Below, one piece after another: positions 1 through 64,000 of a DNA stretch of 64,000 bases (the stretch's first letter is position 1; the number at the start of each line of letters is the position of its first letter). A program made the position numbers and the translations under genes. This DNA comes from Nocardioides sp. T2.26MG-1 (GTDB lineage Bacteria > Actinomycetota > Actinomycetes > Propionibacteriales > Nocardioidaceae): the NCBI RefSeq assembly GCF_950101795.1, contig NZ_CATNLZ010000035.1, positions 1 to 64,000 on the forward strand. Reading direction: 5' to 3'. Under the pieces are notes generated by a model. It did no database searches, was not told the origin of the DNA, and saw nothing but the letters and a program-made list of their open reading frames with translations.

Positions 1-23
1 GGATTGGAGAGGACGTCGGCCAT
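1..23 (-). CDS. Start of an unidentified gene leaving the left edge (partial)
   Basis: Only seven codons are visible (MADVLSN), so no function can be given. Three things suggest a real gene start. It is divergent from a TetR gene. A TACCGT hexamer (plus positions 31-36) lies exactly 7 nt before the ATG, as in a leaderless actinobacterial promoter. A perfect inverted repeat lies just upstream at 40-53. It is probably the regulatory target of the neighbouring TetR protein; this is inference from layout. Confidence 0.4.
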
Positions 24-39
24 GACGACCACGGTAAAG

Positions 40-53
40 TGAGCAAATGCTCA
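40..53. promoter_or_regulatory. Probable TetR operator between divergent genes
   Basis: TGAGCA-AA-TGCTCA is a perfect 6-bp inverted repeat with a 2-bp centre. It lies 28 bp before the tetR start at 82 and overlaps the -35 zone expected for the leftward gene, whose -10-like hexamer is at 31-36. Size and place fit a TetR dimer repressing the leftward gene and possibly itself. Binding is inferred. Confidence 0.6.
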
Positions 54-81
54 TGTTCTACTCGCGTTCTGGACGACGCTG

Positions 82-684
82 ATGGCCGACCGGCGCAGCC
101 CGGTGCAGGTCCGCTCCCGGGCCATGGTCGACCGGATCCTCCAGGCGGCCACGCGGGTCCTCGCGGAGCGCGGGTACGCCGGCCTCAGCACCAACCGGGT
201 CGCGGCCGTGGCCGGGGTCAGCGTGGGCTCGCTCTACCGCTACTTCGGCGACAAGGACGACCTGGTGCGCGAGCTCCGGGTCCGCAGCACCCAGGACATC
301 CTCGGCGACCTCACCGCGGCGATGTCGGACGCGGTCACACTGCCCACCCGCGATGCGATCCGCCAGGTGCTCGCCACCCTGGTCGCGGCGCTCCAGCGGC
401 ATCACGCGCTCACCTCGGCGCTGGTCAACGAGGTGCCGCTCGGCGCCCAGAGCAATGTGCTGCCCGAGGTCGAGCAGCAGCTGGGGCAGTTCACCCGGAT
501 GTTCGTGGCGGTGCATGCCCCGCACCTGACCCCGGCGGAGGCCGAGGCGCGCATCTACCTGGCCCTCGGCGTCACGCTCAGCACCTGCCTGCGGATCGCG
601 CTCGAGCCGCCGCCCGGCATCGCCGAGGAGCGCCTGGTCGACCTGACCGCCGACCTGCTGCACACGGGCCTCGTGCTGCCCTGA
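82..684 (+). CDS. TetR/AcrR family transcriptional regulator
   Basis: 200 residues, the usual TetR length. Residues 12-60 form the N-terminal helix-turn-helix domain: RILQAATRVLAERGYAGLST, then VAAVAGVSVGSLYRYFGDKD, with the typical G-S-L-Y-R-Y-F recognition helix and its following D-K-D/E. The remainder is the variable helical ligand-binding domain, so the effector cannot be named. The ATG at 82 is chosen because the domain starts about 10 residues in. It faces a gene leaving the window on the other strand, with a palindrome between them, so it most likely represses that gene. The next gene downstream starts 177 bp later and is probably independent. Confidence 0.9.
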   Translation: MADRRSPVQVRSRAMVDRILQAATRVLAERGYAGLSTNRVAAVAGVSVGSLYRYFGDKDDLVRELRVRSTQDILGDLTAAMSDAVTLPTRDAIRQVLATLVAALQRHHALTSALVNEVPLGAQSNVLPEVEQQLGQFTRMFVAVHAPHLTPAEAEARIYLALGVTLSTCLRIALEPPPGIAEERLVDLTADLLHTGLVLP

Positions 685-861
685 CTGCTGGTCGGCGGCC
701 CGATCTTGACCGAATCTTCATCGGGTGCACATCCCGTCCTCATCCTGTGCTGACGGGCCCGGCCGCAGCCGGGACCAACGGCCCGCGGGCGCGGGGAGAT
801 CGGCGCATCCGGCGCGGCGCGGCCGGCCCGCAGACTGCGAGTCGAGGCACAGGAGGCGCGC
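685..861. promoter_or_regulatory. Intergenic region before the Met/His-rich protein gene
   Basis: 177 bp without a gene. Around 705-745 there is a run of similar T-C-T-T-C-A-T-C and T-C-C-T-C-A-T-C-C words spaced by about two helical turns, preceded by TTGACC. This could be a promoter with direct-repeat sites for a two-component regulator, but the match is loose. AGGAGG-like sequence just before 862 is a good ribosome binding site. Confidence 0.35.
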
Positions 862-1281
862 ATGAGACTCGCAGTCGGCACGGCACTCGCCGCACTCGCC
901 CTGGCGGTCGGCGGACCCAACGTGGCGTTCGCGGCCGACCCCCCGACTCCGGCCAGCGGAGGGCTCGCTCTCCACGAGTCGACGGCCCCGTCGCCGACCC
1001 CGGCGGATCCCCACTCGGGCCACGACATGTCGGACATGGGCATGTCGGACATGACCGAGGAGGAGATGGCGGAGATGGACGAGCCGGCCGGCCACGGCGG
1101 GCACGGAACGTCCGAGCATGCCGAGGACCCGGGCGACACCGTCTCCTCGGGGACCCGCGCGGTCGTGCTCGGCGGCTTCGCCGCGGTCAACGTCGGCGTC
1201 CTCGGCGGCGCGCTGGTGCTGCGCCGCCACGACCGCCGGCACCCCCGCCACGGCACCCGTGCCGGTCGGATCGCCCGATGA
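862..1281 (+). CDS. Exported Met/His-rich, membrane-anchored protein (possible copper binding)
   Basis: 139 residues. A signal peptide (about 1-28, ending AFA-AD) is followed by an acidic middle rich in Met and His: HDMSDMGMSDMTEEEM, then GHGGHG. A C-terminal membrane helix (about 103-122) ends in an Arg/His-rich cytoplasmic tail. The topology is therefore a small type I protein displaying a metal-binding segment outside the cell. Met/His clusters of this type are common in copper-handling proteins; copper is an inference. It overlaps the next gene (membrane ferredoxin) by ATGA, so the two are translationally coupled and probably act together. No catalytic domain was recognised. Confidence 0.75.
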   Translation: MRLAVGTALAALALAVGGPNVAFAADPPTPASGGLALHESTAPSPTPADPHSGHDMSDMGMSDMTEEEMAEMDEPAGHGGHGTSEHAEDPGDTVSSGTRAVVLGGFAAVNVGVLGGALVLRRHDRRHPRHGTRAGRIAR

Positions 1282-2636
1282 GCGCGCCGGTGCAGGAGCG
1301 CAACCTGCTCGACAACCGCGCGTTCTCGGCGTTCGTCCGCAGCCGGTGGTACCCGACGGTCTTCCAGGTGCCGGTCGCCGCGGTGTTCGGGTTCGTGGCC
1401 TACGAGCTGCTGACCGGCCCGAGTGCCGCGCACGACAACGCCGGCACCGCGCTGATGTGGGTGCTGTGGTGGCCGCTGGTGCCGATCACGTTCCTGCTGC
1501 TCGGCCGGTTCTGGTGCGCGGTGTGCCCCTTCGCCACGCTCTCCGACCTGGTGCAGCGCCTGGTCGGCGTCAACCGCCCGGCGCCGCGGTTCCTCAAGGC
1601 GTACGGCATCTGGCTGATCGACGCGTTCTTCATCGCGATCACCTGGGCCGACCACGTGTGGGGCATCGTCGAGTCGCCGTGGGGCTCGGGGATGCTGCTG
1701 CTCCTGCTGACCACGGCGGTCGTGGTCAGCGGGGCCTTCTTCCAGCGGCGTACCTTCTGCCGCTACCTCTGCTTCCTCGGCGGGCTGTCCGGCAACTACG
1801 CCCGGGCCGGCATGGTGCAGCTGCGCACCGACCCCGACATCTGCTCGACCTGCACGTCCAAGGCTGCCTGCTTCAACGGCACCGAGACGACGGCACCCTG
1901 CCCGCTGTTCAGCTTCCCCCGAACCATGGACAGCATGGCCAACTGCAACCTGTGCCTGAGCTGCGTGAAGTCCTGCCCGCACGACGCCATCCAGCTCACC
2001 GTGCGGCCGCCGGCCAAGGAGCTGTGGCTCGTGGGCCGGGCCCGGATCGAGGAGTCGTTCCTCGCGATGGCGATCATGGGCATCGTCCTGATCCAGAACC
2101 TCACGATGCTCGGGGTCTGGCAGGACCTCCTCGACTGGCTCCAGGTCCACACCGGCATCACGAGCTACCCGGTGATCTTCACGCTCGCGTTCGCGGTCGC
2201 CGTGGCCGCGCCGGTGGCCCTGCTCGCCGCCGCCTCCTGGGCCGCGGCACCGGCCAGCCGGGAGAGCGTCCGGCAGAACTTCGCCCGGTTCGGCTACGCG
2301 CTGATCCCGCTCGACGTGGCGGCGCACGTTGCACACAACCTGTTCCACCTGCTCGCCGAGGGCAGGTCCGTGCTGTTCACCGTCGGCCGGGTCTTCGGCG
2401 GGTCGGGTGAGGGCTCGTCCGCCGTCGTCGGCACCGGCACGATCCAGGTGCTCCAGTACGTCCTGCTCGCCGCGGGCGCGGCGCTCTCGGTCTACACGGC
2501 CCGCCGGATCGCCGTGGCCCGCCACGGCGAGACCCGGCGCGCCCGGGACGTGGCGACCCCGGTGATCGCGATCGTGCTGCTCTTCGCGGTGGTCAACGCG
2601 GTGCTGTTCGCCCTGCCGATGGCGCACCGGATGTAG
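1278..2636 (+). CDS. Membrane-bound 4Fe-4S ferredoxin-type protein (NapH/NosR C-terminal-like)
   Basis: 452 residues with about nine predicted membrane helices. Between helices 2 and 3 lies CAVCP, and after helix 4 lies CRYLC; these cysteine motifs are characteristic of NapH, NosR and CcoG-like membrane electron carriers. A cytoplasmic double-cluster segment follows: CSTC...CFNG...CP near residue 189 and CNLCLSCVKSCP near residue 223 (CxxCxxCxxxCP). Such proteins pass electrons from quinol or ferredoxin to an acceptor on the outer side of the membrane. The start is the ATG of the ATGA overlap with the Met/His-rich protein. No nitrous-oxide or nitrate reductase gene is nearby, so the acceptor is unknown; the extracellular metal-binding partner suggests metal reduction or assembly. 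Confidence 0.8.
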   Translation: MSAPVQERNLLDNRAFSAFVRSRWYPTVFQVPVAAVFGFVAYELLTGPSAAHDNAGTALMWVLWWPLVPITFLLLGRFWCAVCPFATLSDLVQRLVGVNRPAPRFLKAYGIWLIDAFFIAITWADHVWGIVESPWGSGMLLLLLTTAVVVSGAFFQRRTFCRYLCFLGGLSGNYARAGMVQLRTDPDICSTCTSKAACFNGTETTAPCPLFSFPRTMDSMANCNLCLSCVKSCPHDAIQLTVRPPAKELWLVGRARIEESFLAMAIMGIVLIQNLTMLGVWQDLLDWLQVHTGITSYPVIFTLAFAVAVAAPVALLAAASWAAAPASRESVRQNFARFGYALIPLDVAAHVAHNLFHLLAEGRSVLFTVGRVFGGSGEGSSAVVGTGTIQVLQYVLLAAGAALSVYTARRIAVARHGETRRARDVATPVIAIVLLFAVVNAVLFALPMAHRM

Positions 2637-2723
2637 CCGTCGTCGTGCTGGTCGGCCCCGCTCGCCGCGGCCGGGGCGGAACCGACATCATGGGGCTGGT
2701 CCGGACGACATCTGAGGGAGACC

Positions 2724-4241
2724 ATGTCCCACGCACGAGTGCTCATCGACCCACGCTCCGCGGTGGGCCCCGTCGACCGCAGGCTGTTCGGCTCGTTCGT
2801 CGAGCACCTCGGCCGGTGCGTCTACGACGGGCTCTACGAGCCCGGTCACCCGACGGCCGACGAGCACGGCTTCCGGGCCGACGTGGTCGAGCTGGTCCGG
2901 GAGCTCGGCGTCAGCACGGTCCGCTACCCGGGCGGCAACTTCGTGTCGGGCTACCGCTGGGAGGACGGCGTCGGGCCGAAGGACGCGCGGCCGCGCCGCC
3001 GCGACCTGGCCTGGCACTCCACCGAGACCAACGAGGTGGGCCTGCACGAGTTCGCATCCTGGATCGAGACCGTCGGTGCCGAGCTGATGCTCGCGGTCAA
3101 CCTCGGCACGCGCGGGGTCGCCGAGGCGCTCGACCTCCTCGAGTACACCAACCTCGGCGCCGGCAGCGCGCTCTCGGACCTGCGGGTCGCGCACGGGCGC
3201 ACCGACCCGTTCGACGTACGCATGTGGTGCCTGGGCAACGAGATGGACGGGCCGTGGCAGCTCGGCCACTGCTCGGCCGAGGAGTACGGCCGGATCGCGT
3301 CCCGCACCGCGAAGGCAATGCGCCAGCTCGACCCGCGCCTCGAGCTCGTCGTGTGCGGCTCCTCCGGGTCGCAGATGCCGACGTTCGGCGAGTGGGAGCG
3401 GACCGTGCTCCTGCACACCTACGACGACGTCGACTACATCTCCTGCCACGCCTACTACGAGCAGCGCGAGGGCGACCTCGGGAGCTTCCTCGCGTCCGCC
3501 GTCGACATGGACCGGTTCATCGAGGACGTCGTGGCCACGGCCGACCACGTCCGGGCCGTCACGCGCAGCGACAAGACGATCGCGATCTCGTTCGACGAGT
3601 GGAACGTGTGGTACCAGACCCGGTTCGAGAACGAGGAGAAGATCCAGGGTCTCGACAACTGGCCGGTGGCGCCCCGGCTGCTCGAGAACGTCTACACCGC
3701 GGCAGACGCCGTCGTCGTCGGCAGCCTGCTGATCTCACTGCTCAACCACGCCGACCGGGTCACCAGCGCCTCGCTCGCGCAGCTGGTCAACGTGATCGCC
3801 CCGATCATGACCGAGCCGGGGGGACCCGCCTGGCGGCAGACGACCTTCCACCCGTTCGCGCTGACCTCGAGGTGGGCCCGCGGCCAGGCGCTGCGCGCCC
3901 AGGTCGCGTGCGACGACTACGACTGCGCGGCCTACGGCACGGTGCCGAGCCTCGACGCGGCCGCGTCGTACGACGAGGCCACCGGCCAGGCGGCGGTGTT
4001 CCTGGTGAACCGCTCGCAGGACGCGGCCACCGAGGTCGAGGTCGAGATGCCCGGTGTGGGCACCGGGGACGTCGCGGCCTGGACGGTCGGTGGGGCGGAC
4101 CCGCAGCTGACCAACACGGCCCAGGCGCCGGACCGGGTGCGCCCGGTGCCCCTCCGCGCCGAGCGGCGTGACGACGGTGCGCTCACGCTCACCCTCCCGC
4201 CCGTCTCGTGGACGGTCGTCGCCGTCGGCACACCGGCCTGA
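2724..4241 (+). CDS. abfA: Alpha-L-arabinofuranosidase, GH51
   Basis: 505 residues, normal for intracellular GH51 enzymes that release terminal arabinofuranose from arabinan, arabinoxylan or arabino-oligosaccharides. Seen in order: FGSFVEHLGRCVYDGLYEP, TVRYPGGNFVSGYRWEDG, the acid/base glutamate in CLGNEMDGPWQ, and the nucleophile glutamate in ISFDEWNVWYQ. The C-terminal 150 residues form the beta-sandwich. There is no signal peptide, so it acts in the cytoplasm on imported oligosaccharides. The start is supported by GAGGGAG just upstream. It stands alone, with no sugar transporter beside it. Confidence 0.95.
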   Translation: MSHARVLIDPRSAVGPVDRRLFGSFVEHLGRCVYDGLYEPGHPTADEHGFRADVVELVRELGVSTVRYPGGNFVSGYRWEDGVGPKDARPRRRDLAWHSTETNEVGLHEFASWIETVGAELMLAVNLGTRGVAEALDLLEYTNLGAGSALSDLRVAHGRTDPFDVRMWCLGNEMDGPWQLGHCSAEEYGRIASRTAKAMRQLDPRLELVVCGSSGSQMPTFGEWERTVLLHTYDDVDYISCHAYYEQREGDLGSFLASAVDMDRFIEDVVATADHVRAVTRSDKTIAISFDEWNVWYQTRFENEEKIQGLDNWPVAPRLLENVYTAADAVVVGSLLISLLNHADRVTSASLAQLVNVIAPIMTEPGGPAWRQTTFHPFALTSRWARGQALRAQVACDDYDCAAYGTVPSLDAAASYDEATGQAAVFLVNRSQDAATEVEVEMPGVGTGDVAAWTVGGADPQLTNTAQAPDRVRPVPLRAERRDDGALTLTLPPVSWTVVAVGTPA

Positions 4242-4242
4242 G

Positions 4243-4485
4243 CTACCGCGAGGACCGGTTGCCGTCCTCCGGTGGTGTGTGCCGCGGCAGCGCGGCCGGC
4301 CCGGCGGTGCCCTCGTCGGGCTCGCCGCTCTCGCTCGTCGGGTAGCCGGCGGTCGCGTCCTCGGGTGAGATCGGCTCGGGGCCGTCCCCCATCCCGGACA
4401 CCTCCGAGACCTCCCCGGAGTCGGCGCCGGAGTCGGCGTCGGGGGTCGTGGTCTCGGGCTCGGCAGGGGGCTCGTCGGGGCTCAT
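4243..4485 (-). CDS. Small acidic hypothetical protein
   Basis: 80 residues, very rich in Glu, Asp, Pro, Ser and Thr and with no hydrophobic core; likely disordered. The C-terminal part contains ISPEDATAGYPTSESGEPDE, a style seen in small conserved actinobacterial proteins of unknown role. Codon third positions are G/C-rich as in real genes here. It is divergent from the F420/NADP-type oxidoreductase gene and ends against the arabinofuranosidase gene. No function can be assigned, and a chance open frame is not fully excluded. Confidence 0.55.
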   Translation of the reverse strand: MSPDEPPAEPETTTPDADSGADSGEVSEVSGMGDGPEPISPEDATAGYPTSESGEPDEGTAGPAALPRHTPPEDGNRSSR

Positions 4486-4579
4486 GGCCACCCGGTATCC
4501 CGTCCTGCCCGATCGCACGCCCGGCGACGGCAGGGCGGGAGTAGGTTGCGAGACAGGCACCACGGGAAGGGGCATCCCC

Positions 4580-5251
4580 ATGTTGATCGCCGTCCTCGGC
4601 ACGGGCAGTGTCGGTCGCGCGCTCGCGGGCCGTCTCGACGAGCTCGGCCACACCGTCACCGTCGGCACCCGCGACCCCGAGGCCACCCGCACCCGCACCG
4701 ACGACGACGGGCGCGCGACGTACGCCGAGTGGGCCGGCGCGCACCCGCACATCGGGCTGGAGCGGTTCGCGGCCGCCGCCGCGGGCGCGGAGCTGGTGGT
4801 CAACGCGACCGGCGGCGACGTGAGCCTCGACGTGCTGACCCTGGCCGGCGCGGACAACCTCGCGGGGAAGGTGCTGCTCGACGTCGCCAACCCGCTCGAC
4901 CACTCGCACGGCTTCCCGCCGCGGCTGTTCGTCAAGGACGCCGACTCGCTCGCCGAGATGATCCAGCGCGCCTTCCCCGCGGCGCGGGTGGTGAAGTCGC
5001 TCAACACCATGAACGCCGACGTGATGGTCCGCCCGGCCGAGCTGCCCGGCCCGACCTCGGTGTTCGTCTCGGGCGACGACGCCGAGGCCAAGCAGCTGGT
5101 GACCGGCCTGCTCGTGGCGATGGGCCACACCGACGTCATCGACCTCGGCGGGCTGGCGACCGCGCGGGGCGCGGAGATGGTCCTGCCGCTGTGGATCAGC
5201 CTCCGGCTGCACCTGGGGACCAATGCGTTCAACTTCCACGTGGTCCGCTGA
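4580..5251 (+). CDS. NADPH-dependent F420 reductase-like oxidoreductase
   Basis: 223 residues. The N-terminal Rossmann motif MLIAVLGTGSVGRALAGRL (GxGxxG) and the following TVGTRDPEAT, where T-R-D favours NADP, fit the F420-dependent NADP reductase family. VVNATGG, LLDVANPLD, VVKSLNTMNADVM and the C-terminal WISLRLHLG complete the fold. Members move hydride between NADP and F420 or flavin-like cofactors, but several branches have other substrates, so the exact reaction is open. The ATG at 4580 directly precedes the Rossmann strand and has GGAAGGGG upstream. Confidence 0.8.
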   Translation: MLIAVLGTGSVGRALAGRLDELGHTVTVGTRDPEATRTRTDDDGRATYAEWAGAHPHIGLERFAAAAAGAELVVNATGGDVSLDVLTLAGADNLAGKVLLDVANPLDHSHGFPPRLFVKDADSLAEMIQRAFPAARVVKSLNTMNADVMVRPAELPGPTSVFVSGDDAEAKQLVTGLLVAMGHTDVIDLGGLATARGAEMVLPLWISLRLHLGTNAFNFHVVR

Positions 5252-5279
5252 TCCCGACCCGCGCAGAGGTTAACAACCG

Positions 5280-5296
5280 CTAACCGGACCGGTTAG
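5280..5296. promoter_or_regulatory. 17-bp palindrome at the acyl-CoA dehydrogenase promoter
   Basis: CTAACCGG-A-CCGGTTAG is a perfect 8-bp inverted repeat around one base. Its right end overlaps TAGGGT (5294-5299), a -10-like hexamer ending 7 nt before the ATG at 5307. A dimeric repressor bound here would block the promoter. TetR-type lipid regulators often use such sites; which protein binds is unknown. Confidence 0.6.
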
Positions 5297-5306
5297 GGTG
5301 ACCGCC

Positions 5307-6503
5307 ATGAGCGAGTCGACCTACGAGCTGTCCCGCGAGCACGAGGAGTTCCGCCGTACCGTCCGCGAGTTCGCGGAGGCCGAGATCGGCCCGCACGCGG
5401 CGCGGTGGGACCGCGAGCACCACTTCCCGGTCGACGTCGTGCGCAAGATGGGCGCGCTCGGCCTGTTCGGGCTCACCGCCCCCGAGGAGTACGGCGGCGC
5501 CGGCGAGGACGGTGACTTCACCAGCCTGTGTGTGGCGATCGAGGAGGTCGGCCGCGTCGACCAGTCGCTGGGCATCACGCTCGAGGCCGCGGTGGGTCTG
5601 GGCATCAACCCGATCCTCACCTACGGCACCGACGAGCAGCGCCGGACCTGGCTCCCCGACCTGGTGTCGGGGGACCGGCTCGCCGGCTTCGGCCTGACCG
5701 AGCCCGGTGCCGGCTCCGACGCGGGCGCCACCAAGACCCGCGCCGTCCTCGAGAACGGCGAGTGGGTGGTCAACGGCGCGAAGCAGTTCATCACCAACTC
5801 CGGCTCCGACCTGACCAGCGTGGTCACGGTGACCGCCCGCACCGGCACCCGTGAGAACGGCTCGGCGGAGATCAGCGCGATCCTCGTGCCGAGCGGCACC
5901 CCCGGCTTCACGGCCGAGAAGGCCTACGACAAGCTCGGCTGGCACGCCTCCGACACCCACCCGCTGAGCCTCCAGGACGTGCGCGTCCCCGAGGACCACC
6001 TGCTCGGCGAGCGTGGGCGCGGCTACGCCCAGTTCCTCGCGACCCTCGACGACGGCCGGGTCGCGATCGCGGCACTGGCGGTCGGGTGCATCCAGGCGTG
6101 CCTGGACCTGAGCCTGGAGTACGCCGGTGACCGGCAGACGTTCGGTGGGCCGATCGGCCGCAAGCAGGGCGTGGCGTTCCAGATCGCCGATCTCGAGGTG
6201 ATGCTGCACGCGAGCCGCCTGCTGACCTACCGCGCCGCCGCGATGAAGGACAGCCAGCGCGGCGGCGGCGGGGCGTCGACGAAGGACTTCAAGCAGGCGG
6301 CGGCGGTCGCCAAGCTCTACGCCACCGAGTCGGCCGTCACCGCCACCCGGGTCGCCACCCAGGTCTTCGGCGGCTACGGCTTCATGGAGGAGTACCCGGT
6401 GGCGCGGTTCTACCGCGACGCCAAGGTGCTCGAGATCGGCGAGGGCACCTCCGAGGTCCAGCGGATGCTGATCGCCCGCGGCCTCGGCCTGCCGGTGGAG
6501 TGA
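5307..6503 (+). CDS. Acyl-CoA dehydrogenase
   Basis: 398 residues from the ATG at 5307, the normal length for this FAD flavoenzyme, which introduces the 2,3-double bond into acyl-CoA in beta-oxidation or branched-chain amino acid catabolism. Seen are GFGLTEPGAGSDAG (flavin and substrate motif), FITNSG, GRKQGVAFQIADLEVM, and near the end GGYGFMEEYPVARFYRDAK then EIGEGTSEVQ, which carries the catalytic-base glutamate position. A GTG at 5298 is in frame, but the ATG lies exactly 7 nt after TAGGGT and is preferred (leaderless). It is monocistronic, with its own palindromic operator and a downstream hairpin. The substrate chain cannot be read from sequence. Confidence 0.92.
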   Translation: MSESTYELSREHEEFRRTVREFAEAEIGPHAARWDREHHFPVDVVRKMGALGLFGLTAPEEYGGAGEDGDFTSLCVAIEEVGRVDQSLGITLEAAVGLGINPILTYGTDEQRRTWLPDLVSGDRLAGFGLTEPGAGSDAGATKTRAVLENGEWVVNGAKQFITNSGSDLTSVVTVTARTGTRENGSAEISAILVPSGTPGFTAEKAYDKLGWHASDTHPLSLQDVRVPEDHLLGERGRGYAQFLATLDDGRVAIAALAVGCIQACLDLSLEYAGDRQTFGGPIGRKQGVAFQIADLEVMLHASRLLTYRAAAMKDSQRGGGGASTKDFKQAAAVAKLYATESAVTATRVATQVFGGYGFMEEYPVARFYRDAKVLEIGEGTSEVQRMLIARGLGLPVE

Positions 6504-6505
6504 CG

Positions 6506-6538
6506 CACCCCGCGGGGGAGCGTCAGACATGCGGGGTG
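6506..6538 (+). terminator. Hairpin after acyl-CoA dehydrogenase
   Basis: CACCCCGC (6506-6513) pairs perfectly with GCGGGGTG (6531-6538) around a 17-nt loop, starting 3 nt after the stop codon. There is no U tract, as is common in actinobacteria. It separates this gene from the GtrA gene, whose promoter-like TAGCCT is at 6545. Confidence 0.55.
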
Positions 6539-6556
6539 ATTGGCTAGCCTGAGCGC

Positions 6557-7150
6557 ATGGGTAGCCGGTGGCAACGCGTCTTCACCGAGGCGTACCGGTT
6601 CCTCGCGGTGGGCGGCATCGCGACGATCGTCGCCTTCGTGATCTTCAACTTCCTGGTGCACGGGTTCAACACCGAGCACCAGGCGCTGCTCGACGGGCAC
6701 CCCTACCTCGGCTACGTCATCGCCAACACCGTCGGCATGGTGATCAGCTTCCGCGGCAGCAAGACCTGGGTGTTCAAGGACCGGCCGCCGCGCTCGGCGG
6801 ACGGCGGTCGTACGGCGTTCATCGCGATCAACCTCGTCACGATGCTGATCCCGATCGCCTGCCTGTGGCTGAGCCGCAACGCCTTCGGGCTCGACGACCC
6901 CTGGTCGGACAACGTGTCGGCCAACATCATCGGGCTGTTCCTCGGCCTGGTGGCGCGCTTCTACCTGTTCCGCACCCTGGTGTTCAAGCGCCCCGTCCAC
7001 CTGCCCGACCTGATGCACAACCCGTTGCAGGTCTTCGAGCTCAGCGAGCTCTCGGAGGGCGGGGTCACCTCGGTCGAGGTCGTCAACGAGGTCCCTGGTC
7101 GGCCCACAGAGCCGTCCAGGAGTGACCCAGCTCGACGACCAGCTCCCTGA
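6557..7150 (+). CDS. GtrA family membrane protein
   Basis: 197 residues with four membrane helices (about 12-32, 50-68, 90-108 and 122-142). The GtrA signatures are FLAVGGIATIVAFVIFNFLV, ANTVGMVISFRGSKTWVF and LGLVARFYLFRTLVFKR. GtrA proteins are small flippase-like membrane proteins thought to move lipid-linked sugars, often polyprenyl-phosphate glucose or arabinose, across the membrane. The tail after helix 4 is long and hydrophilic. TAGCCT lies 6 nt before the ATG, consistent with a leaderless transcript. The 3' end overlaps the convergent maf gene by 68 bp. Confidence 0.88.
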   Translation: MGSRWQRVFTEAYRFLAVGGIATIVAFVIFNFLVHGFNTEHQALLDGHPYLGYVIANTVGMVISFRGSKTWVFKDRPPRSADGGRTAFIAINLVTMLIPIACLWLSRNAFGLDDPWSDNVSANIIGLFLGLVARFYLFRTLVFKRPVHLPDLMHNPLQVFELSELSEGGVTSVEVVNEVPGRPTEPSRSDPARRPAP

Positions 7151-7703
7151 GCAGCGGCAGGCTGACGCCGACCACGTTGTGGTGGTCGCCCTCGATGCCG
7201 GTCACGAACGCCCCGCCGAGCCCGTCGACGGTGAACGCCCCGGCGACGGCCAGCGGCTCGCCGGTGGCGACGTACGCCGTGATCTCCTCGTCGGTCAGCT
7301 CCGCGAAGTGGACCGTCGTCGCGGCGGTCGCCGCCGCGACCCGTCCCGAGGCGCTGTCGGTGAGGCAGTGCCCGGTGAGCAGGACGCCGGTGCGGCCGCG
7401 CATGCTCCGCCACCGCTCGACGGCCTCGTCGGCGCCGGCGGGCTTGCCCAGTGCCGCGCCGTCGAGCTCGAGCACGGAGTCGCAGCCCAGTACCAGTGCG
7501 CCGGCGGGCAGGTCGTCACGCGCGGCCACCGCCGCGGACTTCAGCTCGGCCAGCTGGAGGGCGAGCTCGGCCGGGGGCAGCCCGTCGAGCTGGGACTCGT
7601 CGACGCCAGAGACGATCACGACCGGCTCGACGCCCGCGCTGCGCAGCGTGGCGAGGCGGGCGGGGGAGGCGGAGGCGAGGACCAGGGGCGCGGGGGAGGT
7701 CAC
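7083..7703 (-). CDS. maf: Maf-type nucleoside triphosphate pyrophosphatase
   Basis: 206 residues. Maf proteins hydrolyse nucleoside triphosphates, including modified ones such as m5UTP, to the monophosphate plus pyrophosphate. Signatures are the N-terminal LVLASASPARLATLRSAGV and the aspartate motif LGCDSVLELDG followed by GKP. The GTG start overlaps the stop of the upstream tetR gene by GTGA, so the two are coupled. The 3' end runs 68 bp into the end of the opposing GtrA gene. Core maf domain residues appear intact. Confidence 0.92.
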   Translation of the reverse strand: MTSPAPLVLASASPARLATLRSAGVEPVVIVSGVDESQLDGLPPAELALQLAELKSAAVAARDDLPAGALVLGCDSVLELDGAALGKPAGADEAVERWRSMRGRTGVLLTGHCLTDSASGRVAAATAATTVHFAELTDEEITAYVATGEPLAVAGAFTVDGLGGAFVTGIEGDHHNVVGVSLPLLRELVVELGHSWTALWADQGPR

Positions 7704-8302
7704 GCGGGGGATTCAAGCATCTCGAGGGCGTCACCGAACGCACAGGTCGTCAGCGCGGTGAGCGGGTCGCCCGGCGCCAGGTGCTCGGGCGCGCGCATCG
7801 AGAGCATCACGTTGAGCAGCATCCCGTAGGCGACGAAGTCGCGGGCGCGCTCGTCATCGCAGCCGGTGCGCTTGATGGTCGTGAACACCTCGCCCATGCA
7901 CCGGCGCGCGGCCGAGGCGATCTCGTCGACGCCGCCGGCGGAGAAGCCGTGCATCATCACCTGCAGGAAGTCGCGGTCGGCGAGCAGCTCGCTGTAGGCC
8001 GCGCCCATCCGCGCCCAGTCGTCCTCGCTCTCGGGGTCGAAGGGCCCCGCGTCGAGCACGTCCTCGAACGCGGTGCGGATCCGCAGCACCGAGCGCTCGA
8101 ACACCTCGAGGAACAGCTCGAGCTTGGTGCCGAAGATGCGCACGACGTACGGCTGGGAGACGCCGGCCTCCCGAGCGATCGCGTCGGTGCTGGTCCCGGC
8201 GTACCCGGACCTGGCGAACGCGCGGGTCGCGGCGGCGAGGACCAGCTCGCGCCGGTCCTCGGCGCTCATCCGGGTGCGGGCCGTGGTCGCGGGAGAGATC
8301 AT
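7700..8302 (-). CDS. TetR/AcrR family regulator of the adjacent MFS pump
   Basis: 200 residues. The helix-turn-helix is seen in LAAATRAFARSGYAGTSTDA and REAGVSQPYVVRIFGTKLEL. The C-terminal domain is the variable ligand-binding part. It is divergent from an MFS drug-transporter gene with only 85 bp between, which holds a long inverted repeat overlapping a promoter. This is the classical layout of a local repressor released by a pump substrate. It is also translationally coupled to maf, which is probably incidental to its role. Confidence 0.9.
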   Translation of the reverse strand: MISPATTARTRMSAEDRRELVLAAATRAFARSGYAGTSTDAIAREAGVSQPYVVRIFGTKLELFLEVFERSVLRIRTAFEDVLDAGPFDPESEDDWARMGAAYSELLADRDFLQVMMHGFSAGGVDEIASAARRCMGEVFTTIKRTGCDDERARDFVAYGMLLNVMLSMRAPEHLAPGDPLTALTTCAFGDALEMLESPA

Positions 8303-8304
8303 GG

Positions 8305-8350
8305 TTGACAGGTTATCACTCGATTACTTACTGTCTCCGCACAAGTAATC
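8305..8350 (+). promoter_or_regulatory. Promoter and operator between tetR and the MFS gene
   Basis: TTGACA (8305-8310) and TACTGT (8329-8334) are 18 bp apart and make a good sigma-70-type promoter reading toward the MFS gene. GATTACTT (8322-8329) and AAGTAATC (8343-8350) form an 8-bp inverted repeat with a 13-bp centre that covers the -10 element. The AT-rich sequence stands out against its surroundings. Repression by the divergent TetR protein is inferred. Confidence 0.65.
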
Positions 8351-8387
8351 ATTCAATGCCTTCCAAGGCTGCACCGAGGAGCTTCTG

Positions 8388-9824
8388 ATGACGACGACCG
8401 TCGAGACCCGGGTCGAGGACCCGCGATCAGGCCGGGCTCCCGCCCGGCACGTACCGGTGTGGCTCGCGATCGTCGCGGCCTCGCTGCCGATGTTCATGGC
8501 CACCCTGGACAACCTGGTGATGACCAGCGCCCTGCCGGTGATCCGCGCCGACCTCGGCGCCAGCGTCGGCCAGCTCTCGTGGTTCATGAACGCCTACACG
8601 CTCACCTTCGCCACGTTCATGCTGCCGGCCGCGACGCTCGGCGACCGGCTCGGCCGGCGCCGGGTGATGCTCGCGGGCCTGACCGTGTTCACGCTGGCCT
8701 CCATCGCCTCGGCGCTGAGCACGACGTCGGAGGCGCTGATCGCGGCGCGGGCGGTCCAGGGTCTCGGTGCGGCCGCGATCATGCCGCTCTCGCTGACCCT
8801 GCTCGCGGCTGCCGTGCCTCCGGCGATGCGGTCGGCCGCCATCGGGATCTGGGGCGGGGTGAGCGGCCTCGGGGTCGCCCTCGGCCCGGTCGTGGGCGGC
8901 GCGGTCGTGGAGGGCGTCAGCTGGCAGGCGATCTTCTGGCTGAACGTGCCGGTGGCCGCGGTGGCGGCGCCGCTGCTCGTGATCGCCGTCCGGGAGTCGC
9001 GGGGGGCGTGGCAGCGGCTCGACCTGCTCGGCGCGATCCTGCTCGGCGGCGCGGTGTTCCTCGGCATCTGGGGGATCGTGCACGGCAACGACGACGGCTG
9101 GTCCGACCCGCGGGTGCTCGGCCCGCTGGTGGTCGCGGTGCTGCTGGTGCCGGCGTACCTGCGCTGGGCGCGGGGCCGCTCCTACGCCGTGCTGCCGCTG
9201 CGCCTCTTCGCCGACCGCGGGTTCTCGGTCGCCAACGTGATCGCGCTGTTCTTCACGATCGGCATGTTCGGCACGGTCTTCCTGCTCGCGCAGTACCTCC
9301 AGGTCGTGCAGGGCTACACCCCGCTCGAGGCGGGGCTGCGGACGCTGCCGTGGACCGCGGCCCCGATGGTGGTCGCGCCGCTGGCCGGGCTGCTCGCGCC
9401 GCGCACCGGCCTGCGGGCGCTGCTGCTGGTCGGCCTGGTGCTGCAGACCGGCTCGCTGGTGTGGTTCGCCGTGCTGACCGAGTCGGCCGCGGGCTATTCG
9501 TCGTTCGTCCCCGCGCTGCTGATGGCCGGCGTCGGCATGGGGCTGACGTTCGCCCCGATGGCGACCGCGGTGCTCGAGGGGCTGCCGGAGGACGACTTCG
9601 CGATGGCCAGCTCGGCCAACTCCACGATCCGCGAGTTCGGGGTCGCGCTCGGCATCGCCCTGCTCACAGCGGTGTTCCTCGGCAACGGGGGAGCGATCTC
9701 CCCGGTCGGGTACGACGGTGCCATCGGCCCCGCGCTGCTCACCGGCGCCGCCGCGGTCGCGGTCGCGGGGCTGGCCGCGCTCCTCGCCCCCGGACGGCAG
9801 CGGGACGGGGCGCCTCGGGCATGA
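8388..9824 (+). CDS. MFS transporter, DHA2 (EmrB/QacA) family
   Basis: 478 residues, consistent with about 14 membrane helices. Signatures are FMATLDNLVMTSALPVIRAD in helix 1, the motif-A-like LGDRLGRRRVMLAG, and the helix-5 antiporter motif region GVSGLGVALGPVVGG. DHA2 pumps export drugs, dyes or antibiotics in exchange for protons. It is controlled by the divergent TetR gene with a clear operator. GAGGAG lies upstream of the ATG. The substrate is not predictable. Confidence 0.92.
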   Translation: MTTTVETRVEDPRSGRAPARHVPVWLAIVAASLPMFMATLDNLVMTSALPVIRADLGASVGQLSWFMNAYTLTFATFMLPAATLGDRLGRRRVMLAGLTVFTLASIASALSTTSEALIAARAVQGLGAAAIMPLSLTLLAAAVPPAMRSAAIGIWGGVSGLGVALGPVVGGAVVEGVSWQAIFWLNVPVAAVAAPLLVIAVRESRGAWQRLDLLGAILLGGAVFLGIWGIVHGNDDGWSDPRVLGPLVVAVLLVPAYLRWARGRSYAVLPLRLFADRGFSVANVIALFFTIGMFGTVFLLAQYLQVVQGYTPLEAGLRTLPWTAAPMVVAPLAGLLAPRTGLRALLLVGLVLQTGSLVWFAVLTESAAGYSSFVPALLMAGVGMGLTFAPMATAVLEGLPEDDFAMASSANSTIREFGVALGIALLTAVFLGNGGAISPVGYDGAIGPALLTGAAAVAVAGLAALLAPGRQRDGAPRA

Positions 9825-9831
9825 TGGCGCG

Positions 9832-10833
9832 GTGCCCCGCCGCTCCGTCCTGGCTCCGCTCCTCGTCGCCCTGCTGGGCCTCGCGGGCTGCTCGGGAAGT
9901 GGCGGCGGGGAGCCGCACCCGCCGCCCGACGCCCAGGCCAGCAACCCGTACGCCGGGCGGCCGGCCTTCGCCGACCCGGGCTCGCGCACCGCACAGGCGG
10001 CCGCCCGCGCGAAGAGCGAGGGCGACGCCGAGGCCGAGCGGGTCTTCACCCGTCTCGCCGACACGCCGCAGGGCATCTGGCTGACGCCCGAGGAGTACCC
10101 ACCCGGGGCGGTGGCGCCGTTCGTCTCGAAGATCACCGCGGCCGCGGGGCAGGCCGACCAGGTCCCGACGTTCGTCGTGTACGGCATCCCGGACCGCGAC
10201 TGCACCGGCGGCTTCTCCGGTGGCGGCCTCACCGCCGATCAGTACGGGCCCTGGGTGCAGGAGCTCGCCGACGCCGTCACGGCGACGGAGATCTCGGTGC
10301 CCGTGGTCGCGGTCGTCGAGCCGGACGCGCTCGCCTCCGCCGTCGAGTGCGACCGGCGCGAGGAGCGGGTCCGGCTGATCAAGGACGCGGTGACCCGGCT
10401 GGTCGCCGCCGGGGTGACGACGTACGTCGACGGCGGCCACTCGCACTGGGTCGAGCCCGAGCAGCTCGCGCCGCTGCTGCGCCGGGCCGGGATCGACCGG
10501 GCCCGCGGCTTCGCCACGAACGTCTCCAACTACCAGACCGACGACGACGAGCAGGCGTACGCCGAGCAGCTCAGCGGGCTGCTCGACGGCGCGCACTACA
10601 TCGTCGACACCGGCCGCAACGGCAACGGCTCGACCGAGGACTGGTGCAACCCCACCGGCCGGGCCTACGGCACCGATCCCGCACCCGCCCCGGAGGGCGC
10701 TCCCGAGCACCTCGACGCCTACCTGTGGGTCAAGCCCCCGGGCGAGAGCGACGGCGAGTGCGGCGGTGGCCCGGCGGCCGGCCGGTTCTGGCCTCAGCGG
10801 GCTCTGGAGATGTCCGTGTCGTCCGGTTGGTGA
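9832..10833 (+). CDS. Secreted GH6 glycoside hydrolase (endoglucanase/cellobiohydrolase family), lipoprotein
   Basis: 333 residues from the GTG at 9832. The N-terminus LLVALLGLAGCSG is a lipoprotein signal with the lipobox cysteine, so the enzyme is probably anchored outside the membrane. GH6 motifs follow in order: VVYGIPDRDCTGGFSGGG, VVAVVEPDALA with the catalytic aspartate, YVDGGHSHWVEP, FATNVSNYQ, IVDTGRNGNG, DWCNPTGRAYG and LWVKPPGESDGEC. All are intact, so it should cleave beta-1,4-glucan with inversion. There is no carbohydrate-binding module. CATGAT lies 6 nt before the GTG, a possible leaderless start. Lone GH6 lipoproteins are frequent in actinobacteria that do not degrade cellulose. 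Confidence 0.9.
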   Translation: MPRRSVLAPLLVALLGLAGCSGSGGGEPHPPPDAQASNPYAGRPAFADPGSRTAQAAARAKSEGDAEAERVFTRLADTPQGIWLTPEEYPPGAVAPFVSKITAAAGQADQVPTFVVYGIPDRDCTGGFSGGGLTADQYGPWVQELADAVTATEISVPVVAVVEPDALASAVECDRREERVRLIKDAVTRLVAAGVTTYVDGGHSHWVEPEQLAPLLRRAGIDRARGFATNVSNYQTDDDEQAYAEQLSGLLDGAHYIVDTGRNGNGSTEDWCNPTGRAYGTDPAPAPEGAPEHLDAYLWVKPPGESDGECGGGPAAGRFWPQRALEMSVSSGW

Positions 10834-10919
10834 CGAGCCAGGCACGATCCGGCGTCCCCGCCGCGCGGGGCCTCGGCCCTGCCGACCAGAACCCCCCGGC
10901 CGTTGTTAGCATTCGCCCC

Positions 10920-11993
10920 ATGCAGCAGGGCAGCGAATGGGTGGCCGTCATCATCGAGGACGACCCCGACGTTCGCGATCTGATCGATATCGTGCTGACG
11001 CAGTCCGGCTTCCGGACCGTGGTCACCGAGAACGGACCGGACGGCGTCGAGGCGGTGCGCCTCCACAACCCGTTGATCACCACGCTCGACGTCAACATGC
11101 CGGGCATGGACGGGTTCGCCGTCGCCAAGCGGCTGCGCGAGTTCAGCAACACCTACCTGATCATGATCACCGCGCTCGCCGACGAGATCGACGTCGTCCA
11201 GGGGTTCGAGGCCGGCGCCGACGACTACCTCGTCAAGCCGTTCCGTCCCCGCGAGCTGCGCGCCCGGGCCGACTCGATGCTGCGGCGTCCGCGCACCCGC
11301 CTCGACACCCCCGGCGGTTGGGCCGGTGCCGACGAGCAGCCGCCCGCCGGGGAGCAGCCGCACGAGGAGTCGTGGGCGGCCGCGGCCGCGCGCGACCTCG
11401 CGGCCACCCAGCCGCTCCAGCCGCTCCACCACGAGCAGCCGCCGGCCCCGCAGGCTCCCGCCCCGCAGCCGCCCGTCGCGCCGCAGCCCGTTCCCCCGCC
11501 GCAGCAGTACCCGGACCCGGCGTACCAGCAGCCGCCGCCGCAGCAGTACCCGCCGGCGTACCAGCAGCCACCGGCGCCCCAGGCCTACCCGCCGCAGCAG
11601 CCCGCCGCCGCAGCGCCACCCCAGCAGCACCCCGCCGAGGCGCACGGCGCTCCCCAGCAGCAGGACGGCTGGGTCCGTTTCAACGGGCTCGCCCTCAACG
11701 GCGAGACCCGGGTCGTCACCGTCAACAACTCGGCGGTCGACCTCACCCGGACCGAGTTCGACCTGCTCGCCTCGCTGCTGAGCACCGGTCGTCGGGTGCG
11801 AAGCAAGGCCGACCTGGTGCTGACCATGCGCGGCCAGCAGTACGTCACGTCGTACTTCGTCAACGAGGCCGACAAGCGCTCGGTCGAGGTGCACATCGCC
11901 AACCTGCGCCGCAAGATCGGCGACGACGCCGCCACCCCGCGCTACATCGAGACGGTCCGGGGCGTCGGCTACCGTCTGGCCGAGGCCTCCTGA
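10920..11993 (+). CDS. OmpR/PhoB-type response regulator with a long Pro/Gln-rich linker
   Basis: 357 residues, over 100 longer than usual. Residues 8-125 are a receiver domain: acidic IIEDDPD, phospho-acceptor Asp57 in TTLDVNMPGMDG, and Lys in YLVKPFRPRE. Residues about 127-247 are low complexity, rich in Pro, Gln, Tyr and Ala, with repeated PPQQYP and YQQPP words. Residues 249-357 are the winged helix: NSAVDLTRTEFDLLASLLS, KRSVEVHIANLRRKIGDD and YIETVRGVGYRLAE. TAGCAT lies 7 nt before the ATG. No cognate kinase is adjacent. The tethered architecture would let the DNA-binding domain move far from the receiver; its target is unknown. Confidence 0.9.
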   Translation: MQQGSEWVAVIIEDDPDVRDLIDIVLTQSGFRTVVTENGPDGVEAVRLHNPLITTLDVNMPGMDGFAVAKRLREFSNTYLIMITALADEIDVVQGFEAGADDYLVKPFRPRELRARADSMLRRPRTRLDTPGGWAGADEQPPAGEQPHEESWAAAAARDLAATQPLQPLHHEQPPAPQAPAPQPPVAPQPVPPPQQYPDPAYQQPPPQQYPPAYQQPPAPQAYPPQQPAAAAPPQQHPAEAHGAPQQQDGWVRFNGLALNGETRVVTVNNSAVDLTRTEFDLLASLLSTGRRVRSKADLVLTMRGQQYVTSYFVNEADKRSVEVHIANLRRKIGDDAATPRYIETVRGVGYRLAEAS

Positions 11994-12029
11994 CCCTGCG
12001 GGAGTCGCGACCACCGAGGAGCGCTCGTT

Positions 12030-12151
12030 GGTCGAGTAGCGAGCGCCAGCGAGCGTATCGAGACCGCCCTCTCGGAAGGGTCGGTTCGTTGTCGGACTGG
12101 TCTCGATACGGCGATCGCGGCTTCGTTCCTCAGCCGCGCGCCTACTCGACC
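12030..12151. repeat. Inverted pair of a dispersed actinobacterial intergenic repeat
   Basis: The left arm begins GGTCGAGTAG (12030-12039) and ends CGTATCGAGACC (12054-12065). The right arm is its inverse, GGTCTCGATACG (12099-12110) to CTACTCGACC (12142-12151), with a longer interior. Together they could fold into a large cruciform or hairpin. From memory, this word pair recurs between genes in Nocardioides and related genomes. It lies between two convergent genes. Confidence 0.7.
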
Positions 12152-12163
12152 TGGCTGCTGGGT

Positions 12164-12189
12164 CCGAGCCTTCGCGAGCTCAGGCTCGG
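12164..12189. terminator. Bidirectional hairpin between convergent genes
   Basis: CCGAGCC (12164-12170) pairs with GGCTCGG (12183-12189), and flanking GCTG (12156-12159)/CAGC (12191-12194) can extend the stem after a small bulge. It lies 5 bp before the end of the lipoprotein gene at 12195 and downstream of the response regulator. It is probably a factor-independent terminator for both, though no U tract is present. Confidence 0.5.
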
Positions 12190-12194
12190 GCAGC

Positions 12195-12917
12195 TCAGTT
12201 GGCGTCGACCGGGATCGACTGCACCTCGGTGGGCTTGTCACTCTCGAAGATCGCGATCGGCACCTTCTGCCGGATCACCTTCTTGTAGAACTTCGCCGAG
12301 CCGGGACGGTCCTGGATCCACACGGTCGCGGTGAACAGCAGGTCGATGCCCCTGGTGTCCAGGGAGGTGGGCCTGATCCGCTGGTTGCGCAGCTCGAACG
12401 CGCCCTTCGGGGAGGTGATGATCATCCCGTACTTGGTGGTCAGCGGCTCGGGGTCGAAGGTGACGTCCTTCGCGACCGCGTCCAGCTGGTAGGGGTGCTG
12501 CACCTGCCCGCCGTCGGAGGTCTTGGTCGTCGAGCTGACCGTGATGTGGTCGAGGTAGACCTTGCGCTTGGTGGCGTACTTGTCGCGCAGTGAGCGGTTC
12601 AGGTCGTAGGCCTGGAAGGTGAACGAGAAGAACTTGTTGCCCTTCGGGTACCACTCGTTGGTCCGCGGCGTGGACTTGGTCGGGTAGAGCGTGTAGACGA
12701 AGTCGACCCCGTTGACGTCGATGTGCGACTGGAACGTGCCGTCGCGGGTGAACTGCGAGTCGTACGGCGTCTCCGTCGCGGTCGGCGTCGCCGCGGGGGA
12801 CTCGCCGGAGTCATCGGAGCTGGTGAGCCCGTCGAACGCGGAGCAGCCGCTGAGCAGCGCCGCGGCGGTGGCGAGAGCGGCCACGGCTGGGACCAGGCGC
12901 GAGCGGGTGCGGGACAT
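12195..12917 (-). CDS. Lipoprotein of unknown function
   Basis: 240 residues. A lipoprotein signal (residues 1-25, AALLSGCSAF) is followed by a Ser/Thr/Asp/Pro-rich spacer to about residue 52, then a beta-rich domain with no recognised family. The domain has alternating hydrophobic and charged strands and many aromatic residues (NKFFSFTFQAYDLN, GIDLLFTATVW). It is the last gene of a two-gene unit behind a membrane glycosyltransferase, 43 bp downstream of it, so it may support that enzyme's product outside the membrane. The role is unknown. Confidence 0.8.
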   Translation of the reverse strand: MSRTRSRLVPAVAALATAAALLSGCSAFDGLTSSDDSGESPAATPTATETPYDSQFTRDGTFQSHIDVNGVDFVYTLYPTKSTPRTNEWYPKGNKFFSFTFQAYDLNRSLRDKYATKRKVYLDHITVSSTTKTSDGGQVQHPYQLDAVAKDVTFDPEPLTTKYGMIITSPKGAFELRNQRIRPTSLDTRGIDLLFTATVWIQDRPGSAKFYKKVIRQKVPIAIFESDKPTEVQSIPVDAN

Positions 12918-12960
12918 CGGGTTCTCCTGGAGAGTCGGGGGAGGAGCGGAGGGGCGTCGC

Positions 12961-14451
12961 TCAGGCCTTGAAGCCGCGGTAGCGCTTCATGGACTTGATG
13001 ATCATCCAGGCGGTCTGGAGGACGGTGATGAGGCCGAGGATCGGCCAGGCGACGGCGAGGATGTCGGACCGGAGCGGGATGGGGAGCAGCTGCGACCAGA
13101 CCGCGAAGAACACGCCGAAGACGACGCCGAACGCGACGAACGGGTACAGCCAGGCGATGCCCTTGCCGCGCTCGGCCTTGGCCTGCGCGGCCCAGTTGTC
13201 GGTCTGCTGGCGGCTGAAGAACTTCAACCAGGCGCGGATGAAGTGCCCCATCCGGATCACCATGTAGATCTCGGCCGGGAAGACGAGCAGCGCGAACAGG
13301 TAGTCGCGCCGGTTGGCGAACGCCATCGACCGGGCGACCCGGAAGTTCAGCCAGACGGCGGCCAGCGGCGGGATCACCCACCAGGGGCTGAACACGAACG
13401 CCGAGATGTTGAGCGAGCCCGCGAGCAGCAGGATGAACAGCGTGCGGGTGGTGATGTTGATGATCATCGACATGTGCTCGAACCACCGCAGCCGCAGGTT
13501 GGGGTGGAACGGCTGGCCCTTGGTGTCGCCGCGCTGACCGGGCCACATCAGGTCGATGGCGCCGAAGTTCCACTTCACCTGCTGGGCGTCCAGCGAGCGC
13601 AGCGTCGTCATGCCGCCCACGTGGGCTCGGGCCCGCGAGCTGATCTTGGTGAGGTAGCCGGCGCTCTTGATCTGCAGCGAGAGCAGGGAGTCCTCGACCT
13701 CGCTGTCGTTGACCCACGGGGTGCGCTGGTGGCTGTCGCGCATCACGTCGCGCAGCGCCTGGGTGGAGAAGATCGAGAACTGGCCCCCGAGCACCGCCAT
13801 GTTGCGGCCCTTGAGGAGGTTCTGCATGTTGAACGCGGAGAACTGGGCGCGCTGGCCGGCGATCAGGAACTTCGACATCCACCCGTCGAGCGCGCTGTCG
13901 TCGATGGAGTAGATCGCGGAGATGCCGCCGATCCGGTCGTCGCTGGCGATCTCGTCGACCAGGTGCTCGACGGCGTCGGGCTCGGGGGTCGTGTCGCCGT
14001 CGACGCCCAGGAGGTAGTCCATCGTCTCGACGAGGGAGTAGCCGTAGTTGAGTGCGCCGACCTTCTTGTCGGGGTTCTTGCCGATGTCGTGGACGTAGAT
14101 GACCGTGCTCTGCTCGCCGTTGGCCGTCATCCGGGTCTGTGGCCCCGCGTAGTGGCTGGCGATCTCGACGGAGTCGTCGCTGGTGTTGTTGATGACCACG
14201 TGGATGGCGTCGGGGAGCCGGGTCTGCTGGAGGAGCGCGTCCAGCACGCCGGCGATGGTCTCGGCCTCGTTGTAGGCGGGGATGACGCAGCCGACCGTCG
14301 GACGGTACGTCGGCAGCTCCTCGACCTCGTCGAGGAACCGGCCCTCGTAGGCCGCGAGGCCGGGGTCGGCGGTGCGGACGTAGGGGTGCTCGAGGCTCCC
14401 CGCCGGGGGCAGCGGCGGACCGGCCTCCGGACCCAAGTTGCTCGCGCTCAC
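12961..14451 (-). CDS. Membrane glycosyltransferase, GT2 (cellulose/hyaluronan synthase-like)
   Basis: 496 residues. The cytoplasmic GT2 domain (about 45-290) shows GCVIPAYNEAETIAGVLDAL, the D-x-D motif in LLGVDGDTTPEPD, the later acidic SEVEDSLLS (catalytic base position), and QQVKW where processive synthases have QxxRW. Several membrane helices follow (about 315-490). This class adds sugars from nucleotide-sugar donors and may export the chain through its own membrane domain. The R-to-K change in QxxRW leaves processivity uncertain. Its promoter region contains a DasR-like operator, so a link to aminosugar metabolism is possible. A lipoprotein gene follows. Confidence 0.88.
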   Translation of the reverse strand: MSASNLGPEAGPPLPPAGSLEHPYVRTADPGLAAYEGRFLDEVEELPTYRPTVGCVIPAYNEAETIAGVLDALLQQTRLPDAIHVVINNTSDDSVEIASHYAGPQTRMTANGEQSTVIYVHDIGKNPDKKVGALNYGYSLVETMDYLLGVDGDTTPEPDAVEHLVDEIASDDRIGGISAIYSIDDSALDGWMSKFLIAGQRAQFSAFNMQNLLKGRNMAVLGGQFSIFSTQALRDVMRDSHQRTPWVNDSEVEDSLLSLQIKSAGYLTKISSRARAHVGGMTTLRSLDAQQVKWNFGAIDLMWPGQRGDTKGQPFHPNLRLRWFEHMSMIINITTRTLFILLLAGSLNISAFVFSPWWVIPPLAAVWLNFRVARSMAFANRRDYLFALLVFPAEIYMVIRMGHFIRAWLKFFSRQQTDNWAAQAKAERGKGIAWLYPFVAFGVVFGVFFAVWSQLLPIPLRSDILAVAWPILGLITVLQTAWMIIKSMKRYRGFKA

Positions 14452-14581
14452 GGCTTCGTCGTCTTCCGTCGGGTGCGGGTCGCGTCCGCGTCCCGCCGGT
14501 CATCTGGCCCCATCAGTCTCGGGAACGCACCTCAAGACGCCACACGGCAAACCTCAAAGATTGCCCCAATTCGTGGAGCGT

Positions 14582-14597
14582 AGTGGTCTGGACCACT
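14582..14597. promoter_or_regulatory. DasR/NagR-like operator (dre) upstream of the GT2 gene
   Basis: AGTGGTCTGGACCACT is a 7-bp perfect inverted repeat with a TG centre. From memory, the DasR-responsive element consensus in actinobacteria is A-(C/G)-TGGTCTAGACCA-(C/G)-T; this site differs at one centre base. It lies 131 bp before the glycosyltransferase start and after the end of accE. It predicts GntR-family (DasR) control responding to phosphorylated glucosamine. Confidence 0.6.
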
Positions 14598-14620
14598 CCC
14601 CATACGGTGATTCGGCAACT

Positions 14621-14636
14621 CCGCCCCTGAGGGCGG
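14621..14636 (-). terminator. Hairpin after accE
   Basis: CCGCCC-CTGA-GGGCGG is a 6-bp perfect stem with a 4-nt loop, about 6 nt beyond the accE stop codon on the minus strand. It probably ends the accD-accE transcript before the DasR-like site and the glycosyltransferase promoter. Confidence 0.5.
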
Positions 14637-14641
14637 ACGGG

Positions 14642-14908
14642 TCAGCGCGGCAGCGCGCTCGCGCGCCAACCACCCGGGCCGTGCGGGAGCGTGCGCCGCA
14701 CCTTGCGGTACGGGGCCGCCCACGCGGGAGCCTGGCGCCGGGCGGGCGGCTCCGGCGCGCGCAGCGCGGCGAACACCGTCACCAGCGCGGCGACCTCCTC
14801 GGGCGTCGCGTCGCCACGGACCACGCGGAGGACGGGGCGGTCGGGGGTGATGTCGGTGGCTGGGGTTGGCGCGGATGTTGCGGCGGTCTCGTCCATCTCC
14901 TCGCTCAC
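14642..14908 (-). CDS. accE: Acyl-CoA carboxylase epsilon subunit
   Basis: 88 residues. The core RPVLRVVRGDATPEEVAALV is the hallmark of the small epsilon subunit that holds the alpha (biotin carboxylase/BCCP) and beta (carboxyltransferase) subunits together in actinobacterial acyl-CoA carboxylases. The C-terminal half is basic and tryptophan-containing, as in the family. The GTG at 14908 is taken as start; an in-frame ATG lies at 14896. It follows accD by 70 bp on the same strand, separated by a GC hairpin, so it is expressed with accD. Confidence 0.9.
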   Translation of the reverse strand: MSEEMDETAATSAPTPATDITPDRPVLRVVRGDATPEEVAALVTVFAALRAPEPPARRQAPAWAAPYRKVRRTLPHGPGGWRASALPR

Positions 14909-14956
14909 CGTCGTCTCTCGTCTTGTTGTTCGCTGTGGTGGCGATCCCGCTGCTCG

Positions 14957-14976
14957 GGGGGCGCTTCGCAGCCCCC
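14957..14976. repeat. GC hairpin between accD and accE
   Basis: GGGGGC (14957-14962) pairs with GCCCCC (14971-14976), and the interior GC-TTC-GC can extend the stem past a bulged A. A wider pair, ATCCCGCTG and CAGCGGGAT (14944-14952 and 14982-14990), encloses it. It may tune accE relative to accD, or be another copy of the G5C-type palindrome seen at the end of purK. Confidence 0.5.
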
Positions 14977-14978
14977 GC

Positions 14979-16610
14979 TCACAGCGGGATGTTCCCGTGC
15001 TTCTTCGCGGGAAGGCTCTCCCGCTTCGAGCGCAGCAGGCGCAGCGCGCGGACGATCTCGAGGCGGGTCTCGTGCGGGGCGATGACCGCGTCGATGTAGC
15101 CCCGCTCGGCCGCGATGTAGGGGTTGGCCAGCGTCATCTCGTACTCGTCGATGAGCGCGGCGCGGCGAGCCTCCACGTCGCCGCCCTCGGCCTCGACGGC
15201 CGCGAGCTCCTTGCGGTAGACGATGTTGGCCGCACCCTGGGCGCCCATGACCGCGATCTGGGCCGTGGGCCAGGCGACGTTGATGTCGGCACCGAGGTGC
15301 TTGGAGCCCATCACGTCGTAGGCGCCGCCGTAGGCCTTGCGGGTGATGATCGTGACCAGCGGGACGGTGGCCTCGGCGTAGGCGTAGATCAGCTTCGCGC
15401 CGCGCCGGATGATGCCGTTCCACTCCTGGTCGGTGCCGGGCAGGAAGCCGGGGACGTCGACGAAGGTCAGCACCGGGATGTTGAACGCGTCGCAGAAGCG
15501 CACGAACCGCGCGGCCTTCTCGGAGGCGTCGATGTCGAGCGTGCCCGCGAACTGCATCGGCTGGTTGGCGACCACGCCGACCGAGTGGCCCTCGACCCGG
15601 CCGAAGCCGACGACGATGTTGGGGGCGAACAGCTCCTGGACCTCGAGGAACTCCTGGTCGTCGAGCGAGGCCCGGATGACGTCGTGCATGTCGTAGGGCT
15701 GGTTCGGCGAGTCCGGGATGATCGCGTCGAGGCTGCGGTCGAGCTCGGTGAACTCGGTGTCCGCCGCCTCGTCGTACGCCGGGACCTCGTCGAGGTTGTT
15801 CTGCGGCAGGTAGGACAGCAGCGCCTTGACGTACTCGATCGCGTCCTCCTCGTCCGAGCCGAGGTAGTGGGCGTTGCCGGACTTGGTGTTGTGGGTGCGC
15901 GCGCCACCCAGGTCCTCCATCGACACGTCCTCGCCGGTGACGGTCTTGATCACGTCGGGACCGGTGATGAACATGTTGGAGGTGCCGTCGACCATCACCG
16001 TGAAGTCGGTGACAGCGGGTGAGTAGACGTGACCGCCGGCGCAGGAGCCCATGATCAGGCTGATCTGCGGGATCACGCCCGAGGCGTGCACGTTGCGCCG
16101 GAAGATCTCGCCGTACAGGCCGAGCGAGACGACGCCCTCCTGGATGCGGGCCCCGGCGCCCTCGTTGATGCCGATGATCGGGCAGCCGGTCTTGATCGCG
16201 AGGTCCATGACCTTGGTGATCTTCTCGCCGTACACCTCGCCGAGCGAGCCGCCGAACACGGTGAAGTCCTGGGAGAACACGCACACCTGGCGGCCGTCGA
16301 CGGTGCCGTAGCCGGTGATGACGCCGTCGCCGTAGGGCCGGTTCTTCTCCAGCCCGAACGCCGTCGACCGGTGCCGGGCCAGCTCGTCGAGCTCCACGAA
16401 GGACCCCTCGTCAAACAGCATGGCGATCCGCTCGCGGGCGGTCTTGCGGCCCTTCGCGTGCTGCTTCTCGACCGCCTTGGCCGACCCCGCGTGGACCGCC
16501 TCGTCGAGCCGCCGGTCGAGGTCGGCGATCTTGCCCGCGGTCGTGTGGATGTCGGGGGCTGCTCCTTCGCTGGTGGGCTCGCTGGCCGTCTCTGCCATCG
16601 GCTCTGCCAT
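14979..16610 (-). CDS. accD: Acyl-CoA (acetyl/propionyl-CoA) carboxylase carboxyltransferase beta subunit
   Basis: 543 residues, typical of AccD5/PccB. The enzyme transfers CO2 from carboxybiotin to acetyl- or propionyl-CoA for fatty acid synthesis and methylmalonyl-CoA. N-terminal half: [49 protein letters not shown] and the oxyanion glycines in [12 protein letters not shown]-terminal half: [19 protein letters not shown] and [19 protein letters not shown]. The ATG at 16610 is chosen because CTGGAG lies just upstream; a second ATG is at 16598. It is divergent from birA, whose product biotinylates this complex. The alpha subunit is not in the window. Confidence 0.95.
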
Positions 16611-16665
16611 TTCTCCAGGGCTCCTCAGTGGCGGGTGGTTGGGACCGTGGGTCAATGTAGTGCCC

Positions 16666-17499
16666 GTGACCCCCGACTCGGTGAGACGCCCATCACTCGA
16701 CCCAGCCCCGCTCGCGGAGCTCGCGCCCGATCTCGTCGTGGAGGTGCACGAGACCGCGACCTCCACCAACGCGGTCGCCGCCGAGCGCGCCCGGGAGGGC
16801 GCGGAGGAGGGCCTGGTCGTGGTCGCCGAGCACCAGACGGCGGGTCGCGGCCGCCTGGACCGCTCCTGGGAGACACCCGCGCGGTCCTCGTTGACCTTCT
16901 CGCTGCTGGTCCGCCCGACGGTGCCCGCGGCCGATTGGCCGTGGCTGCCGCTGCTCACCGGCTACACGGTCGCCAAGACCCTGCGCGCCGAGGGGTACGC
17001 CGCGGGCGTGAAGTGGCCCAACGACGTCCTGATCGGCGACCGCAAGTTGGTCGGCATCCTCGTCGAGCGGGTCGAGACCCCGGCCGGGCCGGCCGCGGTC
17101 CTCGGCGTCGGGCTGAACGTCACGCTCAACGAGGACGAGCTGCCCGTGCCCACCGCCACGTCGCTCGCGCTCGAGTCCGGGCAGGCGCCCGACCGCACCC
17201 ACCTGCTGGTCGAGCTGCTCCGGTCGCTGCGCGAGGCGTACGACGCCTGGCAGGCGGGCGGCGAGGACGCCACCGGGCGGCTGCGCTCGTCGTACGCCGC
17301 GGCCTGCGTCACCGTGGGCCGCGACGTGCGGGTCGACCTGCCCGGAGGCCGGGTGCTCACCGGCCGCGCCACCGGCATCGACGACGCCGGCCGGCTCGTG
17401 GTGCGCTCCGAGGACGGTGAGAGCGTCGTGGTCGGCGCGGGTGACGTGATCCATGTGCGGGCCCATGTGCGCCCCGCCACTTCCGGGCCCGAAGAGTGA
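16666..17499 (+). CDS. birA: Biotin--[acetyl-CoA-carboxylase] ligase
   Basis: 277 residues. It attaches biotin to the BCCP domain of acyl-CoA carboxylases using ATP. Signatures are [30 protein letters not shown] (biotinyl-AMP loop GRGRxxR), [30 protein letters not shown] and VLGVGLNV. There is no N-terminal helix-turn-helix, so it is a plain ligase and not the biotin-operon repressor. The GTG at 16666 sits 7 nt after CAATGT, a leaderless arrangement; an in-frame GTG at 16660 is possible. The divergent pairing with accD is common in actinobacteria. Confidence 0.92.
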
Positions 17500-17511
17500 C
17501 ATGATCGGCGC

Positions 17512-18015
17512 GTGGCCATCTCCCGCAAGCTGCTGAACGAGGGTGAGACCGTTGTCGTCGACACCCGCACCCACGTCAAGGCGCTGATCCTCCCCCTGCT
17601 GGTCCTCGTCGTCCTGCTCGCCGCCGGCACGTTCGTCCAGGTCCAGTGGGACCAGACGCTCGCCTACGTCGTGTGGGCGGTCGTCGCGGTCGGCATCGTG
17701 TGGTTCGTGCTGCGGCCGGCGATCATCTGGGCGACCGCGAGCTACACGTTCACCAACCGCCGGCTGATCACCCGCAGCGGCGTGTTCGTGCGCCGCGGCC
17801 ACGACATGCCGCTGGCGCGGATCAGCGACATCGCCTACGAGTTCGGGCTGATCGACCGGATGCTCGGCTGCGGCACGCTGATCATCTCCGACGCCAGCGA
17901 GCACGGGCAGATCCGGCTGCACGACATCCCGCGGGTCGAGGAGACCCAGCGCAAGGTCAACGCGATGCTCCAGAGCATCAACCACCCCACGGCGGGACAT
18001 GACGACGGCACCTGA
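17512..18015 (+). CDS. Bacterial PH-domain membrane protein
   Basis: 167 residues with two closely spaced N-terminal helices (about 24-44 and 52-70) and then a YdbT-type bacterial PH domain: YTFTNRRLITRSGVFVRRGH, LARISDIAYEFGLIDRML and CGTLIISDASEHG. Such proteins sit in the membrane with the PH domain in the cytoplasm; no reaction is known. The GTG start follows CATGAT by 6 nt. The 3' end overlaps the start of the cyclase gene by 17 bp, so the two are co-expressed and coupled. Confidence 0.85.
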   Translation: MAISRKLLNEGETVVVDTRTHVKALILPLLVLVVLLAAGTFVQVQWDQTLAYVVWAVVAVGIVWFVLRPAIIWATASYTFTNRRLITRSGVFVRRGHDMPLARISDIAYEFGLIDRMLGCGTLIISDASEHGQIRLHDIPRVEETQRKVNAMLQSINHPTAGHDDGT

Positions 18016-18991
18016 CGGCCCCGGGCCCAGCTCTGAGGACCTGGAGCGGGCCATCCTCGGTGAGAACCCCGTCTTCAACGCCCAGGAGGTCGCGGCCCGC
18101 ACCGGCGTGACGGTCGCGGAGGCGCGCCGGCTGTGGCGCGCCCTCGGCTTCCCCGAGCACGGCCTGGAGACCGCGTTCACCGACGCCGACGCCGACGCGC
18201 TCTCGACGCTGCTCGGCGTGGTCGCGTCCGGGGCCATCGACTTCGACATGGCGGTCAACCTCACCCGTGCCGTCGGGCAGACGATGGCCCGGCTCGCCGA
18301 CTGGGAGGTCGCGACCCTCGTCCACCGGGTCGAGGAGCTCGAGGCCGGCGACGAGGCGACCGGCAGCCGGATCGGCTCCGCGATCCGCCTCATCGACGAG
18401 ATCAACCTGCCCTTCGAGGAGCTGCTGGTCTACGTGTGGCGCCGCCACCTCGCCGCCGCCGTCGCGCGGGTCGAGGCGCTGCGCGCCAACGAGGAGGACC
18501 TCAACACCGTCCAGCTCACCGTCGGCTTCGCCGACATCGTCAGCTTCACCGCGCTCTCCAACCGGCTCAGCGAAGAGCGGATCGGCGACCTGGTCGAGCT
18601 CTTCGAGTCCCGGTGCAGCGACGTGGTCGCATCCCAGCGCGGCCGGGTGATCAAGAGCATCGGCGACTCGGTGCTGTTCGTGAACGACGACCCCGTCCGG
18701 GCCTACGACACGGCCGAGGGGATCATCAACGTGGTCGGGCGGGACTCCCGGATGCCCGACGTGCGGCTCGGCCTCGCCAGCGGCTCGGTCGTCATGCGGC
18801 TCGGCGACGTGTTCGGCCCGCCGGTCAACCTGGCCGCGCGGCTGACCGCGGTCGCCCGGCGCAACCGGATCATCATCGACTCCGCCACCGCGGAGCTCCT
18901 CCCGGCCGAGGAATTCGAGACCCGGACCCTGCCGGCCCGACCGGTGCGCGGCTTCGGCATCGTCGAGCCGGTGGCCGTCCGCCGCGCCTGA
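17999..18991 (+). CDS. Class III adenylate/guanylate cyclase domain protein
   Basis: 330 residues. Residues about 23-60 resemble a helix-turn-helix (FNAQEVAARTGVTVAEARRL then WRALGFPE). A helical segment links this to a class III cyclase domain at about 170-330. Metal-binding aspartates are in VGFADIVSFTALS and KSIGDSVLFVND. The GPPVNLAARLTAVAR region carries the transition-state Asn and Arg, and the K of KSIGD sits at the purine-recognition position. The catalytic set looks complete, so cyclic nucleotide synthesis is likely. The N-terminal domain is of the type found in one actinobacterial cyclase branch, with the cyclase soluble. It overlaps the PH-domain gene, which may recruit it to the membrane; that is inference. 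Confidence 0.85.
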   Translation: MTTAPDGPGPSSEDLERAILGENPVFNAQEVAARTGVTVAEARRLWRALGFPEHGLETAFTDADADALSTLLGVVASGAIDFDMAVNLTRAVGQTMARLADWEVATLVHRVEELEAGDEATGSRIGSAIRLIDEINLPFEELLVYVWRRHLAAAVARVEALRANEEDLNTVQLTVGFADIVSFTALSNRLSEERIGDLVELFESRCSDVVASQRGRVIKSIGDSVLFVNDDPVRAYDTAEGIINVVGRDSRMPDVRLGLASGSVVMRLGDVFGPPVNLAARLTAVARRNRIIIDSATAELLPAEEFETRTLPARPVRGFGIVEPVAVRRA

Positions 18992-19090
18992 ACGACCGCC
19001 CGTCGGGCCGTTCGCGCCGTCCACCGTCACCCGAAAGTAAAATTCCGCGATTAGCCCACCGGGGAGCCGGTGCGTTCCTACGGTGGGCAG

Positions 19091-19402
19091 ATGATCGAGG
19101 TGCAGGACATCCGGCTCGATCCGGTCTCGCGGCGGACCTGGCGTGGGGACCAGGAGATCATGCTCTCCCGCAAGGAGTTCGACCTGGTGCACGCCCTGAT
19201 GGAGCGCGCGGGGGACGTGGTCAGCCGGGACGACCTGATGCGCGAGGTCTGGCACACGACGTTCTGGACGTCCTCCAAGACCATCGACGTGCACCTGGGC
19301 TGGGTGCGCCGCAAGCTCGGCGACGACAGCCGGCACCCGCGCCTGATCACCACGATCCGCGGTGAGGGCCTGAGGTTCGAGACCGAGGACCACTCCCGCT
19401 GA
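19091..19402 (+). CDS. Stand-alone OmpR-type winged-helix protein
   Basis: 103 residues from the ATG at 19091; a GTG at 19070 would add seven. The whole protein is one winged-helix DNA-binding domain of the response-regulator class: EIMLSRKEFDLVHALMERAG, SRDDLMREVWHTTF, SKTIDVHLGWVRRKLGDD and LITTIRGEGLRFE. There is no receiver domain and no upstream remnant of one, so it is not obviously a broken response regulator. It may act as a constitutive or partner-controlled DNA-binding protein. It stands between the cyclase and purK and has an AT-richer stretch upstream (19035-19055). Confidence 0.8.
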   Translation: MIEVQDIRLDPVSRRTWRGDQEIMLSRKEFDLVHALMERAGDVVSRDDLMREVWHTTFWTSSKTIDVHLGWVRRKLGDDSRHPRLITTIRGEGLRFETEDHSR

Positions 19403-19425
19403 CAGCGGTCGTCTAGAGTTCCGGC

Positions 19426-20655
19426 GTGCCCAGCCCCGCTCCGACCCTCGCCGTGATCGGCGGCGGGCAGCTGGCCCGGATGATGGCCGCGCCCGCCAAC
19501 GCGCTCGGCCTCCCGCTGCGCCTGCTCGCCGAGGGCGAGGGCGTCTCGGCCGCGCAGGTCATCCCCGACCACCTGGTCGGCGACTACCGCGACCTCGCCA
19601 CCCTCCGCCAGGTCACCGACGGCTGCCCGGTGGTCACCTTCGACCACGAGCACGTCCCCACCGAGCACCTGCACGCGCTCGAGGAGCACGGCGTCGCGGT
19701 GCGGCCGGGCCCGCACGCGCTGGTGCACGCCCAGGACAAGGCGGTGATGCGCGAGCGGCTCGCCGAGCTCGACGTCCCGTGCCCGCGGAACGCCGTGGTC
19801 ACGACCGTCGCCGACGTGGAGGCCTTCGGGTTCCCGTGCGTGCTGAAGACCTCCCGCGGCGGCTACGACGGCAAGGGCGTGTGGTTCGTGCGCTCCGCCG
19901 GCGACTGCGAGGAGCCGTTCCGGGCCGCGTCCGAGGCTGAGGTGCGCCTGCTCGCCGAGGAGCTGGTCGAGTTCCGCCGTGAGCTGTCCGCGCTCGTGGT
20001 GCGCGCGCCGAGCGGGCAGGCCGCGGCGTACCCGGTCGTCGCCTCCACCCAGGTCGACGGGATCTGCCGCGAGGTGATCGCCCCCGCTCCGGACCTGGAC
20101 CCCGAGCTCGCCGGGCAGGCGCAGGAGATCGCGCTGCGCATCGCCGGTGCGCTCGACGTCACCGGCGTCCTCGCCGTGGAGCTGTTCGAGACCCGCGACG
20201 GGCGGGTGCTGGTCAACGAGCTCGCGATGCGCCCGCACAACACCGGCCACTGGACCCAGGACGGCGCGGTGACCTCGCAGTTCGAGAACCACCTGCGTGC
20301 GGTGATGGACCTGCCGCTGGGGTCGCCGGCGCCCCGGGCGCGCTGGACGGTGATGGTGAACATCCTCGGCAGCGACGACACCACGATCGGCCGGCTGTAC
20401 GACGGCTACCCGCACGCGCTCGCCCGCGACCCGCTGCTGCGGGTGCACCTGTACGGCAAGGAGCTGCGCCCGGGCCGCAAGGTCGGCCACGTCAACGCCT
20501 ACGGCGACGATCTCGACGACTGTCTCGAGCGCGCGCGGCACGCCGCCGCGTGGTTCCGCGGAGACCTCGGCAACGAGAGTGAGATACCCGGGGGCTCCGC
20601 CCCCGTGGACCCCCGACTGGGGGCTAGGCCCCCAGACCCCCGGAAGGACGGCTGA
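19426..20655 (+). CDS. purK: 5-(carboxyamino)imidazole ribonucleotide synthase
   Basis: 409 residues. The ATP-grasp enzyme makes N5-CAIR from AIR, bicarbonate and ATP in purine biosynthesis. Seen are the N-terminal [66 protein letters not shown] and [14 protein letters not shown]. The GTG start follows TAGAGT by 6 nt. The last roughly 20 residues, rich in Pro, Gly and Arg, are encoded by two nested GC palindromes (20588-20643) and look like an add-on to the normal C-terminus. The stop overlaps the purE ATG (TGATG), coupling the two steps. Confidence 0.95.
20588..20643. repeat. Nested GC palindromes inside the 3' end of purK
   Basis: GGGGGC-TCC-GCCCCC (20590-20604) and CTGGGGGC-TAG-GCCCCCAG (20617-20635) lie side by side. 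They are enclosed by CCGGGGG (20588-20594), which can pair with CCCCCGG (20637-20643). They are read in frame as the last codons of purK and end 12 nt before the purE ATG, so they could fold in the mRNA at the purE start. The GGGGGCTCCGCCCCC type of word is common as a dispersed repeat in high-GC actinobacteria. Confidence 0.7.
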
Positions 20656-21167
20656 TGAACCCTCAGGTCGGGATCGTGATGGGGTCGGACTCCGACTGGC
20701 CGGTGATGAAGGCGGCCGCGGAGGCGCTCGCGGAGTTCGACATCGCCTACGAGGCCGACGTCGTCTCGGCGCACCGGATGCCGGAGGAGATGCTGGCCTA
20801 CGGGCGCGAGGCCGCGGGCCGCGGCCTCGCGGTGATCATCGCGGGCGCCGGGGGCGCCGCGCACCTGCCGGGCATGCTCGCCTCGGTGACCCCGCTGCCG
20901 GTGATCGGCGTACCGGTGCCGCTGAAGAACCTCGACGGTCTCGACTCGCTGCTCTCGATCGTGCAGATGCCTGCCGGCGTGCCGGTCGCGACCGTTGCTG
21001 TCGGCGGGGCGCGCAACGCCGGCCTGCTCGCCGTCCGCATCCTCGCCGCCGCCGACCCCGGGCTGCAGGAGCGGATGCGGGCGTTCCAGGCCGAGCTGCG
21101 TGCGACGGCCCAACAGAAGGGCGAGGCGGTCCGCAGCGACCGCCCCGGCCGGCGCCTCGGGTTCTAG
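20655..21167 (+). CDS. purE: N5-carboxyaminoimidazole ribonucleotide mutase
   Basis: 170 residues. It converts N5-CAIR to CAIR, the step after PurK. Class I PurE motifs are intact: [35 protein letters not shown] (catalytic His), [25 protein letters not shown] and [14 protein letters not shown]. The ATG overlaps the purK stop. The C-terminal 15 residues are basic and specific. It is convergent with the hybrid kinase gene that ends 61 bp later. Confidence 0.95.
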
Positions 21168-21228
21168 CGGTCCTCCACCTGACCGTCGCCCCAGACCCGA
21201 GCACCGCCGAGCCGCAGCGTCGCGTCGG

Positions 21229-23829
21229 TCAGGAGGCCGTTCCTCCCGGGGGGTCCTCGAGTCGCTCGAGCACCCGGTCCTCGAGGCCGGTCGGGTCGAC
21301 CCGGTCCTTGGTGATGAACTCGGTCCGGCCCAGCGTCAGCAGGGGACGGTCGGCCGGCTCCACCTCGGCTGCGCTGTAGACGATGAGGTCGACGGCGGCG
21401 GTGCGCGGATCGCGGCGCAGCTCGCTCACCACGGCGTACCCGCTGCCGCTCGAGGGCCCGAGATCGAGGTCGAGCAGGACCACCCGGGGGTGCACCTCGC
21501 GCGCCAGGCGGACGGCGTCGCCGGCCCCCACGGCGCGGACGACGGGCACGGCGTGCCCGGTCAGCAGGGTGGTGAGAACGTCGGCCACCTCGTCGTCGTC
21601 CGTGACGAGGAGCACGGTGCCCCGCCCGGCCCGACCGCCGGCGGGCCGGTGGCGCGATGTGGCGTGGTGGCCGGGACCCCTCCGGCTCGCCGCCGGGAGG
21701 GTGAACGTGACGGTCGTGCCGGAGCCCGGCGCGCTCTCGGCCCAGATCCGGCCGCCGTGGCCCTCCACGATCCCGCGGCAGATCGCCAGACCGAGACCGG
21801 TGCCGCCCTTCTGACGCGCGTCGGAGGAGTCGACCTGGTCGAACCGCTGGAAGACCGACTCCACCTGGTCCGCGGGGATGCCTCGTCCCTGGTCGCGGAC
21901 CCGGAAGACGACCTGGCCGTCCTCGGCGGCCGCGTCGAGGACGACGGTCTGCCCCTCGGTGGAGAACGTGATCGCGTTGCTGAGCAGGTTGGTGAGCGTC
22001 TGCACGATGCGGTCGGCGTCGACCAGCACCCGGCCGGCGCTCGGCGCCACCCGGAGTCGGACTCCGGTCGAGAGGGCCTGGCCGGCCATCTCGGTCACCG
22101 CGCGGGACAGCAGCTCCTCGGCGGCGATCGACGCGATGTCCATCGGCTGATGGCCCGCCTCGATCCGCTCGAGGTCCAAGAAGTCGTTGATCAGGCGGGT
22201 CAGCCGTTCGCTGCTCTCCAGGGCGATCCTGGTCATCGAGCGGGCCCGGGGTGAGAGCTCGCCGAGCACGCCGCTCGCCAGCAGTCCCAGGGAGCCGCGG
22301 ATCGAGGTGAGCGGGGTGCGCAGCTCGTGGCTGACCACGGAGATGAACTCGTTCTTCATCCGATCGACGTCGCGCCGCTCGGTGACGTCGCGGAACACGA
22401 CCACGGCGCCGCGCACGACCTGGTCGTCGGGGGGACCCTCGAGCTGTGGGCTCGCGGTGATCTCGACCGGGAAGCTCGAGCCGTCACACCGGACGTACAC
22501 GTCCTCCTCCGCGAACGTGTTGATACCGGAGCCGATGGCCTCGGCGATGTAGCAGCCCTCGTAGGGGTAGGCGAGGCCGTCCTCCGCAGGGGCGTGGAAG
22601 ACGTCGTGCGCCGAGCGGCCGAGAAGGTCCTCCGCGGCGTACCCGAGAGCGTCCGCGCCGGACGGGTTGACGAACGTGATCAGGCCCGCGGCGTCCACGC
22701 CGTAGATGCCGTCGCCCACGGACGTGAGCAGCACCTCGGTCTGCCGGGCCAGCCGCCGCAGGTCGGCGGTCTGCTCGCTCACCCGCTGCTCCAGCCCGCG
22801 CCGCAGCGCGTTGTTGTCCCGGGTCAGCACGATCTGGCGGCCGGCGGCGGCGATCGCGACCAGCATCCACAGCACCGCGGTGGAGGGGCTCAGTCGCTCC
22901 TGGCTGCCGGAGACCACCTGGATGCCGGCGGCGACCAGCAGCACGAGGTAGACGAACGCGGTGTCGCGCACGTCGGTGGCGGTCCCCGAGCCGTGCGGGA
23001 CATCGACCTCCGTGCTGGGGTACCACGCCGCGAGGGCGAGCAGTGCGTAGCCGACCATCCAGCCGAGGTCGAGCGGCGTCCCGAACTCGAAGTCCTCCTG
23101 CGCGACGAGCACCGCGAAGGGGAGGTCGGCGAGGGCGTAGGCGAGGAAGCCCAGCGCGAGCAGCGCCAGCGCCTGACGGTCCGAGCCGCGGGCCCGCAGG
23201 AGGAGCAGGATGCCGACCACGACCAGCACCACGTCGAGCACCGGGATCAGCAGCGTCGTGAGCTGGGAGGCGAGCCCGCCCCTGGTCTGCTCGAGCAGCT
23301 CGTCGTAGACCAGCGTGGAGGCGATGATCAGCACGGCGCCGCCGACCACCAGCCCGTCGAGGCTGATCACGACCAGGTCGACGCCGCGGCGGCGCACGCT
23401 CGGGAAACCGAGCACGCCGGCGATGCACAGGCCGAGAGCGGCGGTGATGGCGAGGTCGCTGAAGGCGCTCGGCGAGGTGACCGGGTCGGACCCGGTCGCG
23501 GTGGCCCACACGTTGCCGGTGATCGCGACCAGCGCGCCCGTCATGATCAGCAGCCAGGACCGTCGCCGCCGGCCGACGGTCTGCCGGGCGCGCAGCCAGC
23601 ACGAGACCGCGAGGAAGGCCCCGCTGGCGACCAGGCCGAGCCCGCTCGTGAGCTCCCGCGCGTCCTGACCGACCAGTGCGGGCTGGAGCAGCGCGGCGAG
23701 CACGGCGAGCACCGCCACGATGAGCGGCAGCACGGCGAGGAACTGCCGTTGCTGCCGCTCGAGCGATTGCTGCATGTGGGCCCCGAGAGATTCGTCGAAA
23801 CCGGGATCGGTCCCGACCCCGGCCCTCAT
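21229..23829 (-). CDS. Hybrid sensor histidine kinase: membrane sensor, PAS, kinase and receiver
   Basis: 866 residues. About nine membrane helices (31-340) are followed by a short coiled coil, then a PAS domain (about 365-490, VGDGIYGVDAAGLITFVNPS). The HisKA motif is VSHELRTPLTSIRGSLGLL with the phospho-histidine. The ATPase domain shows VQTLTNLLSNAITFS, RVRDQGRGIPAD and GGTGLGLAICRGIV. The C-terminal receiver (about 745-860) has acidic LVTDDDEV, Asp in VVLLDLDLG and Lys in FITKDRV. It starts 6 bp after the stop of the NarL-type regulator, so it is the last gene of the D-Ala-D-X run. An alternative ATG at 23775 would drop 18 residues. The signal and output are unknown; the receiver may pass phosphate on or dampen the kinase. 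Confidence 0.9.
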   Translation of the reverse strand: MRAGVGTDPGFDESLGAHMQQSLERQQRQFLAVLPLIVAVLAVLAALLQPALVGQDARELTSGLGLVASGAFLAVSCWLRARQTVGRRRRSWLLIMTGALVAITGNVWATATGSDPVTSPSAFSDLAITAALGLCIAGVLGFPSVRRRGVDLVVISLDGLVVGGAVLIIASTLVYDELLEQTRGGLASQLTTLLIPVLDVVLVVVGILLLLRARGSDRQALALLALGFLAYALADLPFAVLVAQEDFEFGTPLDLGWMVGYALLALAAWYPSTEVDVPHGSGTATDVRDTAFVYLVLLVAAGIQVVSGSQERLSPSTAVLWMLVAIAAAGRQIVLTRDNNALRRGLEQRVSEQTADLRRLARQTEVLLTSVGDGIYGVDAAGLITFVNPSGADALGYAAEDLLGRSAHDVFHAPAEDGLAYPYEGCYIAEAIGSGINTFAEEDVYVRCDGSSFPVEITASPQLEGPPDDQVVRGAVVVFRDVTERRDVDRMKNEFISVVSHELRTPLTSIRGSLGLLASGVLGELSPRARSMTRIALESSERLTRLINDFLDLERIEAGHQPMDIASIAAEELLSRAVTEMAGQALSTGVRLRVAPSAGRVLVDADRIVQTLTNLLSNAITFSTEGQTVVLDAAAEDGQVVFRVRDQGRGIPADQVESVFQRFDQVDSSDARQKGGTGLGLAICRGIVEGHGGRIWAESAPGSGTTVTFTLPAASRRGPGHHATSRHRPAGGRAGRGTVLLVTDDDEVADVLTTLLTGHAVPVVRAVGAGDAVRLAREVHPRVVLLDLDLGPSSGSGYAVVSELRRDPRTAAVDLIVYSAAEVEPADRPLLTLGRTEFITKDRVDPTGLEDRVLERLEDPPGGTAS

Positions 23830-23835
23830 TGTCGC

Positions 23836-24561
23836 CTAGGAGACGGCTCCCGGTTCGGTCCCCGGGTCCGCGGCCGGCCCGACCAGCCCGTGCTCGTGGG
23901 CGAACACCACGATCTGCACGCGGTCGCGCAGGCCGAGCTTGCGCAGGATCGCGCCCACGTGCGTCTTGACCGTCGACTCGCTGGCGAACACCTGGCCGGC
24001 GATCTCGGTGTTCGACAGGCCGTGGGCGACCGCGGCGAAGACCTCGCGCTCCTTGTCGGTCAGGCCCAGGTACGCCGGCGGCGTGGGCGTTCGGCTGCGG
24101 AACTGCCCGTCGAGCAGCGTCGAGAGGTCCTGGGGCGCGAGCACCGCGTTGCCGGCGTACACCGTGCGGATCGCGTCGGCCAGCATCACTGGGGTGGTGC
24201 CCTTGAGCAGGAAGCCGCTCGCGCCGTAGCGGATCGCGGTCGCGGCCCGGTCGTCGAGGTTGAAGGTCGTGAGCACGACCACGCGCACCGGCCGATCGCG
24301 TCGCGCGGCGCGGTCGGGCAGGAAGATCTGGCGGGTCGCCTCGACCCCGTCCATCTCCGGCATCCGGATGTCCATCAGCACCACGTCTGGCTCGAGCTCC
24401 TCGACGAGTGCCACGGCCTCCAGCCCGTCGGCCGCGGCACCGACGACCTCCATGCCGTCCTGGGCGTCGACGATCACCCGCACGCCCTCGCGGAACAGCT
24501 CCTGATCGTCGACGAGCAGCACCCGGATCGCGGGTGCCGACTCCGGCTCCGGTGCGGTCAC
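23836..24561 (-). CDS. NarL/FixJ-type response regulator
   Basis: 241 residues. The receiver (about 10-130) shows RVLLVDDQELFREGVR, the phospho-acceptor Asp in VVLMDIRMPEMDG, Thr in VVLTTFN and Lys in FLLKGTTP. The LuxR-type helix-turn-helix (about 165-230) shows LTDKEREVFAAVAHGLSNTE and SESTVKTHVGAILRKLGL. The GTG start overlaps the stop of the kinase gene by GTGA, so the pair is a cognate two-component system. It sits in the same run as the VanX-like, alanine racemase and ligase genes and is the natural candidate to control them. Known VanR proteins are OmpR type, so this differs. Confidence 0.93.
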   Translation of the reverse strand: MTAPEPESAPAIRVLLVDDQELFREGVRVIVDAQDGMEVVGAAADGLEAVALVEELEPDVVLMDIRMPEMDGVEATRQIFLPDRAARRDRPVRVVVLTTFNLDDRAATAIRYGASGFLLKGTTPVMLADAIRTVYAGNAVLAPQDLSTLLDGQFRSRTPTPPAYLGLTDKEREVFAAVAHGLSNTEIAGQVFASESTVKTHVGAILRKLGLRDRVQIVVFAHEHGLVGPAADPGTEPGAVS

Positions 24562-25784
24562 CGGCTGCGCACCGGCAGCCACGCGGTGGCGGTGAACGTC
24601 GGCGGGTCGCTGCGTCGGCGTACGTCGAGACGGCCGCCGACCGACTCGAGCCGGCGCCGCATCCCCTCCAGGCCCTGCCCCCCCGTCGTGGGCACCGCCA
24701 CCACGAGGGGCTGGGTCTCCTCGGTCCCCTGCTCGACCACGTTCTGCACCTCGATCCTCAGCTCTCCCTCCCAGTGTCGCTCCACCTGCACCGGCTCGCC
24801 GCGCCGCCCGTGCTTGAGTGCGTTGGTGAGCATCTCCTGCAGCACCCGGAACGCCACGGTGGCCAGCTCGGGCGGCAGCGGCTGCGGCGTCCCGAACTCG
24901 GTGGACCGCACCTCGTGGCCGCTGGCCCGCACCCCGGCGACCAGGCTGTCGAGGTCGGTGCTGCCGGTACGCGGTCCGGCGGCGCCGCTGGTGGAGGCCA
25001 GCACCTGCCGGATGTCGTCGAGGGAGCTGCGTGCCGTGGTCGCGATGTTGTCCATCGTCTGCTTGAGGACCTCGGTGTCGGCGTCCTTGCGGTACTGCGC
25101 GGACTCCGCCTGGGCGAGGATGACCGCGAGCGAGTGGCCGACGACGTCGTGCACGTCCCGGGCCAGCTTGGCCTGCTCGTCGCGGAGCCGGGCGATCTCC
25201 TCGGCCTGGTCGCGCTCGGCCTCGGCGACCACCTGGGACGCCCGGGACTGCTGGGCCCGGGTGGAGAACCGCAGCGCGAGACCGGCCAGCCAGGGCACCC
25301 CGAGCACCGACATGCCGAGCACCGCCGCGGTCACCTGCCACCGGTCGCTCCACCGGGCGGTCTGCTGGACCAGCGACTCGAACCCGGCCGTCGCGAGCGC
25401 GGAGTAGAACACGCTGGGGTCGATCCAGAGCACGGTGATCACGGCGGCCACCGGGATCGAGAACGCGCTCGCCACGACCGTCGCCGCGCTGCCCCAGCGG
25501 GCGGTGCCGAACGCGACGATGCCGATCGCCAGCTCGATCATCAGCAGCTGGGTGCCGGTCATCACCTGCAGCACGCAGATCGCCCACACCAGTCCGAGTG
25601 CCAGCGCGGGCAGCCAGCGGGCGAGCGCTGCGGCGGTGGCGATCCCGACGACGAGGAGCGCGAGCGCCGGGCGGGGGTCGTCGACGTAGTAGGGGTGGTC
25701 GACCCCGAGCACCTCGTACAGGCCGACGATCAGGACGGCCAGGCCGACCGCCGCGTCGGGCGCCCAGGTGCGCCAGCCGGTCAT
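24558..25784 (-). CDS. DesK-type sensor histidine kinase
   Basis: 408 residues. Five or six N-terminal membrane helices (about 10-170) have only short outside loops, so the signal is probably in the membrane or close to it. A coiled coil then leads to HisKA_3: LARDVHDVVGHSLAVILAQA with the phospho-histidine. The ATPase part shows FRVLQEMLTNALKHG and GGQGLEGMRRRLESVGG. The ATG at 25784 has GGGAG upstream. The GTGA overlap with the response regulator marks them as partners. The gene starts 59 bp after the ligase gene, same strand, without an obvious terminator between. Confidence 0.93.
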   Translation of the reverse strand: MTGWRTWAPDAAVGLAVLIVGLYEVLGVDHPYYVDDPRPALALLVVGIATAAALARWLPALALGLVWAICVLQVMTGTQLLMIELAIGIVAFGTARWGSAATVVASAFSIPVAAVITVLWIDPSVFYSALATAGFESLVQQTARWSDRWQVTAAVLGMSVLGVPWLAGLALRFSTRAQQSRASQVVAEAERDQAEEIARLRDEQAKLARDVHDVVGHSLAVILAQAESAQYRKDADTEVLKQTMDNIATTARSSLDDIRQVLASTSGAAGPRTGSTDLDSLVAGVRASGHEVRSTEFGTPQPLPPELATVAFRVLQEMLTNALKHGRRGEPVQVERHWEGELRIEVQNVVEQGTEETQPLVVAVPTTGGQGLEGMRRRLESVGGRLDVRRRSDPPTFTATAWLPVRSR

Positions 25785-25843
25785 GCGTGCTCCCTGTGAG
25801 GTCGGTGGCTGTCGCGGCAAGCGAACCACACGGGCCGCGCTGC

Positions 25844-26782
25844 TCACCGGTGGGCGCCACGCACCAGCTCGTCGAGCAGGTCCGCGTAGGCGAGGCCCGC
25901 CGCCGCGAACATCCGCGGCACCTGCGAGTGCTCGGTCATGCCGGGCACGGTGTTGACCTCGTTGAGCACCGGGCCGTCCTCGGTGAGGAAGAAGTCGACC
26001 CGCGCGACCCCGGCGCAGCCGAGGGCGTCGTACGCCGCCACCGCGGCGTCGGCGAGCGCCTTCGCCTCGACGTCCGCGAGCTCGGCCGGGACCCGCAGGT
26101 CGGCGTGGCCGCCGTACTTGGCGTCGTAGTCGAACAGCCCGTCGCCCACGATCTCGAGGGCGGGCGAGGCGACGACGGTCCCGTCCGCGCGGCGGAGCAC
26201 GGCGACGTCGATCTCCCGTCCGGCCACGACGTCCTCGACGAGCGCGCGGTCGTCGAGCGCTAGTGCCGCCTCGAGGGCGCTGCGCAGGTGGCCGGGCTCG
26301 CGGACCAGGCTCACGCCCCGGCTGGAGCCCGCGGCCACCGGCTTGACCACCACGGGGTGGGACCAGACCTCCTCGGCGGCGGTCGCCGTGGTGACCAGGC
26401 GACCGGGCGCGGTCGCGATGCCGAGCGCCGCGGCGACCAGCTTGGTGGCCCACTTGTCCATCGCGAGCGCGCCCGCGCCGACCCCGGACCCGACGTAGGG
26501 GAGGCCGGCGAGCTCGCACAATGCGGCGAGTGCGCCGTCCTCCCCGCGGGGACCGTGCACCATCGGGAACACCACGTCGCAGGTGGCCAGCAGCCGGGCG
26601 GCGCCGGACAGGCCGACCGGCAGCCCCTCGTCGTCGCGCCAGGTGCCGTCGGGACCGATCGTGAGCGCGATCACCTCGTAGGCGCGGGCGTCCAGCCCGG
26701 CCGCCACCGACGCGGCGGAGGCCAGGGACACCTCGTGCTCGCAGTTCCGGCCGCCGCCGATCACCGCGACCCTGGTCCTCAC
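25844..26782 (-). CDS. D-alanine--D-X ligase (Ddl/Van ligase family)
   Basis: 312 residues. This ATP-grasp ligase joins D-Ala to a second D-amino or hydroxy acid for peptidoglycan. Seen are VAVIGGGRNCEHEVSLASA with Glu15, MVHGPRGEDGALAAL, VVVKPVAAGSSRGVSLV, FDYDAKYGG (the K-Y of the omega loop as in Ddl), and VLNEVNTVPGMTEHSQVPRM. In the last motif, E. coli DdlB has Ser-Leu and VanA-type ligases have Ser-Arg at the residues that contact the second substrate; here it is Ser286-Gln287. Substrate choice is therefore open between D-Ala and another acid. The GTG start overlaps the racemase stop (GTGA). It may be the housekeeping Ddl or a specialised second one; a window this size cannot tell. Confidence 0.88.
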   Translation of the reverse strand: MRTRVAVIGGGRNCEHEVSLASAASVAAGLDARAYEVIALTIGPDGTWRDDEGLPVGLSGAARLLATCDVVFPMVHGPRGEDGALAALCELAGLPYVGSGVGAGALAMDKWATKLVAAALGIATAPGRLVTTATAAEEVWSHPVVVKPVAAGSSRGVSLVREPGHLRSALEAALALDDRALVEDVVAGREIDVAVLRRADGTVVASPALEIVGDGLFDYDAKYGGHADLRVPAELADVEAKALADAAVAAYDALGCAGVARVDFFLTEDGPVLNEVNTVPGMTEHSQVPRMFAAAGLAYADLLDELVRGAHR

Positions 26783-27927
26783 GACAGGCTCCGCAGGTGC
26801 GTCGGCCGGCGCACGGTCCGCGAGACCCGGGCGCCGATGCCGGTGACGATCTCGTGCTCGATGGTGCCGGCCCACGCCGCCCACTCCGCGACGGTGGGCT
26901 CGCCGGCGTCACCCGGGCCGAAGACCGTCACGGTCTCCCCGAGGTCGACCGCGCGCTCGCCGAGGTCGACGACGGCCTGGTCCATCGAGATCCGGCCGAC
27001 GACCGGCCGGCGGCGGCCGCGGACCAGCACCTCCGCGCGGCCCGCGGTGATGCGGGGCAGCCCGTCGGCGTAGCCCAGGGGCACCAGCCCGAGGTGCGTC
27101 GCCGCGGGCGTCCGGTAGGCATGGCCGTACCCGACCGGCGTGCCGGCGCGGACGCGGCGTACCTGCACGACGGGGGCGGTGAGCGTCATCGCCGGCCGCA
27201 GCCGGGTCGTCTGCGAGGGGTCGATGCCGACCAGACCGGCCCCCACCCGGCTCATCGTGTGGTGGCTGCGCGGGTCGGTCAGGGTCGCCGAGGTGGCCGC
27301 GAGGTGCCGGTGCGCGGGCCGGAGCCCGGCCGCGCGCGCGGTTTCGAGCGCCCACGCGAAGCGGGTCCGCGCGAGCGCGTTGCAGTCGTCGGCCGGGTCG
27401 TCGGCGCAGCCGAGGTGGCCCATCACCCCGACCACCTCGACCTCGCCGCGCTGCTCGGCCCGGCGCGCGGACCGGCACAGCTGGGCCCAGGTGTCCGGAG
27501 CCGCACCGTCGCGGGCCATGCCGGCGTCGACGTGGAGGTGCACCCGCGCACGGCGGCCGGCGGAGGTGACGGCCGCCAGGTGCGCCAGGCTCGGTACGGC
27601 GACGTCGACGCCCTCGCGGACGGCCCGGGCGAAGTCCGCGTCCACCGGGTTGAGCCAACTGAGCAGCGGCGCGTCCAGCCCGGTCGCACGGAGAGCGAAC
27701 GCCTCCTCGAGGCTGGTGACGCCGAGCCAGGTGGCGCCGTTCGCGAGCGCCGTCCGTGCCACGTCGGCGGCGCCGTGGCCGAACCCGTCGGCCTTGACCA
27801 CGGCCATCAGCTCCCCGGTCGCCCGGCCGGTCAGCAGCCGGGTGTTGTGGGCGATCGCCGCGAGGTCGACGTCGAGCCGTGCGCCGGAGCCGGTGCCGGG
27901 GCGGGCGGCGGCGGCCAGGCCGGTCAT
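26779..27927 (-). CDS. alr: Alanine racemase (PLP-dependent; VanT-like position)
   Basis: 382 residues. Fold type III racemase. The PLP lysine is Lys45 in MAVVKADGFGHGA, and the C-terminal domain carries VGYGHAYRTP with the second catalytic tyrosine and GRISMDQAVVDLG. The enzyme makes D-Ala, or possibly D-Ser, for the ligase that follows. There is no membrane domain, unlike VanT serine racemases. The ATG overlaps the stop of the VanX-like gene (ATGA), and the stop overlaps the ligase start (GTGA), so three D-amino-acid genes are made together. Whether it is the only alanine racemase of the genome is unknown. Confidence 0.92.
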   Translation of the reverse strand: MTGLAAAARPGTGSGARLDVDLAAIAHNTRLLTGRATGELMAVVKADGFGHGAADVARTALANGATWLGVTSLEEAFALRATGLDAPLLSWLNPVDADFARAVREGVDVAVPSLAHLAAVTSAGRRARVHLHVDAGMARDGAAPDTWAQLCRSARRAEQRGEVEVVGVMGHLGCADDPADDCNALARTRFAWALETARAAGLRPAHRHLAATSATLTDPRSHHTMSRVGAGLVGIDPSQTTRLRPAMTLTAPVVQVRRVRAGTPVGYGHAYRTPAATHLGLVPLGYADGLPRITAGRAEVLVRGRRRPVVGRISMDQAVVDLGERAVDLGETVTVFGPGDAGEPTVAEWAAWAGTIEHEIVTGIGARVSRTVRRPTHLRSLS

Positions 27928-28547
27928 GCCGCGACCTCCGCGGCCAGCGGGCCGTAGAGCGCGTGCCCGCTGCCGGTCATCAGGGCCCAGTAGCGGTCGC
28001 CGAAGGTCCAGTGCCACCACTCGGTCGGATAGTTGACGAGCCCCTGCGCGGTCAGCACGCCGGCGAGCAGGTCGCGGTGCGCGCGGGCATCGGCGCCGAT
28101 CCCATCGGCCGCGAAGTAGCAGCGCCCGTCGCTCTCCTCCGGCGTCGCGTCGATCGCCGTGCCGAGGTCCAGCTGGTCACCGCAGACGTCGACCAGCGTC
28201 AGGTCGACGGCCGCCCCCGCCACGTGCGGCGCCACGTCCACCGGGCTGACGAAGCGGCTGGTCAGCACCTCCAGCTCGGCGGCGTCGGCGTGCGGGTGGT
28301 GGGCACGCACCTCGGCGGCGTACGACGCGATGATCGCGCGCTGCACGTCCAGCGGGCGGTAGCCCTCGATCACCCGCAGCCGGATGCCCCGCGGCAGGGC
28401 CGCGTCCGCCGCCCGGAGCCGGTCGGCGAGGCTCGAGCGCACCAGCGCACCGAAGGGGGAGAGGTCGCCCTCGAGGAGGACCAGCGGCTCGCCGGTCTCC
28501 GCGACCGGCACGGCACGGACCCGCGGGTCCGACAGCAGGATCGTCAT
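27924..28547 (-). CDS. D-Ala-D-Ala dipeptidase, VanX/DdpX-like (M15D)
   Basis: 207 residues, VanX-sized. Zinc ligands are His108 and Asp115 (PHVAGAAVDLTLVD, spacing 7 as in VanX) and His179 in TEWWHW, with the catalytic-base Glu176 in the same motif. Arg64 in VIEGYRPLD matches the conserved active-site arginine. The residue before His108 is Pro, where VanX has Ser-Ser. There is no signal peptide, so it acts in the cytoplasm and would remove D-Ala-D-Ala made by a normal ligase, or recycle wall peptides. It is the first gene of the run, with a single clear upstream gap (28548-28660). Confidence 0.88.
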   Translation of the reverse strand: MTILLSDPRVRAVPVAETGEPLVLLEGDLSPFGALVRSSLADRLRAADAALPRGIRLRVIEGYRPLDVQRAIIASYAAEVRAHHPHADAAELEVLTSRFVSPVDVAPHVAGAAVDLTLVDVCGDQLDLGTAIDATPEESDGRCYFAADGIGADARAHRDLLAGVLTAQGLVNYPTEWWHWTFGDRYWALMTGSGHALYGPLAAEVAA

Positions 28548-28660
28548 GGTGTCGACGCTAGGAAGTCCTGGGGTCCCCTCGCCTCCACCTCAGGTGCCGG
28601 GGTGCTGGCCCCTGGTACCGCGCTCGGTGGTCGTTCGGTGGAGCGGCAGCACCGAGCCGA
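28548..28660 (-). promoter_or_regulatory. Probable promoter region of the dipeptidase-racemase-ligase run
   Basis: 113 bp between the YrdB gene and the VanX-like gene, the only gap before the run. It contains an imperfect inverted repeat, GGTGCCGGGG (about 28594) facing CCCCTGGTACC (about 28610), which could bind a regulator. No convincing -35/-10 pair was found by eye. Confidence 0.35.
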
Positions 28661-29026
28661 TCAGCCGTTGCCACGATCCGCGGTGAGCGCGCGCACCCCG
28701 GGCAGCATCGCGAGCCCGTTCACGACGACCGAGAACACCAGCAGCGCCACCGCCCAGGCGTGGTGGTCGAGGTCCCACAGGGCGAGGCAGGCGAGCCCGA
28801 ACACCAGCACCTTGGCGACCGGCCGGACGACGGTGCCGCCGTACGGCGCCTTCGGTGAGGCGAACCAGTACCACGTCGAGGCGGCGGCCACCGGCAGCAG
28901 CCACACCAGCACCCAGCCGGGGACGCCGAGCACCGAGGACTCCCACCCCCAGACGCCGAACGCCGCGACCGCGGCGATCTCGTCGACGAACACCAGGAAC
29001 AGCACCAGCCAGCCGAAGACCACCAT
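28661..29026 (-). CDS. YrdB-like membrane protein (DUF2568)
   Basis: 121 residues with four predicted membrane helices and short loops. FASPKAPYGG in the loop after helix 2 is the typical YrdB/DUF2568 sequence. No function is known for this family. It lies upstream of the VanX-like gene on the same strand, 113 bp away, so co-transcription is possible but not implied. It is divergent from the esterase gene with 46 bp between. Confidence 0.8.
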   Translation of the reverse strand: MVVFGWLVLFLVFVDEIAAVAAFGVWGWESSVLGVPGWVLVWLLPVAAASTWYWFASPKAPYGGTVVRPVAKVLVFGLACLALWDLDHHAWAVALLVFSVVVNGLAMLPGVRALTADRGNG

Positions 29027-29072
29027 GCGGTGATCATCCCGCGCCGAGCGGGCGCGTCAGTAGGGTGCCGCC

Positions 29073-29942
29073 ATGCTCTATCCCGAGACCCTGCGCGCCG
29101 TCGAGGCAGCAGCCGGGGAGACGCCGGTCTGGGCCGACGGGTTCGACATCGCCGCGTCCCGCGCCCAGGCCCGGGAGGCGGCCGCGGCGGAGCCCCGCGA
29201 GGACGTCGCCGAGGTCGCCGACGTCGACGCCGACGGCGTCCCGGCGCGGCTCTACCGGCCGGAGCGGGCGGCGGCCGGGGTGGTGCTGCACCTGCACGGC
29301 GGCGGGTTCGTCTTCAACGACGTCGACGTGCACGACCCGGGCGCCCGCAGGCTGGCGAACCGCAGCGGCCTCAGCGTGCTCAGCGTCGACTACCGCCGTC
29401 CGCCGGAGCACCGGTTCCCGGCGGCGCCGGACGACGTCTCGACGGCGTCTGCGTGGGCGCAGCGACACCTGGGCGGACCGCTGTTCGCGCACGGCGACAG
29501 CGCCGGCGGCAACCTCGCGCTGGTCGCGGCGCTGCGCCACCCCGGGAGGTTCGCCGCGATCGCGCTGCTCTACCCGTTCCTCGACCCGACCGCCGGCTTC
29601 GAGTCCTACCGGACCGCGGCCGACGGGTTCGACGGGCGGGAGGCGGCGTGGTACTGGCAGCAGTACGCCGCGTCCCCGGCCGACCTCACGCACCCCGACC
29701 TCGCGCCGCTCCTCTCGGGCCGGCTCGGCACGCTCCCGCCGACCCTCGTGGTCACCTGCGAGCACGACCCGCTGCGCGACGAGGGGGAGGAGCTGGCCCG
29801 GCGGCTCGCGGTCGCCGGGGTCGAGGTGACCGCCACCCGCTACCTCGGCCAGGTCCACGGGTTCTGGCGCCACCACGCCGTGTTCACCGCCTCCGAGCCG
29901 CTGCTTCGGCAGGTGGCGGGCTTCCTCCGCCAGCACGACTGA
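29073..29942 (+). CDS. Alpha/beta hydrolase, HSL-type esterase
   Basis: 289 residues. The hormone-sensitive-lipase oxyanion motif is HLHGGGFVFNDVDVHDPGA, the nucleophile serine is in AHGDSAGGNLALVAAL, the acid in CEHDPLRDEGEELARRL and the histidine in LGQVHGFWRHHAV. The triad is therefore complete. Such enzymes hydrolyse short acyl esters; the substrate is unknown. TAGGGT lies 6 nt before the ATG, a leaderless arrangement. There is no signal peptide. Confidence 0.92.
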   Translation: MLYPETLRAVEAAAGETPVWADGFDIAASRAQAREAAAAEPREDVAEVADVDADGVPARLYRPERAAAGVVLHLHGGGFVFNDVDVHDPGARRLANRSGLSVLSVDYRRPPEHRFPAAPDDVSTASAWAQRHLGGPLFAHGDSAGGNLALVAALRHPGRFAAIALLYPFLDPTAGFESYRTAADGFDGREAAWYWQQYAASPADLTHPDLAPLLSGRLGTLPPTLVVTCEHDPLRDEGEELARRLAVAGVEVTATRYLGQVHGFWRHHAVFTASEPLLRQVAGFLRQHD

Positions 29943-29955
29943 CAGGATGGGCGCC

Positions 29956-30444
29956 ATGCGTGTGCACCTGGGCTGCGACCATGCCGGACTCGACCTCAAG
30001 GACCACCTCAGCCGCTGGCTCACCGAGCACGACTACGAGCCGGTCGACCACGGGCCCTTCGAGTACGACTCGCTCGACGACTACCCGGTCTTCTGCCTGC
30101 GCGCGGCCGAGGCGGTCGCCCAGGAGCGGGCCGCCGGGGCCGACAGCCTCGGGGTCGTGATCGGCGGGTCCGGCAACGGCGAGCAGATGGCCGCCAACAA
30201 GGTGGCGGGCATCCGGTGCGCGCTGGTCTGGTCGGAGGAGACCGCCGTACTCGCGCGCCAGCACAACGACGCCAACGTCATGTCCGTCGGCGGCCGGATG
30301 CACTCGCTGGGCCATATGACCCGCTTCGTCGAGGTGTTCCTCGCCGAGCCGTTCAGCGGCGACGAGCGGCACGTGCGCCGGATCGGCCAGATGGCGGCCT
30401 ACGAGGCCACCGGCGAGCTGCCGCCGCTGCCCGGCGATGCCTGA
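29956..30444 (+). CDS. rpiB: Ribose-5-phosphate isomerase B
   Basis: 162 residues. It interconverts ribose-5-phosphate and ribulose-5-phosphate in the pentose phosphate pathway. Seen are MRVHLGCDHAGLDLKDHL, GVVIGGSGNGEQMAANKV (substrate-binding loop with the actinobacterial active-site glutamate position), WSEETAVLARQHNDANVMSV and GGRM. An in-frame ATG at 29947 would add three residues; the later ATG is preferred because family members begin M-R-V. The 3' end overlaps the glycosylase gene by 8 bp. Confidence 0.93.
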   Translation: MRVHLGCDHAGLDLKDHLSRWLTEHDYEPVDHGPFEYDSLDDYPVFCLRAAEAVAQERAAGADSLGVVIGGSGNGEQMAANKVAGIRCALVWSEETAVLARQHNDANVMSVGGRMHSLGHMTRFVEVFLAEPFSGDERHVRRIGQMAAYEATGELPPLPGDA

Positions 30445-31282
30445 GGGGCACACCCTCCATCGCCTGGCCGACCAGGTCACGGCGACGTTCGCCGGCCGGG
30501 TGGTGCGCGCCGCCAGCCCGCAGGGCCGGTTCGCGGGCTCGGCCGCCCTCGTCGACGGTCAGGTGCTGGTCGGCGCCGAGGCATGGGGCAAGCACCTGTT
30601 CATCGCATTTCCCGACGACCGGTTCGTGCACATCCACCTCGGCCTGTACGGCAAGCTCGACGTCGCGACCGGCGAGGCGGTCCCACCCGCGATCGGGCAG
30701 GTGCGCCTGCGCCTGGTCGCCGCCGACCGTGACTGGCAGGCGTGGGCCGACCTGCGTGGGGCCACGACCTGTGAGCTGGTGACCCGCGAGCAGCGGGACG
30801 CGGTGGTGGCCCGGTCCGGGCCCGACCCCCTGCGTGGGGACGCCGACCCCGACCGCGCCTGGGCGCGGATCCGGCGCAGCAAGGCGCCGATCGGGGGACT
30901 GCTCATGGATCAAGCCGTGCTCGCCGGCGTCGGCAACGTCTACCGGGCCGAGCTGCTGTTCCGCCACCGGGTCGACCCGCTCCGGCCGGGGAGCACCCTG
31001 CGCGTGGGGCAGTGGCACGCGATGTGGGAGGACCTGGTGGCGCTGATGCGCGAGGGGGTCCGGACCGGCCGGATCGACACCGTCCGTCCCGAGCACACCC
31101 CCGAGGCGATGGGGCGCCCGCCGCGCCGCGACGACCACGGCGGCGAGGTCTACGTCTACCGTCGTACGGGTCAGCCGTGCCACGTGTGCGGCGTGGCGGT
31201 CCGCACGGCCGAGCTCCAGGGCAGGAACCTGTTCTGGTGTCCCCGATGCCAACGCAGGTTCCGGTCGCGAGCACTACAGTGA
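30437..31282 (+). CDS. Fpg/Nei-family DNA glycosylase/AP lyase
   Basis: 281 residues. Base excision repair enzyme that removes oxidised bases and nicks the strand. The N-terminal catalytic PEGHTLHRLADQ (Pro after Met is the nucleophile, then Glu) is of the Nei rather than Fpg type (Fpg has PELPE). Also seen are WGKHLF, HIHLGLYGKL, LLMDQAVLAGVGNVYRAELL (helix-two-turn-helix) and a C-terminal zinc finger CHVC...CPRC. It overlaps rpiB by 8 bp, a pairing common in actinobacteria. Confidence 0.92.
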   Translation: MPEGHTLHRLADQVTATFAGRVVRAASPQGRFAGSAALVDGQVLVGAEAWGKHLFIAFPDDRFVHIHLGLYGKLDVATGEAVPPAIGQVRLRLVAADRDWQAWADLRGATTCELVTREQRDAVVARSGPDPLRGDADPDRAWARIRRSKAPIGGLLMDQAVLAGVGNVYRAELLFRHRVDPLRPGSTLRVGQWHAMWEDLVALMREGVRTGRIDTVRPEHTPEAMGRPPRRDDHGGEVYVYRRTGQPCHVCGVAVRTAELQGRNLFWCPRCQRRFRSRALQ

Positions 31283-31310
31283 GCACCCCCGAGCACGAGG
31301 ACCGCCGACC

Positions 31311-32414
31311 ATGACCGAACGCCGCGACGCGGCCCGGCCCGCCCGGGCCCGGCGTCGCCGGCATCTCGTGTCGCAGGTCCTGGGCCGCGGGGTGTCGCCG
31401 CACAACCGCATCCTGGTGGCCCTGGTCGCGCTGACCGTCCTCGCGACCGCGGTGGCCGTGACGTGGTCGACGAACGTGCCACTGACGGTGCTGATGGTGC
31501 CGCTCCTGCTCGGCAGCCTGCTGCTCGGCCCGCGGCACCTGCCGTGGTTCGTGGTGTTCCTCATGGTGATGCTGATGGTCGCCGTCAGCGCTCAGGAACA
31601 GATCACGCTGCGGATCGTGATGTCGATCGCGATCGTGTTCCTGCTCTGCTTCATCGTGCTGGTCACGTCGTTCCGCCGGTCCCGGCTGGGGGTCGCCGGC
31701 GTGCTCGGCGAGTCGATGCTGGTCGACCTGCGCGACCGGATCCTCAACCAGGGCGGTGTTCCGCCGCTCGGGGACGACTGGCTGGTCGAGACCGCGCTCC
31801 GCTCGGCCGGCGGTACGCCGTTCGCGGGCGACTTCGTGGTCGCCACCCGGCCCCGGGGCAGCAGCCGGGTCGAGCTCGCCGTGGTGGACGTGTCCGGCAA
31901 GGGCGAACAGGCCGGAACCCGGGCGCTGCTGCTCTCCGGCGCCTTCGGCGGCCTGCTCGGCGCGCTGCCGCCGGCGGAGTTCCTCGAGGCCGCCAACGAC
32001 TACCTCCTGCGACAGGACTGGGAGGAGGGCTTCGCGACCGCCGTCCACCTCTCGCTGGACACCGACACCGGGGCCTTCGAGGTGCGGACGGCGGGGCATC
32101 CGCCGGCCGCCCAGCTCGATGCCGGGTCGGGCCGGTGGACGGTCCACCAGGGCGACGGACCCGTGCTGGGCCTGATCGAGAACGCCGAGTTCGCGGTGGT
32201 GCACGGCCAGCTGCGCTCCGGTGACGCGCTGCTGCTCTACACCGACGGCCTGGTCGAGACCCCGCGCCGCGACATCGGCATGGGCATCGACCGGATGCTC
32301 GGCCACGCCGAACGGCTGCTGCGCGGCGGACTCGAGGGCGGCGCCGACCGGCTCGTGGAGTCTCTCGGCTCCGACAACGACGACCGCGCTCTGGTGCTGC
32401 TCCACCGTCGCTGA
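31311..32414 (+). CDS. Membrane SpoIIE/PP2C-type serine phosphatase
   Basis: 367 residues. Three or four N-terminal helices (about 35-120) precede a cytoplasmic SpoIIE domain (about 155-367). Metal-binding aspartates are in GTPFAGDFVVATRP, VDVSGKGEQAGTRALLLSGA, LLLYTDGLVETPR and the C-terminal GSDNDDRALVLL. Such phosphatases act on phosphorylated anti-sigma-factor antagonists in stress or developmental signalling. No anti-sigma or sigma gene is adjacent, so the substrate is elsewhere. The membrane domain has no recognised sensor. Confidence 0.9.
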   Translation: MTERRDAARPARARRRRHLVSQVLGRGVSPHNRILVALVALTVLATAVAVTWSTNVPLTVLMVPLLLGSLLLGPRHLPWFVVFLMVMLMVAVSAQEQITLRIVMSIAIVFLLCFIVLVTSFRRSRLGVAGVLGESMLVDLRDRILNQGGVPPLGDDWLVETALRSAGGTPFAGDFVVATRPRGSSRVELAVVDVSGKGEQAGTRALLLSGAFGGLLGALPPAEFLEAANDYLLRQDWEEGFATAVHLSLDTDTGAFEVRTAGHPPAAQLDAGSGRWTVHQGDGPVLGLIENAEFAVVHGQLRSGDALLLYTDGLVETPRRDIGMGIDRMLGHAERLLRGGLEGGADRLVESLGSDNDDRALVLLHRR

Positions 32415-32501
32415 CCCGATCTCGCGCGGCGCCCTCGGTTGGGTGGCGCACGCTCTGGTGTGGCAGGATTCGGGGGTTCCCGGGGGCGTGCCCTCGGGGG
32501 T

Positions 32502-32575
32502 GCGGATGTAGCTCAATGGTAGAGCCCCAGTCTTCCAAACTGGCTACGCGGGTTCGATTCCCGTCATCCGCTCCA
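32502..32575 (+). tRNA. tRNA-Gly (anticodon TCC), CCA encoded
   Basis: The acceptor arm GCGGATG pairs with CATCCGC. The D arm is GCTC...GAGC, the anticodon stem CCAGT/ACTGG holds loop CTTCCAA with anticodon TCC, and the T arm is TTCGATT-centred. The 3' CCA is in the DNA, unlike the next tRNA. It reads GGA/GGG codons. Confidence 0.97.
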
Positions 32576-32619
32576 AGCAGGGACCGACCGCACCAGTTGT
32601 GGATCGGGAGCCCACTTGG

Positions 32620-32692
32620 CGGGGCGTAGCGTAGTGGCTAGCGCGCCTGCTTTGGGAGCAGGAGATCGCAGGTTCGAGTCCTGTCGCCCCGA
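32620..32692 (+). tRNA. tRNA-Pro (anticodon TGG)
   Basis: The acceptor arm CGGGGCG pairs with CGCCCCG. The anticodon stem CCTGC/GCAGG holds loop TTTGGGA with anticodon TGG, and the T arm GCAGG-TTCGAGT-CCTGT is intact. The discriminator A is followed by CAC, so CCA is not encoded. It lies 44 bp after tRNA-Gly and 34 bp before trigger factor. Confidence 0.97.
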
Positions 32693-32726
32693 CACCCACC
32701 CAATGAGAAGCATGAGGAGAAGACCT

Positions 32727-34133
32727 GTGAAGAGCGCCGTCGAGACCTTGAGCCCGACCCGGGCCAAGCTGACCGTCGAGGTGCCCTTCGAGGAGCTCAA
32801 GCCGAGCCTCGACGCGGCGTACAAGAAGATTGCCCAGCAGATCAACGTCCCAGGCTTCCGGCGCGGCAAGGTCCCGCCGATGGTCATCGACCGTCAGGTC
32901 GGGCGTGGCGCGGTGCTCGACGAGGCGATCAACGAGGTGGTGCCGCAGAAGTACGTCGAGGCGCTGCAGGCCAACTCCCTCCAGCCGCTGGCGCAGCCGG
33001 AGATCGAGGTCACGAAGTTCGAGGACAACGAGACCCTGGAGTTCACCGCCGAGGTCGACATCCGTCCCGAGATCGCGCTGCCGAACTACGACGGTGTCGA
33101 GGCCGAGGTCGAGGACATCGAGCTGACCGACGCCGACGTCGACGAGCAGGTCGAGGCGCTCCGTGAGCGCTTCGCGACCCTGATCGACGTCGAGCGCCCG
33201 GCCGTCGAGGGTGACTTCGTGGTCATGGACCTCGTGGCGACCCACGAGGGTGAGCCGATCGAGGGCGCCGAGGTGTCCGGCATGTCCTACCGCGTCGGCC
33301 GCGGCGGCATGCTCGACGGCCTCGACGAGGCGCTGACCGGCATGGCCGCCGGCGACGAGAAGGTCTTCCAGTCCGAGCTGGTCGGAGGTGACCTGGTCGG
33401 CCAGCCCGTCGACGTCACCGTCAAGGTCAGCCAGGTCCAGGAGCAGGAGCTCCCCGAGCTCGACGACGAGTTCGCCCAGATGGCCTCCGAGTTCGACACC
33501 GTCGACGAGCTCCGCGAGGACGTCCGCGAGCGGCTCGGCCGCGGCCGCCGCCTCGAGCAGGCCGCCGCCGCCCGCGACGCCGTGCTCGAGCAGCTGCTCG
33601 ACCGGGTCGAGGTGCCGCTGCCCGAGGTCGTCGTCACCGATGAGCTCAACGCCCGCCGCCAGAACGTCGAGCAGCAGCTCGCCTACTCCGGTGTCTCCAT
33701 GGAGAAGTACCTCGAGGACGAGGGCCAGACCCTGGAGGAGTTCGAGGCCGACCTGGACCGCCGGGTCCGCGACGCGGTCGCCGCCCAGTTCCTCCTCGAC
33801 GAGATCGCGAAGAAGGAGGAGTTCGGCATCGACCAGAGCGAGCTCTCCGAGCACCTCGTCCGTCGCGCCCAGCAGTCCGGCCAGGACCCGCAGGAGTTCG
33901 CGAACCACATGTTCGAGCACAACCACATCCCCGAGCTCGTGCAGGAGATCCTGCGCGGCAAGGCGCTCGCCCGGGTCGTGGAGTCGGCGGTCGTCAAGGA
34001 CGCCTCCGGCAACGTGGTCGAGCTGAAGAACCTGCGCCCCGACGGCACCATCGGCGAGCCGGAGTCCGAGGGCGACGCGCCCGAGGCCACCGCCGAGGAG
34101 CCGGCTGCGGAGGAGACCGCCACCCAGGAGTGA
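32727..34133 (+). CDS. tig: Trigger factor (ribosome-associated chaperone and prolyl isomerase)
   Basis: 468 residues. The N-terminal ribosome-binding domain has the signature GFRRGKVPPMVIDRQ (G-F-R-x-G-K). A PPIase domain spans about 160-245 (GDFVVMDLVATHEGEPIEGA). A long helical C-terminal chaperone domain (about 260-420) is followed by an acidic, Glu/Ala-rich tail. The GTG at 32727 has GAGGAGAAG upstream; open frame extends further left, but that part is tRNA-Pro. tig upstream of clpP-clpX is the classical bacterial arrangement; here two other genes lie between. Confidence 0.96.
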   Translation: MKSAVETLSPTRAKLTVEVPFEELKPSLDAAYKKIAQQINVPGFRRGKVPPMVIDRQVGRGAVLDEAINEVVPQKYVEALQANSLQPLAQPEIEVTKFEDNETLEFTAEVDIRPEIALPNYDGVEAEVEDIELTDADVDEQVEALRERFATLIDVERPAVEGDFVVMDLVATHEGEPIEGAEVSGMSYRVGRGGMLDGLDEALTGMAAGDEKVFQSELVGGDLVGQPVDVTVKVSQVQEQELPELDDEFAQMASEFDTVDELREDVRERLGRGRRLEQAAAARDAVLEQLLDRVEVPLPEVVVTDELNARRQNVEQQLAYSGVSMEKYLEDEGQTLEEFEADLDRRVRDAVAAQFLLDEIAKKEEFGIDQSELSEHLVRRAQQSGQDPQEFANHMFEHNHIPELVQEILRGKALARVVESAVVKDASGNVVELKNLRPDGTIGEPESEGDAPEATAEEPAAEETATQE

Positions 34134-34220
34134 GCCGGGCCGTTGCCGGGCAGGACCCCGGCGCGCCGAGCGGAGACAGATGAGTGCACAGCCGTGCACT
34201 CGGTGGCTATCCTGCCGCGG

Positions 34221-35375
34221 GTGAGCACCCACCACCCCGGCGCCGGCACCGCCCCGACCTACCTCGACGCGTTCGCGCTGCTGACGGAGGTCGTCGACGA
34301 GCTGGTGGTGCGCAGCGTGCACGACACCCACGACGCCTGGGCCGAGCGGTTCGGCGGCTACCCGGGCAGCGCCATCGCCGGCGCCGTGTTCGGCGGGCTC
34401 GGCGCCGGCCTCCGCGCGGCGTCCGCCGGTCTCGGCAAGGTCGCCGCGACCGGGGTCGGGCCGCGCCTCGAGGAGGGGCCACGCGGTCGGTTCGTCAGCT
34501 CGGCCGTCAACGGCCTGATCGGGGACCGGCTCGTGGCGGAGAGGCCGCGGCTCGCGATCCCGATGGCGGTCCGGTCCGAGGGCCGCGACGTGCCGCCCGC
34601 GACCGACCACCTCGCCGCGGCCTTCCCCGACGCCGCCGGGCGGGTCGTGGTGTTCGTGCACGGCCTCTGCGAGAACGAGTCCTACTGGAACCGGTGGCGC
34701 GAGCGGACCGGCACGACGTACGGCGAGACCGTCACGGACGCGGGCTGGACGCCGGTCTTCCTGCGTGCCAACACCGGTCTCGGCCTGCGCGAGAACGGCG
34801 TCGCGCTGGCCGCCCTGCTGCAGCGGCTGGTCGAGGAGTGGCCGGTGCCGCTGCAGCGGATCGCGCTGGTGGGGCACTCGATGGGCGGGCTGATCGTGCG
34901 GGCCGCGGGAGCGGTGGTGCACCTCGCCGAGCACCAGGCGGAGCGGCACTGGGCCGACCTCGTCTCGGACGTGGTCACCCTCGGCACGCCGCACCTCGGC
35001 GCCCCGATCGCGCGCGGCATCGGCCACGGCAGCCGCGGTCTGGGCCGACGCCGCGAGACCGCGGCGTTCGGCCGGATCCTCGACCAGCGCTCGGTCGGGG
35101 TGCACGACCTGGTGAGCGGGCTCGCCGAGGACGTGCCGCCTCTGCCGCACGCGCGCTACCGGCTCGTCGCGGCGACGGTGACCGCCCGCCAGCGCCACCC
35201 CGTCGGCCACGTCGTGGGCGACCTGCTGGTGCGGGTGCCCTCGGCGTACGGCCGCGACCGGCACGGCCGCCACCTGTTCCCGGGCGCCGACGTGCTGCAC
35301 CTGGGACGCACCGACCACTTCGGCCTGCTCAACCACCCCGAGGTCCACCGCGCTCTGCGAGAGTGGCTCGCATGA
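34221..35375 (+). CDS. Alpha/beta hydrolase, lipase-like
   Basis: 384 residues. An N-terminal helical region of about 130 residues with a Gly/Ala-rich hydrophobic segment (AIAGAVFGGLGAGLRAA) precedes the hydrolase core: VVVFVHGLCENESYWNRW (oxyanion HG), VGHSMGGLIVRAAGAV (nucleophile) and TLGTPHLGAPIARG. A histidine near the end (GRTDHFGLLNH) completes a possible triad. This is the PGAP1/lipase-like class that acts on lipid or ester bonds. The GTG follows TATCCT by 7 nt. It overlaps the SRPBCC gene by ATGA. Confidence 0.85.
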   Translation: MSTHHPGAGTAPTYLDAFALLTEVVDELVVRSVHDTHDAWAERFGGYPGSAIAGAVFGGLGAGLRAASAGLGKVAATGVGPRLEEGPRGRFVSSAVNGLIGDRLVAERPRLAIPMAVRSEGRDVPPATDHLAAAFPDAAGRVVVFVHGLCENESYWNRWRERTGTTYGETVTDAGWTPVFLRANTGLGLRENGVALAALLQRLVEEWPVPLQRIALVGHSMGGLIVRAAGAVVHLAEHQAERHWADLVSDVVTLGTPHLGAPIARGIGHGSRGLGRRRETAAFGRILDQRSVGVHDLVSGLAEDVPPLPHARYRLVAATVTARQRHPVGHVVGDLLVRVPSAYGRDRHGRHLFPGADVLHLGRTDHFGLLNHPEVHRALREWLA

Positions 35376-35848
35376 GCGGACCCGCCGATCGTGAGCTGCG
35401 TGCCGAGGCCGTCGTCGAGGCGCCCCCCGAGCGGGTCTGGGCGCTGCTGACGGACTTCTCCCGGATGCCCGAATGGAGCCCCGAGCTGGTCCGGATGGTC
35501 CCGCTCAAGCCCGGAGATCTCCGGATCGGCCAGTGGTACCTCGGCATCAACCGCCGCAAGGCCGCCGTCTGGCCGACCCGCAGCGTGGTCACGGCGCTCG
35601 AGCCGGGCCGCACGATCGCGTGGGACACCACGTCCAGCGGCGCCCGGTGGATCTGGGAACTGAGCCCGGCCGGACCCGACGACGCCTTCACCCGGGTCGT
35701 GCACCGCCGGCCGGTGCCGCACGGCGTCACCGCGATGTCCAAGGTCTTCGCGCCACTGTTCCTGGGTGGGAACGAGGGCCACGCGGACGAGCTCGAGCAC
35801 GGCATGGCCCGGACCGTGGCCCGGCTGAAGGCGGCGGCGGAGGCCTGA
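35372..35848 (+). CDS. SRPBCC family (polyketide cyclase/START-like) protein
   Basis: 158 residues. The START-like fold is recognised from AEAVVEAPPERVWALLTDFS, MPEWSPELVRM and the closing long helix GMARTVARLKAAAEA. Members bind hydrophobic ligands in a cavity and have varied roles, so no reaction is assigned. Translational coupling to the lipase-like gene suggests they share a lipid-like substrate. No membrane segment. Confidence 0.85.
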   Translation: MSGPADRELRAEAVVEAPPERVWALLTDFSRMPEWSPELVRMVPLKPGDLRIGQWYLGINRRKAAVWPTRSVVTALEPGRTIAWDTTSSGARWIWELSPAGPDDAFTRVVHRRPVPHGVTAMSKVFAPLFLGGNEGHADELEHGMARTVARLKAAAEA

Positions 35849-35943
35849 CCTGAGCGCCGTACGGTCCGCGGGCTTATCTGCTGTCGGCGAACAGCGGGGG
35901 ATTGGCCGTGGAACTGTCGAGGCTTCCGGCTAGGGTCGCTCTC

Positions 35944-36573
35944 GTGACCCAGAACTCCAGCCCACAGCTCAACGGCGGCGCGGGCATGAACGTCCTCGAC
36001 GACCACATCTACCAGCGCCTGCTGCGCGAGCGGATCGTCTTCCTCGGCTCCGAGGTGCGCGACCAGAACGCCAACGCGATCTGCGCCCAGCTGCTGCTGC
36101 TCTCGGCGGAGGACCCCGAGGCCGACATCTTCCTCCACATCAACTCGCCGGGTGGCTCCGTCGACGCCGGCATGGCGATCTACGACACCATGAACTACAT
36201 CCCCAACGACGTGGCGACGGTCGGCATGGGCCTGGCCGCCTCGATGGGCCAGTTCCTGCTCTGCGCCGGCACCAAGGGCAAGCGCTACGCGCTCCCGCAC
36301 GCGCGGATCATGATGCACCAGCCCTCCTCGGGCATGGGCGGCTCGGCCTCGGACATCAAGATCCAGGCCCAGCAGTCGCTCCACATCAAGAAGGTGCTGC
36401 TCGAGCTCATCGCCGAGCACACCGGCCAGACCGTCGAGCAGATCGAGATGGACGCCGACCGCGACCGCTGGTTCACCGCCGACCAGGCGCTCGAGTACGG
36501 CCTGGTCGACCAGGTCATCAAGAGTGCCCGCGAAGCCGCAGACGACGGGCGTCCGGCCCGCAAGAAGGACTGA
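35944..36573 (+). CDS. clpP1: ATP-dependent Clp protease proteolytic subunit 1
   Basis: 209 residues. The catalytic serine is in [15 protein letters not shown], the histidine in [11 protein letters not shown] and the aspartate in [29 protein letters not shown] is the typical N-terminal part. Actinobacteria build a mixed ClpP1P2 barrel fed by ClpX or ClpC. The GTG at 35944 lies 7 nt after TAGGGT, so a leaderless start is preferred; an upstream TTG at 35902 would add 14 residues. clpP2 follows after 1 bp. Confidence 0.95.
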
Positions 36574-36574
36574 C

Positions 36575-37186
36575 ATGAACTACTACATCCCGCAGTGGGA
36601 AGAGCGCACGTCCTACGGCTTCCGCCGCATCGACCCCTACGCCAAGCTGTTCGAGGACCGCATCATCTACCTCGGCACCCCGATCTCCGACGACGTCGCC
36701 AACGCGGTGATCGCCCAGCTGCTCTGCCTGCAATCGATGAACCCCGACCAGGACATCAGCATCTACATCAACAGCCCCGGCGGCTCCTTCACCGCGCTGA
36801 CGGCGATCTACGACACGATGAAGTTCATCAAGCCCGACGTGCAGACGGTGTGCATCGGGCAGGCCGCCTCGGCGGCCGCGATCCTGCTCGCCGCCGGCAC
36901 GCCGGGCAAGCGCCTGGCGCTCCCGAACAGCCGGATCCTCATCCACCAGCCCTACACCGAGGGCACCTTCGGCCAGACCTCCGACATCGAGATCCAGGCC
37001 AACGAGATCCTGCGCATGCGCGAGCTGCTGGAGAAGATGATCAGCGACCACAGCGGCCGCGACCTCGAGCAGGTCAGCCGCGACATCGAGCGCGACAAGA
37101 TCCTGACCGCCGAGGGCGCGGTCGAGTACGGCCTGATCGACGCCGTGCTGCAGTCACTGAAGGGCACCCCCGCGGTGACCGGCTGA
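36575..37186 (+). CDS. clpP2: ATP-dependent Clp protease proteolytic subunit 2
   Basis: 203 residues. The catalytic serine is in IGQAASAAAILLAAG, the histidine in RILIHQPYTEG and the aspartate in DIERDKILTAEGAVEYGLID. It starts MNYYIPQWEERTSYGF, matching the P2 type. AAGGA before the ATG lies in the end of clpP1, so translation is coupled. It forms the second ring of the ClpP1P2 barrel, which degrades unfolded and tagged proteins with ClpX, encoded next. Confidence 0.95.
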   Translation: MNYYIPQWEERTSYGFRRIDPYAKLFEDRIIYLGTPISDDVANAVIAQLLCLQSMNPDQDISIYINSPGGSFTALTAIYDTMKFIKPDVQTVCIGQAASAAAILLAAGTPGKRLALPNSRILIHQPYTEGTFGQTSDIEIQANEILRMRELLEKMISDHSGRDLEQVSRDIERDKILTAEGAVEYGLIDAVLQSLKGTPAVTG

Positions 37187-37360
37187 CCGGGCGGCAGTTC
37201 CTCCTGGTTCCTCGTGTCCGCACCCCAACCGGGGGCGGCACGGGGTACCGTCGGAGGCGTCGCGCACGACCTGCGCACCACCCTCGTACCACCAGATCGC
37301 AGCAACACTCGGCACCAGGCTCGACCCCGCAGAGCTCGACAACCCGGAGGATGACCACCC

Positions 37361-38656
37361 GTGGCACGTATCGGTGACGGCGGCGACCTGCTCAAATGCT
37401 CCTTCTGTGGAAAGAGCCAGAAGCAGGTCAAGAAGCTGATCGCGGGTCCTGGCGTCTACATCTGCGACGAGTGCATCGACCTGTGCAACGAGATCATCGA
37501 GGAGGAGCTCAGCGAGGGCGCCGAGGTCAGCCTCGACGAGCTGCCCAAGCCCAAGGAGATCTTCGAGTTCCTCAACTCCTACGTGATCGGGCAGGAGCAC
37601 GCCAAGAAGTCCCTCGCGGTGGCGGTCTACAACCACTACAAGCGGGTGCAGGCCGGGCTCCAGCCCGGCGGTGGCTCCGGCCCGGGCAAGCACAGCAAGG
37701 ACGAGGTCGTCGAGGTTGCCAAGTCCAACATCCTGGTGATCGGCCCGACCGGCTGCGGCAAGACCTACCTCGCCCAGACGCTCGCGCGGATGCTGAACGT
37801 GCCGTTCGCGATCGCGGACGCGACCGCCCTCACCGAGGCGGGCTACGTCGGCGAGGACGTCGAGAACATCCTGCTCAAGCTGATCCAGGCCGCCGACTAC
37901 GACGTCAAGAAGGCCGAGACCGGCATCATCTACATCGACGAGATCGACAAGGTGGCCCGCAAGGCGGAGAACCCGTCGATCACGCGCGACGTCTCCGGTG
38001 AGGGCGTGCAGCAGGCGCTGCTGAAGATCATCGAGGGCACCACCGCCTCAGTGCCGCCGCAGGGTGGTCGCAAGCACCCCCACCAGGAGTTCATCCAGAT
38101 CGACACCACTAACATCCTGTTCGTGGTGGGCGGCGCGTTCGCCGGGCTCGAGCACATCATCGAGCAGCGGGTCGGCAAGAAGACCCTCGGCTTCACCGCC
38201 GAGGTGCGGGGCAAGGCCGAGAAGGAGGCCGAGGACCTGCTGTCGCTCGTGCGTCCCGAGGACCTCACCAAGTTCGGCCTGATCCCCGAGTTCATCGGCC
38301 GTCTCCCGCTGATCGCGAGCGTGACCAAGCTCGACCAGGAGGCCCTGGTCCAGATCCTCACCGAGCCGCGCAACGCGCTCGTCAAGCAGTACCAGAAGCT
38401 CTTCGAGCTCGACGGCGTCGAGCTGGAGTTCACCCCCGAGGCCATCCAGGCGATCGCCGACAACGCGCTCGAGCGCGGCACCGGCGCCCGTGGCCTGCGC
38501 GCGATCATCGAGGAGGTCCTCCTCCACGTGATGTACGACGTGCCCTCCCGCGGCGACATCGCCCGGGTCATCGTGACCCGCGAGGTCGTCACCGACGGCG
38601 TCTCCCCGACGCTGATCCCGCGCGAGTCCGAGGCCAAGAAGAAGAAGTCCGCCTGA
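37361..38656 (+). CDS. clpX: ATP-dependent Clp protease ATP-binding subunit ClpX
   Basis: 431 residues. The N-terminal zinc finger is CSFCGKSQ...CDECIDLC, the Walker A motif [15 protein letters not shown], Walker [14 protein letters not shown], and the sensor and pore regions [11 protein letters not shown] and [15 protein letters not shown]. It unfolds substrates and feeds ClpP. The GTG at 37361 has GGAGG 13 nt upstream. A 174-bp gap from clpP2 (37187-37360) could hold its own promoter, for example around GGGGTACCGT (37240-37249). The C-terminus is Lys-rich. Confidence 0.97.
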
Positions 38657-38820
38657 CCGTCGCGGCTCCGGCAGCAGCCGGCAGACGTCCCGCGCGTGAC
38701 GGGCCTCACACGGCCCGTGGCTCACGATGACTAGCCGGACTAGTCCATTCGGGTCATATCGTGCCCAGAGAGGCTCGTTCGCTTGGAGTGACGGGTGCCG
38801 GACCGGAAGACTGGGCACCG

Positions 38821-39651
38821 ATGAACGCCACCCGCAGGACCCGCCTCTTCCTCGACCACAAGCCACCCCTGGTGGCCTTTGCGGTCGTGTCGATCGCGTG
38901 CGCCCTGATGATGGTGCACGTGGCCCGCAGCGAGGCGGCCCCAGGCTGGCTGCGCGCCGGCCTGAGCGGCATCGTGGCACAGCACGTCATCGAGGCCACC
39001 GTGCTCGAGCCCGACCCGGCGCCCGCACGGACCACCGAGGCGGCGGGCCCGCTCCCGACCGCTGACGGCCCGGTCGGGTCCCCGTCAGGTGACGGGGACG
39101 GTTCGGGCACCGACGCCGGCTCGCCCCCGGCCGACTCGGCAGTCACGGGCGGGACGTCGCACCTCGCCGGCGCTCAGGTCGGGGTCGTCGACGCCGGCGA
39201 TGCCACCGACCCCTTCACGGGGATCGACGACGACCCGGCCGGCTCCGCTGACGCCGACGGCGACCAGGGCCCGGGCAAGGGTCATCAGGGCAAGGGCCAA
39301 GGCCAGAGCAAGGGCGACGACGAGCAGGTGGACGCCGGCATCCCCGCTCCGGGCACCTCCGCGGGTCCAGACCCCCGCGACTGGCGTGACGACTGGGTGG
39401 GTGACCACGGCAAGGGCGGTCACGGCAAGGGTGACCACGCGAAGGGTGACCACGCGAAGGGCGACCACGCGAAGGGCGACCACGCCAAGGGCGACCACGC
39501 CAAGGGCGACCACGCCAAGGGCGACCACGCCAAGGGCGACCACGGCAACGGTGGGCATGGTCATGCGAACCAGGGCGACCACGGCAACGGTGGGCACGGC
39601 CACGCGGACCACGGCGAGCACGGTCACGGCCAGGGGCACCGGGCGCGCTGA
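38821..39651 (+). CDS. Membrane-anchored or exported protein with His/Asp/Lys pentapeptide repeats
   Basis: 276 residues from the ATG at 38821; a GTG at 38761 would add 20. A hydrophobic segment (about 17-33, VAFAVVSIACALMMVHVA) acts as signal anchor. It is followed by a Pro/Thr/Ala/Asp-rich disordered region, and then a C-terminal 80 residues made almost only of Gly, Asp, His, Lys and Asn. The latter contains seven exact GDHAK units and flanking GHGH, GNGGHGH and DHGEHGHG words. No known domain. The density of His and Asp suggests metal or polyanion binding outside the cell; this is inference. It is monocistronic and convergent with valS. Confidence 0.75.
   Translation: MNATRRTRLFLDHKPPLVAFAVVSIACALMMVHVARSEAAPGWLRAGLSGIVAQHVIEATVLEPDPAPARTTEAAGPLPTADGPVGSPSGDGDGSGTDAGSPPADSAVTGGTSHLAGAQVGVVDAGDATDPFTGIDDDPAGSADADGDQGPGKGHQGKGQGQSKGDDEQVDAGIPAPGTSAGPDPRDWRDDWVGDHGKGGHGKGDHAKGDHAKGDHAKGDHAKGDHAKGDHAKGDHAKGDHGNGGHGHANQGDHGNGGHGHADHGEHGHGQGHRAR
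39430..39534 (+). repeat. Seven-copy 15-bp tandem repeat (GDHAK)
   Basis: Seven head-to-tail 15-bp units of the form GGYGACCACGCSAAG, each encoding Gly-Asp-His-Ala-Lys. They differ only at synonymous positions (T/C at base 3, G/C at base 12). The last four units are identical, suggesting recent copy expansion. A degenerate unit follows at 39535-39549. Copy number is expected to vary between strains. Confidence 0.9.
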
Positions 39652-39685
39652 GCGCACCCGGCCCGCCTGCCGCCTCGCCGGCTGA

Positions 39686-42319
39686 CTACTCGGTCGCGGC
39701 CAGCTCCGCGTCGACGCCGAGCTCGGTGGCCGTGTCGTCGACGGTGAACACCACGTCTCCGGTGACCTTGCCGGTCTTGCGCAGGTCGTCGGCGGCCAGC
39801 TCCGCGGCGGCGACCAGCGCCTGCGGGCCGCGGATCTCCACCCGGGACAGCTCGGCGCGCATCGAGACCTTCGCGTTGGACTTCGCGCCGCGGATGCCGA
39901 TCAGTGCCGCCGCGACCGCGTCGAGGGTCGAGGGGTCGGCGGCCGCGGCCGAGCCCAGCTCGACGACGGTGGGCCAGGTCGCCCGGTGGATCGAGCCCTC
40001 GCTCGAGCGCCACCACGACCAGACCTCCTCGGTCACGTAGGGCAGGAACGGCGCGAGCATCCGGAGCTGGACGTCGAGCGCGATCGCGAGCGCGGCCTTG
40101 GCCGACGCGGTGGGAGCGCCGCCGTCCTCGGCGTACGCCCGCTCCTTGACCAGCTCGAGGTAGTCGTCGCAGAACTCCCAGAAGAACTTCTCGACGGTCT
40201 CCAGCGCGGTCGTGTAGTCGTAGGCCTCGAACGCGTCGGTGGCCTTGGTGATCACCTGACCGAGGCGGGCGAGCAGCGCGCAGTCGACCGGCTCGGACAC
40301 CTCGAACGCGTTCACGCTGGTGGCGCCGACGCCACCGAGCACGAACTTGGACGCGTTCAGCACCTTCATCGCAAGCCGGCGGCCGACCTTCATCTGGGTC
40401 TCGTCGAACGGCGAGTCCAGGCCCGGCCGGGCCATCGCGGCACGCCAGCGGACCGCGTCGGCGCCGAACTTCTCCAGGACGTCGGTGGGGACCACGACGT
40501 TGCCCTTGGACTTGGACATCTTCTTGCGGTCCGGGTCGAGGATGAAGCCCGAGACCAGCGCGTGCGACCACGGCGCGGCGTGGTTCTCGAAGTGCGCGCG
40601 GACCACCCGGGAGAACAGCCAGGTGCGGATGATGTCGTGCGCCTGGGTGCACAGGTCCATCGGGAAGACCCGCTGCCACAGGTCGGGGTCGGACTCCCAG
40701 CCGCCGGCGATCTGCGGGGTCAGCGACGACGTCGCCCAGGTGTCCATCACGTCGGGGTCGCCGACGAAGCCGCCCGGCTTGCCGCGCTGGTCCTCGGCGT
40801 ACCCCTGCGGGACCATCGTCGAGGGGTCGACCGGCAGCTCGTCCTCGCGGGGCAGCAGCGGGTGCTCGTAGTCGGGCTCTCCGTCCGCGTCGAGTGGGTA
40901 CCAGACCGGGAACGGGATCCCGAAGAACCGCTGACGGGAGATCAGCCAGTCGCCGTTGAGGCCGCCGACCCAGTTGTCGTAGCGGTGCTTCATGTGGGCC
41001 GGGACCCACTCGATCTCGGCGCCGCGCGCGATCATCTCGTCGCGGACGTCCGTGTCGCGGCCGCCGTTGCGGATGTACCACTGGCGGGTGGCGACGATCT
41101 CGAGGGGCTTGTCGCCCTTCTCGTAGAAGTTCGTCATCCGCTGGGTGGGCTTGGGCTCGCCGTCGAGGTCTCCGGCCTCCCGCAGCTTGGCCACGACGGC
41201 CTCGCGTGCGGAGAACGCGGTCTTGCCCTTGAGGTCCTCGTACGCCGACGCCGCGGGCTCGTGGGCCAGCCACTCGGGCGTCTCGCGCGACATCCGGCCG
41301 TCGCGGCCGATCACCGTGCGGACCGGGAGGTTGAGCTCGCGCCACCACGTGACGTCGGTCAGGTCGCCGAACGTGCAGCACATCGCGATGCCCGCGCCCT
41401 TGTCCATCTCCGCCAGCGGGTGGGCGAGCACCGGGATCTCGACTCCGAACACCGGGCTGGTGACGGTGGTGCCGAACAGCGGCTGGTAGCGCTCGTCGTC
41501 GGGGTGCGCGATCAGCGCGACCACCGAGGGGATCAGCTCCGGCCGGGTGGTCTCGATGAACAGGGGCTCGCGGTCCGGCTTGTGGAACGCGACCCGGTGG
41601 TAGGCGCCGGCGTAGTCACGCGCCTCGAGCTCGGCCTGGGCCACCGCGGTCTGGAACGTGACGTCCCACAGCGTGGGCGCCTCCTGCAGGTAGGCCTCGC
41701 CGCGGGCGAAGTTGCGCAGGAACGCGCGCTGGCTGACCGTGCGGGCCTTGGTGCCGATCGTCGTGTAGTGCTGGCTCCAGTCGACGGAGAGCCCCAGGGT
41801 GCGCCACAGCTGCTCGAAGACCTGCTCGTCCTGCTGGACGAGCTCCTCGCAGAGCGCGATGAAGTTGGGCCGGCTGATCGGCACCTGCTTCTTCGGGTCG
41901 GGCTTCTCGGGCGGGGTGAAGTCGGGGTCGTAGGGCAGCGACGGGTCGCAGCGGACGCCGTAGTAGTTCTGGACCCGGCGCTCGGTCGGCAGGCCGTTGT
42001 CGTCCCAGCCCATCGGGTAGAACACGGACTTGCCGCGCATCCGCTGGAAGCGCGCGACCAGGTCGGTGTGGGTGTAGGAGAACACGTGCCCGACGTGCAG
42101 GCTGCCGCTCACGGTCGGCGGCGGCGTGTCGATCGAGTAGACGTTCTCGCGCGGCTGGGTGCGGTCGAAGGCGTAGGTGTCCTCGGCCCGCCAGCGCTCG
42201 CTCCAGGTGGCCTCGAGACCCTCCAGCGCAGGCTTGTCGGGTACGGCGACGACGGGCCGCTCGGCGGTCTGCGTCGTCTCCACCGTCTCCGGTGCCTGGT
42301 CAGCCTGCGTGTCGGTCAT
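39686..42319 (-). CDS. valS: Valyl-tRNA synthetase
   Basis: 877 residues. Class I synthetase that charges tRNA-Val. The HIGH motif is [12 protein letters not shown] at residue 75 and the KMSKS motif is KKMSKSKGN near residue 600. The editing domain between them (about 215-430) includes [20 protein letters not shown]. The anticodon-binding domain and a short C-terminal arm finish the protein. The length and the -THTD ending fit the actinobacterial short-arm ValS. It is divergent from the GNAT gene (78 bp between). Confidence 0.97.
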
Positions 42320-42397
42320 GGCGAAATCCTAGGGTCAGACGTCCGCGGCGGAGAAACCGGTTGTGACGACGGGCACCGGGCTGGCTCACTTCCCTCC

Positions 42398-43309
42398 ATG
42401 GACCACCGCCTCGAGATCATCGACGACCCTGTCGCGTTCCTCGCCGCCGCGGGCGAGCACCTCGCCGCCGACCCGGTGGTGACGACGGTGATCGCCTCGG
42501 TGACCGAGCGCCTGGCGCTGGCCGACGAGCGGGGGCTCCCGCCGGGCGAGCACCCCCGCTGGTGGGCGCTGGTGCGCGACGACGCGGGCACCGTGTCCGG
42601 GGTCGCGATGCGGACCGCGCCGTTCGAGCCGCACCCGCTGTACGTGCTGCCGATGCCCGACGACGCCGCGGTCGACCTGGCCCGCCTGGTGCACGAGCGC
42701 GGCGAGGCGGTCGGCGGCGTGAACGGTGCCCTGCCCGCCGCCCGTCTGGTCGCCGAGGAGACCGCCCGCCTGGCCGGGGGAGAGGTCCGGGTGCACGAGC
42801 ACCTGCGGCTCTTCGAGCTGGGCGATCTGGTGGTGCCACCCAGCCCACCCGGCCGGCTGCGCCTGGCGACGCCCGACGATGCGGAGCTCGCGCTCGCATG
42901 GTTCCGCGCGTTCGGGATGGCTGCCGCGGAGCAGGCCGGCCGCGACGAGCCGCACCAGGGCCCGCTCGAGACGTTCACGATCGACGACATGCTGCTGCGC
43001 ATCGAGCAGGAGGTGGTGTGGCTCTGGGAGGACGAGCGCGGCGAGCGGGTGCACCTCACCGGCGCGAACCCGCCGGCCAACGGCGTCACCCGGATCGGCC
43101 CCGTCTACACGCCGATCGAGCAGCGCGGACACGGCTACGCGAGCGCCGCGGTCGCCGAGGTGTCGCGGCAGTACGTCGAGCAGGGCGTGCGCTGCTGCCT
43201 GTTCACCGACCAGGCCAACCCCACGTCGAACAGGATCTACCAGGCGCTGGGCTACGTGCCGGTCGTCGACATGGTCAACCTGGTGATCACCAGACCAGGA
43301 CCGGCTTGA
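42398..43309 (+). CDS. GNAT family N-acetyltransferase
   Basis: 303 residues. The C-terminal half carries the acetyl-CoA loop RIGPVYTPIEQRGHGYASAA (Q-R-G-H-G-Y-A) and CCLFTDQANPTSNRIYQALGY, the classic GNAT end motif. The N-terminal half looks like a degenerate second GNAT-like lobe. The acceptor is unknown. The 3' end overlaps the convergent alcohol dehydrogenase gene by 23 bp. Confidence 0.88.
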   Translation: MDHRLEIIDDPVAFLAAAGEHLAADPVVTTVIASVTERLALADERGLPPGEHPRWWALVRDDAGTVSGVAMRTAPFEPHPLYVLPMPDDAAVDLARLVHERGEAVGGVNGALPAARLVAEETARLAGGEVRVHEHLRLFELGDLVVPPSPPGRLRLATPDDAELALAWFRAFGMAAAEQAGRDEPHQGPLETFTIDDMLLRIEQEVVWLWEDERGERVHLTGANPPANGVTRIGPVYTPIEQRGHGYASAAVAEVSRQYVEQGVRCCLFTDQANPTSNRIYQALGYVPVVDMVNLVITRPGPA

Positions 43310-44390
43310 CGACCCTCCCGGCCACCACGTCGGCGATCGCGGCGCTGATCTCGGTGAACGGGTACGTCGTCACCAGGTCGTCGACGGGGAACTTGCCCTC
43401 GGCGTTGAGCCGCAGCATCCGCGGAACCATCTCGCGGGGGTCGGAGTCGCCCTCGACCGAGCCGCGCAGGATCTTGCCGTTCTGCAGCAGGTCGATGGCG
43501 TCGACCGGGAACTCCGGACGGCTCATGTCGAGACCGAGCACGACCAGCGTGCCCTGGACACCGAGCGATTGGGCGGCCTCCTTGAGCACGGAGGGCACCG
43601 CGGTGGTCTCGATGCCGTACGTCGCCCCGCCGCCGGTGAGCTCCTTGACCTTGTCGACCACGGTGGTCTCGCCGAGCCCGGCCGGGTCGACCCCGATCGC
43701 CCCGAGCTTCTCTGCCGCCTCGAGCCGGCTCGGCTGCAGGTCGACGGCGACGACGGTCTCCACGCCGCTGGCCCGCGCGGCCGCGACCGCGGCCAGGCCG
43801 ACCGCGCCCACGCCGTACACCACGACGCTGTCGTCGGGCTGCGGCTGGGCGACGTTGAGCACCGAGCCGGAACCGGCCATGAAGCCGCAGCCGTAGGGCG
43901 CGATCCGGGTCAGGTCGAGGCTCGGGTCGACGACGATGACGCTGGAGGCGAGCACGACCGCGTGCTGGGCGAACGACGACTGCCCGAAGAAGTGGCCGTA
44001 GACCGGCCCGGCCTCGCGGGAGTAGGACGTCGAGCCGTCCATCCGGAAGCCCATGTAGTTGAGCATCAGCGTCTGCTCGCAGTAGCCCGCCCGGCCGTCC
44101 CGGCAGCGCGCGCACTCGCGGCAGGACGCGAGGCTGAGCACGACATGGTCGCCCACGCTGACACCGGTCACCTCCACGCCGACCTCCTCCACGACCCCCG
44201 CGCCCTCGTGGCCGAAGACCCGCGGGAACATCTCGGCCGGGAGCGTGTCGCGCAGCGAGAGGTCGGTGTGGCACAGCCCCGTCGCGACGATGCGCACCAG
44301 CACCTCGTCGGGGCGGGGGCCGTCGACCTCCACCTCCTCGAGCACGAACTCCTCGCCGGGACCGTTGACGACCGCCACCGTGGTTCTCAT
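43287..44390 (-). CDS. Zinc-dependent alcohol dehydrogenase (class III-like)
   Basis: 367 residues. The catalytic zinc site is VATGLCHTDLSLRD and FPRVFGHEGAGVVEEVG. The structural zinc cysteines are in CRECARCRDGRAGYC. The NAD-binding region is VVVYGVGAVGLAAVAAARAS followed by VVAVDLQPSRLEAA (Asp for NAD). The branch resembles MDR dehydrogenases of mycothiol/formaldehyde or medium-chain alcohol oxidation, but the substrate is not clear. The ATG at 44390 precedes the domain directly. It is divergent from folC. Confidence 0.9.
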   Translation of the reverse strand: MRTTVAVVNGPGEEFVLEEVEVDGPRPDEVLVRIVATGLCHTDLSLRDTLPAEMFPRVFGHEGAGVVEEVGVEVTGVSVGDHVVLSLASCRECARCRDGRAGYCEQTLMLNYMGFRMDGSTSYSREAGPVYGHFFGQSSFAQHAVVLASSVIVVDPSLDLTRIAPYGCGFMAGSGSVLNVAQPQPDDSVVVYGVGAVGLAAVAAARASGVETVVAVDLQPSRLEAAEKLGAIGVDPAGLGETTVVDKVKELTGGGATYGIETTAVPSVLKEAAQSLGVQGTLVVLGLDMSRPEFPVDAIDLLQNGKILRGSVEGDSDPREMVPRMLRLNAEGKFPVDDLVTTYPFTEISAAIADVVAGRVVKPVLVW

Positions 44391-44456
44391 GACGAGCAAC
44401 CTAGAACCTGTTCCATTTCCTGTCACCCGTTCGGTCACTCCTAGACTCGGGGCACC

Positions 44457-45851
44457 ATGACGGACACCCCCCGCAGCACGCCCGAGACACCCCGACTCGC
44501 CGAGACCTTCGCGGAGGTCGAGGACGCGCTGCTGTCCCGGTGGCCCGAGACCCGGCTGGAGCCGTCCCTCGACCGGATCCGCGCGCTGACCGAGGTGCTC
44601 GGCGACCCGCAGTCCGGCTACCCCGTCATCCACCTGACCGGCACCAACGGCAAGACCTCCACGTCGCGGATGATCGACACGCTGCTGCGCGCGCTCGACC
44701 TGCGCACCGGCCGGTTCACCAGCCCGCACGTGGAGCGGATGTCGGAGCGGATCTCGGTCGACGGCGAGCCCCTGGGCGACGAGGAGTTCGTGCGCGCGTT
44801 CAACGACGTCGCGCCGTACCTCCAGATCATCGACGACGACCAGGAGCACCCGCTGTCGTTCTTCGAGACCGTCGTCGCGATGGGGTACGCCGCGTTCGCG
44901 GACGCGCCCGTCGACGTCGCCGTCGTCGAGGTGGGCATGGGCGGGTCCTGGGACGCGACCAACGTCGTCGACGCCGCGGTCGCGGTCGTGCTGCCGGTCG
45001 CGGTCGACCACGCGGCCTACCTGGGCACGACCGCCGGCGAGATCGCGGTCGAGAAGGCCGGGATCATCAAGCCCGGATCCATCGCGGTGCTCGCCGAGCA
45101 GTCGCCCGAGGTCGCCGAGGTGCTCCTCGAGCGGGTGGCCGAGGTCGGCGCGAGCGTCGTCCGGGAGGGGCTGGACTTCGGCGTCGCCTCGCGGGTGCCG
45201 GCGGTCGGCGGCCAGATGCTGACGCTCCGGGGCCTCCGCGCCAGCTACGAGGACGTCTTCCTGCCGCTGTACGGCGCCCACCAGGCGCAGAACGCCGCGA
45301 TCGCGCTGGCGGCGGTCGAGGCGTTCGTCGCCAGCAGCGAGCAGAGCCAGGTGCTGGACGCCGAGGTCGTGCGCGCGGCGTTCGCCGAGGTGACCTCGCC
45401 GGGACGCCTCGAGATCGTGCGCCGCAGCCCCACCGTCGTGCTCGACGCCGCGCACAACCCGCACGGCGCCGAGGCGCTCGGTGCGGCTCTCGAGGACTCG
45501 TTCACCTTCCACCCGCTGATCGGGGTGATCGGGGTGATGGACGACAAGGACCACGAGGGGCTGCTGGCCGCTCTCGAGCCGCACCTCGCCCACGTCGTGT
45601 GCACCCAGAACTCCACCGACCGGGCGCTGCCGGCCGAGCGGCTCGCCGTCGTGGCCCGCGAGGTCTTCGGCGAGGACCGGGTCTCGGTCGAGTCCTCCCT
45701 CGGCAACGCCATCGAGGCCGCGGCGACGCTGGCCGAGGCGGGCGCGGCGTACGGCGAGGGCCTCGGGTCCGGCGCCGTGCTGGTCACCGGGTCGGTGGTG
45801 ACCGTGGGGGAGGCGCGCTCGCTGCTGGTCCGGCAGGAGAAGCGGGCATGA
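44457..45851 (+). CDS. folC: Bifunctional dihydrofolate/folylpolyglutamate synthase
   Basis: 464 residues. Adds glutamates to dihydropteroate and folates. The ATP loop is HLTGTNGKTSTSRMIDTLLR; FTSPHVERMSERISVDG, VEVGMGGSWDATNVV, PGRLEIVRRSPTVVLDAAHN and HPLIGVIGVMDDKD are the remaining family blocks. TAGACT lies 9 nt before the ATG. Its stop overlaps the next gene by ATGA. In many actinobacteria the order is valS-folC-DUF4233-ndk; here the order is kept with three or four genes inserted. Confidence 0.95.
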   Translation: MTDTPRSTPETPRLAETFAEVEDALLSRWPETRLEPSLDRIRALTEVLGDPQSGYPVIHLTGTNGKTSTSRMIDTLLRALDLRTGRFTSPHVERMSERISVDGEPLGDEEFVRAFNDVAPYLQIIDDDQEHPLSFFETVVAMGYAAFADAPVDVAVVEVGMGGSWDATNVVDAAVAVVLPVAVDHAAYLGTTAGEIAVEKAGIIKPGSIAVLAEQSPEVAEVLLERVAEVGASVVREGLDFGVASRVPAVGGQMLTLRGLRASYEDVFLPLYGAHQAQNAAIALAAVEAFVASSEQSQVLDAEVVRAAFAEVTSPGRLEIVRRSPTVVLDAAHNPHGAEALGAALEDSFTFHPLIGVIGVMDDKDHEGLLAALEPHLAHVVCTQNSTDRALPAERLAVVAREVFGEDRVSVESSLGNAIEAAATLAEAGAAYGEGLGSGAVLVTGSVVTVGEARSLLVRQEKRA

Positions 45852-46240
45852 GCGGACCCGAGCGGTCGCCGCGCCGCGGCATGTGCGCCGCGATCCTGTC
45901 GCTCGAGGCGATCGCGCTCGGCCTGACCACCCCGGTGATGATCTCGATCGCCGACGTCGACACCGCCACGGCGGTCGGCGTCGGGCTCGGGCTCGCGGTC
46001 GCGTGCCTGCTGCTCGCCGGGATGCTCCGGGCGGAGTGGGCCTACAGCCTCGGCTGGGTCGTGCAGGGCGCCGCGGTCGGCCTGGGCTTCGTGATCCCGC
46101 TGATGTTCCTGCTCGGCGGCATCTTCGCCCTGCTGTGGGGCACGGCGTACTTCCTCGGCGTCAAGATCGAGCGCGAGCGGGCGGCGGCCTACGCCGCGCT
46201 CGACGACACGGCGGCGGAGCCCCCGGCGTCAGAGGGCTGA
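45848..46240 (+). CDS. DUF4233 membrane protein
   Basis: 130 residues with four predicted helices (about 12-30, 36-54, 62-80 and 84-104). RGMCAAILSLEAIALGLTTP at the start and FALLWGTAYFLGVKIERER at the end are the family landmarks. The family is found only in actinobacteria, next to folC, and its function is unknown. It is coupled to folC by ATGA. The 3' end overlaps the opposing MocR gene by 12 bp. Confidence 0.88.
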   Translation: MSGPERSPRRGMCAAILSLEAIALGLTTPVMISIADVDTATAVGVGLGLAVACLLLAGMLRAEWAYSLGWVVQGAAVGLGFVIPLMFLLGGIFALLWGTAYFLGVKIERERAAAYAALDDTAAEPPASEG

Positions 46241-47575
46241 GACCAGCGCCACGAGGGCCCGGTCCAGCTCGTCGTCCGTGACCCCGCCGAACCCGACGAC
46301 CAGCCCCGTGAGCGTCGCGGTGCGGCAGTAGTCCGCGAGCAGGTTCACCTCGAAGCCGGCCCGGCGCGCGGCGTCGCGGGCGCGGACGGCGTCGGCGGCG
46401 GGCAGCAGCCAGGTCGAGTACATCCCGGCGAGCGGGCCCGCGAGCTCGGCGTACGGCGAGAGTGCGGCCGCGACCCGCGGCGCCCTCTCGGCGTAGACCC
46501 GGCGGGCGGTGCGCACGACCTTGTCGACGTAGCCGTCCCGGAGCAGCGCCAGGTAGGCGCGCTGCACCGGCCACGGGGCGCCCTCGTGGGTGACGAGCCG
46601 CCGCGCGTTGACCCGGTCGGCCAGCTCGGGCGGCGCGACCAGCCAGCCGAGCCGCAGCGACGGCGCGACGGACTTGGCGGCGGTGCCGAGGTAGGCGACC
46701 CGGCCGCGGTCCAGGCTGGCCAGGGCGGGCACCGGTGCGACGTCGTAGCGGAACTCCGAGTCGTAGTCGTCCTCCACCACGAGCGCGTCCGCCGCGCGGG
46801 CCGCGTCGAGCAGCGCCACCCGGTCGGCGCCCGGCATCACCCGGCCGAGCGGGTGCTGGTGAGCCGGGGTGACGTACGCCGCGGCCACGCCGGCCAGGTC
46901 GCGCACCGGGGCCAGCGCCGGCAGGTCGCGCACCTCGCGGCCGACGCCCCGGGCCGTCTCGACGGCGGCGCGGTAGCCCGGGTCCTCCATCGCCACCGGC
47001 CCCGGCGGCAGCACGGTCAGCAGGTGGCGCAGCCCGTCGGTGGTGCCGTTGACGACGATGACCTCATCGGCGTCCACGCTCAGGCCTCGGGTCCGCGCCA
47101 GCCGGTCGGCGAGCGCCGCGCGCAGCTCGGGGAGCCCGCGCGGGTCGTCGTACCCCCGCGGCGGCCGGGCCGCCGACACCTCGCGCCACGCCCGGCGCCA
47201 GCCCGCGGCGTGCCGCGGGTCGATCCAGGGCGTGCCGGCGTCGAGACGGACCAGGTCGGCGGCCGGCTGCACGACGCGCCGGCGGGGTGCTGCGCCGGGG
47301 CCCGCGACGCCCGGCGCGACGGTCGAGGCCACGAACGTCCCCGACCCGCGGCGGGCCGCCAGCCAGCCCTCGGCGAGCAGCTGCTCGTAGGCCTGCTCGG
47401 TCACCGTCCGGCTGACCCCCAGCTCGGCGGCCAGTGCGCGGCTGCTCGGCAGCCGGTCGCCGCGGGCGAGGGTCCCGGCGACCACCAGGTCGCGGATCCG
47501 GGAGGAGAGCTGCGCCCCGAGCGGTCCGGGCGCGTCCCGGTCGAGCCGCAGGGGCAGCGTCGTCATCGTGGCCAT
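46229..47575 (-). CDS. MocR/PdxR-type transcriptional regulator
   Basis: 448 residues. The N-terminal GntR winged helix (about 20-85) shows LSSRIRDLVVAGTLARGDRL, PSSRALAAELGVSRTVTEQ and EGWLAARRGSGTFVA. A fold type I aminotransferase-like domain follows: LPELRAALADRLARTRGLSV, VNGTTDGLRHLL, VVEDDYDSEFRYD and YLGTAAKSVAPSLRLGWLV with the PLP lysine (A-A-K-S). MocR proteins sense PLP or pyridoxal-like effectors. It is divergent from a PNPOx-fold gene, which makes vitamin B6 or related control probable. Confidence 0.92.
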   Translation of the reverse strand: MATMTTLPLRLDRDAPGPLGAQLSSRIRDLVVAGTLARGDRLPSSRALAAELGVSRTVTEQAYEQLLAEGWLAARRGSGTFVASTVAPGVAGPGAAPRRRVVQPAADLVRLDAGTPWIDPRHAAGWRRAWREVSAARPPRGYDDPRGLPELRAALADRLARTRGLSVDADEVIVVNGTTDGLRHLLTVLPPGPVAMEDPGYRAAVETARGVGREVRDLPALAPVRDLAGVAAAYVTPAHQHPLGRVMPGADRVALLDAARAADALVVEDDYDSEFRYDVAPVPALASLDRGRVAYLGTAAKSVAPSLRLGWLVAPPELADRVNARRLVTHEGAPWPVQRAYLALLRDGYVDKVVRTARRVYAERAPRVAAALSPYAELAGPLAGMYSTWLLPAADAVRARDAARRAGFEVNLLADYCRTATLTGLVVGFGGVTDDELDRALVALVSAL

Positions 47576-47646
47576 CGGAAGTGTCCTGTCGAAGTCGTGC
47601 GGGATTGGCCCGTGCGTGCAGGCCACTTCTCGCGGATCGTAGACCC
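47576..47646. promoter_or_regulatory. MocR/PNPOx intergenic control region
   Basis: 71 bp between divergent genes. It has an inverted pair GAAGTG (47579-47584) and CACTTC (about 47623-47628), and two similar direct words, GTGCGGGATTGGCC and GTGCGTGCAGGCC. MocR regulators commonly bind paired direct repeats of this size. GATCGT lies 6 nt before the GTG at 47647. Confidence 0.5.
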
Positions 47647-48336
<690 letters not shown>

Positions 48337-48411
48337 GTGGCCGAAGGGCCTGCCCCTGAGCGCCGAAGGGCCCTCGCCCCACCCCCCGGACCGCTCAGTA
48401 GGGTGCGGACC

Positions 48412-48819
48412 ATGAGTCTGCGCACCCTCGTCCTCCTCAAGCCCGACGCCGTCCGACGGGGGCTCGTCGGAGCGATCCTGTCCCGCTACGAGGCCAAGGG
48501 CCTGACCATCGTCGCGATGGAGCAGCGCACGATCGACGCGGCCGTCGCGGACCGGCACTACGCCGAGCACGTGGAGAAGGCCTTCTACCCGCCGCTGCGC
48601 GACTTCGTGACCAGCGGCCCGCTCGTGGCGCTGGTGCTCGAGGGCGACGAGGCCGTCGAGATCGTCCGTGCCCTCAATGGCGCGACCGACGGGCGCAAGG
48701 CCGCCCCCGGCACCATCCGCGGCGACTACTCCATCTCCAACCAGCAGAACCTGGTCCACGGCTCGGACTCCCCGGAGTCGGCCGAGCGCGAGATCGCGAT
48801 CTGGTTCCCGGGTCTCTGA
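48412..48819 (+). CDS. ndk: Nucleoside diphosphate kinase
   Basis: 135 residues. Exchanges gamma-phosphate among nucleoside di- and triphosphates. Family blocks are LVLLKPDAVRRGLVGAILSR, HYAEHVEKAFYPPLRDFVTS, APGTIRGDYSIS and the phospho-histidine motif NLVHGSDSPESAEREI. TAGGGT lies 7 nt before the ATG, a leaderless arrangement. The preceding 75 bp carry GGCCGAAGGGCC-like words that may end the previous transcript. Confidence 0.95.
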   Translation: MSLRTLVLLKPDAVRRGLVGAILSRYEAKGLTIVAMEQRTIDAAVADRHYAEHVEKAFYPPLRDFVTSGPLVALVLEGDEAVEIVRALNGATDGRKAAPGTIRGDYSISNQQNLVHGSDSPESAEREIAIWFPGL

Positions 48820-48977
48820 CCTGACGTCGCCCAGCGCCCCGCGGCGGCGATTACTGCCCGACGGGGCCCGCGTGTCCTCCCGGGCGGCAGCGTTCAGCCT
48901 TCGTAGCCTGTAGTCACACCTTCCCCATCTGCATCACCGCTCCCAGCGGTGGCGCACCACCGACAGGGCGACGACGC

Positions 48978-50006
48978 ATGGCGAACAGCTTCATCGGCCG
49001 CGACATGGCCGTGGACCTCGGGACCGCCAACACGCTGGTGTACGTCCGCGGCAAGGGCGTGCTGCTCGACGAGCCCAGCGTGGTCGCCCTCAACGACACC
49101 ACCGGCGAGATCCTCGCGGTGGGCCACGAGGCCAAGCGGATGATCGGGCGCACGCCCGACAACATCACCGCGATCCGGCCGCTCAAGGACGGCGTGATCG
49201 CCGACTTCGAGGCGACCGAGCAGATGCTGCGCTACTTCATCCAGCAGGTGCACCGGCGCCGCTACTTCGCCAAGCCGCGGATGGTGATCTGCGTGCCCAG
49301 CGGCATCACCGCGGTCGAGCAGCGCGCGGTCAAGGAGGCCGGCTACCAGGCCGGTGCCCGCCGCGTCTACATCGTCGAGGAGCCGATGGCCGCCGCGATC
49401 GGCGCCGGTCTGCCCGTGCACCAGGCCACCGGCAACATGGTCGTAGACGTCGGCGGCGGCACCACCGAGGTCGCCGTGATCTCGCTGGGCGGCATCGTCA
49501 CCAGCCTCTCGATCCGCACCGCGGGCGACGACCTCGACCAGGCGATCGTCGCCTGGATGAAGAAGGAGCACTCGCTCATGCTCGGCGAGCGCACCGCCGA
49601 GGAGGTCAAGATGACCATCGGCTCGGCGTTCCCGATGTCCGAGGAGCCCGAGGCCGAGATCCGGGGCCGCGACATGGTCTCCGGCCTCCCGCGCACGGTC
49701 GTGGTCTCCAGTGCCGACGTCCGCCACGCCCTCGAGGAGCCGGTGCACGCGATCGTCGACGCCGTCCGCAGCACGCTCGACCAGACCCCGCCCGAGCTGG
49801 CCGGCGACATCATGGACCGCGGCATCGTGCTCACCGGCGGGGGTGCGCTGCTGCGCGGCCTCGACGAGCGGCTGCGCCACGAGACCGGGATGCCCGTGCA
49901 CGTCGCCGAGGACCCGCTCAGCTCCGTCGCCCTGGGCGCCGGCAAGTGTGTCGAGGAGTTCGAGGCCCTCCAGCAGGTGCTGGTCAGCGACCAGAGGCGC
50001 CGCTGA
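48978..50006 (+). CDS. mreB: Rod-shape determining protein MreB
   Basis: 342 residues. Bacterial actin that organises side-wall synthesis. Nucleotide-binding blocks are [50 protein letters not shown] and [20 protein letters not shown]. First gene of mreB-mreC-mreD-mrdA-rodA. The 158-bp upstream gap (48820-48977) is the likely operon promoter. A complete MreBCD set suggests a rod-shaped or rod-coccus cell. The stop overlaps the mreC ATG (TGATG). Confidence 0.97.
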
Positions 50007-50962
50007 TGCGCTCCCCCGACTGGCGGCGGGACCGGCGCCACGACCGGCTCCGCGCCACCCGCGAGCGACGCTGGCGCACCCCGGGGGAGGGGCCGCAGCC
50101 GTCGCCCGCGCTGCTGGTCGCCCTGGTGCTCGCCTGCCTGACGCTGATGACCCTCGACCAGGCCGGCGACGGCTCGCCGCTCGACCCCGCCCGGCGCGCC
50201 GCCGGCGAGGTCTTCGGGCCGGTCGAGGTCGCGGCCGACACCGCGGTCCGGCCGTTCACCGAGGTCTCCGGCTGGTTCCGCTCGCGCAACTCCATGCAGG
50301 ACGACCTGATCGCGCTCCAGGCCGAGAACTCCCGGCTCAAGTCCGACCTCGCGACCCAGGGCTACAACCGCAACCGCCTCGAGGAGTACGACGGCCTCAC
50401 CGCGGCCGCCCGCAGCCTGGGCTACGACCTGGTCCCGGCCCGCGTCGTCGGGCTCGGCCCGTCGCAGTCCTTCTCGAGCACCGTCACCATCGACGCCGGC
50501 TCGGACGCCGGCATCCACCCCGACCTCACCGTGGTCAACAACGACGGGCTGGTCGGGCGCGTGCTGCGGGTGACCCGCTCCACCGCCACCGTGCTGCTGA
50601 TCGTCGACGCCGACTCCGTCGTCGGCGGCCGGGTCGGGGAGAGCATGGAGGTCGGCTTCCTGCACGGCCGCGGCGTCCTCGGCAACGACGGCCGCCTCGA
50701 CCTCGAGCTGGTCGACCAGACCGCGGTCCCCGCCAAGCACGACGCGGTCGTCACCTGGGGCAGCGAGGCCGGCGGCCCGTACGTCTCGGGCGTGCCGGTC
50801 GGCCGGGTCACCAGCGTCTACAGCAGCCTGCGCGAGTCCTCGCAGCGCGCGGTGATCGACCCGTTCGTCGACTTCGGCACCCTCGACCTGGTCGGCGTGG
50901 TGGTGCCCTCCGGCACCCCCAGCGACCGCGCGGTCATCGAGTCGAGCGGGGGCCTGAGGTGA
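50006..50962 (+). CDS. mreC: Rod-shape determining protein MreC
   Basis: 318 residues. A basic cytoplasmic tail (1-30) is followed by one membrane helix (about 35-52), a coiled coil (about 90-120, DDLIALQAENSRLKSDLATQ) and the two beta-barrel domains of MreC (VVGLGPSQSFSSTVTIDAGS, NNDGLVGRVLRVTRSTATVL, GVPVGRVTSVYSS). It links MreB to the wall-synthesis enzymes on the outside. Coupled to mreB before and to mreD after (GTGA). Confidence 0.95.
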   Translation: MRSPDWRRDRRHDRLRATRERRWRTPGEGPQPSPALLVALVLACLTLMTLDQAGDGSPLDPARRAAGEVFGPVEVAADTAVRPFTEVSGWFRSRNSMQDDLIALQAENSRLKSDLATQGYNRNRLEEYDGLTAAARSLGYDLVPARVVGLGPSQSFSSTVTIDAGSDAGIHPDLTVVNNDGLVGRVLRVTRSTATVLLIVDADSVVGGRVGESMEVGFLHGRGVLGNDGRLDLELVDQTAVPAKHDAVVTWGSEAGGPYVSGVPVGRVTSVYSSLRESSQRAVIDPFVDFGTLDLVGVVVPSGTPSDRAVIESSGGLR

Positions 50963-51471
50963 ACGTCGTCCGCGCCGCCGCGGCCGCGGCCGCCGTGGGG
51001 ATCGCGGTCGTGCTCCAGGTCTCGGTCTTCCCGCACCTCGCCTGGGACGGCATCGTGCCCGACCTGTGCCTGCTCGTCGTGGTCGGCGCGGCCCTGACCC
51101 GGGGCGCCCAGTTCGCGGTGGTGCTCGGCTTCGGCGCCGGAGTCGTGCTCGACCTCGCGCCGCCGGCCGACCACGTCGCCGGCCGCTGGGCGCTCGCGCT
51201 CGTGCTGGTCGGGTACGTCGCCGGCCGGGTGCGTCAGGAGGCGCGCCCGTCGGCGGGCACCGTGGTCGCGACCGTCGCCGCCTCGTCGTTCGTCGGCACC
51301 TCGGTGTTCGCGCTCAGCGGTCTGCTGCTCGACGACCCGGCCCTCGGCGTCCCCCAGCTGCTCGAGGTGATCGTGGTCGCGCTGCTGTGGGACCTCCTGC
51401 TCACGCCGCTCGTGCTGCCCGCCGTGATGGCGGTCTTCCGGCGGCTCGAGCCCGACCGCTCGCTCGCCTAG
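50959..51471 (+). CDS. mreD: Rod-shape determining protein MreD
   Basis: 170 residues, about five membrane helices. The family is variable, but VFPHLAWDGIVPDLCLLVVV, VVLGFGAGVVLDLAPPADH and the C-terminal LLWDLLLTPLVLPAVMAVFR are typical. The GTG overlaps the mreC stop. Part of the elongasome with MreC, RodA and PBP2. Confidence 0.92.
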   Translation: MNVVRAAAAAAAVGIAVVLQVSVFPHLAWDGIVPDLCLLVVVGAALTRGAQFAVVLGFGAGVVLDLAPPADHVAGRWALALVLVGYVAGRVRQEARPSAGTVVATVAASSFVGTSVFALSGLLLDDPALGVPQLLEVIVVALLWDLLLTPLVLPAVMAVFRRLEPDRSLA

Positions 51472-51474
51472 GGG

Positions 51475-53619
51475 GTGGCGGCGGTGTCCTCCACGGGTTC
51501 TCGAGGGTCCGGCCGGCTGCGGCTGGTCGTGATCCAGGCGCTGGTCTTCGCGCTGTTCGCGACGCTGTTCGCGCGGCTCTACTACCTGCAGGTCGTCGGC
51601 GGCGACGAGTACCACGCCCAGGCCGCGTCCCAGTCGGTGCGCGAGATCGTCGTCCAGCCCCAGCGCGGGCTGATCGTCGACGACCTGGGCCGCCCGCTCG
51701 TCACCAACCGCACCTCGTGGGTGGTGTCGATCGACCGCACCATGCTGGGCAAGATGACCGAGCACCAGCAGGACGTGCTGATCGCGCGGGTGGCCGGCGT
51801 CGTCGACGTCCCGGAGCGCGCCATCCACCGGGCCCTGGTCACCTGCGGCGACGACGGCAGCGTGGTCGGCAGCTGCTGGAACGGCTCGCCGTACCAGCCG
51901 GTGCCCGTCGCCACCGACGTCAAGCAGGCCGTGGCGCTGCGCATCCTCGAGCAGCCCGAGGACTACCCCGGCGTGCTCGCCGAGCAGCAGAGCGTGCGCG
52001 CCTACCCGCGGCCGTACGGCGTGAACCTCGCCCACGTGCTCGGCTACCTCAGCCCGATCACCGAGGACGAGCTCGACCGCGCCCAGGAGAGCGACGACCA
52101 GTCGGTCAACGGGGCCTCGTCGGTGGGCCGTGCCGGCGTCGAGAAGGAGTACGACCGCTGGCTGCGCGGCATGCCCGGCTACAAGAGCGTCGCGGTCGAC
52201 TCGATGGGCCGCGTGCTCGGCGACGACGGCGAGGTCGACAGCCAGCCGGGCAGCACCCTGGTCACCTCGATCGACGCCAAGGTGCAGGGCGTCGTCGAGC
52301 GGCAGCTCGCCGAGACGATCCGCACCGCGCGCCAGACCTACGACGAGGTCACCCACCGCAACTACCGCGCCGACTCCGGCGCCGTGGTCGTGATGGAGGC
52401 CGGGACCGGCCGGATCGTGGCGATGGCCAGCCAGCCGACGTACGACCCGGGGGTGTGGGTCGGCGGCATCACCAAGAAGCAGCTCGCGCGGCTCTACTCC
52501 GAGGACGCCGGCAACCCCCTGCTCGGCCGCGCCACCCAGGGCCAGTTCGCGCCCGGCTCGACGTGGAAGCCGATCATGACCGTCGGCGCGCTCAACAACG
52601 GCTTCTCCACCGACACCCGCCTGGACTGCTCCTCCGGGCTCCAGGTCGGCAACCGCTGGTTCAAGAACTACGAGTCGGCGTCCAAGGGATTCATCGGCTT
52701 CGACCAGGCGCTGCAGTACTCCTGCGACACCTTCTTCTACCGCGTCGGCCTGCACTACTGGAACAAGTACGGCTCGGACCCGACGAACGTCGACGCCTTG
52801 GACCCGCTGGTCCAGGAGGCGAAGGACTTCGGCTTCGGCAGCGAGACCGGGGTCGACCTCCCCGGTGAGGCCAGCGGCCGGATCGCCGACCGGCACTGGA
52901 AGCTCGCCTACTGGAAGGCGATGAAGGGCTACTACTGCAAGATCGACCGCGACGGCAGCGCGAAGAGCAGCTTCCTGCGGGTCTTCGCCCACGAGTTCTG
53001 CCTCGAGGGCAGCTACTACCGCGCCGGCGACGCGGTGAACTACTCGATCGGCCAGGGCGACACGATGGTCACCCCGCTGCAGCTCGCGCGGGCCTACAGC
53101 GCCCTGTCGAACGGCGGCACGCTCTACTCGCCCCGCGTGGCCAAGGCGATCGTCAGCCCCGACGGCACCGTGCTCAAGCGCTTCAAGCCGGTCGTGGAGG
53201 GCAAGGTCGACGCCTCGGCGGCGAGCCTGCGCTACGTCGACCGGGCGCTCCAGGGCACGCCCAAGGTCGGCACGCTCGCCTGGAAGTTCGGTGACTTCCC
53301 GCTCGACACCGTGCACATCCGCGGCAAGACCGGCTCCGCCGAGGTCTACGGCAAGCAGTCGACGTCGTGGGTCGCGTCGTACGACGAGAACTACGTCGTG
53401 GTGATGATGGTCAGCCAGGCCGGCACTGGCTCGGGCACCTCCGGCCCGGCGGTCCGCAAGATCTGGGAGACGCTGTACGGCATCGACGGGATGGACGTGA
53501 ACCCGTCGAAGGCCGCGATCCCGGGGGTGACGCCGCCGCACGCGCTGCCGACGTTCATGGACGACGGCACGATCCTGCCGCCGGCCCGGGACGAGCACGG
53601 CCAGGACGAGGAGGACTGA
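51475..53619 (+). CDS. mrdA: Penicillin-binding protein 2 (elongasome transpeptidase)
   Basis: 714 residues. One N-terminal membrane anchor (about 14-36), then the PBP dimerisation domain (QPQRGLIVDDLGRPLVTNRT). The transpeptidase domain has SxxK in PGSTWKPIMTV (Ser near 362), SxD in QYSCDTFFYRV and KTGSAEVYG near 618. All catalytic motifs are present, so it should cross-link peptidoglycan during side-wall growth with RodA, encoded next. The GTG start lies 3 bp after mreD. The extracellular C-terminal tail is short and acidic. Confidence 0.95.
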   Translation: MAAVSSTGSRGSGRLRLVVIQALVFALFATLFARLYYLQVVGGDEYHAQAASQSVREIVVQPQRGLIVDDLGRPLVTNRTSWVVSIDRTMLGKMTEHQQDVLIARVAGVVDVPERAIHRALVTCGDDGSVVGSCWNGSPYQPVPVATDVKQAVALRILEQPEDYPGVLAEQQSVRAYPRPYGVNLAHVLGYLSPITEDELDRAQESDDQSVNGASSVGRAGVEKEYDRWLRGMPGYKSVAVDSMGRVLGDDGEVDSQPGSTLVTSIDAKVQGVVERQLAETIRTARQTYDEVTHRNYRADSGAVVVMEAGTGRIVAMASQPTYDPGVWVGGITKKQLARLYSEDAGNPLLGRATQGQFAPGSTWKPIMTVGALNNGFSTDTRLDCSSGLQVGNRWFKNYESASKGFIGFDQALQYSCDTFFYRVGLHYWNKYGSDPTNVDALDPLVQEAKDFGFGSETGVDLPGEASGRIADRHWKLAYWKAMKGYYCKIDRDGSAKSSFLRVFAHEFCLEGSYYRAGDAVNYSIGQGDTMVTPLQLARAYSALSNGGTLYSPRVAKAIVSPDGTVLKRFKPVVEGKVDASAASLRYVDRALQGTPKVGTLAWKFGDFPLDTVHIRGKTGSAEVYGKQSTSWVASYDENYVVVMMVSQAGTGSGTSGPAVRKIWETLYGIDGMDVNPSKAAIPGVTPPHALPTFMDDGTILPPARDEHGQDEED

Positions 53620-54801
53620 GTGGCGACCACCCGACCCGCGTTCCGGGCCCCCGGGCTCGACTGGGTGCTGATGCTGGCCGTGCTCGGCCTGGTCACGCTC
53701 GGCAGCCTGCTGGTGTGGTCCGCGACCACCCACCGCGAGGACCTCACCGGGGGCGACCCCACGGCGTACCTGAAGAAGCAGATCGTCAACGTGCTCATCG
53801 GCCTGGTGCTGATGGTCGTCGTGCTGGCCACCGACCACCGGTGGGTGCGGATCGTCGCGCCGCTGGTCTACGTCGCCTCGCTCGCGGGTCTCGCGCTGGT
53901 GCTGGCCATGGGCAGCACGATCAACGGCTCCCGCTCCTGGCTCGAGCTCGGCGGCATGTCCATCCAGCCCTCGGAGTTCGCCAAGCTCGCCGTCGTCATC
54001 GGCATGGCGCTCTGGGTCGCCGAGCGCGCCGACGTCCGCCGGGGCCGTCCCGGCGGCGCCCACGCGGACGTCACCGGCATGCTCCTGATCGCGGGCCTCC
54101 CGGCGGCGCTGATCATGCTCCAGCCCGACCTCGGCACGATGCTCGTGCTCTCGGCGACCGTGTTCGGCGTGCTCGCGGTCTCGGGCGCGCCGCGCCGGTG
54201 GCTGGCGCTGCTCGCCGCCGGCGGCGTCACCGCGGCCGCGGCGGCGGTCGCGGGCGGCTTCCTCAAGCAGTACCAGGTCGACCGGTTCCTCGCGTTCACC
54301 GACCCCGACCTCGACCCGCGCGGCGCCGGCTACAACGTCGAGCAGGCGCGGATCGCCGTCGGCAACGGCGGGCTGTTCGGCCAGGGTCTCTTCGACGGGT
54401 CCCAGACCCGGGCCGGGTTCGTGCCCGAGCAGCACACCGACTTCGTGTTCACGGTCGCGGGGGAGGAGCTCGGCCTGCTCGGCGCGGGCGTGCTGATCGC
54501 GCTGCTGGGCGTGGTGATCTGGCGGGCGCTGCGGATCTCCGCGCAGACCGACGACCTGTTCGGGCGGCTGGCCGCGGCCGGCATCGCCTGCTGGTTCGGC
54601 TTCCAAGCGTTCCAGAACGTCGGGATGTGCCTGGGCATCATGCCGGTCACCGGCGTACCCCTGCCGTTCGTGTCGTACGGCGGCAGCTCGATGTTCGCGG
54701 GCATGCTCGCGATCGGCCTGCTGCAGAACATCCACCTGCGCTCGACCGCCACGGTCCCGTCCCGCTACACGATGCCGGAGCGCGTCCTCGTCCGGGGGTG
54801 A
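53620..54801 (+). CDS. rodA: RodA, SEDS-family peptidoglycan glycosyltransferase
   Basis: 393 residues, about ten membrane helices. SEDS landmarks are INGSRSWLELGGMSIQPSEF, LIMLQPDLGTMLV, GAGYNVEQARIAVGNGGLFG, FVPEQHTDFVFTVAGEELG and GVPLPFVSYGGSSM. Polymerises lipid II in the elongasome with PBP2. The GTG directly follows the mrdA stop. The context assigns it as RodA rather than FtsW. Confidence 0.95.
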   Translation: MATTRPAFRAPGLDWVLMLAVLGLVTLGSLLVWSATTHREDLTGGDPTAYLKKQIVNVLIGLVLMVVVLATDHRWVRIVAPLVYVASLAGLALVLAMGSTINGSRSWLELGGMSIQPSEFAKLAVVIGMALWVAERADVRRGRPGGAHADVTGMLLIAGLPAALIMLQPDLGTMLVLSATVFGVLAVSGAPRRWLALLAAGGVTAAAAAVAGGFLKQYQVDRFLAFTDPDLDPRGAGYNVEQARIAVGNGGLFGQGLFDGSQTRAGFVPEQHTDFVFTVAGEELGLLGAGVLIALLGVVIWRALRISAQTDDLFGRLAAAGIACWFGFQAFQNVGMCLGIMPVTGVPLPFVSYGGSSMFAGMLAIGLLQNIHLRSTATVPSRYTMPERVLVRG

Positions 54802-54853
54802 CCCGCCGAGATCGCGGTCCCAGGGCTGGCGGCGCCCGCTAACCTCGTTGCCG

Positions 54854-56491
54854 ATGACAACCAACGACGGCGAGCTGACGGACAGCACCGCCCACACCGG
54901 GGAGTACACGCACCGCCAGGTCCTCACGATCCTCTCGGGCCTGATGCTCGGGATGTTCCTCGGCGCGCTCGACCAGACGATCGTCAGCACCTCGATCCGC
55001 ACGATCGCCGACGACCTCCACGGCCTCTCGGTGCAGGCGTGGGTGACCACGGCGTACCTGATCACCGGGACGATCACCACGCCGATCTACGGCAAGCTCG
55101 GCGACCTCTACGGCCGCAAGAAGCTGTTCATGTTCGCGATCACGGTGTTCGTCGTCGGCTCGGCGCTGTGCTCGTTCGCGGACTCGATGGTCCAGCTGGC
55201 GGCGTTCCGCGCGTTCCAGGGGCTGGGTGCCGGCGGTCTGTTCACGCTGGTGCTGGCGATCATCGGCGACATCGTGTCCCCGCGCGAGCGGGCCCGCTAC
55301 ACCGGCTACTTCATGGCGATGTTCGGCACCTCGAGCGTGCTCGGTCCGCTGATCGGCGGGTTCTTCGCCGGCCGGTCCACGATCCTCTCGATCGACGGGT
55401 GGCGGTGGGTGTTCCTCGTCAACGTCCCGATCGGCATCGCGGCCCTGTTCGTGGTCTCCGCGACCCTGCACGTCCATCACGTCCGTCGCCAGGTGCGCAT
55501 CGACTGGTGGGGCGCGGCGGCGCTGGCCGTCGGGCTCGTCCCGTTGCTGGCCGTGGCCGAGCAGGGCCGCGACTGGGGCTGGGGCTCGTCCCGGTCGCTC
55601 ACGGCGTACGCCGTCGGGGCGGTCGGCCTGGGCGGCTTCTACCTGGCCGAGCGGGCGATCGGCGACGCGGCCCTGATCCCGCTGCGAATCTTCCGGATCC
55701 GGGCGGCCGCGGTGACGATCTCGGCGAGCGTGATCGTCGGCATGGCGATGTTCGGCGGCATCATGCTGCTGCCGCTCTACATGCAGATCGCCCACGGCGC
55801 CTCGCCGACGGAGTCGGGCCTGCTGATGCTGCCGATGGTGGTCGGGATGATGGCGGCGTCGATCGGGTCCGGTCTGGTGATCTCCCGGACCGGGCACGTC
55901 CGGCTGTTCCCGATCGTCGGCTCCGGCGTGATGGTGCTCGGGCTCGGGCTGCTCTCGCTCGCCGGCGCCGACACGCCCCTGGTGCTGATCAGCCTCTCGA
56001 TGTTCGTGCTCGGCATCGGGCTGGGCAACTGCATGCAGCCGCTGCTGCTGATCGTGCAGAGCGCGGTGCCGCCCACCGAGATCGGGGTGGCCACCAGCTC
56101 GGCGACGTTCTTCCGCCAGATCGGCGGCACGCTCGGCGTCGCGATCTTCCTCTCGGTGCTGTTCGGCGGCGTCGGCGGCAACATCGCCGACGCGATCGAG
56201 CACGACAGCCGGAGCCCCGCGTGGCAGCAGGCGGTCGCCGAGGGACACGGCCCGACCCCCGAGCTGATCGCCCAGGTCCAGGACGACTCCTCGGTCATCG
56301 AGCGCATGGATCCGGTGATCGCGCACCCGTTCAAGGTGGGCTTCGCCGAGTCGATGGACCTGGTGTTCCTGCTGGCCGCGGGCGTGGGGGTGCTGGCGTT
56401 CCTGATCCTGCTGCTGCTGCCACCGGTCGAGCTGCGGGCCACGTCCGCGAGCGCCGCGGCCCGCGCCGAGGCGGCCGAGCCGCCGGTCTGA
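54854..56491 (+). CDS. MFS transporter, DHA2 family
   Basis: 545 residues, about 14 helices and a long C-terminal loop. Landmarks are MLGMFLGALDQTIVSTSIRT, ITTPIYGKLGDLYGRKKLFM and AMFGTSSVLGPLIGGFFAGR (antiporter motif C). Close to EmrB/LfrA-type drug exporters. The ATG lies 8 nt after TAACCT. It has no regulator beside it and ends in a strong hairpin. An in-frame TTG at 54848 is less likely. Confidence 0.92.
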   Translation: MTTNDGELTDSTAHTGEYTHRQVLTILSGLMLGMFLGALDQTIVSTSIRTIADDLHGLSVQAWVTTAYLITGTITTPIYGKLGDLYGRKKLFMFAITVFVVGSALCSFADSMVQLAAFRAFQGLGAGGLFTLVLAIIGDIVSPRERARYTGYFMAMFGTSSVLGPLIGGFFAGRSTILSIDGWRWVFLVNVPIGIAALFVVSATLHVHHVRRQVRIDWWGAAALAVGLVPLLAVAEQGRDWGWGSSRSLTAYAVGAVGLGGFYLAERAIGDAALIPLRIFRIRAAAVTISASVIVGMAMFGGIMLLPLYMQIAHGASPTESGLLMLPMVVGMMAASIGSGLVISRTGHVRLFPIVGSGVMVLGLGLLSLAGADTPLVLISLSMFVLGIGLGNCMQPLLLIVQSAVPPTEIGVATSSATFFRQIGGTLGVAIFLSVLFGGVGGNIADAIEHDSRSPAWQQAVAEGHGPTPELIAQVQDDSSVIERMDPVIAHPFKVGFAESMDLVFLLAAGVGVLAFLILLLLPPVELRATSASAAARAEAAEPPV

Positions 56492-56501
56492 GAACGAGAA
56501 C

Positions 56502-56547
56502 GCGGGGCCTTCTCGTTCGAATGTGAACGCGCCCGAGAAGGCCCCGC
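56502..56547 (+). terminator. Long perfect hairpin after the DHA2 transporter gene
   Basis: GCGGGGCCTTCTCG (56502-56515) and CGAGAAGGCCCCGC (56534-56547) form a perfect 14-bp stem with an 18-nt loop, 10 nt beyond the stop codon. No U tract. This is the strongest terminator-like structure in the window. Confidence 0.8.
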
Positions 56548-56642
56548 TGCCGGTCAGCGTAGCCAATCGCGGATCGTCGGTGGCGCGCGCCGTCGGGCGG
56601 GCGAGTCCGGGCGGGTCCGGCCGGGTCTGTTTGGATGGTGCC

Positions 56643-56810
56643 ATGAGCGACCGCGACATCGAGCCGGAGATCGTCGAAGCCGTCCTGAGTGTGGGCAACC
56701 GCTACGGAGCCAGCGGGCTGGAGGACCTCATCGCCCTCGCCGAGGAGCAGCTGGAGGTCGCCCGCGCGGCGCTCGCGGCGCTCGAGGAGATCGCCGCCGA
56801 GCCGGAGTGA
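56643..56810 (+). CDS. 55-residue hypothetical protein
   Basis: 55 residues: acidic, mostly helical, starting MSDRDIEPEIVEAVLSVGNR and continuing with an amphipathic Leu/Ala/Glu-rich helix (about 25-53). TTGGAT lies 6 nt before the ATG, the local leaderless pattern. Third codon positions are G/C-rich. No family recognised; it may be a small regulatory or adaptor protein. It lies between the transporter hairpin and the radical SAM gene. Confidence 0.6.
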   Translation: MSDRDIEPEIVEAVLSVGNRYGASGLEDLIALAEEQLEVARAALAALEEIAAEPE

Positions 56811-56904
56811 CGCCCCGGACGACGGTTCGCCCGCGGGTGGACGCCCGACGTACGCTGGATCCTTCGCCCATCCGTCGTCACGCCGTCCTGCGAGGTTAGT
56901 TCTG

Positions 56905-58890
56905 ATGTCCGCGTCCGCGAACGTCCCCGAGTCGGTCTTCCCCCGCCTCGAGCCCCGGCTCCCGTCGGTCTCCAAGCCGATCCAGTACGTCGGCGGCGAG
57001 CTCAACTCCACCGTGAAGGACTGGGACTGCGGCGCCGTCACGCCCGAGGGCGAGACCGTCCGCTGGGCGCTGATGTACCCCGACGCCTACGAGGTCGGCC
57101 TGCCCAACCAGGGCGTCCAGATCCTCTACGAGGTGCTCAACGAGCGCGACTGGATCGTCGCCGAGCGCACCTACGCCGTCTGGCCCGACATGGAGCGGGT
57201 GATGCGCGAGGGCGACGCCCAGGGGCCGATCCCGCAGTTCACGGTCGACGCCCACCGGCCGGTGCGCGCCTTCGACCTGTTCGGCCTGAGCTTCTCCACC
57301 GAGCTCGGCTACACGAACATGCTCAACGCCCTCGACCTGGCCGGCATCCCGCTGCACGCCGCCGACCGCGGCGACGACGACCCGATCGTGCTCGCCGGGG
57401 GACACGCGGCGTTCAACCCCGAGCCGATCGCCGACTTCGTCGACGCGGCCGTGCTGGGCGACGGCGAGGAGGTCGTGCTCGCGATCTCCGAGGTCGTCCG
57501 CGAGTGGAAGGTCGAGGGCCGCCCGGGAGGTCGCGACGAGGTGCTGCGCCGGCTCGCGGTCAGCGGCGGCGTCTACGTCCCGCGGTTCTACGACGTCGTG
57601 TACGCCGAGGACGGCACCATCGAGGCGGTCGTCCCCAACCGGCCCGGGATCCCGTTCCGGGTCCGCAAGCACACGCTGATGGACCTCGACGCCTGGCCCT
57701 ACCCCGCGAAGCCGCTGGTGCCGCTCGCCGAGACCGTCCACGAGCGGTTCTCGGTGGAGATCTTCCGCGGCTGCACCCGCGGCTGCCGGTTCTGCCAGGC
57801 CGGCATGATCACCCGCCCCGTGCGTGAGCGCTCGATCAAGACCATCGGCGACATGGTCGAGAACGGCATCCGCAAGTCCGGCTTCGAGGAGGTCGGCCTG
57901 CTCTCGCTGAGCAGCGCCGACCACACCGAGATCGGCGACATCGCCAAGGGGCTGGGCGACCGCTACGAGGGCTCCAACGTGTCGCTCTCGCTGCCGTCGA
58001 CCCGCGTGGACGCGTTCAACATCACCCTGGCCAACGAGTTCTCCCGCAACGGGCGCCGCTCGGGCCTGACGTTCGCCCCCGAGGGCGGCTCGGAGCGGAT
58101 GCGCCGGGTGATCAACAAGATGGTCACCGAGGAGGACCTGGTCCGCACCGTGGCGGCGGCGTACTCCCACGGCTGGCGGCAGGTGAAGCTGTACTTCATG
58201 TGCGGGCTGCCCACCGAGACCGACGAGGACGTGCTCGCGATCGCCGACCTCGCCAAATTGGTCATCGCCAAGGGCCGCGAGGTCTCCGGGCGCAACGACA
58301 TCCGGTGCACGGTCTCGATCGGCGGGTTCGTGCCCAAGCCGCACACGCCGTTCCAGTGGGCCGCGCAGCTCGACCACGAGACCACCGACGAGCGGCTGAA
58401 GAAGCTGCGCGACACCGTCCGCGACGACAAGCGCTTCGGCCGCGCGATCGGGTTCCGCTACCACGACGGCAAGCCCGGCACGATCGAGGGACTGCTGTCC
58501 CGCGGCGACCGCAGGGTCGGCGCGGTCATCGAGCAGGTGTGGCGCGACGGCGGCCGGTTCGACGGGTGGAGCGAGCACTTCTCCTACGAGCGCTGGGTCT
58601 CCTCCGCGGACGCCGCGCTGGCCGGCACCGGCGTCGACTTGGCGTGGTTCACCACGCGTGAGCGGGAGTACGACGAGGTCCTGCCGTGGGATCACCTCGA
58701 CTCCGGGCTCGACAAGGACTGGCTGTGGGCCGACTGGGAGGACGCGCTCGCGGCCGCCGATGGCTCCGACGTCGAGGTCGAGGACTGCCGCTGGACGCCC
58801 TGCTACGACTGCGGCGTCTGCCCCGAGATGGGCACCGAGATCCAGATCGGCCCCACCGGCCAGCAGCTCCTGCCCCTCTCCGTCGTCTGA
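56905..58890 (+). CDS. TIGR03960-type radical SAM protein
   Basis: 661 residues. An N-terminal B12-binding-like domain (about 40-230, LSFSTELGYTNMLNAL and VLAGGHAAFNPEPIADFVDA) is followed by a radical SAM domain with the cluster cysteines in FRGCTRGCRFCQAGM near residue 290. GLLSLSSADHTEI, LPSTRVDAFN and LTFAPEGGSERMRRVINK are the strand motifs. A C-terminal part ends CYDCGVCPEMG. In many bacteria this is paired with, or fused to, a TIGR03936 protein next to rne; the chemistry is not established. Here the partner lies 2.6 kb away at 61488. GAGG precedes the ATG. Confidence 0.93.
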   Translation: MSASANVPESVFPRLEPRLPSVSKPIQYVGGELNSTVKDWDCGAVTPEGETVRWALMYPDAYEVGLPNQGVQILYEVLNERDWIVAERTYAVWPDMERVMREGDAQGPIPQFTVDAHRPVRAFDLFGLSFSTELGYTNMLNALDLAGIPLHAADRGDDDPIVLAGGHAAFNPEPIADFVDAAVLGDGEEVVLAISEVVREWKVEGRPGGRDEVLRRLAVSGGVYVPRFYDVVYAEDGTIEAVVPNRPGIPFRVRKHTLMDLDAWPYPAKPLVPLAETVHERFSVEIFRGCTRGCRFCQAGMITRPVRERSIKTIGDMVENGIRKSGFEEVGLLSLSSADHTEIGDIAKGLGDRYEGSNVSLSLPSTRVDAFNITLANEFSRNGRRSGLTFAPEGGSERMRRVINKMVTEEDLVRTVAAAYSHGWRQVKLYFMCGLPTETDEDVLAIADLAKLVIAKGREVSGRNDIRCTVSIGGFVPKPHTPFQWAAQLDHETTDERLKKLRDTVRDDKRFGRAIGFRYHDGKPGTIEGLLSRGDRRVGAVIEQVWRDGGRFDGWSEHFSYERWVSSADAALAGTGVDLAWFTTREREYDEVLPWDHLDSGLDKDWLWADWEDALAAADGSDVEVEDCRWTPCYDCGVCPEMGTEIQIGPTGQQLLPLSVV

Positions 58891-58904
58891 GCCATTCGTT
58901 GATT

Positions 58905-59054
58905 CGTGACTTCTGACGTTGAGTCGGGAGTTGTGACGACCGAGTCCGGACTTCTGGCGGCCGGGGCTGCCACAACTCCCGACTCGACGGTCACAACTCC
59001 CGACTCGACGTGCAGAAGTCCCGACTCGACGTGCAGAAGTCCCGACTCAACGGG
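58905..59054. repeat. Cluster of direct and inverted 21-bp repeats between convergent genes
   Basis: Four direct 21-bp units lie at 58971-59054. Each contains the core TCCCGACTC(G/A)ACG, preceded by CACAAC in two units and CAGAAG in two. Opposite-strand copies lie at 58917-58935 (CGTTGAGTCGGGAGTTGTG) and, degenerate, at 58936-58957. The two halves can fold on each other around 58958-58970. The last unit contains the stop codon of the MFS gene. It is not CRISPR: there are no spacers. Confidence 0.85.
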
Positions 59055-60249
59055 GGGAGGCGAGCTGGTCCTCGACGTAGCGGACCCGACCGACGTACGC
59101 CGCGAGCGCGAACAGCGGGAGCACCAGCACGAGCAGCATCAGCAGCGGCACGTTCCACCCGCCGGTGGCGTCGTGCACCACCCCGATCAGGAACGGCCCG
59201 ATCGCGGCGACGAGGTAGCCCACCGACTGGGTGAACGCCGAGAGCGCCGCGGTCCCCTCGGGCGTGCGGGCCCGCAGCCCGATCAGGGTCAGGATCAGCG
59301 GGAAGGTCACGGTTCCGATGCCGACCAGCACCGCCCACAACGGGGCGAGCGAGTACGGCGCCGCCATCAGCCCGACGTACCCCACGGGATAGGCCGCGAT
59401 CACCGCGAACAGCACGCGACGCGGGTCCGCGCTGCGGGCCAGCACGTTCGGCAGCCACAGCGAGAGCGGGATGCTCGTGCCGGCCACGACGCCCGCCAGC
59501 AGGCCGGCGACGCCCGCCGAGTAGCCGCTGTCGCGCCACAGCTGGGCGAACCACCCGAAGATCACGTAGGCCTGCAGCGACTGGAGACCGAAGAACAGCG
59601 CCATCGCCAGGCCCAGCGGGGTCCGGGCGACCGCGCCGAAGGTGATCGTCCGCCGAGCGCGCTCGAGGTGCCGGTCGTGGGCGATCAGCGACACCCACGG
59701 GACGGCGGCGAGCACCGCCAGCGCGGCCCACGCCCCGAGCCCGGAGCGCCACCCGCCGAACGCGTGCGAGATCGGCACGGTCAGCACCAGTGCCGCGGTG
59801 AGGCCGATCGACAGCGCGGTCGTGTAGATCGCGGTGACCCGTCCGATGTGGTCGGGGAAGTGCAGCTTGACCAGCGAGGGCAGCAGCACGTTGGCCATCG
59901 CCATCCCGCCGAGCGCGAGCAGCGACAGCAGCAGGAACACGGACTGGCTGTGCGTGAGCGCGCGGCCGGTCAGCCCGGCGATCGACGAGAGGATCGCCAG
60001 CAGCGTGACCCGGTGGACGCCGAGGGCCCGCGCCGCGGCCGGGGCGAGCGCCCCGAACACCGCGAACGCGATCACCGGCAGCGACGTGAGCAGTCCGGCC
60101 GCCGGCCCGGACATCGAGAACGAGTCGCGCACCTCGGCGAGCACCGGCCCGACGCTGACCGCCGTCGGGCGCAGGTTGAAGGAGAGGAGGACCAGCCCGA
60201 CGAGGACGAGTGCTGACGTACGACGGGCAGGGGTGCTCACTCGCACCAT
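59047..60249 (-). CDS. MFS transporter, CynX/NimT-like
   Basis: 400 residues, 12 helices. The CynX/NimT branch is indicated by VGLVLLSFNLRPTAVSVGPV, ANVLLPSLVKLHFPDHIGRV and LTLIGLRARTPEGTAALSAF. Members export or import small anions such as cyanate or 2-nitroimidazole; the substrate here is unknown. The end of the gene lies in the 21-bp repeat cluster. It is divergent from the winged-helix gene (41 bp between), and the pair interrupts the usual radical SAM-TIGR03936 neighbourhood. Confidence 0.88.
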   Translation of the reverse strand: MVRVSTPARRTSALVLVGLVLLSFNLRPTAVSVGPVLAEVRDSFSMSGPAAGLLTSLPVIAFAVFGALAPAAARALGVHRVTLLAILSSIAGLTGRALTHSQSVFLLLSLLALGGMAMANVLLPSLVKLHFPDHIGRVTAIYTTALSIGLTAALVLTVPISHAFGGWRSGLGAWAALAVLAAVPWVSLIAHDRHLERARRTITFGAVARTPLGLAMALFFGLQSLQAYVIFGWFAQLWRDSGYSAGVAGLLAGVVAGTSIPLSLWLPNVLARSADPRRVLFAVIAAYPVGYVGLMAAPYSLAPLWAVLVGIGTVTFPLILTLIGLRARTPEGTAALSAFTQSVGYLVAAIGPFLIGVVHDATGGWNVPLLMLLVLVLPLFALAAYVGRVRYVEDQLASPR

Positions 60250-60290
60250 CGTCTCATCCGGCTGTCGGCGGCACGGGGCAGGATGTCGCC

Positions 60291-61478
60291 ATGCGAGTGG
60301 TGAGCGACACCGAGCGCCGCGCCCGGCTGGGCCGTCGGCACGCCCTGGCGCCCGGTCACCGGGCGACCGATCCCGAGGCGGCGACCCGGGCGATGACGGT
60401 GCTGCACGCCACCGAGGCGCCGACGGTCTACCTCTCGCTCTGGGCGCGGGTCGACGGCGTGACGGTCGCGGACGTCGACCGGGCGCTGTACGCCGACCGC
60501 ACGCTGGTCAAGCAGCTCGCGATGCGCCGCACGCTGTTCGTCTTCCCGCGCGACCTGCTGCCGGCGGCCTGGGGGAGCGCCTCGGCCCGGGTCGCCGCCA
60601 CCCACCGCAGCCAGCTGGCGAAGGTGGTCGAGCAGGCCGGTCTCGCATCCGACGGCCGGGCCTGGCTCGACGCCGCCGAGCGTGCGACGCTCGCCCATCT
60701 CGCGGGCGACGTCGAGCGGTCCGCGCAACAGCTGCGGGAGGAGGTGCCGGAGCTCGCCGGCCGCCTGGACATCGGCAAGGGCAAGTACGCCGCCAACGTC
60801 TCGGTCGCCCCGCGGGTCCTCACCCAGCTCGCGGTCGAGGCCAAGATCGTGCGCGGCAGCAATGCCGGCCACTGGCGCACGGCCCGGCCGCAGTGGACCG
60901 CGATGGAGACCTGGCTGGGTGAGGTGCCGGTGCCGGCCAAGGAGCGCGAGGGCTACGCCGAGCTGGTCCGCCGCTGGCTGGCCACCTTCGGGCCGGGCAC
61001 GGAGGCCGACATCGTCTGGTGGCTCGGCGCGACCAAGACCGCTGTCCGCGCGGCCCTGGCCGACGTCGGCGCCGTGGAGGTCGGGCTCGACGGGGGAGCG
61101 GTGGGCTGGCTGCTGCCCGACGACCCGCTCGTCGAGGAGCCCGAGCCGCCGCTCGAGCCGTGGGCGGCGCTGCTCCCGGTCCTCGACCCCACGGTGATGG
61201 GGTGGAAGGAGCGCGCGTTCTACCTCGGCCCGCACGGGCCGGCGCTGTTCGACGCCAACGGCAACGCCGGCACCACCGCCTGGTGGGACGGCCGGGTCGT
61301 GGGCTGCTGGGTCCAGGACGCCGACGCCGTCGTCGTCCTGCACCTGCTCGAGGACGTCAGTGCGGAGGGTCGCGCGGCGCTGGCCGCGGAGGCCGAGCGC
61401 CTCACGGCCTGGCTCGACGGCCACAAGGTGAGCACCGTCTACCCCTCGGCCGCCATGAAGCAGGCATTGTCCCCGTAG
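60291..61478 (+). CDS. Winged-helix DNA-binding domain protein (AlkX/AlkZ-like, HTH_42)
   Basis: 395 residues. Relatives include the AlkZ-type glycosylases that unhook DNA cross-links. Seen are YLSLWARVDGVTVADVDRAL, AMRRTLFVFPRD, RWLATFGPGTEADIVWWLG (a winged-helix part) and AALLPVLDPTVMGWKERAFY. The catalytic Q-x-Q motif of AlkZ was not seen, so glycosylase activity is not claimed. CAGGAT lies 6 nt before the ATG. Confidence 0.82.
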   Translation: MRVVSDTERRARLGRRHALAPGHRATDPEAATRAMTVLHATEAPTVYLSLWARVDGVTVADVDRALYADRTLVKQLAMRRTLFVFPRDLLPAAWGSASARVAATHRSQLAKVVEQAGLASDGRAWLDAAERATLAHLAGDVERSAQQLREEVPELAGRLDIGKGKYAANVSVAPRVLTQLAVEAKIVRGSNAGHWRTARPQWTAMETWLGEVPVPAKEREGYAELVRRWLATFGPGTEADIVWWLGATKTAVRAALADVGAVEVGLDGGAVGWLLPDDPLVEEPEPPLEPWAALLPVLDPTVMGWKERAFYLGPHGPALFDANGNAGTTAWWDGRVVGCWVQDADAVVVLHLLEDVSAEGRAALAAEAERLTAWLDGHKVSTVYPSAAMKQALSP

Positions 61479-61487
61479 CCTTGGGCG

Positions 61488-62198
61488 GTGCGCGACCAGC
61501 CCGAGCAGCAAGCCCCACCCGTCCAGCGGCTGCGGATCCGCTACGCCAAGCGTGGCCGGCTCCGGTTCACCAGCCACCGTGACTTCAGCCGTGCCTTCGA
61601 GCGCGCGATCTTCCGGGCCCGGGTGCCGATGGCCTACTCCTCGGGGTTCAACCCGCACCCCCGGATCTCGTACGCCGGCGCCGCGCCGACCGGGTCGGCC
61701 AGCGAGGCGGAGTACCTCGAGATCGGGCTCGCCGAGGTCCAGGACCCCGAGGTCGTGCGTCGGGCCCTCGAGGAGTCGCTGCCGGACGGCCTGGACGTGG
61801 TCGAGGTCGTCGAGGCGCCGGGGGGATCGCTCGCCGACCTGTTGGAGGCGAGCCACTGGCTGCTCGACCTCGACGTCGCGCCGGAGGCGGCCGGACCCGC
61901 CGTCGAGACGTTCCTGGCGGCCGAGACGGTGCCGGTGCAGCGGATGACCAAGAAGGGCCTGCGGGACTTCGACTGCCGCGCCGCGGTGGTGGCGCTCGCG
62001 GCCGAGCCGCGGGACGGCGGCACCCGGCTCGACCTGGTGCTGCGGCACGGCGTCCCGTCGGTCCGCCCCGACGACGTGCTGGCCGGGCTCGCGTCGGTCG
62101 GGGGGCTCGAGGTCGCCGGGGCGCCGTTGCTGACCCGGCTGGCCCAAGGTCCGCTCGATCCCGCGACCGGCGAGATCGGCGACCCGCTGCACCGCTGA
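61488..62198 (+). CDS. TIGR03936 family radical SAM-associated protein (DUF2344)
   Basis: 236 residues. The start RLRIRYAKRGRLRFTSHRDF, then FERAIFRARVPMAYSSGFNP and HPRISYAG, is the family hallmark. The GTG follows TAGCCT by 6 nt and starts 9 bp after the winged-helix stop. The family travels with TIGR03960 radical SAM proteins and rne; here it keeps its place before rne but is separated from its radical SAM partner by two foreign genes. Confidence 0.93.
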   Translation: MRDQPEQQAPPVQRLRIRYAKRGRLRFTSHRDFSRAFERAIFRARVPMAYSSGFNPHPRISYAGAAPTGSASEAEYLEIGLAEVQDPEVVRRALEESLPDGLDVVEVVEAPGGSLADLLEASHWLLDLDVAPEAAGPAVETFLAAETVPVQRMTKKGLRDFDCRAAVVALAAEPRDGGTRLDLVLRHGVPSVRPDDVLAGLASVGGLEVAGAPLLTRLAQGPLDPATGEIGDPLHR

Positions 62199-62552
62199 CC
62201 CTCGACGTTGGGGGTCCTCACCTCGACGTGTGCGATACTCGCTGTGATCGGCCCGGACACCCTGTCCGGAACGATCCGACGACGTTCTCGCCGGCCCACC
62301 CAGGGTCGGCACGCTGGTTGGACTTCGTCTCACCAGACCGCGACGCGGCCCGGTAGGTCGGTGACAGCGACCCATCGCGAGCTCCTCAGGACACAGGCCA
62401 TGCGACCGCGGCAGGCGAGACGACGTGCACAAGTGACGCACCGCGGAGGGTGTCGCCGCCACACGAAGGCTTTGCGTCGCCGGCTCTGAACACTCGGGTG
62501 GGCGACGTCGGACTCGCCCGGCGCGGAGCGCACGGGCCTAGGAGCACACACG
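62199..62552 (+). promoter_or_regulatory. 354-bp leader region of rne
   Basis: No convincing gene. GATACT (62234-62239) could be a -10 element. CCGGACA-CCC-TGTCCGG (62253-62269) is a perfect 7-bp hairpin shortly after it. The rest is G/C-rich and would be a leader of about 300 nt. TAGGAG lies just before the ATG at 62553. Long structured rne leaders are used in other bacteria for RNase E autoregulation; whether that holds here is unknown. Confidence 0.5.
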
Positions 62553-64000
62553 ATGCCCGACGACCTCCAGCCCGGAGCAGAATCACCGGCCACCACGCCC
62601 GACACCACGTCGGAGCCGTCGGAGGCCACGGCCGGCCGGCCGGCGAAGAAGGCGGCCGCCAAGAAGACCGCCGCGCGCAAGACCGCGGCGAAGAAGACCG
62701 CGAAGAAGGCCGCCGCGCCGGCGGACGCCTCCGACACGCCCGCGTCCCCCGTCGACGTCCCGCTGCCCGAGCCGGTCGCCGACGCGCCCGGTGTGACGGC
62801 CGGTGAGACGGCGGGTGACGCGCCGGTCAAGAAGGCCGCCGCGCGCAAGAGCACCGCCAAGAAGGCGCCCGCCAAGAAGGCCACCACCAAGAAGACGCCC
62901 GCCAAGAAGGCCGCGACCGAGGCCGCGCCGCTCGAGGAGTCCGCGACGCCGCCGCACGGCGACCCGCTGACCGAGACGACCGAGACCAGCGACGCGCCGG
63001 CGGCGCCGGCGGTGCTGTTCCAGGCGCCCGAGCCGACCAAGGCCGCGAAGAAGGCCACCACCAGGAAGGCCGCCGCGAAGAAGACCGGCGCCAAGAAGAC
63101 CGCAGCCAAGAAGGTCGGCGGGCGCGAGTCCGCCGAGGAGGTCGAGGACGCCGAGGAGACCGCGCTCGCCGCGGAGCCCCCGGTCGAGGCCCAGCAGCCC
63201 GACGGCGAGGACACCGGCGACGCCGGTGACACCGAGGCCGAGGGCGGTGACGGCACTGCCCGTCGGCGTCGCCGCCGCGGTGGCCGCCGCCGACGCAAGC
63301 CCGGCGACGGCGAGTCCGGGCAGAACGGCGCCTCCGACTCCGCTGCCCAGGACGACGACACCGACCAGGGCGACACCGAGCGCGCCGAGGCCGCCGGCGG
63401 CGAGGACTCCGCCGGTGACCAGGCTGACCAGGGCGAGCAGGGCGGCGAGGGCACCTCGCGTCGCCGGCGCCGCCGGCGCCGGTCGGGCGAGGACGGCGGT
63501 TCGTCGTCCGAGGACTCCGAGGGCACCGTCACCCGGGTCCGCAACCGCCGCTCGGCCGAGGACGAGATCACCGCGGTGTCCGGCTCCACCCGCCTGGAGG
63601 CCAAGAAGCAGCGCCGCCGGGAGGGCCGCGAGGCCGGCCGCCGGCGGGCCCCGATCGTCAGCGAGGCCGAGTTCCTGGCGCGCCGCGAGTCGGTCGACCG
63701 GGTCATGGTGATCCGCCAGCGTGAGGACCTGATCCAGATCGGCGTGCTCGAGGACCGGGTGCTCGTCGAGCACTACGTGGCCCGCGAGTCGCAGACCTCC
63801 CTGATCGGCAACGTCTACCTCGGCCGGGTGCAGAACGTGCTGCCCTCGATGGAGGCGGCGTTCATCGACATCGGCAAGGGCCGCAACGCGGTGCTGTACG
63901 CCGGCGAGGTCAACTGGTCGGCGCTCGGCCACAAGGACGGGCAGCCCCGCAAGATCGAGTCGGTGCTCAGCTCCGGCCAGTCGGTGCTCGTGCAGGTCAC
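62553..64000 (+). CDS. rne: Ribonuclease E/G, N-terminal part (runs off the right edge)
   Basis: 482 codons visible, open at the window end. The first roughly 400 residues are a charged, disordered extension. Up to about residue 190 it has Lys/Ala-rich histone H1-like stretches (KKAAAKKTAARKTAAKKTAK, and others with PAKKA words). Acidic Asp/Glu/Gly blocks then alternate with Arg clusters ([25 protein letters not shown]). From about 415 the S1 domain of RNase E/G begins: SLIGNVYLGRVQNVLPSMEA then AFIDIGKGRNAVLY. The catalytic part is outside the window. It processes and degrades RNA; the extension probably binds RNA or partner enzymes. Confidence 0.93.
   Translation, partial: MPDDLQPGAESPATTPDTTSEPSEATAGRPAKKAAAKKTAARKTAAKKTAKKAAAPADASDTPASPVDVPLPEPVADAPGVTAGETAGDAPVKKAAARKSTAKKAPAKKATTKKTPAKKAATEAAPLEESATPPHGDPLTETTETSDAPAAPAVLFQAPEPTKAAKKATTRKAAAKKTGAKKTAAKKVGGRESAEEVEDAEETALAAEPPVEAQQPDGEDTGDAGDTEAEGGDGTARRRRRRGGRRRRKPGDGESGQNGASDSAAQDDDTDQGDTERAEAAGGEDSAGDQADQGEQGGEGTSRRRRRRRRSGEDGGSSSEDSEGTVTRVRNRRSAEDEITAVSGSTRLEAKKQRRREGREAGRRRAPIVSEAEFLARRESVDRVMVIRQREDLIQIGVLEDRVLVEHYVARESQTSLIGNVYLGRVQNVLPSMEAAFIDIGKGRNAVLYAGEVNWSALGHKDGQPRKIESVLSSGQSVLVQV

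Follow-up and report, generated by a model that had tools for sequence, protein, structure and literature searches.

A putative Van-type target-remodelling regulon under DesK/NarL-type control in Nocardioides

We analysed a 64,000-nucleotide stretch of the genome of the soil bacterium Nocardioides sp. T2.26MG-1 (the window), in which a minus-strand run at positions 23836–28547 contains five genes, all with open reading frames, for a VanX-like dipeptidase, a racemase, a ligase, a DesK-type kinase and a NarL-type regulator (Table 1). The vanX and racemase genes overlap by 4 bp (ATGA), as do the racemase and ligase genes and the kinase and regulator genes (GTGA in both cases), and a 59-bp gap lies between ligase and kinase; the regulator start was placed at 24561, the ORF list giving a longer frame. 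All five proteins have Pfam matches above the cut-offs. This run, with its coupled overlaps and gap, had been described in an earlier note made from the sequence alone, and reading frames, coordinates and Pfam matches confirm that observation, together with the remarks that the operon contains no VanH (ORF list and Pfam) and that its regulators are of DesK/NarL rather than OmpR type (HisKA_3 kinase, GerE/LuxR output domain). The interpretation that went with it, a vancomycin resistance logic of D-Ser type, is partly supported.

Table 1. Genes and putative regulatory elements of the five-gene locus, in window coordinates
Feature	Positions	Strand	Basis or remark
VanX-like D,D-dipeptidase, 207 aa	27924..28547	-	PF01427, residues, 1r44 match
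Racemase, alanine racemase fold, 382 aa	26779..27927	-	Pfam Ala_racemase N + C
D-Ala-D-X ligase (predicted), 312 aa	25844..26782	-	Pfam Dala_Dala_lig N + C
DesK-type sensor kinase, 408 aa	24558..25784	-	HisKA_3 + HATPase_c
NarL/LuxR-type response regulator	23836..24561	-	Response_reg + GerE
Operator-like site GGCACCTGAGGTGGAGG, palindrome CACCTnAGGTG	28582..28598	-	First base 51 nt before vanX start codon
TAGCGT, -10-like hexamer within TTCCTAGCGT	28555..28560	-	7 nt before vanX ATG

The first protein matches Peptidase_M15 at 61.5 bits and the VanX structure at E 1.2e-9, and its metal and catalytic residues (R71, H116, D123, E181 and H184) are kept in 82/82 VanX rows. It scores 42.8 bits against the NCBIfam VanX equivalog, below the curated cut-off of 320, and no signal peptide or membrane segment was seen in it. 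Residues and genomic context point to a VanX-like function. The catalytic residues of the racemase (Lys39, Arg136 and Tyr265') are kept in 66/66 operon rows, and the ligase retains the equivalents of Tyr216, Lys215 and Ser150. Catalytic residues are intact, as the earlier note had remarked; yet the substrate-site residues of the racemase and ligase differ from those of the housekeeping enzymes.

In the racemase, His358 replaces the gate tyrosine (Tyr354 of BsAlr, Tyr361 of SlAlr, Tyr364 of MtAlr). The gate residue is His (60) or Asn (4) in all 64 operon rows with a residue there, and Tyr in 40/40 housekeeping rows. In VanT this position is Asn and is held critical for specificity; the window racemase has His instead. 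Other diagnostic positions are Phe49, Thr212 and Gly266, and three of the four diagnostic columns correspond to residues contacting the three PLP phosphate oxygens. Despite the missing gate Tyr, the protein passes the NCBIfam alr model (264.1 versus a cut-off of 168), and it falls below that for vanT-G (203.7 bits versus 460).

The ligase carries Gln287 at the position of DdlB Leu282, which is Gln in 66/66 operon-type ligases, Met in all 30 housekeeping ligases and in E. coli DdlA, and Arg in VanA and VanB. VanC2 has the residue Arg322, of which the papers searched make no mention. A branch with SH-aLRT support of 99 separates the operon ligase from VanA/VanB in a tree that left out the genome's own ligase on contig C1 (a very long row); the trees were built without VanG and VanT-G sequences. 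A Micromonosporaceae genome (L085) has a ligase–VanX pair without a racemase, and that ligase, in which Met occupies the Gln site, groups with housekeeping ligases. Operon ligases keep Tyr216 (66/66), Ser150 (65/66) and the Lys215 equivalent, and Tyr216 and Ser150 have been linked to ligases making only D-Ala-D-Ala (PMC7691350). By NCBIfam, the window ligase passes the cut-offs of two D-Ala-D-Ala ligase models and scores 232.7 against a VanG cut-off of 495 and 233.0 against a D-Ser ligase cut-off of 520, and across the operon enzymes scores lie far below the VanX, VanT and D-Ser ligase cut-offs. The retained Tyr216 and Ser150, and the above-cut-off NCBIfam assignment of racemase and ligase to D-Ala enzymes, would suit a wall-stress regulon that adds D-Ala-D-Ala metabolism with D-Ala-only enzymes and remodels cross-linking with the precursor terminus unchanged. 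We regard this as quite unlikely: within the lineage Gln287 and His358 vary little or not at all, housekeeping copies lack them, and next to VanX a ligase restricted to D-Ala-D-Ala would imply a futile cycle.

The gene set recurs widely. The three enzyme genes occur together in 65 of the best 80 VanX relatives, and the full five-gene order, which the earlier note had proposed to look for in relatives, in 45, all of which have vanX by search design, so that 45/45 is not an independent count. As these 45 loci, with the kinase beside the enzymes, span nine families, the order is conserved far beyond chance. Both a second ddl and a second alr, whose absence the earlier note would have counted against its reading, were found in the genome as separate housekeeping copies. 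In a sample of 61 genomes from the family, 9/9 that have the operon likewise contain housekeeping alr and ddl.

Hydropathy gives the kinase some five membrane segments at its N-terminus, and the protein matches NCBIfam LiaS weakly (21.6 bits versus a cut-off of 450). Upstream of vanX, the operator-like palindrome has 0 mismatches to the family consensus; the genome contains just one other perfect match. With up to 3 mismatches, such a site lies 49–56 nt before vanX in 35/45 kinase-linked loci and inside vanX in 0/45; among loci without the kinase it was found in 3/35, all three on contigs ending before the kinase position. Thus, the operator occurs with the regulator and not without it, save on cut-off contigs, and this co-occurrence suggests that the regulator binds the CACCTnAGGTG site. 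Across the genus, the exact site-plus-start pattern yields 42 sites in 37/196 genomes, versus 2 for the reversed pattern, and 37 of the 42 stand before the vanX-type operon. The -10-like hexamer is a putative promoter element: the same TTCCTAGCGT also precedes the genome's own vanY, and TANNNT occurs within the 14 nt immediately upstream of the start in 19/45 five-gene loci versus 5/900 sampled stretches. The vanX transcript could be leaderless. Scans for sigma-70 promoters and terminators gave no matches.

The regulon appears to extend beyond the operon. The earlier note's statement that VanY is lacking holds for the 64-kb window and fails for the genome, in which an unlinked gene on contig C1 encodes a VanY lipoprotein (PF02557, 48.8 bits, cut-off 25) with the same operator upstream, so that D,D-dipeptidase and D,D-carboxypeptidase genes are both predicted, from VanX residues and PF02557, respectively. 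The operator precedes an unlinked VanY gene here and in 15 other genomes, at 50–51 nt: 16/35 VanY genes of operon genomes have it, or 16/17 when only the short lipoprotein type is counted, a type split that was drawn after the data were seen. The site-less VanY genes of operon genomes comprise 18 of other types and one of the short type, and 13/42 operon genomes have no VanY match at the threshold used. This search covered 42 genomes (G091 was left out, although it has the operon, L267), and 35/38 matches were read (L301 is among those left out). Among operon-lacking genomes the operator was found before 0/19 VanY genes (19/20 of the control set, L321 being left out), where 'operon-lacking' means no operon-type second racemase match, the single racemase being unread in about 22 such genomes.

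VanZ is present in many copies in 41/42 operon genomes. The site precedes VanZ in G040 (1 mismatch) and G068 (2 mismatches, GTG start), and only G068, among 30 VanZ loci read, has a site with a start at 48–52 nt; this does not suffice to count VanZ among the regular regulon members. In G046, a second site lies ahead of the gene for an exported protein of 246 aa, for which Pfam gave nothing up to E 0.1 and the PDB nothing better than E 1.6; the HxxxxxxD and HxDHVH motifs of this protein are presumably M15-like.

The shared operator also bears on an alternative raised in the earlier note, D-Ala-D-Ala recycling or turnover, in which VanX and the racemase would return D-Ala to L-Ala and the ligase would rebuild the dipeptide at need. 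In keeping with this, 13 of the best 80 VanX loci have no racemase and ligase nearby, one of them adjoining genes for a ROK-family regulator and a sugar-binding protein, and in Kribbella a ROK regulator and a GNAT gene lie upstream of a racemase–ligase–VanX set. Recycling, however, leaves the ligase without a role and does not fit a racemase without the alanine gate Tyr, an operator common to VanY, or control by a two-component system of the wall-stress class; thus weakened, it strikes us as quite unlikely.

The absence of a membrane domain from the racemase, which had been pointed out as a departure from VanT, is real here, where the racemase stands alone, but is not a family-wide loss: in 31/65 three-enzyme loci an AT3-type gene (PF01757), absent at the window locus, follows the ligase and lies before the kinase. 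VanT itself is described as an AT3 domain fused to a serine racemase (PMC12423673). Full-length NCBIfam vanT-CELN did not match the relatives' AT3 gene at E up to 10, which rules out a close VanT relative; these genes score with SucT or MdoC models instead. On the ligase tree, AT3 presence needs 13 changes (31/64 rows; L023, L065 and L082 left out) and is therefore patchy. The genome has two AT3 genes elsewhere, neither of which adjoins an operator site among the genome matches listed.

Some exceptions in the distribution might fit another use. In 3/37 exact-site genomes (L244, L248 and L270), vanX is lost or internally deleted and the promoter and racemase are kept, and on a Streptomyces plasmid a racemase with His is fused to a ligase with Gln, VanX being absent from the neighbourhood. 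Both would be compatible with an operon that protected against D-cycloserine or a similar D-Ala analogue by means of drug-insensitive racemase and ligase stand-ins, induced when D-Ala supply fails. Both drug targets are indeed duplicated together with altered active sites, and Alr Y364D, at the site that is His or Asn here, is among the D-cycloserine resistance mutations of Mycobacterium (PMC7691350). Such protection nevertheless seems improbable to us: VanX and the operator-linked VanY would have no role and would worsen a D-Ala-D-Ala shortage, and AT3 would likewise have none.

We consider that the locus is probably the core of an inducible Van-type target-remodelling regulon. From gene content, conserved order, residue differences and site distribution we infer its substrates, DNA binding, inducer and phenotype as follows. 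The DesK-class membrane kinase would sense wall stress and phosphorylate the NarL-class regulator, which would bind CACCTnAGGTG centred about 44 nt before start codons and turn on vanX–racemase–ligase–(AT3)–kinase–regulator and the unlinked VanY lipoprotein. Inside the cell VanX would remove D-Ala-D-Ala, and outside it VanY would trim the last D-Ala; the gate-altered racemase would produce not D-Ala but another D-amino acid, with D-Ser the likeliest, and the ligase, whose second-residue site is altered, would join it to D-Ala. Lipid II would then end in D-Ala-D-X, poorly bound by glycopeptides.

Several features favour Van-type logic: the residues of the substrate sites, an AT3 gene in many related loci, a VanX that looks cytoplasmic, and a VanY tied in by the operator. 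That X is D-Ser has, in our judgement, somewhat less than an even chance. Against remodelling we counted ligase Tyr216 and Ser150, the NCBIfam D-Ala-enzyme scores, the low VanX, VanT and D-Ser ligase scores, His rather than Asn in the racemase, the three vanX losses, the 13/42 genomes without VanY and the site-less VanY genes. A third Van chemistry, with a terminus neither D-Ala-D-Lac nor D-Ala-D-Ser that is set by racemase Phe49/Thr212/Gly266/His358 and ligase Gln287/Phe217, is unlikely; it would belong to a two-part regulon (the operon plus unlinked vanY, at times vanZ, DUF6518 or AT3) native to many non-producing actinobacteria.

No published description of such a regulon was found in a literature search. 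The vanG-type cluster of Enterococcus faecalis and C. difficile, given as vanY, vanW, vanG, vanXY, vanT and vanURS (PMC4405338), shares with it a ligase, a D,D-dipeptidase, a racemase without the alanine gate Tyr, VanY, two-component control and, in many relatives, an AT3-type membrane gene. It differs in that VanX and VanY are separate here rather than VanXY, with VanY unlinked under the same operator; AT3 is a separate gene or absent; the gate is His, not Asn, in 60/64 operon rows; scores fall far under the VanG, VanT and VanX cut-offs; and kinase and regulator are of DesK/NarL class, unlike the OmpR class of vanG and VanC types. With vanHAX (VanA/VanB, D-Ala-D-Lac) the locus shares VanX, an alternative ligase with a polar second-residue site, and VanY and VanZ as accessories, but it has a racemase in place of VanH, and its ligase keeps Tyr216 and Lys215, both absent from VanA and VanB, and lies outside their branch.

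Among actinobacteria, the pdx operon of Micromonosporales (PALP Ser/Thr dehydratase, Ddl, VanX and VanRS), for which D-Ala-D-Ser-like remodelling was proposed (PMC8698665), likewise joins Ddl, VanX and a two-component system; the window operon has no PALP enzyme, and DesK/NarL replaces the OmpR-type VanRS. Sets of racemase, Ddl, VanY and VanRS in Allonocardiopsis, Murinocardiopsis and some Geodermatophilales, for which D-Ala-D-Ser was also raised (PMC8698665), similarly have these three enzymes controlled by a single regulator, but with VanRS-type regulators, a linked VanY and no VanX in the description. The regulator pair itself resembles another group. VraSR and LiaSR consist of a HisKA_3 kinase and a NarL-class regulator, as here; here, however, the system shares an operon with the remodelling enzymes and has only the weak LiaS score. 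VraTSR modulates the S. aureus wall stress response and van expression (PMC3893269).

The locus thus follows the logic of Van resistance with differently tuned enzymes and another type of sensor, and seems to exchange the cell-wall unit to which vancomycin binds. Surveys of actinobacterial van genes used those of S. coelicolor and the balhimycin cluster, together with VanRS, as queries (PMC8698665), and would probably miss this set because its regulators differ and its enzymes diverge. If our reading is true, regulons for Van-type remodelling are common among Nocardioides, as the 37/196 genomes with the exact site suggest, and reach other families, providing a natural comparison for the joint change of racemase and ligase specificity. 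The free-standing AT3 gene, tied to racemase and ligase, may help to explain the AT3 half of VanT, which has been called unrecognised (PMC12423673). The regulon would also represent one more environmental reservoir of vancomycin-resistance logic.

Open reading frame coordinates and a Pfam match on each gene bear out the five-gene run claimed in the earlier note, with its overlaps and gap (see table). Just 6 nt downstream of the regulator gene lies a hybrid histidine kinase gene with PAS and receiver domains (21229-23829, minus strand), a near relative of which occupies the equivalent place in a single locus, L013, among the best 80 of at least 454 VanX relatives.

Genes of the operon in the window
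Gene	Position	Strand	Remarks
VanX	28547-27924	-	Pfam match
Racemase	27927-26779	-	Pfam match; 4-bp overlap with vanX
Ligase	26782-25844	-	Pfam match; 4-bp overlap with racemase gene; followed by 59-bp gap
DesK-type kinase	25784-24558	-	Pfam match
NarL-type regulator	24561-23836	-	Pfam match; 4-bp overlap with kinase gene

The gene order extends well beyond this genome. A profile search of genome contigs gave at least 454 confirmed VanX relatives, the closest among the matches listed coming from Nocardioides; in the best 80 of them, which form our conservation sample, VanX, racemase and ligase occur together in 65 loci and all five genes in 45, spread over nine families and ranging from Nocardioidaceae to Frankiaceae, Jiangellaceae, Micromonosporaceae and Microbacteriaceae. 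Variants include the order racemase-ligase-VanX without this kinase in Kribbella, a ligase gene on the opposite strand in Promicromonospora, and the three enzymes with an acyltransferase 3 (AT3) gene and no kinase in Lentzea and Actinopolyspora. In genome G006, about 1.3 kb separates a housekeeping-type ddl from the operon regulator gene (L125:796-1842 and 3130-7739). ROK and GNAT genes precede the Kribbella set (L058:4360-9651), and a stand-alone VanX gene of Nonomuraea directly follows a ROK-family regulator gene (L080:7810-9633); these neighbours hint that other VanX relatives serve in wall recycling.

The earlier note had also raised a second ddl and a second alr, and the 5.14-Mb assembly (37 contigs) holds both: a housekeeping-like Ddl-type ligase (C35:212393, 236 bits) and a single additional alanine racemase (C1:99004). 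It also encodes a second VanX-like protein (C1:658432) and another true, divergent Ddl-type ligase with YTARY and STVP motifs (C1:885965-886579, 155 bits; L145), adjoining a PlsC-type acyltransferase gene; many Nocardioidaceae have second ligases of similar score. By NCBIfam models, the window racemase (264.1 bits against a cut-off of 168) and ligase (293.6 against 262 and 281.4 against 245.65) would be named as ordinary D-Ala enzymes, and the window enzymes fall far under the cut-offs of the VanX, VanT and D-Ser ligase models.

The catalytic Lys, Arg and Tyr of the racemase are invariant. Its His358 aligns with Tyr361 of Streptomyces lavendulae Alr, which, like Tyr354 of BsAlr, is a ligand of a PLP phosphate oxygen; Alr enzymes are reported to keep this Tyr strictly, with a link to specificity, and Asn replaces it in VanT (PMC3485190). 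The site is filled in 64 of the 67 operon-type rows (His in 60, Asn in 4), and Tyr occupies it in all 40 housekeeping rows counted (39 genes, L097 being L137), after six operon copies with His had been set aside from 46. Nine genomes of the Nocardioidaceae sample carry both copies, one copy having Tyr and the other His; in a tenth with two racemases (G052), neither is operon-type. At a threshold of 85% within each set, only four columns separate operon from housekeeping racemases: F49, T212, G266 and H/N358. F49 and T212 are the counterparts of BsAlr Tyr43 and Ser204, and G266 adjoins the catalytic Tyr265'; Tyr43, Ser204 and Tyr354 of BsAlr each hold one PLP phosphate oxygen (PMC3485190). Alr Y364D, a change at the same site as H/N358, is listed as a D-cycloserine resistance mutation in Mycobacterium (PMC7691350), and a cassette in which racemase and ligase stand in as drug-insensitive forms of two D-cycloserine targets deserves respect as an alternative, albeit an improbable one.

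For the ligase, Gln287 takes the position of an Arg in VanA and VanB and of a Met in Escherichia coli DdlA. All 66 operon-type ligases, including those of Promicromonospora and Kribbella, have Gln here, whereas all 30 housekeeping rows have Met. A branch with SH-aLRT 99 separates the operon-type ligases and a racemase-ligase fusion from the housekeeping ligases, VanA, VanB, DdlA and the L085 sequence, in a quick tree with long branches flagged. The fusion, a 733-aa protein that combines a racemase of the His type with a ligase of the Gln type, is encoded on a plasmid of Streptomyces sp. SYP-A7193 (L179:3867-6068) and followed by a GNAT gene; VanX is absent among the annotated genes around it. 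The equivalents of Ser150 (65/66) and Tyr216 (66/66), residues linked to ligases making D-Ala-D-Ala only (PMC7691350), are kept in the operon type and count against an altered product. On E. coli plasmid p4 (L178), the PLSDB resistance prediction calls an ordinary ddlA vanG at 39.5% identity, a caution about such labels.

Directly after the ligase gene, 31 of the 65 three-enzyme loci (best 80 of at least 454 VanX relatives) carry an AT3 gene of 313-430 aa (PF01757, 92.6-110.8 bits in five tested); L033 has one past the regulator on the opposite strand, and the window lacks it. In VanT, an AT3 domain and a serine racemase form a single protein; the role of AT3 in VanT is said to be unconsidered, and resistance mutations map to it (PMC12423673). 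One study reports vanT mutations in resistant Clostridioides difficile lines, but these mutations did not reproduce the resistance (PMC11326576).

The upstream regions share an operator-like site, GGCACCTSAGGTGGAGG, with the palindrome CACCTnAGGTG. Allowing up to three mismatches, 35 of 45 kinase-linked loci have it in sense orientation 49-56 nt upstream of vanX, and none of the 45 has it within vanX itself; three more have a match elsewhere, two on the opposite strand and one at 121 nt in L033, whose vanX start may be misplaced. Only 3 of 35 kinase-less loci have the site (L023, L065, L082), all on contigs ending before the kinase position. Position matters, since matches with mismatches are common by chance (the own genome has 66, and the reversed pattern gives 155). 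The two perfect matches there precede vanX and a gene for a DUF6518 membrane protein (C35:178084-178758, L200); such genes start 49-50 nt downstream of the operator in three operon genomes (also L236, L263). A perfect operator also precedes a gene for an exported 246-aa protein in genome G046 (L209:1551-2288), which has no Pfam match up to E 0.1 and whose motifs SAHYEGRAID and HRDHVHVD are reminiscent of M15 peptidases.

Across 196 Nocardioides genomes, the exact pattern (ACCTSAGGYGGAGG, 30-34 nt, ATG) gave 42 sites in 37 genomes, and its reverse 2. Intact-looking vanX genes follow 33 of them (32 read plus our own; L255 is truncated at the edge of its contig); the others precede the L033 operon (1), vanX-deleted operons (3), DUF6518 genes in three genomes, a VanY gene (1) and, in L268, no gene. 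The deleted operons (L244, L248, L270) keep operator and racemase and have lost vanX almost wholly or internally; in L244 the racemase is fused in frame with the initial VanX residues.

A two-mismatch site in the own genome, with TTCCTAGCGT and start spacing identical to vanX, precedes a gene for a 193-aa lipoprotein that is a VanY (PF02557, 48.8 bits, cut-off 25; PDB matches to D,D-carboxypeptidases, E 1.3e-7). In 42 operon genomes we found 38 VanY matches in 29 genomes; 16 of the 35 read have the site (up to three mismatches) 50-51 nt upstream. These are 16 of 17 short SxHVxG(D/E)A lipoprotein types, with none among SPHV (0/6), long SEHQ (0/10) or SNHG (0/2) types. In 52 Nocardioidaceae genomes without an operon-type racemase (20 matches in 14 genomes), none of 19 read has it, the best having five mismatches; random draws reach three or fewer in 9 of 1,100. 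Judged from these upstream sequences, what links the VanY gene to the operon is its control region, not its position.

Taken together, the sequence evidence makes it probable that this regulon performs Van-type remodelling, so that the resistance logic of the earlier note is partly supported and extended, its gene run being confirmed. VanX inside the cell and VanY outside would remove D-Ala-D-Ala, and the product of racemase and ligase would replace it; this is the most economical account in which each part has a role. That a racemase takes the place of VanH suggests an amino acid rather than lactate; Asn at the gate site in four operon rows and in VanT suggests D-Ser, a tentative choice with somewhat less than an even chance. 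The gene set suggests glycopeptides as inducers. The main points against remodelling are that the ligase keeps Tyr216 and that three genomes no longer have an intact vanX.

We found no description of this gene set in the open-licence full-text literature. An actinobacterial survey whose queries were vanSRHAX and vanRSY recovered the pdx operon along with infrequent racemase-Ddl-VanY-VanRS sets; its main text contains no occurrence of Nocardioid-, NarL or VanT (PMC8698665). The regulon would be a previously undescribed variant among Van-type systems.
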